DNA of 64,000 nucleotides from Echinarachnius parma (taxonomy: Eukaryota; Echinodermata; Echinoidea; Clypeasteroida; Echinarachniidae): the NCBI GenBank assembly GCA_037951105.1, contig JBAMJV010001304.1, positions 1 to 64,000 of the forward strand. The letters are read 5' to 3'. The notes under the pieces are model-generated. The model made no database searches. It was not told where the DNA came from and was given only the letters and a program-made list of their open reading frames with translations. Shown piece after piece: positions 1-64,000 of this stretch. The first letter of the stretch is position 1, and each line of letters starts with the position of its first letter. The position numbers and the translations under genes were made by a program.

Positions 1-213
1 CGATCTAGCAAGCACTGTCTCGGTAAAAAATCACAAAAAAGAGAACCTGACATGGTGTCACTCACAGCGCCCTAAAACAAAAACTACACGACCAAATTGA
101 CTGTTCTTGGTATCGTTGTTCATTTGAAAAGACACCCTAACCGATGGACACAATACATTTGTTACTATAATTTGGGAAGTGCCCCGTTCCGTTTTTTTGG
201 GCCACCCTGTATA
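1..213 (+). repeat. Dispersed repeat, half of a palindromic MITE
   Basis: This stretch is similar to 35296-35434, with the shared blocks 'gaacctgacatg', 'gcgccctaaaacaaaaacta' and 'gccccgttccg', and both end in 'ccaccctgta'. The second copy is part of a palindromic element at 35100-35434, so this is probably one arm of the same family cut by the window edge. No coding potential is seen. Confidence 0.6.
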
Positions 214-274
214 GCAAATGGCCGTATATTTAAATAGCATGTTATCACCATGGGCGTAAGAGGCAATTTTTCTC

Positions 275-595
275 GGGGGGGGGGGGGGGGGGGGGGCTGA
301 GGTATTTCCCCCGAATAATTTCTCCTCACGACTTTACGCCTGACAAGCAAAACAACAAAAAACGCCCTCGCCATTTTGATGGCTTCGATGGCGAAAGAAA
401 AATCGCCTTTGCTCGAAAATGAGATGGTATTTGCCGGATTGTATCTTGAGTTTGCCCGAAATTGGCATGCCATTGCCCGAATTTCATTTGCTTTTTGCCG
501 AAATATTGGTGTTTTCAAGAATATGGTTGGGGGGGGGGGGGGGGGGGGGGGGGAGGTGAGGGGTTGCAGCCCCTAACCAGCCCCCCCCCCCCCCC
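275..595. repeat. Poly-G and poly-C tracts with GC hairpin
   Basis: A run of 22 G lies at 275-296, 25 G at 529-553 and 15 C at 581-595. The G25 and C15 runs face each other across a short inner palindrome (GGGGTTGCAGCCCC), so the segment can fold as a G:C hairpin. The short ORFs read through these tracts are glycine/proline artefacts. Confidence 0.7.
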
Positions 596-599
596 GCCT

Positions 600-1493
600 C
601 CCGCGACTATGTTTTTTTACATTGAAAGTCCTATTTATCATAATAATGTATATAACTTGTTCAGTTTGAATAGGACCAACTAGGTTTTGTATGACTAGTC
701 ACTACTTCACCATGTCCACATTCTCTTTATATTATGAACGATTAGTTTTGAAGCCATTATTTATATTACAGAAACGTGCCATACGGTTATGCTGTAACGC
801 ACAATACAGGGCGCATACCTTTCATTTGTTTAAATCTTTAAAATCACTCAAACTGCCAGATGTTATTTCCCACAATACCTCGTTATTTATGTATAAGTCT
901 AAGCATGCCATGTTACCACCCATCTTTAATGATCACTTTTGTTTAAATTCTGATGTACATTTATTGAATACCCGGAATAGAGATAATTTTTATTTACCAA
1001 GATTCCGTTCTTCTTTTATGCAACATAAATCAATTAGATTTCAGGGACATGTAATTTGGAACACACTAAATGATGTATTAAAGGGTGAAAAGAGCTACAA
1101 CCTTTTTAAAAATAGACATAAACAAGCGATACTCGAGACTTATTGAATTCACAAAATTAGCATTCTTGTAAAAATATGAATTATATATTAATTAAAATGA
1201 TGTTCTTTTTAAGTGTATCTAGATAGACACTTTTAGCTATAGGATAGCTGTTGAAGTTAGAATGTAAGTTATTCAAAGTATTGTTTTAGTTTTTGGTTTT
1301 TAGTTTTTAGTTTTTTAGTTGTTATTGTTTTAGTTTTTAGCTTAATTAAGGGGCTGCTGATAAACAAGTTTCTACTTTATAGCTACCCCGGCATATGTAT
1401 GTACATGTATAATTGTATGACTCACCATTATTGTATATGTATTATATTTTATGATGGCGAATAAATGTTAATTGAATTGAAATTGAATTGAAT
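600..1493 (+). mobile_element. 5'-truncated non-LTR retrotransposon (CR1/Rex-like), 3' end
   Basis: The element holds the C-terminal end of a non-LTR reverse transcriptase ORF (691-1146), then about 350 bp of 3' UTR with AT-rich (TTTTTAG)n motifs, and ends in an (AATTG)n tail at about 1462-1493. The simple A/T-rich 3' repeat tail is typical of CR1/L2-type LINEs. The 5' limit is uncertain because the sequence before 690 is only microsatellite-like. Confidence 0.75.
691..1146 (+). pseudogene. C-terminal fragment of LINE reverse transcriptase
   Basis: This 151-residue open frame matches the conserved region after the RT catalytic core in CR1/Rex/Jockey-type LINEs. 'LFILQKRAIRLCC' is the usual LQKRAIR block, followed by 'AHTFHLFKSLKSLKLPDV', then 'HLLNTRNRDNFYLPRFRSS' and 'FQGHVIWNTLNDVL'. 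The catalytic (Y/F)ADD region and the endonuclease are absent, so this is a 5'-truncated copy without activity. The frame is intact to its stop, which suggests fairly recent insertion. The 3' UTR and (AATTG)n tail follow directly. The family assignment rests on motif memory and no alignment was run. Confidence 0.75.
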
Positions 1494-1916
1494 TATACAT
1501 ACATGTTTATTATAATACACTACCTTTAATTCAATTCTATTTGTAACATTAACATTTTAATTTTATCCTGATAATATATTTTGTGTAAGTGACGCAATTT
1601 GTTTGAACTTAGAAATTAATACTAATAAAAACCGGAATAATACGCTAACATTACGAAAGTGATCATGTGTAGCCAACAGGAAGTACATCATCCATCAAAT
1701 ATGGGGAATTCCCTTTTTCGGCCATCTTGTATCTTTCTTGCATCATCTTGAAAGATCAACTGGATAATCATCACTCTGTACAAAGTCAGTGCGATGGGTA
1801 AACACATGCCACTTTGCATTTTTGCTCATTACTGGCCATTTGCTGGCCCTATAACATGCATTTCACATATTTCTCATTGGACTTTAAGCCTAATGTACAA
1901 TGGTGCAACGTCATTA

Positions 1917-3935
1917 CAAATGAAATGAAATTAAATGAGTTTATTGTCAATAATAATTAGTTCAATATTACAAATAACGAATATACATATTCATATTACA
2001 GATAAATAATGCATCTTGAAATTAATAGTGCAATGGAAAAATTGACAAAAGGTGCTAACAAAATAACCCAATACTAGTCGAAGTTAGCCACGATAATAAT
2101 AAATTATCCGAAAAAAAAGAAATTAATTTTCCGCTGAATTTACTTACTTACACTATGTACAAACAATACAATAGTATCTATCACAACCTAACATTATGAA
2201 TTATGTGTCATTAATTAATGTTGTTCTAATCATCGTGCTCGCTGCAAAGGTATATTGTTTTAGTGATTGGCAGAAGCTTTTCCGTTTATCCCTTTTCTCT
2301 TAAATCCATCGGAAGATTGTTCCACAAATGTGGCCCTGAACATGATATTGATTGTTTGCCAACGTTTATTTAATTTTCTTAACGCTTATACATGTATTAC
2401 ATTTCTCTTTATTCCGTGTTTCATCCGGATGAGCAAGAAATGAAAAGTAACCAGTACATTTATCAGATGAATAATTATTTGTGAAATCATGCATGAATAT
2501 ACCAATCATATAACGGTATAATTACTTAAATACCTCTAAAGACGTCTAAACATTTTGATTACAAAAAAAGTGGACATGAAGGGATGTCTGAAACCTTTGA
2601 ATGCTAGCACTCGTGCGATTCATTTCTGAAGAATCAAAACAGAATTTAGATTAGCTTTGTTTGCAGCACCCCAAACGTGTAACCATAAGTTATATGGGAT
2701 ATAATAAATGTACTATAAAGCATAACCAAAATATTTCTTGAAACAAAATGTCTTATCCTATATAAAATTCATTTTTTTTTACTGATTGTAGTGCACATAT
2801 AATTAACAAGTTATCAATAAGTTGTCATTAAGAATGCCAAAACAATATTTTTATTAATTAAGAACAGACCTGAAGTTGCAAAACTTTTCCGTTTTTTAAA
2901 AAAAAAAGAATGTTTTTATATTTTTATGTTTTTATGTTTTTATGTTTTTATATTTTTATATTTGATCGTAAGTTTATTGGCATTCTCTAATTTCATAATA
3001 TTCTTCAGATTCATGCTTATACTTCTGTCAAACCAACGTGCCGTTCCTCTGGTTTAAAAGTATGTAATACATTACAGCCATCTGCAAGTAATCTAAAATT
3101 AGAATATTTTGACGAGTTAGGCAAATCTTTTATATAAGTAAGAAATAAAGTCGGTCCCAGAACAGACCCCTGATGAACACCATATGACAGTGATTCATTA
3201 ACAAACTGTACATCATCATAATGATCATACTGTTGTCTATTGGTTAGGTAATTGTAAACCATTCAAGTGTCACGACTCGAATTCGATAGTGCTCTAATTT
3301 AATTTTAAAAATAGAATTATCAACGGTGTCAAATGCTTTGGCAAAGTTAATAAATACACCAACTCTCATACGCTCTTCATCAGTATATTTTGTATTTGAT
3401 TGATCAAATTTATCAGTGACAGTTTAGTACTATATCCATGTCGAAATCCATTATGATGTCCATAGAATATATCATTATCTTCCAAGAATTTAAATAAATA
3501 AGCATTTACATTTTTTCATATAAATACTGTACTTATTCTAGACTTTCTAATCTTCTAGACTTGTGACTGGAAGGAAAAAGAATGAGTTTTGATGACGAGG
3601 ACCTAAACAGTCATTGTATTTAGATTCGCATCAACAATTTTACTTGCAAGATTTGTACCAACATTAGCAAAGAAATCATTAAAACTATTAGCTATTCCCA
3701 TTTAAGTAGTTACTTCTATACTCCATGCTCATACCATCCATTTCTTTACTTACAAGTGTTTTGAATTTTAGTATCATTTTTCAAAATACTTTTGTTGTTT
3801 AATAACTCATTAATTTGTTTCAAAGTTTTTTTCGAGTTATTTTTTACCCTTTCAAATTGGGTATCATGATGCATTTGATTTGCTGTTCTCAAACTGTTGT
3901 TAATATGTTTATATTTACATATTTACGTATATGTA
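1917..3935 (-). mobile_element. Degenerate non-LTR retrotransposon (CR1/Rex-like), minus strand
   Basis: Read on the minus strand from 3935 to 1917, the order is that of a LINE ORF2. A linker region near 3700-3610 reads 'FNDFFANVGTNLASKI'. RT core pieces follow, with 'KAFDTVDNSIF' near 3360-3290 and 'GVHQGSVLGPTLF' near 3180. The active-site block is 'RLLADGCNVL', where FADD would be expected. Then come 'LYSTFIISHITYGYTFGVLQT'-like sequence near 2720-2665 and a C-terminal 'KQSISCSGPHLWNNLP' near 2360-2300. The 3' end at 1917 carries the same (TTTCATTTAATTTCATTTC)-type tail as the LINE at 13504. Several frameshifts and stops make it a pseudogene. Confidence 0.75.
3017..3262 (-). pseudogene. 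LINE reverse transcriptase core fragment, active site lost
   Basis: This 81-residue open segment lies inside the 1917-3935 element. It contains 'SYGVHQGSVLGPTLFLTYIKDLP', shown here in two blocks (SYGVHQGSVLG, PTLFLTYIKDLP), and 'FRLLADGCNVLHTF'. The family norm at that last position is F/YADD, where two aspartates bind catalytic metal. Here it reads LADG, so one aspartate is gone. The frame is closed upstream by a stop just before 'MVYNYLTNRQQ', which corresponds to the 'YLxxRxQ' helix that normally runs on from the previous block. Confidence 0.75.
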
Positions 3936-3939
3936 CATA

Positions 3940-4142
3940 TTTGCACGTAACTCAATGGTGCAATGTGGCACAATGAAATGGCATATTAGCACCTTTTCCA
4001 AAATGTGCAACTGTGCTCCTTTAACTCACGGTGGTCAAAAATGCACATTGAGGATGCAATTGTGCCCATCTCATTTTAAGTGCTGCAGTGTTGCACCTTT
4101 CCTAAATGTGCAATATTGCACCTTCAAGGTGCAACACGGTTA
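3940..4142. repeat. Cluster of short inverted GTGCAA/TTGCAC motifs
   Basis: Repeated blocks of the form 'aatggtgcaa', 'atgtgcaa' and 'ttgcacctt' occur about eight times, some as short palindromes such as 'ttgcaccttcaaggtgcaa'. The small ORF over it has repeated cysteine-containing units only because of this periodicity. It looks like a degenerate foldback or tandem repeat and not a gene. Confidence 0.45.
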
Positions 4143-4334
4143 ATATATACACGTACAAACTGACATTGTTATTTATCATTCATCATGCATATTTATTACT
4201 ATCACATCGTGTCATGTCTTGGTTCGCGATTTAAGAAAAAACACTGGCTGCTGGATTATAAAATGTATCATTTCAGTGTTGATGGCAGAGTGGAGGGATG
4301 TCCCGTTAATGTCTCACTTATTTCACAAAGTTCA

Positions 4335-4478
4335 AAATAGGTTATACAATAGTTGTTGATGATATCTCTATGTAATCATTATATTAACAAAACATCTCAG
4401 ATTCTGAGCATATTTTTTACGTGACACATGTTTTGGTTACTAAAATTCAGTTTGGCCGAAACTCAACTATCCCTTTAA
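4335..4478 (-). mobile_element. Truncated TTAA-type MITE (AGGGATAGTTGAG family)
   Basis: The right end 'actcaactatccct' followed by TTAA (4475-4478) is the terminal inverted repeat of the element at 57329-57886. The upstream part, 'atagttgttgatgatatctc', resembles its interior. The opposite end and much of the centre are missing. Confidence 0.6.
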
Positions 4479-4554
4479 GCATTCTGTATATCCCTCGCAT
4501 TTCGATTATAAAAGTTGATTTCATTATCCCTATAGGAAGGTGTAAAGTTGATAC

Positions 4555-4925
4555 AGTTTCTGACTATTGCAAAATTCCCTCAGTCAAGGGACTTTGTGGC
4601 TCGATGGTTGAACACCAATCTATCAATCCGAAGGTCTACTGTTCGCCTCTTTTGGGTCATTTTCATTTATTCAGTTTTGTTCTGGTCAGTTTCCTTTTTA
4701 TTTCGTAAAATAGCTGCATCACGTCGCGTGATCCCTCGCACTTTCTTTCAAAATGGATGTTATTATCCATTAGTTAGTGTCAGGTTTAAATAGATGTTGA
4801 CTACTGCAAAGGAATTTATTTGAAGATCTCCAATACAAGGGTCTTTCGGGCTCGATGGTTGAGTACCTGTTTGGCAATCCAGAGGTCGTAAACCATTTCT
4901 TTGCTCATTTTCATTACATATTTTG
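4555..4925 (+). repeat. Two diverged tRNA-like repeat units
   Basis: Two related units lie at about 4560-4680 and 4805-4925. They share 'actaNtgcaaa', 'ggctcgatggttga', 'caatccNgaggtc' and 'tcattttcatta'. The 'GGCTCGATGGTTGA' block resembles a pol III A box, so these may be heads of an old tRNA-derived SINE. No good B box is seen, which keeps this tentative. Confidence 0.35.
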
Positions 4926-5040
4926 TATTAAACATTTTTTTTTTACAACATATGGTGAGTTTGAGGAATGAAACAGTATGACTGTGAAGCAAATTGAATA
5001 AAAGAGAGTAGGAGGAGATGAACAAATATGGCAAGGACAT

Positions 5041-5601
5041 TTACGTGGAGTCATCACTAACTTGGACACTAATTGGAAGGATATCTCTTTCATCGGGATG
5101 AAGACCACCATCACTGACTTCGACAGTAAATGGGAGGACATCCCATCCATCACCCACTATAGGTACACCGCAGGGGATATCGTTCTCGTCGACAATATTG
5201 ACTTTCAATACGACACGTCCTTCCGGGTCCAAAAAGCCCCTCTCCACGTTTAGGACGTCCTCAATGCGAGCAAAGCAAGGCAGCCCAGTTGGAGTCGTGT
5301 CTTTACTGGAAAGGCGGAAGTCACCGATGACATCGGGTATCGCACATAATCTAGATCTGAGTGCTATAGATACCCGGAACAGCTGATTAGATTGGTTTGG
5401 GCCTGTCTGTGTTTCCCTTCTCTCGAGTTTCCCCGCCATCAGGATAAACACCGATATATGCGTATTACGGCCGATCCCATTCCCTCTTGGGCAAAAGATA
5501 AGAGATATTTCTTGCCCTGTAGATAGCAAGCCTAAATGTCTCTTTATGAAAGAATCTGCACTTCCGTCGGATGGCACTCGGGAAAACTTCGAAAAACCCA
5601 T
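5041..5601 (-). CDS. MATH/TRAF-like domain exon
   Basis: A 186-residue open frame reads on the minus strand and ends in TAA. Residues 30-140 resemble the C-terminal two thirds of a MATH (TRAF-C) domain: 'RNTHISVFILMAGKLE' matches the family's 'GTHLSLFFVLMKGE' strand, and 'GLPCFARIEDVL' then 'DPEGRVVLKVNIVDEND' match the closing 'GCPLF...Y..DD.IFIK..V' strands. MATH domains bind receptor tails or substrates in TRAF and SPOP-like proteins in the cytoplasm. The N-terminal MATH strands, RING, BTB or coiled-coil parts are not present here. The codons just before the ATG read 'attcatccag|ATGGG', a plausible but pyrimidine-poor 3' splice site, so this is probably the last exon of a larger gene with upstream exons beyond about 5610. 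It could instead be a processed fragment. GC content is higher than in flanking DNA, as expected for coding sequence. Confidence 0.6.
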   Translation of the reverse strand: MGFSKFSRVPSDGSADSFIKRHLGLLSTGQEISLIFCPRGNGIGRNTHISVFILMAGKLERRETQTGPNQSNQLFRVSIALRSRLCAIPDVIGDFRLSSKDTTPTGLPCFARIEDVLNVERGFLDPEGRVVLKVNIVDENDIPCGVPIVGDGWDVLPFTVEVSDGGLHPDERDILPISVQVSDDST

Positions 5602-5769
5602 CTGGATGAATATATTTAAAATGAAACAACAAAATTATTAAACAATGTTAAAGAGATGGAAGGATTTTGTAGATGTCTCTTTTTTTAATTTACATGCGTT
5701 TATATTGTCTTCAACTCACTTTAATTTTCTCTGTGTTCTGTTAGTTTACATGTTCGCGTAAACCGTTTA

Positions 5770-6990
5770 ATAGAATTTAGCGAACATTTGGAAACGCCAT
5801 GTACTGTATGTGATGATGGCAATTAACAAATTTAGATCAACCATAAATTGGTGGTGGATGGTGCAATGTGAAGGACTGGCAAAGCTGCAAGAGAGAGTCA
5901 AAGCACTTTGTAATTTAAGGAAGCTTGGAAAACACCAGAAAGGGATCCTAAGTGAGACGATAGACCTACTCACCGAATCAGATGAAATTGACCAGATGTG
6001 GCTGAGCTACATTGAAACACTCAATGCAAGGGAAGATAAAATATAATGAATACAGAGAATCTATCTCGGATGACAATGTAGGGCCAGATTTATTAATGGC
6101 AGAAATTGAAGCGGCACTCAAGGAATATCAAAAGACTGAAGGAGCTGATGGCATCCCAGAAGAAATGTTTAAAAACCTTGGAGACACCACTACAATTTCT
6201 TTTGGCCAAAATAACTATGTATACAAATAGAAAATGATGGAGTGTGGCCTATGGACTATGGACAAGATCTGTTTTGATACCTTTATAGAAAAAGCAAACA
6301 CGTTTAAATGTGAGGAGCATTAGTGCAATCAGCCTGATATCTCATGCAGCAAAAGTCATGCTCAAAATTTTGACTAGGCGGATAGAAAAAAAAAGCAGAA
6401 GACTACCTAGGTGATGATCAGTTCGGCTTCCGAAGAGCTAAAGGAACACGAGAGGATATTACTTTACTGAGAGTTCTAGCAGAAAGGATCATAGAACATG
6501 ACCAAGGACTCTACAAAATCCGAAGTCAAAAAGATGGAAGATGCTCCGTTGAAGTTCAAACCAGAATAGCACTGGCTAAAGCTGCATTCAGTACAATGAA
6601 ATAACTCCTCACAAGAGGTCTCAGCTTAAGTGTAAAGAAAAGTATGGTCAAGGCGCTAGTTCGGAGTGTACTCCTATACGGAGCAGAGACATGGACCCTA
6701 ATGAAGGCAGATGTTTAAAGATTGGAAACATGTGAAATATAGTGCTGGAGAAGAATGCTGAAGATTAGTTGGACAGATAAGGTCAGAAAAAAAGGAGAAT
6801 AAAAATGTATAATTAGCATCATAAGTTAGAGAAAGTAAACATGGCCTGCACACATACTTAGACATGATAACCTTTCAAAAACTGCTAGAAGGTAGACTTC
6901 AGGGGAAAAGACCAAGAAGAGGGAAGCGTGAAATGCTCCTTAACTCGATGACACATGGGCCATATTTACATTTTAAAGAAAGATCACCTA
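5770..6990 (+). pseudogene. RTE-like LINE reverse transcriptase relic
   Basis: Several frames in order give an RTE/'craniofacial development protein 2-like' ORF2. These are 'LLTESDEIDQMWLSYIETLN', then 'GPDLLMAEIEAALKEYQ' and 'GADGIPEEMFKNLGD' (RT domain start, near 6085-6185), and 'GDDQFGFRRAKGTREDI' (6410-6460). A jump then skips the catalytic palm to 'RIALAKAAFS' (6565), 'SVLLYGAETWTLMKAD' (6665-6715) and 'WRRMLKISWTDKV' (6745-6785). The last piece is 'LLEGRLQGKRPRRGKRE' (6880-6930). Stops, frameshifts and loss of the FADD block mark it as dead. The order and wording of these motifs are characteristic of the RTE clade, and the clade call is from recognised motifs only. Confidence 0.75.
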
Positions 6991-7058
6991 AGTTTGATTA
7001 TGATGAATTTAAACCTGCCTGTGGACAGACAACTTCAATAAGATGAAGTATGTTATCT

Positions 7059-7225
7059 GGGCCCCGTTGCAGAAAGAGATACAATCATTATTTTAAGTTA
7101 AATTAATTGTAAGTCAGATCATGTGTTCTAAATGCGCAAATCTGATTGGTTAAAATGCATTAATGTTCTGACTTACAATTAATAATAACTTCAATCGATC
7201 GTATCTCTTCCTGCAACGGGACCCG
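7059..7225. mobile_element. Palindromic MITE, GGGCCCCGTTGCAGAAAGAG family, copy 1
   Basis: Near-perfect long terminal inverted repeats: left 'gggccccgttgcagaaagag', right 'ctcttcctgcaacgggaccc'. The inner arms hold 'aattgtaagtcagatca' and the loop holds 'gcgcaaatctgattggtt'. At about 165 bp it is noncoding. The same family occurs at 15926, 36831, 37575 (half), 41386 (partial), 47641 and 54781. Confidence 0.85.
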
Positions 7226-7559
7226 GGTGATATAGTTAAGGAGCAACTGTATGTAAGTTAAAACAAATAAAAAAATCATATAGTGAGGATTTTCAGCAGA
7301 CACGTTGTACAAGTAGTTACAATAGTGTGCCCATCTTAGCCATTTTCCACAAAAATATATTGTGACGAGCAGGTTATTCTTAAGATGGATCTCGAATAAC
7401 GTAAGAATGACTATCATGGCCAATATAGTGTGTGTAAAAAAAAAAACGAAATCGGAATTTACAAGCTAATACACATTTTCATCTCTTGGAAATTGCATTT
7501 TCAGGTGAGAGTTAAGTGTTCTTCCAAACAGTTCAACATCTCTGCAGGAGCCGTTTTTA

Positions 7560-7750
7560 AGATAATGTTCCATATTCATTGCAGTCGACTGAGTATACCT
7601 TCATCAAGCTAAGTTTCAGATAAACTCAATGCATTTTGTTTTAAAAGCATGCACCTCTAGTTTGTTCTCTTATTCAAATTAACTAACTTCACCCCGATTC
7701 CAGCTCGGAATACAAAGTCATTATTTTGTGTAATATTATAGTTAAAATTA
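7560..7750 (+). repeat. Dispersed repeat shared with 20765-20905
   Basis: Diverged similarity with 20765-20905: 'gcaNNcgactNNgtatacct', 'atcaagc', 'cagctNggaatacaNa', 'tcaNtattNtgtaatatt'. The class is unknown, and the region around it up to 8140 shows no gene. Confidence 0.4.
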
Positions 7751-8144
7751 TAATGATTTTCAACAGATGAATTTAGCCGAGACCGATGATAATTTTACTT
7801 TTTTTTTTTTCGGGTGGGGATATGGGCCTGATTTATCAAAGATGGTTGTAAATCGTTCTTTCCACATCATACAAAGGTAATTATTGCAAAATATATACTG
7901 GACATCGTTATCTAATAAAATACGAATTTCTAAGATATTTTATTTAGTGGCCGATGAAGTTCATTCTTCCTCCCTAGACTCGCAATGTATAATATACGTA
8001 CATCATCTGTTTTTCGGTTGAAAATGAAGACACATTTCTTTCAAACGAATAAATGAAAGTTATATGAAAAACATGCATCGAATCTATAATAATGATTTTT
8101 GCATATTACCACATAATTAAAACAATTTTTGCCGATGTGGCAGT

Positions 8145-8262
8145 GATAATTGTCCAGGTGTCCAGTACCAATTATCCCTAGGGATATCTGTCCACAACGC
8201 TCCGTTGGACAATTATCCCTGGTGCACCTTTAGGGATAATTGTCCTTGCCCAGGAATTAGGG
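8145..8262. repeat. Inverted GGGATAATTGTCC motif cluster
   Basis: Five copies of (gg)ataattgtcc or its complement lie in alternating orientation at 8145, 8170, 8207 and 8233, allowing several hairpins. It is probably a small foldback element. From 8263 to 9120 I see only unique-looking AT-rich DNA and one CpG-rich patch near 8770-8850. Confidence 0.45.
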
Positions 8263-9126
8263 TCCATCGTGTGAATCGATTTCCGATGTGGATTATTTGC
8301 TCATAAAAATCATTTGGCGACGAATGATATAGACAAATCTTAAGTTGTGTGATTTAAAGCGTAACGAATATGTTTTTGTTTTTGTTTTTAAAGCTAATTT
8401 GTCTTATATGGGCTCATCTGCATCGGGGGCACCCTCGAACCTCAAGCTCTTAATCCTGAGTATTTGAGGTTAGCAACTATTTTAATGTCATACCCGTTAA
8501 AAGTTAATGCTCTATGGCCGATTTAGTTGCTAACTTCAATCACTCAAATCTAGTTTAATTTGCCACCGCGATTTTTCCAAACAAAATCGGGCTTAGATTT
8601 TGAATAAATCAACGTCATTTCTATAATAGACTTTAAATGACAATAGTTTGCTTCTTCCATGTGTACAGTTATACTGGGGTTCGAAAATCAATATTGCGAC
8701 AAATAATTGGCTTTAACAAATCTGTCTGGCGAATATGGGCAGACGCACGGTAAAGTTATAAATTTCGAGCCGAAATGCAGCAGTTGATGCGAGGCTGTAC
8801 GCAGTGACTTTCGACGCCGCAACGTACGGCGCGCGCTCTGCGCAGTATGCCTGCAAGTGCAGAGTCACGTCAAATGTCAAACTCAACAACGCGTGACATG
8901 CGCCCAGAAAAACGCTCATAATAAAAGAATGAATGACTGTTTTACCGTTCTGCATTCATATTTTTGCAGATGTTCATATTATTGGTCAATTTATTAGTAA
9001 CATTATTTTGCTAAATGATACAAATTTCATTCTTATTTTCTGTCCTGTTTATGGACATCTCGGCGCTTGTCGTCGGCATTTACTGCGTGTGTAGGATCGG
9101 ATGTGAATTGAACGTAAATTGAGTTA

Positions 9127-9160
9127 TGCCCGGCGCAGACAGAGCCGACTAGACTCGACC
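9127..9160 (+). repeat. Solo inverted-repeat end of the CGGCGCAGACAGAGCC MITE
   Basis: The 34 bases match one terminal inverted repeat of the complete MITE at 56396-56622 ('cggcgcagacagagccgact'). No partner arm is visible nearby. Confidence 0.55.
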
Positions 9161-10179
9161 TTTATTTTTTCGCCAGGAAGTGGATAGTTTCTTTTACACG
9201 AACATCATTCTCCCTTTGTTCACACAGCAAGCCAAAAAAGTTGTCCCCGAAATCTAGCTGTTCAAAAATAAGATTTCGGGTAAGTGTTTTGCCCAAATTA
9301 GACAATATTTTGCACCAAGGACATGTTGCCAGAATATGACAAGAGTTTCCCCGAATGTGAAATAAGCTCTTCTGGATATGGTATGAGTTTACCCTGAATG
9401 TTCATACCTTTGTCCGAAATTGAGGTGCTTTTTGGCCAAATTTTCAAAATTATCGGCGGGCTGCAGCCAGTCCCCATGTGATAAACAAAAAACTTTCATT
9501 CAAGAAAGGTGATCAACATATTTGCGAATGATTTAGGGAGGGGGCACACCTTAGGTATTCTTTATTTGTGCACAAATTGTACAAAAATCTTTTGTAAATG
9601 AATTATCTAAATCATTGACAAATTATTCCCCTCCCCCTCCCCCCCCCCCCCTTCCACGTAGCTATGTTACTGCCCCCTCCTTTTGCAAATACAAAATACT
9701 AACATTGGTTCCTGCCCCTCGTATGAATTGAATCTGGCTACGCCACTGATGGTAATCATTGTTGAAGTAAGTGGTTTCAATCTTTGCGCCTTACTACTGC
9801 ATATTTACAAGTTCAGTAATTGTGTTCAATAATCATTAAAGGCCGAATATTGATAAAGCAAAGAAAAACACTCCCAAGTGCATGGGTGTATAACTATTTA
9901 TAACTATAGCCTGTATTTCGATGGTTCAAATAAGCAATGTTGTCTGGGCGTGCTTTGTTTGTCATATCTCATCAACGCGGTATGTAAGTGATAGATTGTC
10001 ATTGTTTATGTCTGATTAGAACATTTTAAATGCATAAAGCATGAACAAATTGACGATTAGCCAAACAATGCTTATATAGTTCAAGCCATTAACTTGACCT
10101 CATTGAATGTGGATGGGTGGGGTTTGGAGGGGGACTTGCAGACTCCCGATATATAGAGAGATATTTAATGTTATTTCGA

Positions 10180-10345
10180 TACATTCAATATTTCTTTTTA
10201 CATAAGTTGTTACAGTTCCTGTGTAAACCAAACTTTTAAACTATGTTTACTTTTTTACATTTACAATGGAAAACATTTATTATAAACATTACTCAAAATA
10301 TTCATACAACAATCATATCTAGAATGTGGATGTACGTAGCAAGTT
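10180..10345 (+). repeat. Repeat shared with 59545-59700
   Basis: The two blocks align over about 160 bp ('tacataagttgtta', 'tactcaaaatattcataNaa', 'caatcatatctagaatgtg') in the same orientation. They diverge on both sides. The class is unknown and no ORF is conserved. Confidence 0.6.
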
Positions 10346-10479
10346 GTCATAATATTATCATTGTAATCCTCAAAAGACTTCGACAATCTTGACATCTTTG
10401 ATCCCTGATAAAGGTGGTGATTCGTGTATCCATATTGACTCTGATGATAATGTCCAGGTTGCAATCTCATTTAATTAAT

Positions 10480-12283
10480 TCTTTGTTACTGTGGGAAGCA
10501 AATTGGCTGAATATATACCAAATGTGCAATATTATCAAGAAGACAGTGTACGTTATGTAGATGATACATTTTAATTTACCCCTATTGATCAACATGACGT
10601 TTAACGTGTTGTAAATAATTTGAAAATTACGAAATCGACAGGACTTGATGATATTTCTGTGGCCATGTTTAAAAATATGTGCCCCTGAAAGTATTTAGAG
10701 TATAAAATATTTGATAAATGTTTCTTTTGAATGTGGTACTTTCCCTAAACAATGGAAAAGTGAATAACTCCTGTACACACAGGGAGAAACTTTAGACCTA
10801 TATCAATTTTGTCTAGCATTTCTCAAGTAATGAAAAAGAAAGAAGCCGAACAACAAATACTACTTTATTATGCATAATAATGAAGAACCCACTCCCGTAC
10901 AATCAGGTTTCAGACCTGAACATTCCACTGTCACAACATTAATTATGATTTTCGTCACTAACGATTTGTTTTATGCAATGAATAATAACGACGAAACTGG
11001 AGCAGTATTGGATGATGTGAGAAGAGCTTTTGACACCGTGAATTTTGAAATATTGGTAAAGAACTGAAACGTATTAGTCTAAATGAGCCCGTCTCTAATT
11101 TGATGAGTAGTAATTTGACTGGAAGTCGGGTTTGTAAGACTATTGTTGATAATGAAATATCAGATGAATGCAATATCTCGTGTGGTGTACCACAAGGTTA
11201 TTTATTAAGACCTGTACTGATTATTATATACAATATGACTTGTCAAATTCCTAAACAAGATGCCAATTTGATATTATCCTCACATTTCTGTTTCTGAAAT
11301 TGAACATGCTTTAAATGATGATCTTGGAAGTTTATATAGATGTTTATGTCAAGATAAATTTTGTATTGATTATGATAAAACGGTCTGTTTGTTAATTTGA
11401 AGCAGTGGCGTAATTAGCAAACACTTTTTTTGGGGGCCTCAACCAAATCCGCATCACCACCGGATATTGCGAGGGAGCGAAGCGACCAAGCCCGAAGGCG
11501 GCGAAGCGACTGAGCGGGGGGAGGGTGTGGGAGGGGGGTGACCCCCCTTTTCCTGGTAGGGAGCTTTTGCATTTTTGGACTTGAAACTGTGCAATCCGGT
11601 GCATACCTGGAAAGAAAATTCTGACTTGACGACATGTACTATAATGTGCGTTAGTGCGTCATGATTCTTAACCAGAAGAGGTTATGATTGATTCATGAAG
11701 AAAAACAAAAATGCAAAGTGACATATTCAGTTCAAACAGTGCATCAAAAGCATTATTTTATGACAAAACAACATAAACAATGTATTCCAGACGTATACAA
11801 GACCGATTCCCGAGGGAGCGAAACGATAACCGAGAGGGGGAAGGGTGATGGGAGGGTATGATGGAAGGTGGGTGCACGGTAAATCTGCTTTTGCAATGTT
11901 TTAGTTGAAATTATGAAATCTGGTGCACTCTTGGGAAGGAAATCTGACTTGACATGAAGTAAAATCTGAGTTTTCTTGTCTAAAGAAATACTCTTTTCTT
12001 TCAATCACTGTTATCGAATTAGATAAAAGCCATGATTTATTTATTTATTTATTTTATTTATTTTTTTTTAAATTTTTTTTTTTTTTTGGGGGGGGGGGGG
12101 CCCACCAGTACGCCAGTGCTTTGAAGCAAACATATGTTTTCAAAACACAGTGTATTAGAGGTTTCTTTGAATGATTGTCTCATTTAACAAGTTCATAACG
12201 TTAAAAATGTAGGTGTTACTTGTGATGAAAATTTTAACTGGAGTACACATAAATAGCTTATTAAAAAGGCGAGCTGGTCAAAT
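10480..12283 (+). mobile_element. Degenerate LINE (CR1/Rex-like) interrupted by a hAT MITE
   Basis: RT blocks run in order on the plus strand: 'STGLDDISVAMFKNMCP' near 10640, 'RNFRPISILSSISQVMKK' near 10790, 'VQSGFRPEHSTVTTL' at 10898, 'VLDDVRRAFDTVNFEIL' near 11010, 'ISCGVPQGYLLRPVLIIIY' at 11170-11230. The element stops at 11402, where a hAT-type MITE has inserted, and resumes at 12119 with 'ALKQTYVFKTQCIRG' and the 'VKYLGVT'-like block near 12205. Many stops and frameshifts are present. No (F/Y)ADD block survives before the insertion. Confidence 0.75.
11403..12118. mobile_element. hAT-type MITE with 8 bp target duplication
   Basis: The termini are CAGTGGCG and CGCCAGTG (inverted, one mismatch). 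Both sides are flanked by an 8 bp duplication, atttgaag (11395-11402) and ctttgaag (12119-12126), with one mismatch. The 8 bp duplication and the CAGTGGCG end are hallmarks of the hAT superfamily. The interior is noncoding. It has two related blocks ('cgagggagcgaa' near 11470 and 11812, and 'ttttgcaNtttt' followed by 'atccggtgcata'/'atctggtgcact'), so it may be a duplicated composite. It splits the LINE fragment around it. Confidence 0.8.
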
Positions 12284-12284
12284 G

Positions 12285-12536
12285 TTAAAGGCATCTAGTA
12301 ACTTTGTTGACATGTGCAAAAAGTGATGAAGGGTTGATGCAATGTATATTGTTGTTATCTCATATGTCCACAGGGTATTGTGTGAACATTTTAAGTCAAA
12401 TGGACATTGCATAGCCAAGTAATGGGCGAAAATGCAAAGTGATATTCACTAACTCACTGCACTCACTATGTACACGGTAAGAAAAACTCCACCGGAGTTT
12501 TTCTTATCTGAATACTTCAATCGTACATATCTGTCA
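12285..12536 (+). mobile_element. TTAA-flanked MITE, TAGTAAC family, truncated
   Basis: It begins at TTAA (12285-12288), then 'aggcatctagtaactttgtt', and carries the family interior 'gcactcactatgtacacggt' with a hairpin 'gaaaaactccNccggagttttt' (12481-12506). The right end is lost. Longer copies are at 38584-39040, 39451-39836 and 43048-43425. Confidence 0.7.
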
Positions 12537-13160
12537 CGGATTCAAACAGTATAATTATGTTGTTCTAAATCGTAAGGGTTCTTTCATGATAATAATATTA
12601 TATATCTATAGGCCTATTATATATTTGCCTTTCATAGTCTATATATATTTGCTATATATATCTACATTCTGGGCATTTCATTATCAAGATGTGAAATAAA
12701 TAACTGAGTTTACTTCTATTATAATGATTTACTAAAAACATTTTCCAAAGATACACTATCAAGAACTCATATTCTTATTATTGTCTTTAATGCGTTATGT
12801 GTTCTATTGTTTTTATTATTTGTATACTTTTATATCATTTGAAAAACTTAATAACACCAAAATAACACTGAATGCCATTTGAAGACTTACAAATAAAAAG
12901 TGTGTAACGTTTTGAATAGTCTAAACATTTCAATGCGTTTTTTTTACACAACTGAACATGCAATTACATGTTGTTTGTATAACACGTGATTTAAAAATGA
13001 CACGTGACACATTAAACAAAGATATGATGCGGTCAAATTTGATATCAAACGATGCACAAGACCTAACAGATTACGAATCTGAAGCAATATGATGGAATCT
13101 TTGTGCATGTGAGTGTTATTGTGAAAATAGCAGAGACAAACCTTCGTGAACCCTAAGGAT
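12534..13160 (+). repeat. Dispersed repeat, uninterrupted copy (pair of 47997-49470)
   Basis: It aligns with 47997-49470 across several blocks ('ggattcaaacagNataatta', 'aagaactcatattctta', 'tgacacgtgaca', 'aaatagcagagacaaacctt'). The second copy contains two SINE insertions absent here, so this copy records the empty sites. The class is unknown. Confidence 0.65.
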
Positions 13161-13503
13161 TTAAGGTGATATTTACGTGCATTAGGGGTTAAATCATTCA
13201 TACGCGTTTTGTGGACTTCCAGTAGCTAGATCGCGAGGTTGTGAACCAATAGGTTGTGATCCTAGAAGGTCCTATAGAAGACTTTTCTGGTGCACAACCT
13301 TTCATAACATTCCATGTTTGATATCCCCAAAAATAGGCCGTGGGACGAGCGCCGGAAAACGCTCTGCTTCTCACTTTTTGACAACGTGGTAAAGGGTATT
13401 ACACACATTTAATGTTAAAAGATACATTATTTGATCATTATCACTAATATAGATGTTGAACGTTGCAAAGCTTGCACATTAATTAACAATTAGCAAAAAT
13501 ATG

Positions 13504-14440
13504 AAATTTGAAATGAAATTAAATGAAAATAATTTATTTACCAATTGAAAAACATTTACAATATAATACAAAGATTCCACAAAATTAAATCTTCTTGGTA
13601 AAAAGGGAACTAGTTATAGCACAAAATGCTAGTTGGTCTAGCCCTTAAAAAATATGCATTAAATAAGTATTGAAATTATAAGCACAATAGAAAACGCAGT
13701 TGTCATATAGACATAATGTACGTGCTCATGCAAAATACAGAATCAAGAATGCCGAACATATATACAAATGGAAAATAATCATTTCGAATCTAACAAATAA
13801 CCTTTCAACAATTTACGAAACGTATGTCTTGACATTTTACTTTTTCAATTATTTGGAAGTTCATTCCATATTTTTGGTCCGATATATGAAATTGATTGTT
13901 TTGCTAATTCTAATTTTACTGGATCTATTTTGAATTTATCGTCATTTCTACTTCTAGTATCATAACAATGATCAATGCGAGTACAGTAAGTAACTAAGCT
14001 TTGTGAGAATTTATCGTTTATCAAATCAAACAGCACTGTTCCTATGACATATATGTATAAATCAAAAATATTAAGAACAGATAATTCCATAAATAATGGC
14101 GCTGTGTGCTCCCTTGGACTCTTGAAACATATTGCACGCATGGCTCTCTTTTGAAGCAAACATATTTTCATTAAATACGACGGATAAGTTCCACCCCAGA
14201 CTTCTAGGCCATATGAAATGTGTGGTTCAACAAATGTAAAGTACAACAATTTTAAAATTCTTTTAGGCACAACATTTCGTATTCTATATAATACACCTAT
14301 GTTCTTTATCAAGGAGACACAAACAGAATCCACTTGTTTCTTCCATGTTACATTTTCATCAATATTGACTCCAACAAATGAAGTATAAGGAACTTTTTCA
14401 ATTGTTTCATTGTTCATTACAATATTACCAAGAACATCAA
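13504..14440 (-). mobile_element. 5'-truncated LINE (CR1/Rex-like), minus strand
   Basis: On the minus strand an open RT C-terminal frame (14417-13845) is followed by a short 3' UTR and a TTTCATTTAATTTCATTT-type tail ending near 13504. The insertion splits an older repeat whose halves flank it. Confidence 0.75.
13845..14417 (-). pseudogene. LINE reverse transcriptase C-terminal region
   Basis: This 190-residue open frame starts after the RT catalytic block. It contains 'SFVGVNIDENVTWKKQV' (the family's 'YLGV.ID..LTW..HI' motif), 'RILKLLYFTFVEPHISYG' (the 'LY..FI.PHL.YG..VWG' thumb motif), 'EVWGGTYPSYLMKI', 'LLQKRAMRAICF' and 'ISYIGPKIWNELP' near the end. The frame stops at the window-low end with no in-frame continuation. 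No endonuclease or catalytic palm is present, so it is a dead 5'-truncated copy, though the open frame is better preserved than in the LINE at 1917-3935. Confidence 0.8.
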
Positions 14441-15039
14441 TTTAGAAATATGCCGTAAGTCTTGACCTGAAATAGTATAGCGCTACTGATTGGTCATAAT
14501 TTTTCTGGTTGAACGAATCTGACCAATCACGACATACGAAACGGCACCGAACGGCGCTGTCATGTATAGCAGACATGCATTGTACGCTGAGCATACTATT
14601 AACACGCACAGTACATTACATTGCCGTCTGAGTGCAGGCATGCAGTACTATACAATAGTTATGAACATTCGTCGATTTCCCAGCCCTGTATGGGTCAGTA
14701 GCATAGCTAGCGAGGGGTGGGGTGGTGGCTCGTAAGATATCATATATAGAACCCATTAATCTGACAAAAATCAAAAGATAATGGGGAAATCATTATAGAA
14801 TAAAACAACACATGTAGGTTAACAATAAAATATTGAAATGAATTCCTGGGATAGATGTCACTATTATTTGTTATATTTTATTTGTAAATTTAATGAGGGC
14901 ACATGCCAACTATAAGCTACGCCACTGCCAGCCCCCCCCCCCCCCCCCCCCTCAACAAATTGTGATAATTTATTTAATAACTAGTTTTTGTAAAAAAAAA
15001 ATTGTTCACATCACAGCTATTAACACATTTCAGTTGCAA

Positions 15040-15172
15040 TTTCACACGCTGTTCATACATCTCCATCTCACAAACATTTCACACGCTGTTCATGATACAT
15101 ACATCTCCATCTAACAATAAAGATTTCACACGCTGTTCATACACACATACATCTCCATCTCACAATAAACAT
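15040..15172 (+). repeat. ~45 bp tandem repeat, three copies
   Basis: Three units carry 'ttcacacgctgttcat' followed by 'catctccatct' with small spacing changes. From 14930 to 15925 no gene is seen, only this array, a poly-C run near 14932-14951 and AT-rich DNA. Confidence 0.7.
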
Positions 15173-15925
15173 CCAGTCGAGCATATCATTAATATCTACA
15201 TTTATTGCATAACAAATGAAATACCATATCATGAATTTACTACATGACTATGTTTTCATCATCGTTCTGCAATTGACACATTATTGAATATCATGAATAC
15301 TAATTGGTATCCATTGCATGACAAGAAGAAAATTTACATACATGAGAAATCAGAAAGTACAACTTTAACATACGAATTTAGTATGAGTGCTTTACATGTT
15401 CAGTGCATTTAATTATGTGGACAAACCAGGGACAAACAATAGTGTAATTCCAGAAAGTATTGTCTAAAGACTTCACATACAAATGATATAATTCCATGTG
15501 TTAATTTGTTAAAAGCAAAACATTTCTCTCTGTAAAGTAAACCATCATAATTCTGAATTTTGACCTAGATGAATTAATATTTATGATAATGATTGACCTT
15601 CCAATACATGAACTAATATTAGACTAGACAATACTAAAGCTTGTAGATAATCTGACCTGAATCATGTCATTGCATACATGTAGGCCTACACATTATATCT
15701 GTTCTATTATTTTTTTTGATATTGACTTTCAAAACATAAACTGTACATTATGTTAATCGTTACTACCTCAAATCATTCTGGAATAATTTAATTAGGTGAT
15801 TGAACATTGAATGAGTTAATGACTAAGTCAAATCAGAGATCTTACAGAACCGAACTTACACTTTTATATGTCATTAGATAAACACACAGTAATTTTTGTG
15901 CCAATAAAAGACCCCTCAGCATTCA

Positions 15926-16091
15926 GGGCCCCGTTGCAGAAAGAGATACAATCGATTGTAAGTTGCAATTAATCGTAAGTCAGATCACGTGTTCCAGATG
16001 CGCAAATCTGATTGGTTGAAACACGTACATTTTCTGACTTATGATCAATCGTAACTTACAATCTATTGTATCTCTTTCTGCAATGGGGCCC
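15926..16091. mobile_element. Palindromic MITE, GGGCCCCGTTGCAGAAAGAG family, copy 2
   Basis: The arms 'gggccccgttgcagaaagag' and 'ctctttctgcaatggggccc' flank inner arms 'acaatcgattgtaagttgca' / 'cttacaatctattgtatc'. This is the best-preserved copy in the window, and it is noncoding. Confidence 0.9.
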
Positions 16092-16374
16092 TGGTGTCTA
16101 AATACAAATTATGATGTCACAAAACATCAAATGACTTTACACATGTAGACTTACACTATACATTTCATGCCCATCAATACATTACATTTAGAGATAAATT
16201 ATTTTCTTGTTTTGTCAGAAGCATCTTATAATTGTAATGTTCTAACTAACCTGTATGTTAATGATGACATTCCAAATATCACTTTCTTTTCAATTATTTA
16301 AATACATCCCTACAAAAAGCTAATGTTTTGAGATTAATGTACAGCACAAATGTATACAAGTCTCATGTATTTTG

Positions 16375-16590
16375 GTGGCCGATCGGGCATGCAGATTTTC
16401 AATCCAACATTGATAAAAATGAAAAGAATCTTGTTTTCTTTCATGTCATACTTCATCTGTAATCAAAGGTTTGTTTAGGAAAGAGTGATATTTTGAATAG
16501 TAAAAAGCTTACTCATAAAATAAAAAATTTTGGCCAGTAAATTTGTATTTCGGGCCACCAGAATAGGGGCCTGATCGGGCCACTGATAAA
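16375..16590. repeat. GGCCCGATCGGGCCAC repeat fragment
   Basis: The blocks 'ggtggccgatcgggca' and 'ggcctgatcgggccact' face each other, as at both ends of the 19169-20352 element and at 37905-38105. It is probably a short or decayed member of that family. Confidence 0.5.
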
Positions 16591-18345
16591 AAAAAGGTGA
16601 GTGTGGAGCCCTGTCTACTGGCTCTTATTCTGCTATCTCAGTCTGCTTGGATACCCTTCTGGTCTCAACATCGTAGCATCTGGAATGGTAGTGAGCCTCG
16701 GATGCAGTCCCTGCCTTGGATCTTAAGGAGCAATGCATGATTACCTACGTTTGGGAAGACAAACAAAGAGAGAAAACAGAAAAGGGAAATTACTTCAAAA
16801 TCCAAAATCACTGCACAGTAAAGTTTGAATAATTTTGCTGATCCTTTAATTAATACTTCAAAATAAATGAAGACCATATGTAGCTATTAAATACAAATTC
16901 AAGTTGAACATACAAGTACATCGGATTACTAAACTAGTGGAAATGAAAAAAACAGATGATAATCTTACAAATTCTAAACAGCTATGCAGTATCATAAAAA
17001 TAGCCACTAAATTTATGGTGAGAGTAACTATATAATATAATGAAAGGTCCTTAAAAAGGGTTGCGATACTTTCATCAGTCTTTTATTAAAATGAAAACAT
17101 CTTTCTTGTAATAATTATATTCAGGAAATGCAAATAACTTAATGAAAAAGTCAGACAAATATGAACTATGTCAATTTCTTATTTAATATTTGTCTGACTT
17201 TTGTACTATAAGATCAGAAAAGTAAGCATATTGCGAACTTCTTTCACATGACACATGTAGACAACTATAACATCTCATATGAAATAATGTCTGTAAATAA
17301 TAAAGATAGATACCTGTCATCTATGCTGCGTTTTCTAATACCCTGTAGGCTTCCAGTAGTGGGCAACCAGGCACTGTATCAATCTCTTGCCCAATTCCTC
17401 TCCCGGTAGTATCAGTTCCAGTGGCACATGCCCGTGGGATATATGTGGTCGCTCCTTCTGGGAGAACTCTGGTGCCTTTGATCATCTCCTATATAAAGAT
17501 AAAACGTAATAACAAATAAACTCCAACCCATGGGCATTTAGAATTACAATTCAATTATTGATCCTTGATGTGTCAATCCATAAACCAGGTTAACCAGGAA
17601 GCTATACTGGAGAGAATCATTTACAATCACAATGAGACGTGGATTTTTATTTGCAATAACAACATTGAACACATAATAATTGTATTTATGTACATTGACT
17701 ATGTCAATAAAAAGTTGTGACACTTTTGTCAACAATGCCCAACATTACAAATGTTATGTATATTTTTATGTTTATTTGTTTGTGTATCACTATTCACATA
17801 ACTCAGAAGTGATATTTTTATGAGTGTATCACTATTCACAGAACTCAGAAGTGATTCATTATTTAATCTTGGCGACGAGTACATTTGTGAAATGAAACCA
17901 ACATCAAACTAGAAATTGTGAGTTACGTGCATTGTCAATGGAAATAGACTTTAAGTTTTACTTCCATTTAATTTCAGCCTCCAGTCCAGGGCTTTGCTCC
18001 AGTTCCACTGGCACTGATCTGTTGATTTTTTAAATATTTTTTCACTCAGTCAGTCAGTCATTCATAATATTTTTGATTAATAATGCATGTGATTAAAATA
18101 CAATACATATTACTTATTAGTTGCCATGTTACTTAGCCCAGGATTAGGCTCTTACCTTCATATACTGGTGCTTCGAAATTTTTCTTGTGCTTGTCGATTT
18201 GTCGCGTCTTGATCAAGTCATGTCGTTTCTCTACTGACCCCGGTCTTGCTGTGCCATCGCGTGAGGGAATCTCTGGCGGTGCTGGCCGGCGGTGTGTCGC
18301 TGCATTTGCCCTCATCTGGGCCTCGGTCTCGGAGATCACAATCAT
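16570..18345 (-). other. Possible three-exon transcript, coding status unclear
   Basis: Minus-strand splice signals line up. A donor at 18156|18155 (atgaag|GTAAGA) is followed by an acceptor before 17488 (tatctttatatag|GAG), a donor after 17314 (gacag|GTATCT), and an acceptor before 16744 with a long pyrimidine tract (ctttgtttgtcttcccaaacgtag). This gives a 175 nt middle exon. No single frame runs through all three. One frame reads '...KHQYMK' from the first exon into 'EMIKGTRVLPEG' in the second and stops at 'RVLENAA'. A different frame is open in the third ('VIMHCSLRSKAGTASEAHY'). It may be a noncoding RNA, a short-ORF mRNA or chance. No family is recognised. Confidence 0.25.
17780..17857 (+). 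repeat. Short direct duplication (~40 bp x 2)
   Basis: The unit 'gtgtatcactattcaca' followed by 'aactcagaagtgat' occurs twice in tandem. It is simple local duplication within gene-free DNA. Confidence 0.7.
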
Positions 18346-18860
18346 CTTTCAATGTTAAATTGTCACCCAAAGCAAAATATATTGAAGCAACAGAAGCTTT
18401 CTCTGCAAAAATCCTTCCATCTTCCTGCACATTTCAGCCACGAATTCGATGAAAACACTCAAAACAGCGTTCGGTTCCGTTTCGTATGTACGTCGTGATT
18501 GGTCAGATTCGTTCAACCAGAGAGATTATGACTAATCAGTAGCGCTGTAATATCCCACGTCGATAATCAAAACATATTTTTGATTTCATATTTTTGCTAA
18601 TTGTTAATTAATGTGCAAGCTTTGCAACGTTGAACATCTATATTAGTGATATTGATCAAGTAATGCATCTTTTGAAATGAAATGTGTGTAATACCCTTTA
18701 CCACGTTGTCAAAACTGCACGAAAAACGGGTCCGTCCCACGGCCTAAAAGGGGGTGTTTGCTCCCTGGGTATAATGCTGAATGTGTTATTTAGGCCCAAA
18801 AAAGAAAATTGTTGGATTGGAGTAACGGGCAACCAAAAATTAGGGTGGGTAGGTAGGTAG

Positions 18861-18862
<2 letters not shown>

Positions 18863-18891
<29 letters not shown>

Positions 18892-19016
18892 CAGGATTCG
18901 CACAAATACACAAAAACACACATATAACACACACATAACACATATCGCAATTGGAAACAAAAAAATACTAATCATTTTTTTTTTTTTTTTTTTTTAATAA
19001 AAAAAAAAAAAAAATC
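18863..19016. repeat. Poly-T and poly-A tracts
   Basis: A T run of about 29 lies at 18863-18891, another T run at about 18976-18995, and an A run at 18999-19014. The lysine- or phenylalanine-rich ORFs here are artefacts of these tracts. Confidence 0.8.
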
Positions 19017-19168
19017 AGAAAAAACCTTTAGGGTCGGCGGGATTTTTAGGGTCGGGCGGGTTACGCCAATCCAACAATTTATTTTTCATGGCCTTATGGC
19101 TCATCATTCAAGAAAAATCTTCACAAGCTACAGAAATTATAGAATAGAGCAGGCTGCATAATGTAACG

Positions 19169-20352
19169 CAGTGCTCGAAATTAACTGTTTTTGCTGGTGG
19201 CCCGGTCGGGCCAGTAAAATTAGTATTTTTCCAAATTTGGTGGCCCGAAACCAAAATCTACTGGCCCGAAAAAAATAAGGAAAAACAAAAGTAAAATTAA
19301 TACAATAACCATATGATAATTTTAGGGTACTAGGCAATACTTTATATTTTTCATTCCCCTTTGTTTCATTGTAAGATCATTAAATAAGCATTAATTAGGA
19401 TGAATGTGTGTGTGTCATGTCTTTTTATTCATTGTCTTCATCAAAAATCACAGCGATTGAATACACACGAGTGACAATTACACTTCCAGTCATACATAGC
19501 CAGGGTCTAGATGACAAAACAAAAATGGTAGAAAAGAAGAACATTCAATTTGACCTCAAAATTCTGTGCAGTGTTGTCTGAACACCTTAGACAAATGACA
19601 TATTTGGATTCTTCGTAAACAGTATTGCAGACAAGTGAGACAACTCACAACACACTGTTCAAACATGATTTTGAATTTACGGGACTCATACAAAATTTGA
19701 AGAGAAAACAAAAAAATATTTTTTAGACACCCTGTGTTTTTTTTTAAACACCGTGTAGTGCTGTTGGAATGCTTATACCACTGGTCTAGCGTTCATCAAC
19801 ATATACATTTTCTCACGTAAAAAATTAGTGGTTAGTACAAAAATTGCACATTTATTGGGTAGATGTACATTGAGTAGTAATATGAATATTCATGAGCAGC
19901 ATATATGAATATTTATGATGCTCATTAGATATGCAAAATACGCAAACTGAAAGTACTAATAAAGATTTTTAATATGAAATTTTTGTTTACAACAACTGGT
20001 TAGAAAATGAGTACGGCTGCTCAAGAATGTATGAATATTCATTAGCAGCAGTATTACTTGCTCAATTAAAAGCAACTTTTTAACTAACCAATATTTTGTA
20101 TGTGAGAAAAGGGTATAAGTTGCTGAATGCTACATTTAAAAGCAAGTACTTGTCATGCCCTAGACAGGACTAAACATGACAACTGGGTATCTGCAAAAAA
20201 AAAAAAAAAATAAATAAAAAAAAAAATAAAAATAAAAAAAAAAAAAAAAAAAAATTGCTGGCCCAGTCGGGCCACCAAATTTTTTTTTTACTGGCCCGAC
20301 GGCAATTTTTAGTGGCGCCGGGCCATCGGGCCCATGCTAATTTCGAGCATTG
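19169..20352. mobile_element. hAT-like nonautonomous element with exact 7 bp TSD
   Basis: The left terminus is 'cagtgctcgaaatta' and the right is 'taatttcgagcattg', inverted repeats with few mismatches. Both ends are followed inwards by 'ggcccggtcgggccagtaaa' and its inverted counterpart. It is flanked by the identical 7-mer tgtaacg at 19162-19168 and 20353-20359. At 1184 bp the interior is AT-rich with long A runs and no transposase frame. The CAGTG start and 7-8 bp duplication suggest the hAT superfamily. Confidence 0.8.
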
Positions 20353-20764
20353 TGTAACGTATCAAAAGGTAAACACATGTATATATATCTGAATGAACCA
20401 TTCACTAACATGGGTCTTATTAGAAGTGATCCCCAAAGTATGTTAATTTTTATGAAAATCTTCTAAATAAAAGAAAAATTTAATTTTCACGTTTGCAGGA
20501 AATAGACATTTACAATGTACATACATTATAATTACATGAGAAAGTTAGCTTAAACAATTTATTCTTCCGAGTGGCTGTCGTAAAAACACACACTCATCAA
20601 TTGAATATTTCAGTATGTGAAAACCGAAGATAAGACTGTGTAGATCTCTGTTTTTTTCTTGGGCGGCAGCCTTTGTGTTTCAATTCAAGCTACATACCTT
20701 CTAAATATTATATTTCGTGTTTATACCTTAATGTATACATCTTTATTTTAGTTTTCTCTCAACA

Positions 20765-20905
20765 TGATAATGTTCAATGTTAGTTGCATGCGACTACGTA
20801 TACCTAAATCAAGCCAAGTTGCAGATGTTCTTTTATTCAAATGAAATAATTTCCCCAAATTTTCAGCTGGGAATACACAATCAGTATTATGTAATATTAA
20901 CAAGA
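20765..20905 (+). repeat. Dispersed repeat, partner of 7560-7750
   Basis: See the entry at 7560. Overlapping ORFs on both strands (20748-21094) show no recognisable domain and contain repeat sequence, so I do not call a gene here. Confidence 0.4.
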
Positions 20906-21314
20906 TATGGGCCTCATTTAAGGTTCGGTAAATTTCGCCAATTATCTTTACCGAGTCAAAACCGCTGTTTTTTGTTATTATTTGGACGCCATTTTGGATT
21001 GATTCACGTATATAACAGCAGGTCATTAACAAACATGCAATATGTATCAATCATATCGTTAAGTGCTCTATTTTTAATGACTATTTTCTCTTAAATATTT
21101 GCACGAGAATTATACGAAATACATGCACCAATTGTGTTTGATATGAATTATGAACTTACCAAATAAGCGTTACATCAACAAAATCTCAGACCAGGCGTAA
21201 ATCTAAATGCGTGATGAGAAGGAAGTGAAAAAGGACACATAACATTCTACTATCTTTGTAACACAGCGCTTACGTATAGCTATGGCGTTGACTGATTCGC
21301 ACGGGGGTCAAAAT

Positions 21315-22857
21315 AGTCCTGTAGATGTTTCTAGGACCTGGACACGTTCTTTAGTCCAACGTTTTTTTATTGATTCATATTCTAGAAGGGTTAAGAAGAA
21401 ATTTCAGCTTTGTTGCCACCTTGGCAACCTTGGGCAACTTTTTTTATAAGCATTATACAGTTAAATAGCTAATTTGCATATTTGTGAAATAAGTCAGGGG
21501 TCATTTTCTATCTAGGAATAGTACAATAATATTGATAAAAACAAGTATTTTGGGGCAATGATTCCATTTCCGGTGCTCGTTTGTAATTGCCATAGGAGCT
21601 ACACCCTGTAGTCTAAGATGGCTGCCCCTAATTTGCATATTTATGAATATTATTGATTTTCAGTGGCTACAGCCTCTAATAAGCCATAATTACAGATTAT
21701 TTTTCCTCAATCATGTTCTAAATGTGTGATAAAGATAATTTAGGTTGGTTGCCACCCCGGCAACCTCTAGCAAAACATACAATTTGCATAATTACATTTT
21801 TAACCTAATTTGCATATTCCCAGAAATCAGGTAAAATCGTTGATATTGTGAACCCAGAAGATTAAAAAGACAAGAAATATCACTTTCCCAGGTTTTAGGG
21901 GGCAGCAAATCCATTCATGATACTTAATTTGACGTATCACCTTGGGCAACCCACATTAATTCAAGATGTCGCCTTTGTCATTTTAAAGGAAATAATGCTA
22001 TTTGCCACTTTAATGGCATTTTAATTTTTTTTTTATAAAAGTATGATTTGTTTTACAGTAAGCAACCAAATACATTGCGATTCAAGTATTCTAGTTTCTT
22101 ATTCCAATAATTAAACGTCAAACATTATAATATCGATCTAATATAACCAAAAGAATGAAGTCGTGTATCATAACATGTGTAATTTGGGGAGCAGCCATCT
22201 TGGATTTGAGATGTTTGCCATGGTGATACAGGGAAATAAGTATCAACAATGGATCTGTTGCCCCCTAAAACCTTGAAAAAGTGGTATTACTTTTAATGTT
22301 TACTTTCCGGGTTCCCAATATACTCGAGAATATGCAAATTAGGGTAAAATACCTAATTATGCAAATAATATGCATTGCTAGAGGATGCCATGATGGCAAC
22401 TAATCTTTGATATCTCAAATACATACTTAAAACATAACTGACAAATAATAACCTGGAATTATTGCTTATTAGAGGCTGTAGCCACTGAAAATCAATACTA
22501 TTCATAAATATGCAATTTAAGGGCAGCTATTTTAGATTTCAGGGTGTTGCCTATATGGCACTTACAAACGAGCACCGGAAATTGAATCCTTGCCCCAAAA
22601 TACTCCAGAATACTTGTTTTTTTTATCAATATTGTACTATTCCTAGATAGAAAATGAGCCCTGACCTTATTTCACAAATATGCAAATAAGCTAATTAACT
22701 TTATCATGCTTATACAAAGAGTTGTCCAAGGTTGCCAAGGTGGTAACAAAGCTGAAATTTCTTCTTAACCCTTCTAGAATATGAATCAATAGAAACACGT
22801 TGGACTAAAGAACGTCTCTAGGTCTAATACATAACATATAGGACCATCTACAGGACT
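21315..22857. mobile_element. Giant foldback element, ~1.54 kb palindrome
   Basis: The whole interval is an inverted repeat with arms of roughly 600-650 bp around a 300 bp centre. The outermost match is 'agtcctgtagatg' against 'catctacaggact'. Matching inner pairs include 'cgttctttagtccaacg', 'agaagggttaagaagaaatt', 'ttgccaccttggcaacctt', 'caaacgagcaccggaaat', 'tagaggctgtagccactg' and 'ttgccccctaaaacctt' with their complements in mirrored order. 'Atttgcatatt' motifs recur through the arms. It has no coding frame and no clear target duplication. Confidence 0.85.
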
Positions 22858-22864
22858 AAAACGT

Positions 22865-23105
22865 GGACGTGGCGTGACAAAATTGGCAGAACGAGTGCCT
22901 TCCAAACGTAAGGTCCCGCGTTCAAACCCAGAGTATGCCCACCGCGTTTCTCCTTCAGCAAGAAAGCAGGAGTGGAAAACGTGCACTGTGTGTGCTGGAT
23001 TGATTGCAGTGTATCCGATGACCGAGGTAATAATATCATTGTAAAGCGCTTAGAGGTGATACTCAATCATATTAGGCGGTATGTAAATCAAGAATACTAT
23101 TATTA
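22865..23105 (+). mobile_element. tRNA-derived SINE, family 1
   Basis: The head has an A-box-like 'tggcgtgacaaaattggc' and a B box in 'cccgcgttcaaacccag'. The tail is 'gtaaagcgcttagaggtgat' then 'caatcatattaggcggtatg' and an (ATT)-rich end. Other family members are at 29700-30055 (minus), 33440-34190 (nested), 38808-38890 (tail) and 48883-49078. Confidence 0.8.
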
Positions 23106-24340
23106 AATTCGATTAAATGTATTTATTTTCCATTGATATTTAATAAAAGAAACACGAACGACAATACTCAACAATATTAAATGTACAAAAGAAGGTAAAG
23201 CAGAGAAATACAGAAAACAAAGGTTTATCCTAATAAAAATTTCCTTTAATATAAACAAGTACTACTTCAATGCTATAAACATAATTATATCAAAATTGAT
23301 TGCAAGGACCAAAATTCCCCCCCCCCCCCCGCCAAAAAAAAGAGACAAACAATGACAAACAAGACAAACTGCAACGTACACAACTGGGAAATGGCAAATT
23401 GTGAAACTTTCTTATACTCAAGTAATATGCAATTTTTGATATTTCTTTTTAACATTTCTATGTGAGGGGTAATTTTGTATTTGAGGCTCATAATTGTGGA
23501 GGGAGAACAATTATACTTACAATTTGACTGCATTTCAAAGGGCCACTTGTCCTGATGTGATGTCTATAATTAAAACTCACGTGATAAACTGGATAACTAA
23601 AGGAAAATCAATTTTTAGCAATTTCTAAACAAATGTTGATCAAATACAATGTATTATGTCATTCAAATGTTATGCTCTTTCAAATTTGCCACTCAGTTTT
23701 TCATTATCTCACAACAAAAATGTGTGACTCGCCGTCCATACTAAAACTCAACTATCCTTTTAAATGAGTGACAGCGCAGCTTCCCAAAACTATATTACAG
23801 TATGACAGGTGAGGTATGATCATTGACTGGTGAATGTTGACAAGTATATTGTGAGGCAAATCCTTCTTTAATCTATTTAATGCACCAATGACTTGATACA
23901 TTTTACAGGCTCATTTTTACATGTTCTTTCCAATGTTCTTTCCAATTTAATTTCAACCCTAACAAATTTGTGGAATTAACTAAAGGACTTAGAACATCAT
24001 CAATAAATATACTAATTTCTGTAATATTTTCATTTTTATTCATGATGTTTTTGTAAGGTTTAATTTCAACTTATATTAGGTGCAAACCTGCTAGATGCAT
24101 TCTTTAGTTCGGAGAACATTCAGAGTACTACAAAAAGTAATTACATTGTCTCTTGATACAAATGCAAAAGTAACGTCAGTATAAATTATTGCATGTAATT
24201 TATTACCCACAAACTAAAAGTCATTGAAGTTTAAAAGAAAAAGTATTGCCCTAATACTGAACACTGTGGAACACCTAATAAACCCTTTTCATATCAGAAC
24301 TAGTATCATCCAAATAAACATATTGTAGTCTATCCAGCGC
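23106..24340 (-). mobile_element. Degenerate LINE fragment, minus strand
   Basis: On the minus strand 24275-24241 reads 'GVPQCSVLGQYFF', a decayed form of the RT motif GVPQGSVLGPLLF. Upstream are 'YINTCYNHALDRLQYVYLDD'-type residues. The rest to 23106 is AT-rich with many stops, and it contains an end of the TTAA MITE at 23643-23766. Confidence 0.55.
23643..23766 (+). mobile_element. TTAA-type MITE end fragment
   Basis: The block 'atgttatgctctttcaaatt' through 'actaaaactcaactatcctt' followed by TTAA (23763-23766) matches the right end of the complete element at 57329-57886 (57779-57890). The left end is missing. Confidence 0.65.
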
Positions 24341-25546
24341 ATGGTTATAGCATGTATCAATATAGATTTGTAACGGCTGTATATGCCGAGAGGACCTAAT
24401 AAGCAACATGTTCAGCAATATTGCGTAAAAACAGCCCCTTTGTGCATTTTTGATATAGCTCAAATGGAAAGTGCCAACAAATGCAAACTGAAATCTTTTT
24501 TGGGAGAGCTTGAAATCATGTCGCCGTCCGGTTTCGACAAAAGTATTCTTTGTTTACTTCGCTATGCAGAACTTGGGTCATTGGGTAAAGTGGGTATGAC
24601 CTCGACCTCGCGCATGCGCTGCGCAGCTCGTAGGTCCGACCAGCATGTGTACGTACTTAACATAGCCTAGGAAAAACTCCTCGGAATCGACTCGATTCAT
24701 TTGAGTTCAAAATTACATCCCCCAAATCCCTGTTTGACTAAAAACTAGTTTTGAAATATTATCGACACAAAGATACCACTTTCCTGAGCGTTTACCTCGA
24801 GCTACAGGCACGAAAATCCACGAGCGCCCGTTGCTAACAATGGCTTAACTGCTAGCTAGCGTTCGCCGTCGGCCATGGCGTCGGCTGACCGACCAGCGAT
24901 CTATCGGCCGGGTGTGTATGTTTATTTTTCTTCTACGTACCGGCATTTTATTTTTAATTCTTTTTACAAAATTCCTGACTTCAGTTTTCAAAATCAAGTT
25001 ATAATTTTACATTTGATAATATAGTGGCGACGTGGCCTTATTACTGGCATAATGAAATACACTAGCTCCTTATCATTAGTATGCATGCATGCCTACCTAT
25101 ACATAAATATCGAAATGTATTTCTCTGCCTACACTTTTGAAGAACCATGTTTCATGAATCATGTTCAATGTCAGTCTCAGCCACAGTATGTGGAATTAAG
25201 TTTGAAAATGCTTTTGTATGAATATCATTAAGGAATACAAAATAAAACAACCATTCACAACAAATAAGACTCTTGTCTCTGAATACCGGGATGTACAATT
25301 ATTGTTCATTATAACTTTCATCACTATGATCATCACAGCCGTGAGTAGTTAGTTTTGTGGAAAAACTCGAGTTTATTTAATTATTCTGACCTCAAACTTC
25401 CGTGCAATGTTATTTTATAACTTGTTAAATTACATGTTTTCGGGTGTTTTATTGTTCAAACTTTAAGATTTAAAAAAATGATACAATCTTTGTTAATATC
25501 GGCCGCCGTGCATCGGATTTTTACTACTCTTTTATTCTACGTAACC

Positions 25547-25850
25547 GAGCATGGTGACTTAGCGGTTAGAGTGTCCGCCTCATGCACGGGAGGTCCGGGG
25601 TTTAAACCCAGACCGGGTCATACCAAATATTTTTTTTTTAATGGTACCTTCTGCCTTCTAGCCAGGCGCTCGGCATTTATATAATGGAGAAGGGAAAGTT
25701 AATCACACGAGTGACCAGAGGACTGGCCTTCTTCTATAGCTTTGGCTACATTTAGTAGACGTGTGGCCTAGGGCTAATGAATCGGAGATAGGCGCCGCCT
25801 TATGTGCCAACATTGGCACGGGAAGGTCTTCAACTTTTGTTTTACTTATT
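25547..25850 (+). mobile_element. tRNA-derived SINE, family 2 (copy a)
   Basis: The head 'gcatggtgacttagcggtta' (A box) leads to 'gggtttaaacccagacc' (B box region), then the family body 'gccttctagccaggcgctcg', 'cacacgagtgaccagagga', 'acatttagtagacgtgtggc' and the end 'ggcacgggaaggtcttcaac'. It is about 300 bp. The same element is at 48235 and 61577. Confidence 0.85.
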
Positions 25851-26596
25851 CTACGTGATGTTAAAATAAAATTGCACGTGTAACACATGAGTTTGATACT
25901 GGGTATGTGCACTTATATTTTAGACTTCATTCGAATCCGATCATGTATGTCTATCCGATCGCGATCCGACTCAACATGTGGTTGGTCCATTTGCAAGGTG
26001 AAGTACAATGAAGAAAAAAACTGTTACAAATAAAGAAGATACTCATATTAAAGTATTATCTTAATTTCATCTTCCATTTCCAACAATAATTATTAATAAT
26101 AATTGTATTAATAAAATCGGTTCAGAAATGACTGAAATATCCATAAACATAACCATTTGTAATTAATGTGCAGCCCCACAATTATTCGATAATTTTGAAC
26201 CAGCCGTTAAATTTCTTTTCTTTAATGCTTCCTCTTTTCAAAAAGTTACAAGACAGGTGTTTAAATGGTTGTTGATTATCTGTATATCTAATCACTATTT
26301 TAAATAAACTAAATTAATCTGAAATCATTATTTAAATTTTCTTAAACTTGATAACTTGTTTACATTGTTAATATCTGTTTATTGTTGTTTTTTTTATCAT
26401 TATTGCTATTACAATGATTATTATTATCATAATCAAATGTATTATTATGATTATTACTGCTATTATTATGACTACTATTATAATTAGTAGTAGTATTTTT
26501 ATCATCGTTATCACTTTCTATTATTTCATTTTCTTTTTAATCTATGCATGACAAAAATAAATTAAAAGGACGAATAAATTGTATAACTATGTAAAT

Positions 26597-27051
26597 ACTG
26601 TTTTCTGAAATAAAGTCCCTCGTAAGAGGTAAAAGAGACGGCTAAAATATCCATAAATATAACAGTTTGTAATAAAGCTGGGGCCCCAGGTTTATTAGAG
26701 AATTTTGAACCAGCCGTTAAAAATTCCAAAAAATGCTTCCTCTTTTCAAAAAGTTACAAAATAGGTATTTAAATAGTTGTTGGTTATTTCTCTATATAAT
26801 CACTATTTCAAGAAAACATCACATGCACAATATTTTATTCAAAAGGGTTGAAACCGATGAGTGTTTAGAGAGCGCCCTCTTACGTTTTAACCGCTCTTTT
26901 TGAATGATAACATGATCTTTACTACGTCATTTGTAATTTTGTGTTCCTTTCTAGTTATAACTATTAGTTTGTAATTTAATGATGCAGGTTTTGGTTACTA
27001 AAATTCAAGTTCACCAAAACTGTACTCTCCTTACCAGAACTCAACTATCCC
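26597..27051 (-). mobile_element. TTAA-type MITE, left-truncated, with empty site at 63718
   Basis: The interior matches 57329-57886 in reverse complement ('gagcgccctcttacgtttta', 'gaaaccgatgagtgttta', 'ttaacggctggttcaaaatt'). Its end 'aactatccct' abuts TTAA (27052-27055). The duplicated segment at 63700-63735 has the same flank with a single TTAA and no element, which makes it an empty site. At the other end this copy joins straight to 'ggtaaaag', and about 110 bp of flank present at 63593-63715 is missing here, so a deletion removed the outer terminus and some flank. Confidence 0.8.
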
Positions 27052-27331
27052 TTTAAGCTTGCAAACTATTATTTGCCTTTTTTTTAATAGGGTAGTAGAA
27101 AATTGCCAAATATATTATATTTAATCTGACATGTTTATGGTTGTTTAGTTGTTTGGGTGCTCAATATTTGAACAAACAATATGTTACTCAAATCTAAATG
27201 GTTTGTCAATTATTAATCAGGTTATTCCTGCGAGCATAAAGACACTTGACAAATTGTTGTGTTTTTTTTCGTTTTCCTATTGCATGATCGAAAAATGAAT
27301 GTATTGATGATTATGACGTTTCGTAATTTAA

Positions 27332-28038
27332 CCCTAATATGGCCGGGGGGGGGGCATAATGGCCCACCCCTCCGCGATTTGGTTTATTGGTCCAAAACGC
27401 TGTACGATGACGCGCCACGGCTTGGTGGCTTTATTCTATCGGGTCTTGCGCACATTTTAAAACAAAAATTTCGAAAATCGGACCTACCGTTACAAAGTCA
27501 CGTGACCTTTTGTCTATGCATGTCAGCCCGAAAATCGCTCAATTTCGTGATTTGTGTACAAAACATATGGAAATATCAATTTTCGTAAAATGAGGTGTAT
27601 AATTAGCTATTTGATGTTGTTTACATGTTATATGTTGGTTTGGGAATAAAATAAAATAAAATAAACAACAAAAACAATAAAATACATAAGAAATTAACAA
27701 AACAATAGAAAACATAAGGAAGAACCAGGCTCTTCCAAACAATTTTGTCGTATTATCATTACAAATGCTCTAATGAATATATGTAGTAAAAATCAGAGTT
27801 TAATTATGAAGAATATATGATTTATGGGTAAAAATATGAATGTCATGACTTATTTGCATAAATTACCATAAATATGCAAATTAAGGAATTTTTCAAAATT
27901 TTTCAAAATTACCATTGTATTCTATACACTTCACTTATCATGCGTGCACAATTTTAGGGGGGGGGGGGGGGCATAATGCCCCCCCCCCCCCCCCCCCCCG
28001 GCCTGCTGAAGACCTCAAATAGCCCGGCCCTTTTAGGG
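27332..28038. mobile_element. piggyBac-like MITE (TTAA target, CCCTAA ends)
   Basis: The ends are 'ccctaatatggccggg' and 'cccggcccttttaggg', inverted repeats, each flanked by TTAA (27328-27331 and 28039-28042). Both ends carry poly-G or poly-C runs next to 'gcataatg'. TTAA duplication with CCC-starting ends is the piggyBac pattern. No transposase is present. A right-end fragment is at 45150-45251. Confidence 0.75.
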
Positions 28039-28042
28039 TTAA

Positions 28043-29460
28043 ACTGTAACCTCCTCCTTTTCCCTCCGTTTCCATTACCCCTCCCCTCTCCCTCCCATCT
28101 CCTTTACTCCTCTTCCCTCCATTCCCTTCACTTTGCTCTTCTCCCAATCGTTTCCATTCTTCCCTCCCCTTCCCTCCCCCTCTATAAACACTTTCCACTC
28201 CCAGCCTCTCCTTGCCTTTCCTTCAACTTACCCTCCCTCCCCATTCATTCTCTCCTTTCCCAATCCCTCCTCTTCCCTTATATTTACTTCAATGAATTAT
28301 CTTATGAATACTTTGTTTGATATGAATTATATGTAATATATCATTTAGTTTGGTTAAATTCCTCCCTCCTTCTTCCTTTCATCCCTTCCTTCCTTCCTTG
28401 CTTGCTTCCTTCCTACCATTCTTCCTTCCTTTTTTTCTTTCTTTCGTCCCTTCGTTCCTTCCTCCCTTCATTCCCTTCGTGCCTTCCATTCATTTTGATT
28501 CCCATCCCCTTTGATTCCCATCCCCTTCTACTTCCCTCCCCTCCCGCATCTTTCCTCTTATTCCTTTCCTTTCCCACCTCTTAAATTTAATGTTTTCCCC
28601 ATCACATTCCACCCCTTCTCGTCTCTAACTTCACTTCCAACTATATTTATGCCGGTCACTTCCATTTTATATTTCCCCTCCTCTTCCCCCTTTTCTTCTT
28701 CCCTCCCTTCTTCCATCCTCTTCTTTCCTTCCTTCCATCCGTCCTCCCTTCCTTTCTTCGCCCATCATTCCGTCCTTGATCCATCCCTTCTTTCCTTCCA
28801 TCCGTCCTCCCTTCCTTTCTTCGCCCATCATTCCGTCCTTGATCCATCCCTTCTTTCCTTCCATCCGTCCTCCCTTCCTTTCTTCGCCCATCATTCCGTC
28901 CTTGATCCATCCCTTCTTTCCTTCCATCCGTCCTCCCTTCCTTTCTTCGCCCATCATTCCGTCCTTGATCCATCCCTTCTTTCCTTCCATCCGTCCTCCC
29001 TTCCTTTCTTCGCCCATCATTCCGTCCTTGATCTATCCCTTCTTTCCTTCCATCCGACCTCCCTTCCTTTCTTCGCCCATCATTCCGTCCTTGATCCATC
29101 CCTTCTTTCCTTCCATCCGTCCTCCCTTCTTTTCTTCGCCCATCATTCCGTCCTTGATCCATCCCTTCTTTCCTTCATCCGTCCTCCCTTCCTTTCTTCG
29201 CCCATCATTCCGTCCTTGATCCATCCCTTCTTTTCTTCCATCCGTCCTCCCTTCCTTTCTTCGCCCATCATTCCGTCCTTGATCCATCCCTTTTTTCCTT
29301 CCATCCGTCCTCCCTTCCTTTCTTCGCCCATCATTCCGTCCTTGATCCATCCCTTCTTTCCTTCCATCCGTCCTCCCTTCCTTTCTTCGCCCATCATTCC
29401 GTCCTTGATCCATCCCTTCTTTCCTTCCATCCGTCCTCCCTTCCTTTCTCACTTCCTTCC
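28043..29460. repeat. 1.4 kb polypyrimidine strand-asymmetric tract
   Basis: The plus strand is almost pure C+T from about 28050 to 28300 and from about 28355 to 29460, with blocks such as 'ccttccttcc'. Open frames on both strands result from the composition and have no domain. Long mirror-like pyrimidine tracts can form triplex (H-) DNA. That is a general property and not shown here. Confidence 0.85.
28718..29450 (+). repeat. 63 bp minisatellite, about 11.6 copies
   Basis: The unit runs 'ccatcccttctttccttcc', 'atccgtcctcccttcct', 'ttcttcgcccatcattccg', 'tccttgat'. Unit ends (gat) fall at 28780, 28843, 28906, 28969, 29032, 29095, 29158, 29220, 29283, 29346 and 29409. The spacing is 63 bp except one of 62, caused by a single-base deletion near 29176. 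Because 63 is divisible by three, long spurious ORFs run through it on both strands (including 349 codons at 28511-29560). Units are over 95% alike, implying recent expansion or homogenisation. Confidence 0.95.
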
Positions 29461-29599
29461 TTCTTTTTATTGCGCTGGATATCAAATCAATAATTATGTT
29501 TTCGGTTCATTCGTGTATCCGGCCCTGTTTTTTTCTTTTGCTTTATTTGTGATGTTATAGAGTGATGAAGTGTGACGTCATCTATGACGTCATAAACAC

Positions 29600-30260
29600 C
29601 TATTTTTAGAATTTTTACATTTGAACTTCATTTTCAGAAAGAGCATGAAATATGATGTCTAAATACTGAAAATCAATTGAATATGTTAAGTATTGGCTGA
29701 TATAATAATAATAATAATAGTATTTGCGATTTATATAGCGCATAATATGATTGATAATCATCTCTAAGCGCTTTACAGTATTATTACCCCGGTCATCGGA
29801 CACACATTCACAATCATTCCGCACATGACGTGCACTCTCTGCTCCCTTGGGAGCAATGCATTTTGGCAGCCATATGGCGCACTTGACGGTATACAAGTCA
29901 TACACGTCCCACTACCAGGTCCCCATTTACACACCTGGGTAGAGAGCAGCAATGTGGATTAATTGTCTTGCTGAAGGACAAACGGAGTGGGCAGGGTTCG
30001 AACTCGGGATCTCGAGATCAGAAAGCGCCCGCTCTACCGATCTTGCCACACCACGATATATGCCCATCCGAATGATTGTTTTTCCAATAGGCAATCAGTG
30101 TTGTTGTGGACTGGTTCATAACTTTTCGCCCATTGCACTATAACACTGATGCCCATTGAAGTAAAATTTATTAACATATTCAATTGTACTTAGACATTAT
30201 TTTTCATGCTATTTATGAAAATGAAGTTCAAATTTGAACATTCTAAAAAAAGTTCGCTAT
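29600..30260. mobile_element. Palindromic MITE split by a SINE
   Basis: The arms at 29600-29690 ('tttttagaatttttacattt', 'gaacttcattttca', 'gcatgaaa', 'caattgaatatgttaa') are mirrored at 30165-30255. The loop is occupied by a complete minus-strand SINE (29700-30055), so the SINE landed in the MITE. Confidence 0.75.
29700..30055 (-). mobile_element. tRNA-derived SINE, family 1, full length
   Basis: On the minus strand the head is 'gtggtgtggcaagatcggta' (A box) with 'gagttcgaaccc' (B box) at about 29993-30004. The body includes 'acccaggtgtgtaaatgggg' and 'gcccaagggagcagag'-like blocks, and the tail is 'taaagcgcttagagatgatt' then 'gcgctatataaatcgc' and (ATT)n at 29703-29717. This is the reference copy for family 1 in the window. 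Confidence 0.9.
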
Positions 30261-30519
30261 GACGTTAATTTGAGTTAGCTTTGTTATCATAATTACAATT
30301 ATATGAGAAGTTTCCATAATTGTTATAATGTTCTTATCTTGTATATTATTGTGCATTTGTGTTCCATTCCTCTTCCTTATACTTCACTCTTCTTCTCCTT
30401 AACCCCTTTACTCCTTCTTTTATCTTCTGCTTTATTTCAATCCTTAATCTTTTTTCTCTATTTTAGGTGTGTATGCGATGTATTAGTTGTTTTTTGCCTT
30501 ATGTTTAATTAGTAATTAT

Positions 30520-30685
30520 TTGTAAAAATTGTATCTAGTTAAATAGTTGATTATGTTCTTAAGGTGTCCCGCTCACAAGCTTTGCTTTCAAGGGGCACCT
30601 CAACCATTTGTTGATATTCTTGTATTTTACAATGTATATATTTTGATATTTGGTTGAAATAAAATAAATGAAAATGAAATGACGT
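30520..30685 (+). mobile_element. LINE 3' UTR end
   Basis: The sequence 'cccgctcacaagctttgctt' then 'caaggggcacctcaacc' is followed by 'ttggttgaaataaaataaat' and 'gaaaatgaaatga', a style of short A-rich repeated tail seen at the ends of the CR1-like LINEs here. No coding part remains. From 30286 to 30520 there is AT-rich DNA without features. Confidence 0.5.
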
Positions 30686-30889
30686 CATGGCTTGTGAACT
30701 TTAAAGCGGTACAGCCAACTACGTAGGATTTATTTCATTCGATTCTCATGCATTTTTGAAGAGACGTTCCCTTTACTAACATACAAATCGTTTCTTTCTA
30801 TTTTGTCTCCCCATGCATTCAGGTCTATCATGCATAATGTAATCTGTCTACTAATTCCGACACTTGTGCTAGACAACCGACCTCGCTTC

Positions 30890-31650
30890 AAGAACGCAGA
30901 AGTAGGAGCTTCATCCATACTGAGATCACTATCTGGACCAGCTTCAGCCCTTAAAGAGCCTAGTGGGCTATGTTCATGGCACTGAATAGGCGGATATCAG
31001 ACACTCAGATGGAATAGGATAGCATAATCGACTGAGTAAATTTGGGTGATCGAAATCAAGAATCCACTCAACTGACAGGAGCTTCTTCCATACTCCGATC
31101 GCTGTTTGGGACAGCGCCCATTAACATTACCAACACCACAATATCTGCTCGGTTATGTTCAGTTTCTATATCGTTTACAGAATCCTCATTATGTGAGTAG
31201 TTATCAACATCAATAACCCACCGTAGTGGTAGGAACGTCATCCATACTGCGCTCACTGTCTGGAACAACAAACCATGCAGAGAGTAGTTGGGTCATCAAC
31301 GTTAAGAACCCTCTAAAATGACATAAGCTTCATCCATTCTGAGGTCACTGTCTAGAACAGCCTGACCGAGAGAAGTTAGTGAGTTGGGGTAAGCAACATC
31401 AAGAAACCATTCTCCAGTCATGGGCCTCATCCGTACCGTAGTGCATGTCTGGAACAGCCTACCAGAGATGAGTTGATATGATAGGCATCAGGAACGCACT
31501 CACCAGTCAGAGGTCCGTTCTACAGTGACTGTCTGGAACAGCTAACTAGAGAATAGATGGGTTGATCAACGTCAATAACCCACTCGGCTGTCAGGGTCTT
31601 CATCCGTACTCATGAACTGTCTGGAATTACTTATCAAATAGTAGTTGGGA
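30890..31650. repeat. Degenerate ~90 bp tandem array with a conserved core
   Basis: A core of the form 'ttcatccatactgNgNtcac' then 'tgtctggaacagc' recurs at about 30910, 31084, 31240, 31330, 31427, 31511 and 31601, with a lone variant near 32070. The last five are 84-97 bp apart and the first two gaps are longer. On the minus strand the core reads 'VPDSERSMDD' or 'VLDSDLRMDEA', but frames are broken between units, so either the array descends from a coding repeat or the frame is accidental. Confidence 0.65.
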
Positions 31651-31671
31651 TGATCGACGTCAAGAAACTAC

Positions 31672-31830
31672 CGTATTTGTCGGTGTATTAACCGCACCTT
31701 TTTTCTCAAAAAAAAGCTCCAAAAAGGGGGGAGCGGTTAATACACGGAGATAGGAAAATTGTACACGCAAATTGCCTAGCCAGCGCCGGGCCCTAATTAA
31801 TACGATGCGGTTAATACACGGAGATAAGAT
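31672..31830. mobile_element. Putative MITE (GTGCGGTTAATACACxG motif)
   Basis: The block 'gtgtattaaccgcacc' is mirrored by 'gagcggttaatacacggag' at about 31725, and a third copy 'gcggttaatacacggagata' lies at 31805. This resembles dispersed animal MITEs that read 'gtattaaccgcacc'. The exact ends are uncertain. Confidence 0.55.
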
Positions 31831-32700
31831 TCACAAGTGACCAAAGTCCACCTCAGCAAGGCATTCATACTCATACGATGCACGGAAAATACAAGCATAT
31901 TCCCCCCAAAACAAGTCAAGTGTCTTTTATGTTTCTCTTTTACCTCTTCCTAAATATTGCTCGTTGTTGCTGCGAAAGCAGCTTTGAAGATTCACGATCA
32001 TTGCTTCGATCTTAGTACGAATCCTAACATGCACCCGGCCGCGCGACTGGCATATAACTGGCAAGAACCTCATTCATACTGCGATCACTGATCACTGATG
32101 AATGACTGGCATGATGATGTCACAGAAGTCATTTGCTTTTGGAGGTTTTTTTTAGGGGTAGAGCTTAGCAGGTAGAACAAAAGTAATAGAAAAAATAATA
32201 TAAAATATATGACACAAATGTACATCAAAAAGTGAAAAGATATGTGATGTATACATTATTATAGATCAACAAAAGTCAACATGAATTTGTAATGTTGTCA
32301 CCCTTTAAGTGGTAGGAGATGAAACTTTAATTCGACCAGAGTTGGGTTAATCGATGATTTAGGTTCAATCCCTCACGATATGCAGGCATCGACACCTCTC
32401 CAGTTATCGCCATTATGATGCACTCCGAAATCTCTCTGATGTGCTGTGAACTACTAACTTGCTCATATGCATGTTTTTGTGCTTCCGTATATTCAATTTG
32501 ATCTCTATCTTCATCTCATAGTTTGTATATGCGTATGGCCAGGATCAGTTGTGGGGTAGTTTATTCATGCACAGCTGATTCAGAAACGCATTTCATTTCA
32601 ATCTTGTTGCCACACCCTGGCCACTGACGACGAGTGTGAGCACCCTTTGCTATTTTGTTTACAGGACTGTATACTCCTTCTGCAGGATTGAGGACTATCC

Positions 32701-32870
32701 CAACAGTCTTTTATAGGACTACCAACAGTCCTTTCTAGGACTATCAACAGTCCTTTCTAGGACTACCAACAGTTCTTTTTAGAACTCTCCTAGAAAGAAT
32801 ACCAACAGTTCTTTTCAGAACTACACCAACAGTCCTTTCTAGGACTACCATAGTCCTTTTCAGGGCTTAC
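32701..32870 (+). repeat. Seven tandem histone-3'-stem-loop-like hairpins
   Basis: Seven 16-nt hairpins, each with a 6 bp stem and a 4-nt pyrimidine-rich loop, lie at 32705-32720, 32727-32742, 32749-32764, 32771-32786, 32807-32822, 32831-32846 and 32852-32867. Typical forms are accaacAGTCCTttctAGGACTacc and accaacAGTTCTtttcAGAACTac. They share the layout of the animal histone pre-mRNA 3' end: an ACCAA(C) 5' flank, six-pair stem with G in the second pair, U-rich tetraloop ending in C or U, and an ACC 3' flank. Compensatory changes (TCC/GGA versus TTC/GAA) keep the stems paired. The canonical stem starts GG; here it is AG. No histone ORF lies in this window. Confidence 0.75.
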
Positions 32871-33406
32871 CAATCCACCCATCTCACATGGTGTACCCGT
32901 AAACCACACGTATTATATACACCACCATGGAAACCGATACTTACAAGCAACATTTAAGGATTGAGACTGTTCATCCATCGTCTTTAACATGATCAATGGT
33001 TGTATATATGTTTGCGTGTTTGTTTTGTTTTACTTTTGCATAATTTATTAATAAAACAAAGTCAGCATGACCAAACTTATGTATGTCAGAGATAGCATTC
33101 ATTATGCTGTAAAGGACACGCACGATACAGTTAAATCATACTAGGCGCGATATAAATCAAACCGAAACATAATTCCAATTTGATCTGCGAATTCGGTTGC
33201 GGGAACTCAAATTTCGAAACGTGTTGGTCAATGAAATTTCCCAAACGCAAATGATAAAAACGGAGTTATAACTACACCGTCATCTATAAAACACCGAAAC
33301 AGAATATAGGTTATCTAAAATAATACATCTTTCAATCCTGTCCACAAGGTATGAACCCAGAGCAAATTGGAATGATATATATAGGTTCAATTTATATTGC
33401 GATTAA

Positions 33407-33435
33407 CAGTGGCGTCCCCCATCGTTACGCCACTG
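33407..33435. mobile_element. 29 bp fused hAT termini
   Basis: The sequence cagtggcgt..acgccactg is a palindrome made of two CAGTGGCG hAT-type ends with only 11 bases between them. It looks like an internally deleted remnant. Both sides lie next to TTAA, which may be chance. Confidence 0.5.
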
Positions 33436-33439
33436 GCTT

Positions 33440-34190
33440 AACATGATACAATAATCATCGCTAAGCGCTAACACTATCAACACTATGACCCCTGTCATAG
33501 GATACAATGCAAACCAACACACATTGTGTGCACATCTTCACTCCCTGGGGAGCATTCCTTCCAAGCGGCTGATGGGCATTGATAAGATCCTTCACATAAG
33601 GTTTTCATCTCCTACATGGTCCCCATTTATACACCTGGGTATAGAGAGCAGCAATTGTGGATAAATTGTGTTGCTAAAGTGGACGTGGTGTGGCAAGATC
33701 GGTAGAGCGCGCAAGACAATTAATCCACATTGCTGCTCTCTACCCAGGAGTATAAATGGGTACTTGGTCGGGTGTTAATTAGCCTTCAGCGCCCGTTGGG
33801 CAGCTGGGCTAGTATGCTCCCCAGGGAGTTGAGACGGTGCGCAAGATAATTATGTGGGTTTGACCTCTACCTGATGACCAAGGGTAATACTAATGCGCTT
33901 AGAAACATTGTATTAAGCTCTATATCAATGTAATATATTATTATTATTATTATAAAGGCCAAACGCAGTGGGGCTGGGTTCGAACGCAGAATCTCACGAT
34001 TGGAAAGTGCGCGCTCTACCAATCTTCAATTTTAATTTCAATTTCAATTTTTATTTGTTTCCAACAAAACATTTCAAATCCATTATAATCATTTACAAAG
34101 ATTAAGGTATACATATTGGAAACAAGAGGAGTCCACTAAAAAGCAGTGCTTGTACAAATGTGGACCCCTCTGTCTTGCCACACCACATCC
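33440..34190. mobile_element. Nested family 1 SINEs with a further AT-rich insertion
   Basis: A minus-strand SINE (tail near 33450 'cgctaagcgct', body 'tgtgcacatcttcactccct' to 33665; head resuming at 33958-34020 'ctgggttcgaacgcagaatc') is interrupted by a plus-strand SINE (33666-33957: 'gtggtgtggcaagatcggta', body inverted relative to the first, tail with (ATT)n at 33940-33955). The minus head is itself split by about 140 bp at 34027-34165, an AT-rich piece starting '(aatttc)n' that looks like another element's 3' tail. The last head bases, 'cttgccacaccac', are at 34174-34186. Confidence 0.75.
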
Positions 34191-34474
34191 ACTAATTATC
34201 CTCAACAATAATGTTGAAGTAGGATAGGCGGAGCTATAGTGGTCAAGTATGTTCTGGACTATAACCGGCATGTGGTTGGTCTAATCTATGCATCATTTGG
34301 TTGAAAACCAAGAATAAGAATTTTGCAAAATCCTTAAACCCCCTGGAGGCTCTGCCCCTTGCACCCTCGCCTGAGGCCCTATCAAAGTCGGTCCCTAATC
34401 CTCACCCGTATTATATGGCATGCCGGCTTACCAAATCGCTCGTCAAAATACACATAGTAAAAGATGCAATAGTT

Positions 34475-34950
34475 AACCCTCGTAGGAACGGGTGCGGTTC
34501 GTTACTCCGAAGGTTCGTTATTCGTTGAGGGTTAGTTAATCAGAAAATGAAATAGGGTTCGTTAATCCGATCATTTGTTACATTAATCCGAAGGTTCGTT
34601 ATTCCGAGGGCTCGTTTATCCAAAAATAAAATTTGGTTTCGATATTCCGAAGGTTCGTTAATCAAAAACGAAATGGGGTTCAGTAATCCGAAAATGAAAT
34701 GAGATTTGTTAGTCCGAAAATGCAATATGGTTTGTTAATCCGAAATGTTCAATACGAACCCAATATAATTATCGGATTAACGAACCTCATTTCATTTTCC
34801 GATAAACGGACTTCATTTCATTTTCGGATTAACGAACCTCATTTCAATGTCCGATTAACGAGGCCCATTTTATTTTCGGATTAAGAACCTTCGGAATATC
34901 GAACCCGATTTAATTTTCTGAGAAACGATCCTTCGGAATAACGAGCTGTA
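34475..34950. repeat. Inverted arrays of a GTTCGTTAATCCGAAAATGAAAT unit
   Basis: Up to about 34745 the unit reads 'gttcgttaatccgaa', and from about 34770 the complement 'ttcggattaacgaac' dominates, so two tandem arrays meet head to head and the whole region can fold. Units are about 20-60 bp apart and diverged. The ORFs here are shadows. Confidence 0.75.
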
Positions 34951-35099
34951 GTAGAAGAAACACACAGTTTGAGAGTTCTAAATTTCTTTTTTATTCGATT
35001 CTATAAAGTTCATCCAAACGTTGGAGAAAGCACTCCTGATGACATTTCCATTCTCTTCCATCACTAGCTATCATGGGTCACGTGGCCGTTCCCACGTAT

Positions 35100-35434
35100 G
35101 ATGTTAGTTAATTGTGAATCAGTGTTTCCCAGGTTCCCATTTTTGCAATTTTTTACCAAGTCACTGCCTGATAAATCGCACTTCTTGCCCGTCATATCAT
35201 CGAGCAACTATGCCCATTCTCTCGGTACACAGCTAAATGCACACAAACAATGGCGCGCGTATTGCTCGTTGATCGACGCTTTGACGGGCAGTAAGTGCGA
35301 TTTATCCAGCACTGACTTGGTACAAATTGACAAAAAAGGGAACCTGACATGATGTCACTCAAAGCGCCCTAAAACAAAAACTACTAGACCAAAATGCCCC
35401 GTTCCGGTTTTTTGAGCCACCCTGTACAGCAGTG
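35100..35434. mobile_element. Palindromic MITE related to 1-213
   Basis: The arm at 35130-35205 ('ttaccaagtcactgcctgat', 'aaatcgcacttcttgcccgt') is mirrored at 35283-35340 ('acgggcagtaagtgcgattt', 'gcactgacttggtacaaatt'). The right part ends 'ccaccctgta'. It is noncoding. Confidence 0.7.
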
Positions 35435-35565
35435 ATAAATAATCAAACATGAGACTTATACACATTCAAGTTATTATCGTTGTCCCTAGAGACATCAATT
35501 TGTAACGATGTCATTATTTTTCTGAAGTTGACCTTTACAAGCTTGAACAAGATTTACAATATATA

Positions 35566-36289
35566 CTACGCACAAAAAGTTCCGCAATCGAGGTTTGCGC
35601 ATTAATAACTTTTCTATTACGCTATTACCATACATAAATTTGGTATCTGTGGAAAGCGTGAATTCTCCCCTTTACATTGATATAACATTTGCTATGAATA
35701 TTTTATCATGGAATGTGCATTGCATCCAAATGTAGGGCAAAGTCAAAAGTGATATGTTGCAAAATGCACTAATTTTGTCAACAAAGGGCCTTCCTTTTGT
35801 TTGAAGATTAAAACGTGGCTTGAATGCCTATTACGTTATTACCATTCATAAATTGGGTATCTTTGTAAAGCGTAAATCCTCCTCTTTACATTGATATAAC
35901 AGTAGCTATATCATGGAATGTGCATTACATTCGAATGTAGGGCAAAGTAAAAAATGAAATGTTGCAAAATGCACTGATTTTGTTAACAGTGTGCCTTGCT
36001 TTTGTTTGAAGATTAAAACGTGGCTTGAATGCATGACCACCTCATCCCGATTCAAGCCAAGAAAGGCACACTGTTGACAAAATCAGTGCATTTTGCAACA
36101 TTTCACTTTTGGCTTTGCCCTACATTTGGATGCAATGCACATTCTATGATAACATATTCATAGCAAATGTTATATCAATGCAAAGGGGAGAATTTATGCT
36201 TTCCAATGATACCAAATTTATGAATGGTAATAATGTAATAGAAAAGTTATTAATGCGCAAACCTTGATTGCGGAACTTTTTGTGCGAAG
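35566..36289. mobile_element. Foldback MITE with ~240 bp arms (mariner-like ends)
   Basis: The ends are 'ctacgcacaaaaagttccgc' and its complement 'gcggaactttttgtgcgaag', next to TA-rich flanks (tatacta / agtatata) as for TA-targeting elements. The left arm block 'ccatNcataaattNggtatct', with 'tgtagggcaaagt' and 'gttgcaaaatgcact', is duplicated in tandem within the left half (about 35622-35825 and 35825-36035) and mirrored once in the right arm (36055-36250). It is noncoding. Confidence 0.8.
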
Positions 36290-36474
36290 TATATATATAT
36301 TAGTGCTTCGAATTTGAAGATTGCATTGATAATTGTGTTCGAAAATTAAATTGTCTCTTTTGGGGAAAGTGTGCACTCAAATACAATTTGTGCCACTGGT
36401 GTTATTATGTGCCACAGGAACAACATCAGTATCAAAACCGCGGAGGCAGCAGAAACAACATCAGCACGACAAAA

Positions 36475-36540
36475 AAAAAGACAGTAACACCAGCAGCAAC
36501 AACAACAACAACAATAATGGCAACAACAACATCTCATCAA
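36475..36540 (+). repeat. (CAA/CAG)n microsatellite
   Basis: An imperfect 'cagcagcaacaacaacaaca' tract. The minus-strand cysteine-rich ORF over it (36346-36744) arises from this repeat. Confidence 0.8.
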
Positions 36541-36830
36541 CTCGTGTAATTTTGGCTCAATAGCATGCACTTGTAACAATTGTACAGGAAATGAAAATAA
36601 TAGACTTGCAGCCATTAAGATAAAGAGTGTGAAATCAATATATATATTTTTGTATACATAGTTATTACTTGATAACAATAAGGAGAGGAAATCCAGGAAA
36701 CGAAATAAACTGACATCCATATAATCGAGAGAGTGTGATATCAAAATATGTATTCAGGTATCCTAAATATCACGCGAAATAAATTTAGTTAAATCAATTT
36801 TAACAACACGAAGACCAATTGAAATGTAAA

Positions 36831-36980
36831 GGCCCCGTTGCAGAAAGAAATGCAATCCATTGTAATGTGTAATTAGTTATACTCGTACGTAAGATCATGT
36901 GACAATGCGCAAATCTGATTGGATGATATGCCAACATTTGCTGACTTACAATCGATTGTATCTCTTTCCGCAACGGGGCC
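36831..36980. mobile_element. Palindromic MITE, GGGCCCCGTTGCAGAAAGAG family, copy 3
   Basis: The ends 'ggccccgttgcagaaagaaa' and 'ctctttccgcaacggggcc' enclose the same interior ('gcgcaaatctgattgga'). A half copy lies at 37575-37645 ('ttacaattaattgtaaatta' to 'ctacaacggagcc') and a decayed partial copy at 41386-41515. Confidence 0.85.
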
Positions 36981-37904
36981 ATGATCTAACATTTAAATAT
37001 CTGATATATATAATTGAAATAAGTTTACATGATTAATATGAATGAAAATATACAAAATCCCGATTCGCCCTCCACCTTTGCCCCAATCGATTGTAAGTTA
37101 CTGAAAGGGTACCATCACCCACAAATAGTATTCTTATAAATGAAAGGTAACATCTTTAGTAGTCCATTCCATCAACAAGTTCACAAAAATATGTTTCCAG
37201 GAAGAACAAAATATATAATTGGAAAATGCATCATTCTAAAGCACGCGTTCATGGGTCTGCATATACGAGACTACTTTGTCCAGAGTGACCGAATCGTCCG
37301 GGATTCTATTGTCTCCAAATGTACGCGTGAGTAGCATTGGCGCACTCGGAAATGTTTGGCCCGTATTGAACCAGGAAATAACAGTTGTTCCGTAAGCATG
37401 GTAAGTGGTGGCAGTTAATTGCTTTGTTTATGAGTTACACAACCCTTTGCGAAATGTTGGATATCTATTTGATGTCACAAAACGGTACCAAAACATTTAA
37501 TTTTGTGTTGTTATTTGCCTGGTGGTCCCCTTTAATAAGTCAGAAACTTTGCGGTTTCAACCAAATTTGCGTTTTTAGAATACAAGATCTGACTTACAAT
37601 TAATTGTAAATTACAATTATGATCCCTTTCTACAACGGAGCCATCTCACATGCATTAACTCATTGAGTGCTAATGCTGCATATGTGCACCACACAATACA
37701 CACAAAGGCCACAGAGCTGAAATATCCCTGGCATTCAAAGACTTAATTACTACTAACAATTTTGTCACAGTTACCGGTTCACCTATAGTTTACGCGGAAG
37801 ATGCAGTGAATAATTCTTTTATAGTCCTCACTGATGTCTGATTTTCTGTTGACGCCGATTATTCATGTACTTACATGAAGTGTTTAAAATTAATATAGGC
37901 CCGC

Positions 37905-38105
37905 TGGCCCGGGGCAACTAAAAATTAGCTTCGGGCCACCAAATTTCATTTATCCTAAATTCTACTGGCCCGTTTGGACAAGCAAATGTAACAGAATTTG
38001 TTATGTTTTTTTCGGGGGGGGGGGGGGGGGGCACCTGATTTAGGTGTCGGGCTACTAGAAGTTAGAACAATCTTATTTTTACTGGCCCGATTGGGCCACA
38101 AGGCA
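37905..38105. mobile_element. Short relative of the 19169 hAT-like element
   Basis: It begins 'ggcccgctggcccggggc' and ends 'actggcccgattgggccac', with 'cgggccaccaaattt' inside. A G run of 18 lies near 38014-38031. The termini are not preserved well enough to read a target duplication. Confidence 0.5.
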
Positions 38106-38583
38106 AACATGTTAATTAATTCTGTTTTGCTTTGCTTTATTACGCGGATATCACAGCCGCGGCCAGCGTCATAAATAGTATGCCAATGATTACAATGTGG
38201 ACATGTACATCACACTCTTTTTGCTATTACATCATGGTTATACATGTATTCATAAGGGCCATGCATGTTCTGTTGGTTATTTATCAAAATCTACAATTAG
38301 CTATATTTATACAATGATATCATGGAAAAACATCGTCATATGTTCATTTTTACAATATATTAACATTTACAAGACTAATTTTTTTTATTTTTCAGAATAA
38401 TTATACATGATGTTTTGACGATGATTAATCAAAATCTACATGTAAATTAAGCAATATTTATGGAATATCATCATATGGAAACTCATCTGCAAGTGTTTTA
38501 TACTTATACAGACGATGTCCGTTATTAAGGTGATAATACACCATCATTTTCTTCAATGGGGAAACTGTTCTGATGATGATTAA

Positions 38584-39040
38584 AGGGATCTGGTAAAATT
38601 GTCCAAATCCGCAAACCGTGTGCTTAGTGTTTCTCTTATGTGTATTACCAATATATGAATGGACAGATGGAGCAGGCTTTAGTTGGTCATCTGTCCCATT
38701 CGGTAGAAATATATTTACGATAGCCGTTTTCGGATTTGTTATTATCCACCGGAAAGTTATAACTGTCTATAATTACATGTCAGTGCAATGAGTTAGCGAG
38801 TATAACTAATAATACAATTGTAAAGCGCTTAGAGATGATTATCAATCGTGATAAGCGCTATATACAAATTGGATTTTATTATCATTATTATAACTTTGCA
38901 TTTTCGCTCATTATTTGGCCATATTTACGTGAATTGTTCACGCATAACCATAACTTAACTGAAAATATAACACACAAAATACTTATTCAATCACACACTA
39001 CTTTTTGAACGTGTCAACAAATTTACTAGATCCAGACAAT
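38584..39040. mobile_element. TTAA-flanked TAGTAAC-family MITE carrying a SINE tail
   Basis: TTAA at 38580-38583 precedes 'agggatctggtaaaattgtc'. The right end 'caacaaatttactagatcc' with 'agacaa' leads to TTAA at 39041-39044. A family 1 SINE tail (38808-38890: 'gtaaagcgcttagagatgat', 'gcgctatatacaaattgg', (ATT)n) is inserted in the middle. Confidence 0.7.
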
Positions 39041-39450
39041 TTAATTGACCTATTGTATTTATCATGGAAATGCAACAATAGTTACAATGAATTTACAGCA
39101 GACGCGTTCTGTTATTAAAGTAATAACAAAACATTCCTGATTTCTCTTTGGTTATATGGTTCTGATGGTCAATAATCAATGAATAATCAATTTCTACACA
39201 GAGATATATAAAATAGACGATGATGTAATAGAAATTATCGTCATAAGATTATACGCTCCTCCATCACACGATTTCCATTACAATTATTCGAATACAACGT
39301 TAGTTTTCTCACTTTTTAGTGGAGGTGATCATGATGGTGATGAGCAATCAACGTTCTTCAATTGAGCTGTTTTTAGACAGATGATGCAGAGGATAACATT
39401 GAAGATTGTCGCCACCTGATAACAATCATAATGAGTGTCTACATAACAGA

Positions 39451-39836
39451 CACATCTAGTAACTTTGTTGACATGTGCAAAAAGTGATGAATGATTCATT
39501 CGATGTATATTGTTCTTATCTCAATATGTCTACTGGGCATTGTGTGAAGATTTCAAGTTAAATGGACTTAATATGGCCGAGTAATGAGCACAACTGCAAA
39601 GTGATATTCACTGCACTCACTGCACTCACTATGTACACGGTTTCAAAATCCAACGGAGTTGTACTTACGTGAATACTTCGCTCGTACATATTTTTGTAAC
39701 GAAAGGGAAATTTGAAGAAAAAACACGAAACCCGACCCATGATTTTATTGTTCATACGAATACAACAAGGTATGAGGGAACCGCTAGAATTAACATTTTA
39801 TTTGGAGGATTTGGACAATGCTAATAAGTCCCCTTT
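39451..39836. mobile_element. TAGTAAC-family MITE
   Basis: The left end 'catctagtaactttgttgac' and the right end 'ttggacaatgctaataagtc' with 'ccc' are the inverted termini of the family. The interior 'gcactcactatgtacacggt' is shared with 12470 and with the reverse complement at 43225. The flanks have lost the TTAA. Confidence 0.7.
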
Positions 39837-40199
39837 TTAGGTAATAATAAAACAGTCTTGTTTTTCTGTGGAGCAATGGTCCTAATGATGACCAATCACA
39901 ATGTTATAATGGGGAAAACGGCCATAGTTGCACAATATTATAATGGAAAAAGATTGTCATATTATTTTTAAAAGAGTACAAATTTACTCAATATAAACAC
40001 ACATACACAGTAAGTATAACACACATTCAAACATACACAATCCAATACAAATGCACGATGTATGATGGTCTCATAGACAATTATGATCAAGTAATGATAA
40101 TTCCATACATGTAGTATAATGGGTATAGAGAAGGTTCGGGTCGAGTGAACTTTTGGGCCTGATCAGCTGCTATAGAAAACAGTCATTGTTGTGGCGTAG

Positions 40200-40456
40200 C
40201 TACGGAAGGCTGTGGGGGGGGGGGGGGGGGGGGGGATTAAACATAGGGGAACACAAAATTAATACAAATTGTACGCCCCTCCGCACTTATTATCTCTCCA
40301 TTTCTGCATATGATATTTATTGTATGATTTTTCATTGTCATCGTGCTTAGCTAATTTAGTTTTACACATGTAAACTCTTTTGTTGTGTATGGTATTATAA
40401 TTTATATTACGCAACTTTTGTTGGAAGTGAAAATAAATTGAACTGAACTGAAAAAA
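40200..40456 (+). repeat. Poly-G run and LINE-like 3' tail
   Basis: A G run of 18 or more lies at about 40215-40234 after 'gtggcgtagctacgg', a hAT-like end. The segment then runs AT-rich to 'gtgaaaataaattgaactga', a tail resembling those of the LINEs in this window. No coding sequence remains. From 40457 to 41620 I see no gene, only AT-rich DNA and the partial MITE near 41386-41515. Confidence 0.5.
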
Positions 40457-41625
40457 TAATGTGTGTGCCAAAATCAGTCCGGACACGATACGCTACTCTT
40501 ACAAACTTGTGTACGTAGTAGTATAATGTTCTGGTTGGATAAACTAACATAATAACCAACTATAGGCACACAACAACATTATGATGTAAACACTCTCGTA
40601 TGTGTTTGTAACCAAACATAACAAACATTTATTGTTTATTGTTTACATATTATACTGTATTATGTACTAAATTTGTACTAAGCAAACTCAGCTTAATTAG
40701 CAATGAATTCGTGAAAATCCTCGTCACATAATATATCCATCATAATAATTGTTGTTATATTTAGTATAGTTGTATTTATATTAATATTAATCACTATTTC
40801 TCAATGATAATAATATGCAATAATAATATGGGATAGAAAATATTATTTCGATCCTAAAGTGCTCATAAAAAGCTCATACTGCATTGTACTGACGCTCATT
40901 TGCTTACACACTGACGATTTTTAAAAGTATATTTTATTCAGATTTAATCTATATTTTTCGTCATATCGTTCCGTACATAAGATCATTATTATGTGCTATA
41001 CATGTACTATAAAAACAAAATGAATCATAAATAGAAATTGCACGTTATTCATTTCATTTGGCCAATATGAATACGTGTTCAGAAAGAAGATCACTTTATT
41101 TTTGGGCGTCTGTATAATAGGTTTCGTCATACTGAGAAAGTTAAATCAAAGTTTAATCAAGGAACACAATTTACAAGAGTGTTGCAAAACATACACTTTT
41201 TAGAATTGGAAGTAAAAGTGACGGTCAGTCACGCTTATGAATTAATATTTTATCAGCATAATAATACAATTTTGCTAATACGTACGTAACACAAAGATAA
41301 AATAAGTAAATAGTTCGTCAACTGCAGAGGGCGCCACGCTAATTAATCACAGCATAAACGGCGAAGATATATGTTGCCAGTCCAAACAAATCATTGTAAA
41401 TCAGATCTTGTGTTTTACATGCGCGAATAATATGATTGGTTGAAACGCGCAAAGTTTCTAACTAATTACAATCAATAGTGAAAGTTACAATCGATTGTAT
41501 TTCGTTCTGTGCGACCCTGCTCTATTATAGTAAATTGTGACAACTTAGCATTAGTTGACAACGGTTTATATTTTATTAAATGAGAATGTTGAAATAAACA
41601 TTCATACCTGTATCAGTTAACATTT

Positions 41626-42125
41626 TTAGATCGAGCGAAAGCCGATGAAGGTTCCCCTTGCAACATCACGTGCACGATTAAAATGCCAATTATAGGGCAC
41701 ACAGTATGTGCTAGAAACTTTGTTACTTACAATGTGATTTTCAAATCGTTGAAACATTGAATTATTAAAGGAAAACGTTGTAATAATCAGTAAGAACTGT
41801 AGCAACAAGTATAAATACAATCATAATTGGATGTCGATCGAAAACCGACATAGCAGCGTTGCACAAATCTATTCGCAGCACACGTGCGGGTATCCAGTGG
41901 CGATTAGGCATCGGCTTTAACTGCGATATTTGATGTACATACTTATATAGCCTTAAAGTGTCAACTTCATGAAGATGAACGTTGTAGTATACACTACAAG
42001 CTGTCGCGACAATCACTATCATTATCATTTTGGGGCGAGCAAAACCCGACATAGCACCGTTGCATAAATCTCCCTGGCAACCGTACGTGCAAGTCTCAAG
42101 CCCCAAGTAAGTTAATCTAATATAC
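41626..42125 (-). pseudogene. Decayed tandem copies of the Ly6 third exon (three)
   Basis: Downstream of the intact Ly6 exon 3, its C-terminal half recurs three times at about 200 bp spacing. The LCN motif falls at about 42058, 41860 and 41660 against 42265 in the intact exon. The first copy reads 'LGLETCTYGCQGDLCNGAM' and a hydrophobic 'MIMIVIVATACSVYYNVHL'. The second reads 'VLRIDLCNAAMSVF' and 'IMIVFILVATVLTDYYNVFL'. The third is barely recognisable ('VARGTFIGF'). The upstream half with 'RYCGSQCIEECY' is absent from all. They may be dead leftovers of tandem duplication. Use as alternative last exons is not excluded but is unlikely without the upstream half. Confidence 0.7.
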
Positions 42126-42169
42126 GTACAATACCTTAAAACATGACTGTACATTATAATGTCAAATTA

Positions 42170-44601
42170 TTAAAGGAGAACGATATAATTAACACAAACA
42201 ATTGTCACGACAATCATCGTAATCATCATCATTTTGGTGAGAGGAATAACTGACGTAGCACCGTTGCACAATGGCCCCTGGCAACAGTATGTGCAAGTCT
42301 TGAGCGCCGAGTAGGGCCCGTGGCTGTAGCACTCCTCGATGCACTGCGACCCGCAATACCTCGACGTCGCGTAGAACTCGTCCATCTCGACACCGGCTTC
42401 GTTGACCACGGTCATCAGCGTGATCGATTTCTGTGACAGATCATAAAATAATACAAAAAATGATGCATCGAGAGGGTTAAGGCAGATGACATTCTGAAGC
42501 ATAATATACATTGAACATAATTATGTTTGTGATATAGACCATTGCATGTAGGTCAATGTTTTTGGTATCTTCTCCCGATCTTTGTCAATGTTGGTGTATA
42601 GATGATACAACATAAGCAAAATGCACGGAGTTTTCGAAGAGATAAGATGGGTTTAATTCATTCGTCGGTGTGATACAGGAACAACTCAGACTAAGATTGT
42701 CATGAATGTGACATTTTGAAGCGACAACGGATCGAACACCAACGGGTTAATATCGGGATTCTTTGGTGGTGTGATCCAGTTATGGTGTGATCTCGGGACA
42801 CACCGTCGGGTCGCCGGAAAACGAGTCGACAAAATTACGGGATTTTATACATGACCGTTTCTCTTGTCTCAGGTGTGCTGAAATACGAGACATGTTTATT
42901 AAGTTTCAAATTATATAACATTTCATATAGTGAATTCAAATTATCTACTTAGCTTACGATGCAATATTTCACGCATTCCATGAGGTTATCAGTTATGTTG
43001 GTTAGCGGGACTGGGAACCGGAACGGCTCGACGCAGTCCGGGATTAAAGGGACTTAGTAACATTGTCCAAATCCTCAAAATAAAATTTTAATTCTAGCGG
43101 TTCCCTTATACCTTGTTGTATTCGTATTAACAATACAATCGCGGGACAGGTTTTGGTTTTTCAAATTTCCCTTTCGTTACAAAGATATGTATGATTGAAG
43201 TATTCAGATAAGAAAAACTCCGGGCGAGTTTTTCTTCCGTGTACAAAGTGAGTGCAGTGAGTTACTGAATATCACTTTGCATTTTCGCTCATTACTTGGC
43301 CATACAATGTCCATTTGACTTGAAATTTTCACACAATACGCTGTGGACATATGGGATAACAACAATATACATTGCATTAACCATTCATCACTTTTTGCAC
43401 ATGTCAACAAAGTTACTAGATCCCTTTAATTCCCGTACCATTACCGAAATGTGACACTTTTCTTGTTTATCTCTCTTTCTACAATCGCGTTATCGTATTG
43501 ATTCATTACATAATATTTCTCGCATTCCATCATGGTAATGTTGGTTAGCGGGACTGCGAGCGAGAACGGCTCGCAGTAATTCGGGATTCCCGTGTCGCTA
43601 CCATTCCCAAAATATTTCTTTGTTTATCTTTACTCTGCAATTGCGTTATAATATTAATGTGCATTTAAACTTTAATTGTCAAATTACATAATCATTAAAA
43701 TAACATTATAACTAAATTGAAATAAACTTATTACGTTTACTTACGATACAGTATTTCTCGCATTCCATGATGGTTATGTTGGTTAGCGGGACTGGGAACG
43801 GGAACGGCTCGACGCAATCCGGGATTCCCGTGCCGTTAACATTAGTACAGCCATAGCACTGGACAGCATCTGCTTCGCCTATATGCAGAATAAAATTAAA
43901 TAATTAATAAACATAGAATAACAAAATACAGTCCAACATGTGTATAATAGTGACCACCCGAGGGAAAGAAGAAAAGTTGTCACTGTATAGACATGTCACC
44001 TCTAAATAGTAAATATACACAAAGTCCGCAACATCGTTTTTCATCTGCAGGGGTCTTTTTAGTGGCTATTATACAGTCATAGGAAAGTTGGCTGATATAG
44101 ACAGTTGCTATACTAAGACAGGTTTGATTGTACACCAATCGGCAACGTGAATAGTTTGTTTTACCAATATTTTGGAAACTTGGAAGATAATGGGATATTA
44201 TATAGACGATTATTAATTAATGGCAGATCTATAGTTTTCCGAACATACTTATAAACGTATTGTATTCTTTATTTTATAGATACAACATCTGTCACTTGCA
44301 CAAATTGTAGTGAGAACCCAAATTTAGTTGAAAATAAACTAAACACATTTTCCCGTTATATTTTTTAATATGTGCCATTAATTCCCTTTTAATTTGTCTG
44401 CGTGTATGTTGACAATTACACTGTGTTAAATGGCTCCGAGGACATCAATATGAGTTACGTTATATTGCGAAATAGTTATTATCGGGTAACAATACATTTT
44501 ACGAGTATTATATATTTATTTCGTATTTATTTACCAATCCAAGCTGCAAAAATGATGAAAACCGTAAAGAAAACTAAATAGCGGCACACAAATGTATCCA
44601 T
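42170..44601 (-). CDS. Ly6/uPAR three-finger protein, three coding exons
   Basis: The coding exons are 44601-44535, 43878-43745 and 42430-42170, joining in frame to 153 residues plus a stop. Exon 1 is a signal peptide (MDTFVCRYLVFFTVFIIFAA...), with donor g|GTAAAT and a phase 1 intron. Exon 2 (acceptor ttctgcatatag, donor GTAAGT, phase 0) opens the three-finger fold with 'VQCYGC', then 'IPDC' and 'MECEKYC'. Exon 3 (acceptor gatctgtcacag) gives 'SRYCGSQCIEECYS' and 'KTCTYCCQGPLCNGA', the diagnostic CCxxxxCN end, then a hydrophobic tail ending '...VNYIVLL' that fits a GPI-attachment signal. Twelve cysteines are present in the mature part, against ten in the classical Ly6 fold. An NIT sequon lies in exon 2. 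The family acts at the outer cell surface as receptors or modulators; no specific partner can be inferred. Decayed exon copies lie beside it. Confidence 0.88.
42950..43610 (-). pseudogene. Two decayed copies of Ly6 exon 2, one split by a MITE
   Basis: Copy one (42952-43043 plus about 43430-43460) reads 'IPDCVEPFRFPVPLTNIT', then 'MECVKYC' and a GTAAGC donor. Its first half ('GNGTGI') is displaced by a TTAA-flanked transposon at 43048-43425. Copy two (about 43515-43615) reads 'GNGSDTGIPNYCEPFSLA', 'VPLTNITMMECEKYY' and has lost the leading CxxC and the last cysteine. Both lie in the intron between the intact exons 2 and 3, on the same strand, so they are tandem exon duplicates. The intact exon 2 reads 'NGTGIPDCVEPFPF' and 'VPLTNITIMECEKYC' for comparison. 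Confidence 0.8.
43048..43425. mobile_element. TAGTAAC-family MITE inserted in a Ly6 exon relic
   Basis: The ends 'agggacttagtaacattgtc' and 'caacaaagttactagatccct' are inverted repeats, flanked by TTAA (43044-43047 and 43426-43429). Flanking bases 'cagtccggga' and 'ttcccgtacca' continue the exon relic on both sides, so the insertion is clean. The interior carries 'aagaaaaactccgggcgagt' in a hairpin. Confidence 0.85.
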
Positions 44602-45149
44602 GGCTGAAGGGTTCAACATCAAATAGAAAATAATTTCAATCTGCGAACTAATCGCGAATCTAATGTTCGTCGTCTTTTGATGTCAGAATAAAAACATAAT
44701 ATAAACACAAATCTTGCAAAAAGGTCTTTCCTTCAAAGGATGGATTTGGTTCTTATTTTTAGCCGGTCCGTATTCCTTTGCCGATTAAACACTAACCCCA
44801 ACAGTTTTGTTAAACAATGAAAAGTGCTTCTAGTCACATCAGCTTTATTCCGATGATAATTCGATCTGAAAAAACCACATTACGACACCCAAATTAATGT
44901 CACTCGAATACAATTATATATAGCTTGTCGAAGAAATACGCCCTATATTCTAAACTAGCTCGCGTAAAGATGAGGTTCCTTTTCTTCTTCTTCTTCTTCC
45001 GATTAATCTGCGTTCTTTAATCTTGAAATTATTGCAGATTCGTAGCAAAGATATTATTTATCTCAATCGGATCGCAATAAGTACGCCAACGAAATATAAG
45101 AAATAAATGTTTTCAGTATGATAGGCCTTGCCCTGTATATAGGACGAGA

Positions 45150-45251
45150 TTTTAGGGGGAGGAGGGGGGGGGGGGGGGGGTGGGGGGATGGGATCCATTA
45201 TTGGCCCCGGCCGTAGGAAGACCTCAAATAGCCCGGCCTTTTTAGGGTTAA
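45150..45251. mobile_element. Right-end fragment of the piggyBac-like MITE
   Basis: 'aagacctcaaatagcccggc' then 'ctttttaggg' and TTAA (45248-45251) matches the right end of 27332-28038. Poly-G of about 20 precedes it. The left end is missing. Confidence 0.7.
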
Positions 45252-45413
45252 GTTGACAGTGTCTATTAGATTCCGACTACACTCGTATGTCAATCTTTGA
45301 CTTTAGACGGCAAAACTCATACAGCAATTGTTTATAATTATTATCAACGTTCAGGCAGAAACATAACTATCAATCCTACAAAAATGTCTACAAATCCCCT
45401 GTTAAGCCAGATA

Positions 45414-45604
45414 CAGGGACCGCGGAACCGGGGGGGGGGGGGGGGGGGGGCTGGGGGCTGCAGCCCCCCCCCCCCCCCCACTTTTTTGGCTAAACCCACT
45501 TTTTTGGCTAAAAACAAAGAAATACATAAGCATAAAATAAAGAAATACATTACAGTTCAAATGTGATCAGCCCCCCACTTTCAAAACCATGGCTCCGGTC
45601 CCTG
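45414..45604. mobile_element. hAT-like MITE with facing poly-G and poly-C
   Basis: The ends 'cagggaccgcggaaccgg' and 'ccatggctccggtccctg' are imperfect inverted repeats of CAGGGAC type. Inside, a G run of about 20 (45431-45450) and a C run of 15 (45465-45479) can pair around 'ctgggggctgcagc'. 'cacttttttggctaaa' is repeated in tandem. No matching target duplication was found. A 10 bp perfect hairpin (atggctccgg/ccggagccat) sits at 45590-45615. Confidence 0.5.
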
Positions 45605-46489
45605 CCGGAGCCATGCATACCAAGCTAACGGAAGTAGTCTCATGCAGAGCTAATCCCGCGTCCAAGAAAGAGTCGAAGGTGAATCCTTTTCAACTATATA
45701 CGGCGTCGTCGACGTTTTCCTTAAAAAGGGTTATTCTTCAGCACTCATCGAAAACAAAATCACAAACAGGGTACCTTTCTAGGTCCATTTTGCTCCATGA
45801 AGGGTAGGTTTTAAAGGTAAAGGCCAGTTTTGGAAACGCCCCCTTCTAAAAAAAATGAAATGAAAGCTCTTATTACCAATTATGTGAAAGAGTATAATTA
45901 TACTAATATAGGATCATCAAAATTTGGCCAAGAAACCGCCAACTAATTGATATATTTGCAAAATTATATATCTATTCCAATGTGATAGATAACGCCACCG
46001 AGGATTCGCCCATACGCTACGTGTATTACGGCCACGCGGTTTTCTTCCGATATTTCTGTATTTAACGATGCTTAGGTTCGGATTTTACCACACAAGCCCT
46101 ATTTCAATACATATTCAACAATATTGATCAATATAGATGCATTCGGCTACTTTCCCGAAACTGGTCTTGGGCTTTAAAAGAATTACACCATTTAGGGGTG
46201 CACACTTACGATGGTGCGATACGCCATGTACGTATAGAGGTCCATTTCAGAGGTTGATGGACACGGGTGTGTAGCACTTTTGTATATATGTGAGTAACCC
46301 TCCCCTGGAGCTCATCCGGAATGTTTTACCAATTTTCAATAATTATACGATCCGTCTCTTATGTCTATATTGTTATCAACGCAGATGTAGAAATGCACAA
46401 TCAGCAGGATTTCAATTATGTATCATCAGTACATACTGTTAACCAATTTGCCCATTTAGTCCGGGAGCATGTCCACGTAAATAAAGTCC

Positions 46490-47060
46490 TGTGGGATTTT
46501 TTGTATGAAAGCAAGCCACCCATCCAAATGTCTCAAGGGCACCCCAAATAACAATAAAAAACATGTTGGCAGTCTGAAATCCCTGGCAGATGAAAATTGT
46601 GAGGGAAAAAAGGAAAACAACACAATTTTACTTGGTAGACCTTTTTATTTTTAGGGGTAGGTCAATGTTGGTATAGAGGGCGCTTCAAAATATAACATTT
46701 TTGCGAGGTGATGAAAAACTAAGTGTAGATCTAAGAATTAGAATGTAATGTTAATTATAGAACAAACTTTATTTGGTCAAAATCGGTTCAGAAACGGTTG
46801 AAATATCCATCAATATATCGTTCATGATATACGGTATGTGAGGAACCAACTTTTATTCGATAATTCAAGAAATTATGATTAAATCATTACACATTTGTGA
46901 AAATGCACTAAACATTTGTTTTTGATGAGAACTCTATTGGTATAATTATGAGCATCACATTTACTATGATTCTATTTTTTGATCAAAATATGGTCGATAC
47001 TTGAGGTATATGGAGGGCGCCCTGTTATGTTAACAACTACTTTTCTAAATAAAAAATGAA
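46490..47060 (+). repeat. Left arm of a 560 bp inverted repeat pair
   Basis: It is the reverse complement of 51108-51668 across its length ('cctgtgggattttttgtatg', 'ttggcagtctgaaatccctg', 'gtagatctaagaattag', 'gagggcgccct'). Parts ('cggttcagaaacggNtgaaa', 'tattcgataatt') resemble the interior of the TTAA-type MITE family, so each arm is probably itself a transposon copy. Confidence 0.8.
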
Positions 47061-47640
47061 AAAAATCTTTTTACACATGACACTGGCAGTACAACTAGCA
47101 GGAAAGAAATGCCAGCTTACTAGTGCAAGTATAAGTCCATTTATATTCCCACATTGTACTAAAGGAAGGGAGTAGAATCGTTATCAAGGCTAGCATGATG
47201 AAGATTCTAAAAGAGGGGAAAAACTACAAAGTGACCAATCAAACCACAATCATCAGGCTACATTATCACATAAAGAAACCAGTTATCGTCAGATGCCAAT
47301 ATAAAATATTATAATTATATTGGTATTTTCACGAATGTGAAATAGCCTATACTATAATTGTGGATATGCTGATGTAAATTTAAGCATTTTCATGAATGAT
47401 ATCCCTCTAAAACTAGACGTCATGTAAGATCATATACATTTCTGTAAAGTACATCATCCGCTAAAGAGTATCAATGATGTGCTCGATAAAAAATAAGTCT
47501 AAGATCTCAAATGGCAGTACATGTATACAGTCATATAGTTCTTGAACCATAGATGTTGTGCAGTTGACAGCTGACACAGGAACTGCCCTGAGCTTCCTCA
47601 GGGAGAACAGTGTTTGAGTGAACAATTTAATGGTTAATGA

Positions 47641-47803
47641 GCCCGTTGCAGAAAGAGATACAATCGATTGTAAGTTACAATTGATCGTAAGTCATAAAAT
47701 TTACGCGTTTCAGCCAATCACATTTGCGCATCTAGAACTCGTGATCTGACTTACCATTAATTGCATCTTACAATCGATTGTATTTATTTCTGCAACGGGG
47801 CCC
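47641..47803. mobile_element. Palindromic MITE, GGGCCCCGTTGCAGAAAGAG family, copy 4
   Basis: The ends 'gcccgttgcagaaagagata' and 'ttctgcaacggggccc' flank the inner arms 'caatcgattgtaagttacaa' / 'cttacaatcgattg'. The loop is in the opposite orientation to copy 2 ('aatcacatttgcgcat'). Confidence 0.85.
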
Positions 47804-48234
47804 TGGAGACATGTGCAGTCACATGATTTACAATAGCTGTTTAAACCATCAACCTGACCAGTGCGAGGATTCAAATCTCTGAAAAGCTGTAATATACAAG
47901 CTGTTTAATAGTGATCCCTCTTGAAGATCTTATCCCAATAAAGAACATGCTTTTCCATAGGAGGTTAGGTCACCATCAATGACAAGTATGCAATGTCATG
48001 GATTCAAACAGCATAATTATGTTGTTATTAATGTTAATATCCCTGGTTAAGTGCTCATTCATGATAGACATTGTGTGTACTTCTAGTCCAATGAACATTT
48101 ATATGAGTCAAATATAACTTATAATTGTGTGGACTTGTTGAAACAATGACGTACCAGTACAACCTAAAAGGGTACGATGGCTCATAAAATGGCCTACAAC
48201 ATTAAAAACAATTGTAACATTGTTTAAAGACGTT

Positions 48235-48500
48235 GCATGGTGGCCTAGCGGTTAGAGTGTCCGCCTCATGCACGGGAGGTCCCGGGTTCGAAACAAGACC
48301 GGGTCGTACCAAAGACTTTTAAAATGGTACCTTCTGCCTTCTAGCCAGACACTCGGCATTTATAGAATGGAGAAGGGAAAGTTAATCACACGAGTTACCA
48401 GAGGACTGGCCCCCTTCTGTAACTTTCGCTACATTTAGTAGACGTATGGCATAGGGCTAATGAAACGGAGATAGGTACGGGAAAGACTTTAACTTTAACT
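48235..48500 (+). mobile_element. tRNA-derived SINE, family 2 (copy b, best head)
   Basis: The head 'gcatggtggcctagcggtta' (A box) then 'cccgggttcgaaacaagacc' (B box, GGTTCGAAAC) is the least mutated of the three. The body 'gccttctagccagacactcg', 'ggagaagggaaagttaatca', 'acatttagtagacgtatggc' follows. The flanking 'acgtt' on both sides (48230-48234; about 48505-48510) may be a short target duplication. Internal pol III promoters are expected to drive such elements. Confidence 0.88.
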
Positions 48501-48882
48501 TAAATACGTTGAGAGTTGAGGTTAGCACTACTGCCTTTGCCGCTTCATTTATTTTCCCTACACCTACACAATATTTACACTCATTGCTGACTTCTGTATT
48601 ACAGTATTAGTTCAGTGTTAATATTGGCAAAACACACAGACAAAAAGTATAAGTGCATTTTTGTCAGATATATCATCAAATTGTTATTAGTAAGCAAATC
48701 ACTTTATTCAATTGTTTATATTGTATTATAATCTATGTTAAGGCCTATTATGTATTTGAACTCGACTATAATCTATATCTATTTTCCCTATTCTACATTA
48801 TGTACATTTCATTATCAAACATGTTTTACCTCTATTATAACGATTTAGTCAAATCAGATACCAACAATACACTATTAGGAGT

Positions 48883-49078
48883 TACTTAGCAATGTGTGCA
48901 TCTACGAGGTTGCCTAGCTGGAATGCTCCCCAGGGAGTGGACAATGTGCACTTTGTGTGCTGGATTGAGTGCAGTATGTATCCGATGACCGGGGTAATAA
49001 TAGTGATGCGCCGCGAGCGTCGATAGACGGAACGTGCGCTATATAAATAGCCACCATTATTATTATTATTATTATTAA
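48883..49078 (+). mobile_element. Family 1 SINE, head-truncated
   Basis: The body 'gctccccagggagtggacaa' and 'gtgtgctggattgagtgcag', 'tatccgatgaccggggtaat' is followed by the tail 'gtgcgctatataaatagcc' and (ATT)n at 49055-49078. The tRNA-like head is missing. The usual 'gtaaagcgctta' is altered to a CpG-rich variant. Confidence 0.8.
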
Positions 49079-50460
49079 GAACTCATATTCTTATGCCTTT
49101 ATTTAAAACAATTTGTTATGTGTTTTATTGTTTAATTTTTTTTTCTCGTTTATTTCATTTTTAAAACTTTCAAAAATAACATTGAATGCCATTCGAAGAA
49201 CTTCAAATACAAATTGTGTAACGTTTGAAATATCTTAAGCATTTCAATGCGTTTTTGTATATAACTGAACGTGCAATTTGTTAAGTCCTTTGTATAACAC
49301 TTGACTTAAAATGACACGTGACAGATTAACCGAAGATACTATACAGTCAAATTTGGTATCAAAAGATGCACACGACTCTACAGAACACAAATCTGAAGCA
49401 ATGTGATGATATCATAATGCTCTTTAGTGTAATTGTGAAAATAGCAGAGACAAACCTTCATGATTATTTTATTTATATTTAGTAATATTAAGCGAGAAAT
49501 CGATTGCATGTCAAAGAGTTTACATTATCGCTCTAAGTTCCCAAAAATAAAACATAGGTTTGCGAAGATCAGTCGATCAGATGTCCTGCATTTAGTGCCT
49601 TATATTTATATTTTTGATATTATGGTATAATCGGTTATCCCATGTTGATTACGTTGGTTAGGTTGTTTTTCGAGCAGTAGCGCTATATACCAGGAACATC
49701 CGAGAAAATATTACAAATAACAGGAAGGTACGTGGTCAGGTTTCGTTTCTGGAAAGATCCGGTTGAGTTTAAATAACATGGATACATTTTTATAAAATAA
49801 CATAATCATACAATAACACAATTCAGGGAGTGGGGGTTCAGGGGCAACGTGCCCCACCCCTACCCTTTTACCTGTTTACGTTGATTTATACGTTGAAGCA
49901 TGATTTTCTATTGTGTTCATAATTTGGGGATCTTTATTTTCTTTGTTTGTCAACTCAAAGTGCAGCCCCCTCTTTTATAAGTTCATATCGATCCGCCATT
50001 GATAAATGTATACCCAGATCATAAGGCTCTATATTTGTCTTTGTTTTCTTATGTTTCGTGTTTTGGGCCTGCGAATGGAAGAATCCCGGGTTTACACTTT
50101 CTTATCACTTCCTCACTTCCCTGTGTCTATAATTGTGAAATCAGATTGTAAATGGGTCACGAACATAGTTTTGTCATTGTTAGATCTAAATAACAACTTT
50201 GGGAAACCCCAAAAAATAAAAAAAATAATATTTTTGTTTTTATATCCGACAATTATGCCAAAACATATGTATTTATATATGTAGTAAATTGCAAGAAATA
50301 CTCATAAATGATTGGAAAGTAAGAAATTATAGCGTCACTTTAAACAAAGTTTAATGTTTACAAAAATCGATGTGGATTTGTATAATGTTACCCAATGGTT
50401 TATTTCTCGTTAAATATTATTGACTGATCCTTTGGCACTTATACAGTAAATCGTGATTAA

Positions 50461-50895
50461 TTGACCTTTCACCACAAAACGATCGTTATGTCGCTGCAGC
50501 CTGAGAAGGTCAAGAGTGATCTGTGCGCTGAATTCGTCAGCTGTAACCAGCTGGCTGATCAGTTCACGACCCGTTACCATGTAACCTGGAGATACAGTGA
50601 CGCCGATGAAGTCCACCTGGTCTTTGATCGCTATTATGTTCCTACCTCTCTAAATGGTGCCACACGTGACAGAAGGCAGGGTGTTCAGCCAGTCATCGCC
50701 TACCACATAACAAATGCTACACAAATAGCAAGGGTCCCACTGAAACGACTCTTGTCACATGTGAAGACAAATATGGAGCCCACTGGCTATCTTGCTAAGA
50801 AAATGCTGGTGAAGGCTCATGCAGAACAAAAGCAGATGGTTGTCGCATGGGGCTCACAGTGTCGAGCTACTCACAGGAATGTCAGCCTTCGTTAA
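50461..50895 (+). pseudogene. Fragment of a dispersed invertebrate hypothetical protein
   Basis: This 144-residue open frame has blocks I recognise from a widespread, often multicopy family of uncharacterised invertebrate proteins. They are 'VHLVFDRYYVPTSLNGATRD' then 'RRQG', 'YHITNATQIARVPLKRLLSH', 'VKTNMEPTGYLAKKMLVKAH' and 'QMVVAWGSQCRATHRNVS'. Members I recall are much longer and continue with an acidic metal-ligand-like segment, so this is an internal piece closed by a stop. No function is established that I can name. It sits just inside the right arm of the 46490/51668 inverted repeat, next to MITEs, and could be carried mobile-element cargo. A related upstream string ('caccacaaaacNaNcNttatg') recurs at 55391, which supports a dispersed origin. 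Confidence 0.55.
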
Positions 50896-50948
50896 AACGA
50901 ACAGTTATTATTCAATGATGCTTGAATGGTAGAAAATCATACAAACGG

Positions 50949-51068
50949 GCACGGGCGTAGTGACTTACGTAATACCTATTCAACTGGGGGGGGGGGGGGA
51001 TGGATGAATAGATCATCCCCCCCCCCCCCCCAGTTGAATGGGTATCAATGACATGTCTACGCCCGTGC
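50949..51068. mobile_element. 120 bp G-tract hairpin MITE
   Basis: The ends 'gcacgggcgtag' and 'ctacgcccgtgc' are perfect 12 bp inverted repeats. The arms continue to 'acctattcaactggggg' and 'cccccagttgaatgggta', with G14 (50986-50999) facing C15 (51017-51031) over a 17 nt loop. A sister element with the same stem layout lies at about 53664-53760. Confidence 0.8.
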
Positions 51069-51107
51069 AAGCGGGTAAGAAACAGGGCTGTTTTCATTTT
51101 TAAAAGG

Positions 51108-51668
51108 AGTTGTTAACATAAGAGGGCGCCCTCCAGACATCTTAAGTATCAACCATATTTTGATATAAAATGTGAATCATAGTGAATGTGATGCTTGATA
51201 AATATAATTATACCAATAGAGATACCATCATAAGCAATAACAAAGAAATGTATGGTACATTTTCAAAAATGTGTTAGAATTAAATATTTTCTTAAATTAT
51301 CGAATAAAAGTTGGTCCGTCACATATATCATGAACAATATATTTATGGATATTTCAGCCGTTTCTGAACCGATTTCGACCAAATAAAGTCTGTTCTATAA
51401 TTAACATTACATGCTAATTCTTAGATCTACACTTAGTTTTTTATCACCTCGCAAAAATATTATATTTTGAAGCGCCCTCTACACCAACATTGACCTACCC
51501 CTAAAAGTAAATAGGTCTACCAAGTACAATTTTGTTGTTTTCCTTTTTTCCTTCACAATTTTCATCTGCCAGGGATTTCAGACTGCCAACATGTTTTTTA
51601 TTGTTATTTGGGGTTCCCTTGAGACATTTGGATAGGTGGCTTGCTTTCATACAAAAAATCCCACAGGA
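51108..51668 (-). repeat. Right arm of the 560 bp inverted repeat pair
   Basis: It is the reverse complement of 46490-47060. About 4.0 kb separates the arms. The nearest flanking sequences outside the arms do not match. Confidence 0.8.
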
Positions 51669-51962
51669 ATGTTCAGGCTCCTTGACTAATTGCTTGATGC
51701 AGAGCTAAAGAATTTCAAAGAATACATTTCCGCTTTACGTTTTCTTTTTTTTTAAACGAATTTCTAACTAATTCTTTGTACTTTTTTTGTTTTTATAAAA
51801 CAAATAATGATATTATTAAATTATTAACTATTTTTGTTTGTGTGTGGGGGGGGGGGGGGGAGGGGGTGGCACGTGGGAAATGATTGTTTGTATATATATT
51901 TTGTTGAAAGCCGAATGACACTCCCGTATACAACATCATAACCATGGTAAATATACACTTAC

Positions 51963-52463
51963 TTGTAGGTGGGGGCGGCGGTGGGGAATACGACCGACGT
52001 CTTCGACTCCATGCATCTACAAATTATATAACGCAATTGCATGACTTGTGTGGAAATAGTATAATACGTTGTATGGTAACGTAAGGATAGTATGAGATTA
52101 GCTAGTACTGCTTTTACTTCTCCAAGTACAATTATTGATATTATTATTATTATTATTATTATCATTATTACATTTTTATCATTTTCATTATTATTATTCC
52201 TATTATTATTATCATCATTATTATCATTCTCACTTTTAAAATCAAAATCATAATCATAATCCCATGTACATGAACTAAATATTTTACACAAGTACGTCAC
52301 TCATTTTGTATTGCGTTTCCCTATTACCGGCAATGTAATGTCTTATCGTCTATCCAAGTAACAAAGCATGAATTAACAAGAAAACGAAATAATTATACTC
52401 ACTGGTATCTTGTATAAGGACGATGCAGAGTACGAGGACTGGAATGAAATTAGGCACCTTCAT
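51963..52463 (-). CDS. First two coding exons of a secreted protein (partial)
   Basis: Exon 1 (52463-52403) starts at an ATG with A at -3 and encodes a clear signal peptide (MKVPNFIPVLVLCIVLIQDT) with donor acca|GTGAGT. Exon 2 (52016-51963, acceptor ataatttgtag, donor acaa|GTAAGT) is 54 nt with phase 1 at both ends and encodes 'N-AWSRRRRSYSPPPPPT'. Signal peptidase could cut near 'DTNA|WS', leaving a mature start with a four-arginine run (a possible processing site) and a proline stretch. The rest should lie at lower coordinates, but the next 900 bp are a poly-G run and the inverted-repeat arm, and I could not find exon 3. No family is recognised. It may be intact with a distant exon or a broken gene. 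Confidence 0.6.
52134..52260. repeat. (ATT)n-rich microsatellite in the intron
   Basis: Imperfect 'attattattattatt' blocks with 'atcattattatc' interruptions lie in the intron of the gene at 51963-52463. The minus ORF over it has asparagine runs from this repeat. Confidence 0.8.
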
Positions 52464-52847
52464 CTTGGTTTTTTTTAACGGCAAAAATTGGCACTCACTT
52501 GAAGTCATATGCCGCTGGCACTGTGGGGCTTAGTGTTTTTTTTTTTTTTTTACTTTGTTTGTCTCCTCAGCTGAAGTAAACTAGTAGTAATTAATCTACT
52601 TTTGAAAATCTTGAAATGCACGAAGAGTTATAAAGAGGCAAACACGGAATACGCCAAATTAATGCGCGGTTAGAATTTATCGTAATTTAGTTATGAAGAT
52701 CTTAATTAAAAGAATTATTTAAACAAATGATAAATCACTTCCAACTTTCAAAAACCATAAACATTACTACCTAACAGTCCTCTAAGGCAGAATAGTTCGA
52801 TTTGACGAGGTGCTCCGTAAACTGTCTTCGCCAGAAATGCCCAGAAA

Positions 52848-52888
52848 TTTGTTGAGGCAAGTTGAGGCAAGTTGAGGCAAGTTGAGGA
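52848..52888 (+). repeat. (GTTGAGGCAA)n, four units
   Basis: A 10 bp unit 'gttgaggcaa' is repeated in tandem about four times. From 52471 to 53040 nothing else is seen. Confidence 0.85.
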
Positions 52889-53039
52889 TTATCATTATCC
52901 TTATCATTATTTATTATTGAGCGCTATAGGTAGATCGATACGGTTTCCCCAAAAATAATTATGTCCTCACAAGTGCGTATGACGTCATTATCATTGTCGT
53001 TGCATGCAGTGGCATTTATCGGGGTCAACACACGTGGAG

Positions 53040-53770
53040 AGGGTAGGGGGGTGGGGGGTATAAGCAGGCATCCGGAGCCGGAGAGGAAATGGAATACTAT
53101 GAGAGGAGAGGCGGGGGGGGGGGGGGGGAGGGGGAGGGGTGGCACGGGGGTCATGTGGCCCCAAACAATGTGACAACATCACTACAAAAACACTTAAAGG
53201 GAAGATGGGTGAAAAGACACAATACATAAGGTGTGAACCCAATAATGCATGCATTCCCAATCACCTCCCGATTACGCTACACCACTGGGGTGGGGGTGTT
53301 GAGGGGGGGGGGGGGGGCGAGGGGAGCAAAGAGATGTAAAATTTCTTGTGAGGGGGTGCCTACGCCCTATATGAATATATTGATACGTATAGAAATATCG
53401 GCATTGTTGGATTATTTACAGTTGGGTTAGTTATGGATAATGATGGGAGGGGGGGGGGGGGGGGGGAGGGGGGAGATTTCTTATTACGTGGTATTTGCAC
53501 CTTAAATGAAAATGTTGATACGTATATATCCCTATATATTGTTGGGACTATTTCTATCAACAAATGGTGTGGATCAGTAAGGAAAAATGATGGGGGAGTG
53601 ATTAAAAGGATGTATGTATATTGCCCACTTGCCCCATATATGTATATAGGTACTACTAACACGGGCATCGATCATTACGTAATACCTATTCAACCTTGGT
53701 TGGGGGGGGGGGGGGTGTGAATGAATAGATCACCCCCCCCCCCCCCTGATAAATATGTTTCAATTATAGA
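53040..53770. repeat. Poly-G/poly-C-rich block with a second hairpin MITE
   Basis: G runs of about 10 to 17 lie near 53112, 53308, 53450 and 53702, and a C run near 53732. At 53664-53760 the stem 'acgtaatacctattcaacc' with G-run, 'gtgaatgaatagatca' and C-run repeats the layout of the 50949-51068 MITE. The glycine- and proline-rich ORFs here are artefacts. Confidence 0.7.
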
Positions 53771-54216
53771 TCGACGCTCATGGGTACTTGACCCAGTACT
53801 GGTCCAAACTGACTTGGTAGTGATCTTTGATCCGTGTTTACACAGTCGCCTCTTCGACAGAAATATCAGGGATGGTATCGAATTAACCTCAAACAAACAT
53901 GTCAAGACAAGATTTTGGCGGTTAGACAATTGGTGCGGCTAAGAAATGGCGGGCTAAGTTCTTCTTTGATGTTGTAAAGATTGCAATTTTGTTTTAAAGA
54001 TGTCCCTCTCCACATATACACGCGGCTGTATTATCCATACCTATGCACACTCTATTCATTTTTTTATTTTTCGTAGAATGATTACCTACCCTTATGATCG
54101 TTTCTGTTTGTTAAATAATGTGGAGGTACTTTACCAGTAACACCACAAGTCACGTCCCACCCACATGTAAATCGACCTCGATTACACTCAAACATTGTAT
54201 TACGTACACATTGAAC

Positions 54217-54420
54217 CAGTGGCGTAGGGTGGTCGGACTGATTGGGGGGGGGGGGGGGGGGGAAGGGGCACGCCAAATTATCACCTGATGTATTTCTTCG
54301 TTTTTTTCTTCTAAAAATGCCCCCTTACGTTTTCTATTGTTTTTTCCCCCCAAATTATTGGGGGGGGGGGGGGGGGGGGCACGTGCCCCAGCCCCCCCCC
54401 CCCCCGTCGATACGCCACTG
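54217..54420. mobile_element. hAT-type MITE with poly-G arms
   Basis: Perfect 8 bp termini CAGTGGCG and CGCCACTG (with tac/gta matching inwards), flanked by cattgaac (54209-54216) and ctttgaac (54421-54428), an 8 bp duplication with one mismatch. Inside are three long homopolymer runs (G near 54244-54262 and 54360-54379, C near 54392-54405). It is the same type as 11403-12118. Confidence 0.85.
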
Positions 54421-54780
54421 CTTTGAACATCAGTTTGCTTTTATATTGTTTGCGCATATTCTTGCCATAGAAGATTTCAAGTTATCTTATAACTGTATAT
54501 ATTTCAACTTTCATATCTGAATATGTACCCCTCTCTCCTATTTCCTTTCCCCCTCTATTGTATGTTCTCAATTCAGGTATTTTTTGCCAGAAATTTCGAT
54601 AATTTTACTTGAATATGCAGGCCCGTAGCCAGGATTTTTCAAGGGGGGGGGGATTACAAAGCGGTGCCCAGACCACGGGTTGAGTCGTACAAACATGGGG
54701 TGGGGAGGGAGGGGGGGGGGGGGGGGGAGCGGTCGTCAACAAGACCGACCATTGCCCGAAACCATCGGTTTAGATGACCT

Positions 54781-54920
54781 GGGCCACGTTGCAGAAAGAG
54801 ATACAATCGATTAAATTTACGCATTTAAACCAATCATATTTGTGCATCTAGAACCCGTGATCTGACTTACGATTAATTGCAACAGTACAATCGATTTCAT
54901 CTCTTTCTGCAACGGGGCCC
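54781..54920. mobile_element. Palindromic MITE, GGGCCCCGTTGCAGAAAGAG family, copy 5
   Basis: The ends 'gggccacgttgcagaaagag' and 'ctctttctgcaacggggccc' are clear, but one inner arm has a deletion (54805-54830). It is the shortest complete member. Confidence 0.8.
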
Positions 54921-55863
54921 AAGAAAGATAAGAAATTTACCTTTCTGAATTGGGGGGGGGGGGGGTGCGTACCGTACGTACCGGGTCTGATCTTACGAGC
55001 TGCCTCGTTGCCCGAATATTGGTGTTTTGGCTGCTGCCGCCATCCTCCGCCATCCTCCTAGAACCCTCTCCAACGCTCCCGCCTTTTGTACATTTAATTT
55101 GCTTCAATAGCGCGTACTTGAAAACATTGTTGTTTTCATAATAGATTTTTCTGGTGCAGTTCTGTAAATTACATTTTCTTTCAAAATAAGAGATTTGTAT
55201 AATAAGTCGTCAAAAAAAAAACGACCTTCGTAACATAAGTGTATGAATTGTATGTAACGCAATAATACTAATTAAGAGCCAATGAATTAAGGATAAAACA
55301 TGTCTAGCTAAATAACAGAATTATCAAATCATATGGATCGTGTCGTTGGAAGAAGCCTGTAAGGGCACATCTTTTTACATTAGTGACCTTACACCACAAA
55401 ACAACCATTATGTCGCTCAGATAGTTTCTCTGTTATTAGCTAAAATATCAAATTTGGTTTAAAATATGAAATTTAGGATTTTTGTATTTTCTAAATGAAG
55501 GTAACCTAATCTGCCTTCTGTGAAATTTTGATCGTCAGAAATCTTGTTTAAATATATTTTTTCATTGAATAAAATTATCAGATATAAATTGCTGTGCTTG
55601 ATTATAAATCGGGAAAAGAGGTAGCAATTTATCTAGCAATCGTACCAGTGAACTGACAGGCCTACATGTGAACACGCATCCAAAAAACGCTACCCTCTGT
55701 GTATGAGATATGATTAATTGTTGTTGTGAACTCAAGACATATAAACAAAAATTGGGTTTGGACCAATCAAATATGCATTGAATTGAATTTTCTAAATATG
55801 ATTGCCACTTCTTATTTGCCCCCCCCCCCCCCCCCAAGCCCCGAAAAGACATTGCACTAGAAG

Positions 55864-55865
<2 letters not shown>

Positions 55866-55891
<26 letters not shown>
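55866..55891 (+). repeat. (CA)n microsatellite
   Basis: An uninterrupted CA run of about 13 repeats. A shorter (CA)-rich stretch is at 56134-56178. Confidence 0.9.
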
Positions 55892-55896
<5 letters not shown>

Positions 55897-56395
55897 CCCC
55901 GGGGATGGGGTTTGGGGGGTTCAATCTCCCCCTTTGAACTAAAAATTACTGTCTTGGGGGGTTTGAACCCCACTTTACCACTTGTAACTGATCTCGAGAC
56001 CACTTTTTAGCAGTGTCGACCATCATTTCCGATGGTCTCTGCCTGAACTTTTTGTTAGCAGATCCTGGTCTCGGCCTCGATAATTTTTTACGGAAACCCC
56101 CCCGCCCCCCTCAAAAAATCCTGGGTACGGCAGTGCACACACCCACCCTCACACACACATATATACATACACAGGCACAAACACTACCAGTAATTCATTC
56201 ATTGCGAACAAAATGAGACACTCTACTGACCACGTCCAATGTAAGTTTACTTAAAACTTAAGAATGCATTTATAATAATTGAGTCATAAATGTATCATTG
56301 TTTTCTTTATATCAATATCATTTTATTAAAAAGAAAAAAAATAAGCATAATTCATATCTTCTTGGTATAGTTACTGTTCCAAGTTGGTGTCAATA

Positions 56396-56622
56396 ATGCT
56401 CGGCGCAGACAGAGCCAACTCAACCGGATCCGACTAGTTTTCAGCCTGATTAACTCGGTATGCGCTGCCTCAGGAGTATGGTTTTGCCAGTCAAGAGCCA
56501 GTTGAAGGTAATTCGAGGCCGATTCAACATGTTGGATCCGCTCCGACTGAGCAAAACTGACTCTAGCCTGACTGAAACTAGTTGGATCGGGTCGAGTCGG
56601 CTCTGTCTGCGCCGGGCTTATT
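56396..56622. mobile_element. Palindromic MITE, CTCGGCGCAGACAGAGCC family
   Basis: The left end 'ctcggcgcagacagagccaa' and the right 'tcggctctgtctgcgccggg' are inverted repeats, continuing inward as 'gatccgactagtttNcag' on both sides. The ORF across it has no recognised domain. A solo end is at 9127-9160. Confidence 0.8.
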
Positions 56623-57277
56623 AAGGCATACACTCTGAATGAAGGGATGTACAAAATGTACTTTGATCAGTTAAACAAAAGAACAAAAAAAAAAGTCTGA
56701 CAATTTGGTATGAATGGGGTCAACCTACCTGGTCCCATATTCATTAAACCACACAACTTTACATGTACTTAGTTCCACTCTAAGTAATTTGTTAATGATA
56801 ATTATAAATATATGGCTATTTAAAGTATTTAACAAGAGATCCTTATTGTTGTCATCTAGGGTGTACTCATCAAGGAATAAATGCTCACCCATATAATAGT
56901 AACCACAGTCAGTGACTAAGAAATGTGTCTGTCATCTAAAATAGACATGGAATGTAACTAAGCTGGTGGCTGTTTGACGAACATTGGCCCTGAAGAACAA
57001 TTTGGTGTGAAAAGGTCTGGTATCATGTACATTAAACTACAGCAAGTCCCATTTGTTTTTATCCACAATAAAAATGTATGTTCTTTGATCATTTTAAAGA
57101 AAAGAGAAAAACGGGGTCAACATCACATCTTAAACTGAGATACAATTTTAAGTAGCAAGATGCTACCGTTTTTCCTTGTACCCCCGGACAATTCCACTCT
57201 GGAATTCACTGCCGTCAAACATTAAAACGGCGGCTGCTTCAACATCTAAGGATCTTCTTGAAAAGGCAGAAATCTAG

Positions 57278-58355
57278 GGTGGTATTCTGTAAGTTCATCC
57301 TAGAGTTGATCTTAGGAGTTGCTCTTAAAGGGATAGTTGAGTTCTGGTAAGGAGAGTACAGTTTTAGTGAAACTGAATTTTAGTAACCAAAACCTGCATC
57401 ATTACATTACAAACTAATAGTTATAACTAGAAAGGAACACAAAATTACAAATGACGTAGTAAAGATCATGTTATCATTCAAAAAGAGCCGTTAAAACGTA
57501 AGAGGGCGCTCTCTAAACACTCATCGGTTTCAACCATTTTGAATAAAATATTGTGCATGACTTGATGCTTTGTTGAAATAGTGATTAGATAGAGAAATAA
57601 CCAACAACTATTTAAATACCTATTTTGTAACTTTTTGAAAAGAGGAAGCATTTTTTTGAATTTTTAACGGCTGGTTCAAAATTCTCTAATAAACCCGGGG
57701 CCCCGGGTTTATTACAAATTGTTATATTTATGGATATTTCAGCCGTTTCTGAACCGATTTTGATCAAACAAAGATGATTTTATTGTTTAAATATTATGCT
57801 CTTTCAAATTTTACACTCAGTTTTGCATTACCTCACAAACCAATTAAGTAGTCTAGCGCCCTCTCTACCAAAACTCAACTTTCCCTTTAAGATCAACTCT
57901 TAGAGTTCCCTAAAATGTGCCTAAGTGGTATTCTGTAAGTTGCTCTTAGGACGATCTTAGCATGAATAATGAATAATTAATAAGCGCCATAAAGATGTAA
58001 TCTAACCAATGAGAGATCGTCTCTTATCTTAATTTAACCCGGGAATGTGGCTTCGGTTACTCGAGTTTGATTGTTTCTCAGCGCACAACAAACACAAGGC
58101 GCCAGTTTCATCGTTGGTTGCGTGGCCAAGACAGGGTAGGGGCAGTCTTATATTTTGGGAGCGCGCGTTGATCCTAAGTGCACTACAGAATACAGCTTAT
58201 CTTAGGACAGGTGATTTACATAAATTTGCATATCCTAAGATCAACTCGTTGGAGTTGATCTTATCTTCTTAAGAGCAACTTTAAGAGCAACTTCCAGAAT
58301 ACCAAAGTTGCTCTTAAGATCAACTTCACCTCCTAAGATCCTTACAGAATACCAC
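57278..58355. mobile_element. GGTGGTATTCTGTAAG palindromic MITE
   Basis: The left end 'ggtggtattctgtaag' is mirrored by 'cttacagaataccacc' on the right. The arms hold repeated 'gttgatcttaggag' and 'ttgctcttaa' motifs in both orientations. A complete TTAA-type MITE (57329-57886) is nested in its left arm, so this element is the older of the two. Confidence 0.75.
57329..57886. mobile_element. Complete TTAA-type MITE (family reference copy)
   Basis: 558 bp, flanked on both sides by TTAA (57325-57328, 57887-57890). The terminal repeats are 'agggatagttgagttctggt' and 'tNNaccaaaactcaactttccct'. The interior contains 'gttaaaacgtaagagggcgc', a central palindrome 'aacccggggccccgggttt', and 'tatggatatttcagccgttt'. 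No coding frame. Relatives are at 4335, 23643, 26597 and 63951. Confidence 0.9.
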
Positions 58356-59544
58356 CTCCAGTGCACAGCCTTGAATGCATGAAGGCCTGCACGTTTACTT
58401 TATAGCTACCATCTGGAGGCGAATTGTGCAGTATTAACAAGACAAAGGGAACAGTTTGGTGGGAATATGACTGGTATTTTTCTGACTGTGAACTGCTGTC
58501 ATTACCCCCGACATTTTCTTTGAATCAAACCCAAAATGACACAAATTAATGTTGGTTTTATTCTTAGATCATTTCAGGGTCGAGATGCACAATCATTGTT
58601 GTTCAGTGATAACTTCAATACTGAAGATATGTACAGTGTAAATCCAGCCAAAAGGTGTGAAAGGGTCAAGATGAATAGTCTGGTGTGAGTGGGTCTAGTC
58701 TAGTATCCTCTTGGAGACTTCAATAAAATTGGCTTTGCTGTTCTTTCCCCCAAACAAACTTCTTTGAATTGTATTGAATAAGGCACAAACCAATGCGAGT
58801 TATTTGATAATTTTATTTTGGACAGAGAGTTGGAATGAATGGGGTACGGATAAACAGTTTGGTGTGAAAGGGTCTGGTATCCTGCTGAAGAATTTACTAA
58901 AATTGTCACCACCGTTCTTTCCCCCTGCACAATTTTATTGAATCAGATACAGTAGCTCAATGTTTGTTCTTTTATCATTCAAGACCAAAGTGCATCCTAC
59001 TAAAATAGTTGGTGTGAAGGGGTCAGGACAAACTGATTGGTGTGAACGGGTCTGGTATCGTCTTGAAGAATGCAGGGATTTTTCCCAATGCAAAATATGA
59101 TTGAATAAGACACAAATCGATGTTTGTTCTCTGACCATTTCATTCTGCACAGAGTGGTGGTGTGAACGGGGTCAAGAAGAATAGATAGGTGCGAAAGAGT
59201 CTGGTATTCTACTGAAGACCACAGGAACACTGTCCCCACTTCATAGGTGTATCTGGTACGTACAGTTTCAGAAACAAAAGTACCTAGAACAAATCAAATA
59301 CATTGATCGCTTTATCCTATTTATTATATGGTCCTTTTTCCTCAACAAAATCACTTTAGCTCTATCACATGCTAATAAATCATTGCTTAGCGGTATTCTG
59401 ACTTCCTCAAATCGCTTAGTGTAATAATTTATTTGATATGTACGTATTACATTAATAAGATGGTTTATAATCTGAATACAATATCGACTTTCGATATGTT
59501 GAGGGATTTGTAATGCATTCTCGAAATATATTAAACTATATTAA

Positions 59545-59700
59545 ATATTTATTTTTTACATAAGTTGTTAAAGCTCCGATGTAAACCTAGCTTTAAAACT
59601 ATATTAACTTTTTTCCATTTACAGTACATGGACGAAATGTATTATAAATATTACTCAAAATATTCATAAAACAATCATATCTAGAATGTGCATTCAATTG
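59545..59700 (+). repeat. Repeat shared with 10180-10345
   Basis: The partner of the entry at 10180, in the same orientation. Its neighbours on both sides are unrelated to those of the first copy. Confidence 0.6.
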
Positions 59701-60074
59701 ACCATATACATGCACGCCCAAATCTGTTTCTGCTTACATCTCACACAATTTTGCAATATTAAAACTATTCGAATCCTAATACGTTTTTTTTTTATCATCA
59801 CTAACATCTGAAATCAATGTAACTGAATTCATACTATATATTTTGGGATCTGTCTATCAAAGCTGCCGATGTTCTTGAGAATGTTTGGGGCTTTAAAATA
59901 AGAGGCGTAAATAAGTCAGTGATTAATACATCAACTCATTTAACGCTGTTTTGATTGTCAATAAATCAATATTATAATTACAATCAATATGCATACTTTA
60001 TTCTCAATTCAGTGAAATCTTCAAAGTATCTTAAATCTTACAGACATCTCCATTATTATCACTATTAATAATAA

Positions 60075-60400
60075 TTATAATAATAATTACTTTTTATATA
60101 GCGCAATTCCAATTAAAAACCGATCAATGCGCTTAACAACCTTTCCAATAACGAACATAAACAAATGATACGTCTTCAGGTGTTGTGTTGTAGAAAATTT
60201 TAAATCAGCTGGCAGGCTGTTCCCAACTGTGGGGCCAGCAAAAAAAATAAATAAAATAAGCTATCCACCCTTCATTTTTGTTCTTGAAACCAGTGACATT
60301 GTAATATCTACTATATATATTGTTATAGTAGTAGTAGTAGTAATTATCATTATTATTATTATTATTTTAAATATGATTATCATTATAACTAAGGAAAGAT
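60075..60400. repeat. SINE-tail-like block and (ATT/AGT)n microsatellites
   Basis: 'tttttatatagcgcaattcc' and 'gatcaatgcgctt' resemble the family 1 SINE tail on the minus strand, followed by 'aatcagctggcaggctgttc'. Simple repeats (agt)n near 60328-60342 and (att)n near 60349-60366 follow. Confidence 0.5.
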
Positions 60401-61576
60401 AAATAGTGATCCGCGCATGTTAATAGCATGTATCAATAAACATTTGCAATGGTTGTATATGCCAAGAGGACCTAATAAGCAACATTTTAATAAATATTGC
60501 ATAAAAGACACCCCATGTTGCATCTTTGATATATCTCAAATGGAAAGTGCTAACGAATCCTCCTTTGTTTACTTCGCTATGCAGATTAGCACTTGGGTCA
60601 TTGGGTAATGTGGGTATGACCGCGACCTCGCGCATGCGCTGCGCAGCTCGTAGGTCTGCCATGTACGTACTCAACATAGCCTAGGAAGAAAACTCCTCGC
60701 GCTCGACTTGATTTATTTGAGTTTAAAATTATATCCCCCAAATCCTTGTTTGAATCAAAAGTAGTTTTGAAATATTATCGACACAGATATCTCAAAGATA
60801 CCACTTTCATGGGCGTTTACATCAAGCAACAGGCACGAAAATCCACGAGCGTGTGTTGCGAACAATGGCTAAACTGCTAGCTTGCAGACGCTATCGGCCA
60901 CGCCAGCCCCCAGGCTTCAAGCGGCCGCCCGACCAGCGATCTATCCGACGGGTGCCGTTTTTCTTCTGCTCCGTATTTGTTTTCCTTTTTTCACAAAATC
61001 CCATAACTTCAGTTTTCTAAATCAAGTTATGATTTCACATTTGATATTATATAGTAGTGATGTGGCATTATTATTTACACAATAAAATACACCAGCTAAT
61101 TATCATTAGTATGCATGTACGCCTAAATATAAATAAATGTCGGAATGTCTTTCTCTGCCTACATTTTTGAAGAACCATGGCTCATGAATCATGTTCAATG
61201 TCAGTCTCAGCCACCTTATGTGCAATCACATTTTAAAATGCTTTTATATGAATATCATTAAGGAACACAGATATAAAATGACCATTCACAAGAAATAATG
61301 CATTGGTCCCAGCATACCGTCATCTATAAATATTTTTTATTGCAACTTCCATCACTATGATCACCACAGCCGTCAGCAGCTAGTTTTGTGGGAAAATTCG
61401 CGTTTATTTAATCATTCTGACGTCCAAATTGTGCAATGTTATACAAACCTTTTATGAATGACACGTTTTCAAACTGGGGTGTTTTATTGTTCAAACTTTT
61501 AATTAAAAACATTATAAATGTTTCGTTAATATCGGCTGCCGTGAATCGGATATTTACTACTTGTATTCTACGTAGG

Positions 61577-61880
61577 CGAGCATGGTGGCTTAGTGGTTAG
61601 AGTGTCCGCCTCATGCACGGGAGGTCCTGGGTTCAAACCCAGACCGGGTCATACCAAATCCATTTTAAACAATTCTGCCTTCTAGCCAGGCGCTCGGCAT
61701 TTACATTATACTGTATAACGGACAATGGAAATGTAATCACACGAGTGACCAGAGGACTGGCCCCCTTCTATAGCTTTCACTACATTTAGTAGACATGTGG
61801 CCTAGGAATACTGTATCTTAGATAAGCGCCGCCTTATGTGCCGACATTGGCACGGGAAGGTCTTCAACTTTTGTTTTACT
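61577..61880 (+). mobile_element. tRNA-derived SINE, family 2 (copy c)
   Basis: The head 'gcatggtggcttagtggtta' and B-box region 'ctgggttcaaacccagacc' are followed by the same body as at 25547 and 48235. It is at the position orthologous to the SINE in segmental copy 1. Confidence 0.85.
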
Positions 61881-62426
61881 TATTATACGTGTTGTTAAAA
61901 TAAAATTGCACGTATAACTTATGAGGTTGATACTGGGTTTGTGCACTTCATTCGAATCCAAACATGTATAGTCTATCCGATCGCGATCCGGCTCAACATG
62001 TGGCTGGTCCATTTGCAAGGTGAAGTACAATGAAGAAAAAACTGTTACACATAAACAACTTAATCATATTAAAGCATTATCTTAATGTCCTTTTTCATTT
62101 CCAACAATAATTTTTAATAATAATTGTTTTAATAACATTGGTTCAGAAATGACTGACATATCCACACACATAATAATTTGTAATTAATGTGTAGCCCCAC
62201 AATTATTCGATAATTTAGGGATCTAATTTTGTATCCAGTACATTTTGTTGCATATTTGTTCAAGTATAACCTTTATAAATAACTGTTGACCTCTTTTGTC
62301 ATAAATATAAATTCTATGAGGCAAATTAAACCACTAATCAAATCAATGTGATACATCATTCCTCCAAATTAAATCGGAAAATTCACGTACACGATCGGAC
62401 CGCCATAATTTCGTACTCAAAACACA

Positions 62427-62627
62427 CAATAGACCGCTTCTGTAATGTATGCAAATATTATGGGAATGACGTCAGACTCCCCGTTGCCAAGCTTAACAAT
62501 AGTAACTATGTCCGGCAAGCTCCGGCAAACTTAGCTTGCCGGACCTAGTTACTATTGTTAAGCTTGCCAACGGAGAGTCTTACGTAATACGCATATTATT
62601 TGCACACATTACAGAAGCGGTCTATTG
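62427..62627. repeat. 200 bp near-perfect palindrome
   Basis: The arms of about 98 bp run from 'caatagaccgcttctgtaat' to 'attacagaagcggtctattg', with inner matches 'aagcttaacaatagtaacta' / 'tagttactattgttaagctt' and a centre 'ccggcaagctccggcaaactt'. Only about eight positions differ between the arms. It resembles a foldback MITE and would extrude as a cruciform. Confidence 0.85.
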
Positions 62628-62647
62628 GCTCAACAGGACTTCTTACT

Positions 62648-63054
62648 GGCCCCGGGCGCGAATTTGTGATTCCCAAACCATTTAGTATTATCCTAATGAA
62701 TTATTCATAATCAGTGATGTACGTCAAGGGTTTCTCATGAATATTCATAACTAGGATTAGAGTTTGGGTAGGTTTTGATGGATATGATTAAAATGAGACC
62801 GTTCTTACCATCAGCAGTTTACGTAGCATATTGATCACGCTGTGGACTTCAGATCTTGGGGTCATGGGTTCGAATGCTCTCTATGACTCATCTTTTCTTT
62901 TGACATAATAATTGGTGAGTAGCAGTTCATTTAGTAACTGTATCATGCACAGTTTTCATTAAAGACTGAAATCTAGATGGCCTTCATCACTGTGTATGAA
63001 TAATTCATTAGGATATGCCGAATGGTTTGGGAAACGCAAATTCGCCCCCTGGCA
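62648..63054. mobile_element. TIR element with a tRNA-like interior
   Basis: The left arm 'gccccgggcgcgaatttgtg' then 'ttcccaaaccattNNg' and 'tcctaatgaattattcat' is mirrored on the right by 'atgaataattcattagga' and 'ccgaatggtttgggaa' to 'ttcgccccctggc'. In the interior, 62827-62880 reads like a tRNA: an A-box-like 'tagcatattgatcacgc' and a B box 'gggttcgaatgct'. It appears to be either a MITE that absorbed a SINE head or a SINE flanked by inverted repeats. Confidence 0.65.
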
Positions 63055-63950
63055 ATCGTGCCAGTGTTATCATTGAGCCCTAAAGTACAGTTATGATATA
63101 TCTAAATGTGTGTGTATTGCTTTGTTATTCATTATTTTTTGCATTTGTAAGTATGTGTATTTTATTGTTTCGGACGTTTTTTTGTACATCAAGCTTGTAG
63201 CTTTCTAAAGTGATGCCTAATAGTAATACACATTTTACACGGTATTATATCTTGTATGTTATATTGTAAATAAACTGAATTCATCTTAAATCATTATTTA
63301 AATTTTCTTAACCTTGCTAACTTGTTTACATTGTTAATAGATGTTGATATTTTCTTTTTTATCATTATTGATATTACAATGATTATTATTATCATTATCA
63401 AAATGTATTATTATGATTATTACTACTATAATAATTAGTAGTAGTATTATTATCACCGTTATCACTTTCTATTATTTCATTTTATTTTTAATCTATGCAT
63501 GACAAAAATAAATTAAAATGACAAATAAATGGTATAACTATGTAAATACTGTTTTCTAAAATAAAGTCCCTCGTAAGAGGTAAAAGTAAAGATAACATGG
63601 ACGATTAAACAATTTTGTTATTATTATTCTGTGAATGTGATTATATATTTGTTTCAAATGCATGTACTTTAAGGACCAGATATAAATCATATTCTTGAAG
63701 TTGCTTGCATATTTACATCTTAAGCTTGCAAACTATTATTTCCCTTTTTTTTTATAGGGTAGTAGAAAATTGCCAAATATATTATATTTAATCTGACGTG
63801 TTTATGGTTGTTTAGTTGTTTGGGTTGTTTGGGTGTTGTTTGTACAAACAAAATGTTACACAAATCTAAATGGTTTGTCAATTATTAATCAGGTTATTCC
63901 TGCCTACATAAATACACTTGACAAGTGGTTCTATTATAAATAAGATTTAA

Positions 63951-64000
63951 AGGGATAATTGAGTTGTGGTAGAGAGAGTACAGTTTTGGTCAAACTGAAT
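63951..64000 (+). mobile_element. TTAA-type MITE, left end at window edge
   Basis: TTAA at 63947-63950 is followed by 'agggataattgagttgtggt' and 'gagagtacagttttggt', the terminal repeat of the 57329-57886 family. The remainder is outside the window. Confidence 0.8.

Follow-up and report, generated by a model that had tools for sequence, protein, structure and literature searches.

Seven tandem hairpins at 32705–32867 of a 64,000-nucleotide stretch of Echinarachnius parma DNA (contig JBAMJV010001304.1; hereafter the window) very probably form part of the leader of a dispersed Penelope-like retrotransposon (PLE). On this assessment, which we hold with high confidence, the window contains a truncated insertion of the element, the sites at which copies end are internal to it, and the likeness of the hairpins to histone 3' ends most likely arose by chance. 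An apparent orphan histone signal now becomes a mobile-element leader, and the case serves as a caution that hairpin arrays in the pseudo-LTRs (pLTRs) of PLEs can resemble histone ends. The copies also provide a genomic record of PLE integration, with two recurrent ends ~41 nt apart and one of each in all 13 places where two arms occur together. This two-end pattern fits the two-site model obtained with the Anolis protein in vitro, as far as PMC11167929 describes it.

The insertion in the window and its dispersed copies

The window copy is a single arm of 264 nt (32693–32956, forward strand), flanked by a 9-bp target site duplication, with the same 9-mer AGGATTGAG on both sides (32684–32692 and 32957–32965). 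It is truncated at its 5' side, comprises the 3' part of a pLTR and the start of an open reading frame (ORF), and is 98–100% identical to dispersed copies. Downstream of the hairpins, ACGTATTA (32908–32915) is the 'short end', the first of two points at which dispersed copies recurrently stop and a putative internal reverse-transcription start site. A 41-nt 'tail' (32916–32956), which lies between the two end types, is present in the window copy, so that this copy ends at 32956 with the 'long end'. The PLE ORF opens within the tail: its first ten codons, ATG included, read METDTYKQHL (32927–32956), and the same letters begin the ORF in loci L033 and L070. The insertion is carried by a larger repeat (30803–33383) that is common to L002, L003, and L004 except for 31671–32051; the window and these three loci appear to be duplicates of one insertion.

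The sequence-only reading had suggested that the array could serve a transposon, and the array does lie in a PLE copy flanked by duplications. It had also suggested an element 3' end: the array lies ~90 nt from the end of truncated copies, and in fuller copies it is upstream of the PLE start codon. The genome search and the look upstream that it had proposed revealed a dispersed repeat with a hammerhead-like motif 5' of the array in fuller copies; the window copy is without this motif. At least 79 matches to the array were found when 40 of 1,482 candidates were scored, and 41 of them are full length (193–201 nt) at 98–100% identity. Forty stretches around copies were fetched, several of them from a place already represented. 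Two alternative ends recur among the copies: one at ACGTATTA, 11 nt before the ATG, and one ~41 nt further, between GCAACA and GCAACATTTA, which is 27–30 nt into the ORF.

Thirteen of the fetched places are head-to-head inverted pairs, and each has one short and one long end (13/13, although in L046 and L048 the short end deviates by a base or two). The tail therefore occurs on exactly one end in every two-arm place, together with a target site duplication: a string of at least 12 nt is shared across the insertion in all 13, although a few of its letters belong to the element ends. In a control, 62 cross-pairings of 12 two-arm copies share at most 9 nt (mean 5.8); L012 was left out of these pairings, and its duplication is ambiguous because it sits in an ATT repeat. 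The tandem units and the head-to-head arms would also be expected of a plain satellite, or of a DNA transposon whose long terminal inverted repeats consist of palindromic sub-repeats. However, the two ends differ by the 41-nt tail in 13/13 two-arm places, the tail reads into the PLE ORF, and L033 has one array on each side of that ORF, both in the same direction, which makes an origin of this kind extremely improbable.

The junctions between arms were also compared with a route in which cDNAs of the same sense, one on each target strand, anneal through their palindromes. This route was rejected: the long complementary junction overlaps that it predicts are absent. The arms overlap by only 1–10 nt in five of the 13 places (L009, 4 nt; L012, 1 nt; L013, 10 nt; L014, 1 nt; L041, 1 nt), and in the other eight the arms are 1 to 3,635 nt apart, separated by a gap or by additional sequence. 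Three observations on individual loci can be added. Five arms in L009, L014, L041, and L046 stop 487–492 nt from the core end. These inner ends fall within a few bases of where the hammerhead-like motif starts on its 5' side, as though the PLE template RNA had often begun there. The centre of the two-arm copy in L030 (998–1175) holds further back-to-back pieces of the PLE end, which suggests repeated template jumps. In L042 (2919–3914), a different retroelement, recognized by its RNase H ORF (PF00075, 1.8e-13), is nested inside a PLE copy.

The parent element and its leader

Identification of the element as Penelope-like is strong and comes from its match with published PLE structure. In L033, the order is pLTR–ORF–pLTR in direct orientation, and pieces of the ORF match the reverse transcriptase (RT) domain RVT_1 (4.6e-10 and 3.2e-7) and the GIY-YIG domain PF01541 (5.4e-5). 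L048 has a further GIY-YIG match (PF01541, 4.5e-5). GIY-YIG is C-terminal to RT in the element ORF, which begins with METDTYK inside the 'long' tail; the L033 ORF is damaged, being interrupted by a stop and apparently duplicated internally. The RT belongs to the element as represented by L033, not to the window copy itself. The complete order of hammerhead-like motif, hairpins, and ATGGAAACC is present in L070. When the genome was searched with the RT piece, at least 105 matches were obtained from 102 scored out of 1,906 candidates, ~79 of them at 90% identity or more and the lowest at 63%. To sample divergent PLE families for the array, stretches upstream of 16 of the 105 matches were fetched, and two hold AGT..ACT hairpins (ten in L070 and two in L071). 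The absence of an array from the others says little because few of them allowed the start of the ORF to be located.

Leaders were compared in 21 copies, chosen because each retains both the opening 14 bases of the hammerhead-like motif and the core that precedes the short end. Each has 10–14 perfect hairpins, of which the window retains the 3' seven. The distance from the motif to the short-end core is 355–481 nt, with 458–460 nt in 12 of the 21; most other lengths differ from this by ~22 or 104 nt, and one leader measures 472 nt. The motif consists of a helix I of 4–6 bp, CUGACGA, a C that is extra relative to the canonical core, a 6-bp helix II, GAAA, and GU(C/U) before helix I closes. A strict hammerhead pattern had no match, and only after this was the pattern loosened by one extra base. 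The loosened version gave 23 rows in loci L009–L048, some places being found twice, versus one match in 20 mononucleotide shuffles of 262 kb. Rfam hammerhead models had no match in L033 or L009 at E values up to 1.

Published accounts provide several points of comparison. PMC11167929 describes a purified PLE protein that cuts both strands at AT-rich DNA, with reverse transcription from two adjacent internal sites that correspond to the genomic 'tail' and with insertion that proceeds without a full pLTR. Adineta vaga Penelopes with head-to-head pLTRs, a 31-bp tail on one of them, duplications of 8–10 bp, and palindromes are described in PMC3846280, and PLE hammerheads are characterized in PMC6155905 as usually minimal and without helix III. 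To the extent covered by these sources, the E. parma element shares with the Penelope/Poseidon clade (PAc of Anolis, PMC11167929; A. vaga, PMC3846280) an ORF with RT and GIY-YIG, tandem copies, a pLTR, an optional 30–40-bp tail on one end, inverted copies arranged head to head, short duplications of the target, and a candidate hammerhead-like motif. It differs in that 10–14 tandem hairpins fill the ~370 nt from the hammerhead-like motif to the start codon. The PAc hammerhead, as PMC11167929 presents it, instead lies across the start codon, with its cleavage site 26 bp further on, while the pLTR palindromes given for A. vaga in PMC3846280 are single and of 18 or 38 bp. Metazoan retrozymes, in the description of PMC7229834, are likewise small non-autonomous repeats that coexist with PLEs and have hammerhead motifs; they are tandem ribozyme-bearing monomers, whereas the window copy has no ribozyme motif and E. 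parma copies are truncated or are head-to-head pLTR pairs. No precedent for a PLE leader built of tandem hairpins was found in the literature searched.

By analogy with the Anolis system, the PLE protein would nick DNA and begin reverse transcription close to the start codon, at either of two internal sites. For the window copy, synthesis may have begun at the ORF-internal site and continued for 264 nt, through the tail and seven hairpins, before it halted within the array, after which the new end would have been joined to the target. The array could have expanded as a 22-nt palindromic unit and a ~104-nt block were duplicated in tandem, probably through polymerase slippage. It may serve as a structured leader that lies between a putative ribozyme and the start codon and is dispensable for insertion. 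Such a slippage-grown structured leader is the least certain step of the mechanism. The array is unlikely to be an RT binding site because a full pLTR is dispensable for insertion in the system described in PMC11167929. The positions of the putative RT sites (−11 and +27 to +30) count against the explanation: they differ from the Anolis position, 111–118 nt into the ORF, with the inner site at +27 to +30 in the E. parma ORF versus +111 to +118 in PAc as reported in PMC11167929. The extra base of the hammerhead-like motif, the loosened pattern needed to find it, the lack of an Rfam hammerhead match, and the interrupted L033 ORF count against it as well.

Structure and variation of the hairpin array

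The seven hairpins are real, each with a stem of 6 bp and a loop of 4 nt. They start at 32705, 32727, 32749, 32771, 32807, 32831, and 32852. Successive starts are 22, 22, 22, 36, 24, and 21 nt apart, in agreement with the ~22-nt spacing that had been described for the first four. Allowing up to two mismatches, the hairpin pattern has seven matches in the whole window, all inside the array; in 100 shuffles of the window that preserve dinucleotides, the mean is 0.53 and the maximum is three. Between the fourth and fifth hairpins lies the spacer CTCCTAGAAAGAATACCAAC (32787–32806), which contains AGAAAGAAT (32792–32800) and also TCCTAGAAAG, an exact reverse complement of the hairpin-unit core CTTTCTAGGA. 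The whole insertion has a predicted fold of −65.1 kcal/mol (z −7.49), in which only two of the seven hairpins (32705 and 32807) would stand as single 6/4 hairpins. Hairpins 2 and 3 are predicted to fuse, as are hairpins 6 and 7, while hairpin 4 would pair with the spacer, TCCTAGAAAG folding back onto it.

Compensatory substitutions (TCC/GGA to TTC/GAA) had been taken as a sign of selection or of recent copying of functional hairpins. The change is real, although it amounts to a single compensated pair, C-G to U-A, in two of 14 distinct units. The set in which it was sought holds 15 units, namely the seven of the window and eight further upstream units of the L033 array; its compensated-pair count was reached in 176 of 500 shuffles and its compensated-cell count in 12 of 500. 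Stem compensation among units is weak evidence for selection. Nor is selection on stems apparent among copies, over 36 arms in which stem sites vary no less than other sites: eight changes occur over 84 stem sites, one over 28 loop sites, and five over 81 others. Four of the eight stem changes are at one site, 32709, where the T of the window is the minority letter.

A further fold-back structure occurs at 34541–34920 of the window, where two arrays of ~26-nt repeats (34651–34745 and 34754–34890) face each other as reverse complements; the L033 stretch has no match to this interval.

Comparison with histone 3' ends

Histone-type 3' stem-loops had been the name given to the hairpins in the sequence-only reading, and the Rfam model for the histone 3' UTR stem-loop (RF00032) does not support it. 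The array reaches at most 21.0 bits (32802–32847), with a second match of 17.4 bits (32744–32788), both below the gathering score of 34 bits; the Rfam scan of the window gave no RF00032 match at gathering level. MIR8742 also matched, at 18 bits (cut-off 130), and was disregarded. Over the 1.2-Gb genome, at least 72 RF00032 matches were obtained from 75 scored candidates among 253,612 at first look, and at least 71 of them are above the cut-off at 34.8–43.2 bits. The best array score is at least 13.8 bits below these. Among the matches, nine lie at 2357–50348 of contig C177, on one strand and ~4–9 kb apart, perhaps as a tandem histone gene cluster.

Twenty of the 72 genome matches were fetched for comparison (19 over the cut-off and one at 32.1 bits). 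Histone stems have the consensus GGYYYU/ARRRCC, and the second G-C pair is the sole base-specific contact of the stem-loop-binding protein (SLBP). Neither the stem, GGCTCT/AGAGCC, nor the third loop base, T, varies among the 20 fetched hairpins. The array shares with them the 6-bp stem, the 4-nt U-rich loop, and the second-pair G-C, which, as had been noted, occurs in all seven hairpins and is found in 14 of 14 distinct units. In contrast, its first pair is A-U in 7/7, compared with G-C in 20/20 histone hairpins, its third is U-A or U-G in 7/7, compared with C-G, and its third loop base is T in 3/7 and differs in 4/7; moreover, it is tandem and lies in a retroelement leader. The flanks that all seven were said to share are shared only in part: CCAAC precedes five of the seven, and ACC follows three. 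CCAAC also occurs as a 5' flank among the genome's own histone hairpins.

A profile built from 19 of the fetched hairpins gave the array hairpins scores of −3.7, 4.1, 4.2, 5.0, 9.8, 10.0, and 17.6; the 20 fetched histone hairpins score 23.9–32.4, although 19 of these 20 are themselves part of the profile. The array nevertheless supplies the top six scores among the 596 6/4 hairpins of the window on both strands. Its best, hairpin 32807 at 17.6, is a level at which 0.56 random hairpins would be expected genome-wide if bases were independent. This score, and the presence of AGAAAGAAT nearby, could be explained if an ancestral PLE had captured a histone 3' end by copying the hairpin and its downstream element, which then diverged and multiplied. 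However, the commonest unit scores only 4.2–9.8, and the best letter count is 13 of 19 (P ~1e-4 per random hairpin), a count matched by two hairpins that are not of the AGT..ACT type over 198 kb of other loci; the finding was also selected for its resemblance. Capture of a histone end is therefore very improbable. The likeness of the array to histone hairpins is partial and most likely due to chance in near-identical palindromic units.

It could also be proposed that PLE RNA carries histone-like hairpins that bind host SLBP, which would yield non-polyadenylated or S-phase-timed transcripts or an SLBP decoy. The histone downstream element is purine-rich and of U7 type, and AGAAAGA lies 3' of 19 of the 20 fetched histone hairpins, 11–14 nt past the stem as counted from the listing. 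AGAAAGAAT follows hairpin 4 of the array, and two or three spacers of this type occur in each fuller leader; these spacers, the second-pair G-C, the CCAAC flanks, and the six best histone-like scores in the window all favor SLBP binding. In tandem copies, the array lies ~130 nt past the stop of the previous ORF, and a 3'-end role is therefore not impossible by position. Against this, AGAAAGAAT is 5 nt past the stem rather than 11–14 and follows only one of seven hairpins, TCCTAGAAAG pairs back onto hairpin 4, the first and third pairs are non-histone in 7/7 and the third loop base in 4/7, and the best model score is 21.0 bits versus 34.8–43.2 for the 71 hairpins over the cut-off. Both putative RT start sites are 3' of the array, and the template RNA must therefore extend past it. 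SLBP use by the array, whether for transcript ends or as a decoy, is unlikely. There is a similarly small chance that the leader as a whole imitates histone mRNA ends. In that case its 10–14 hairpins, which retain the G read by SLBP, and the interspersed AGAAAGAAT, which resembles the genome's own histone downstream elements, would recruit SLBP to PLE RNA and thereby either couple its expression or export to S phase or titrate the protein. No report linking a histone stem-loop to a retrotransposon and SLBP, or to a transposable element, was found in the literature searched. If the array does bind SLBP, it would represent a mobile element that uses the histone mRNA pathway.

Other features of the window are of separate interest. 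Open frames at 670–1146 and 13845–14441 resemble, by eye, C-terminal pieces of putative non-LTR reverse transcriptases. A tRNA-Met is predicted at 61580–61650 (ARAGORN; Rfam tRNA, 32.3 bits) and could be either a gene or a tRNA-derived repeat. GC skew is −0.59 over 28001–30000, and a 63-nt minisatellite at 28725–29449, of 11.5 copies with 98% matches, lies within this pyrimidine-rich stretch.
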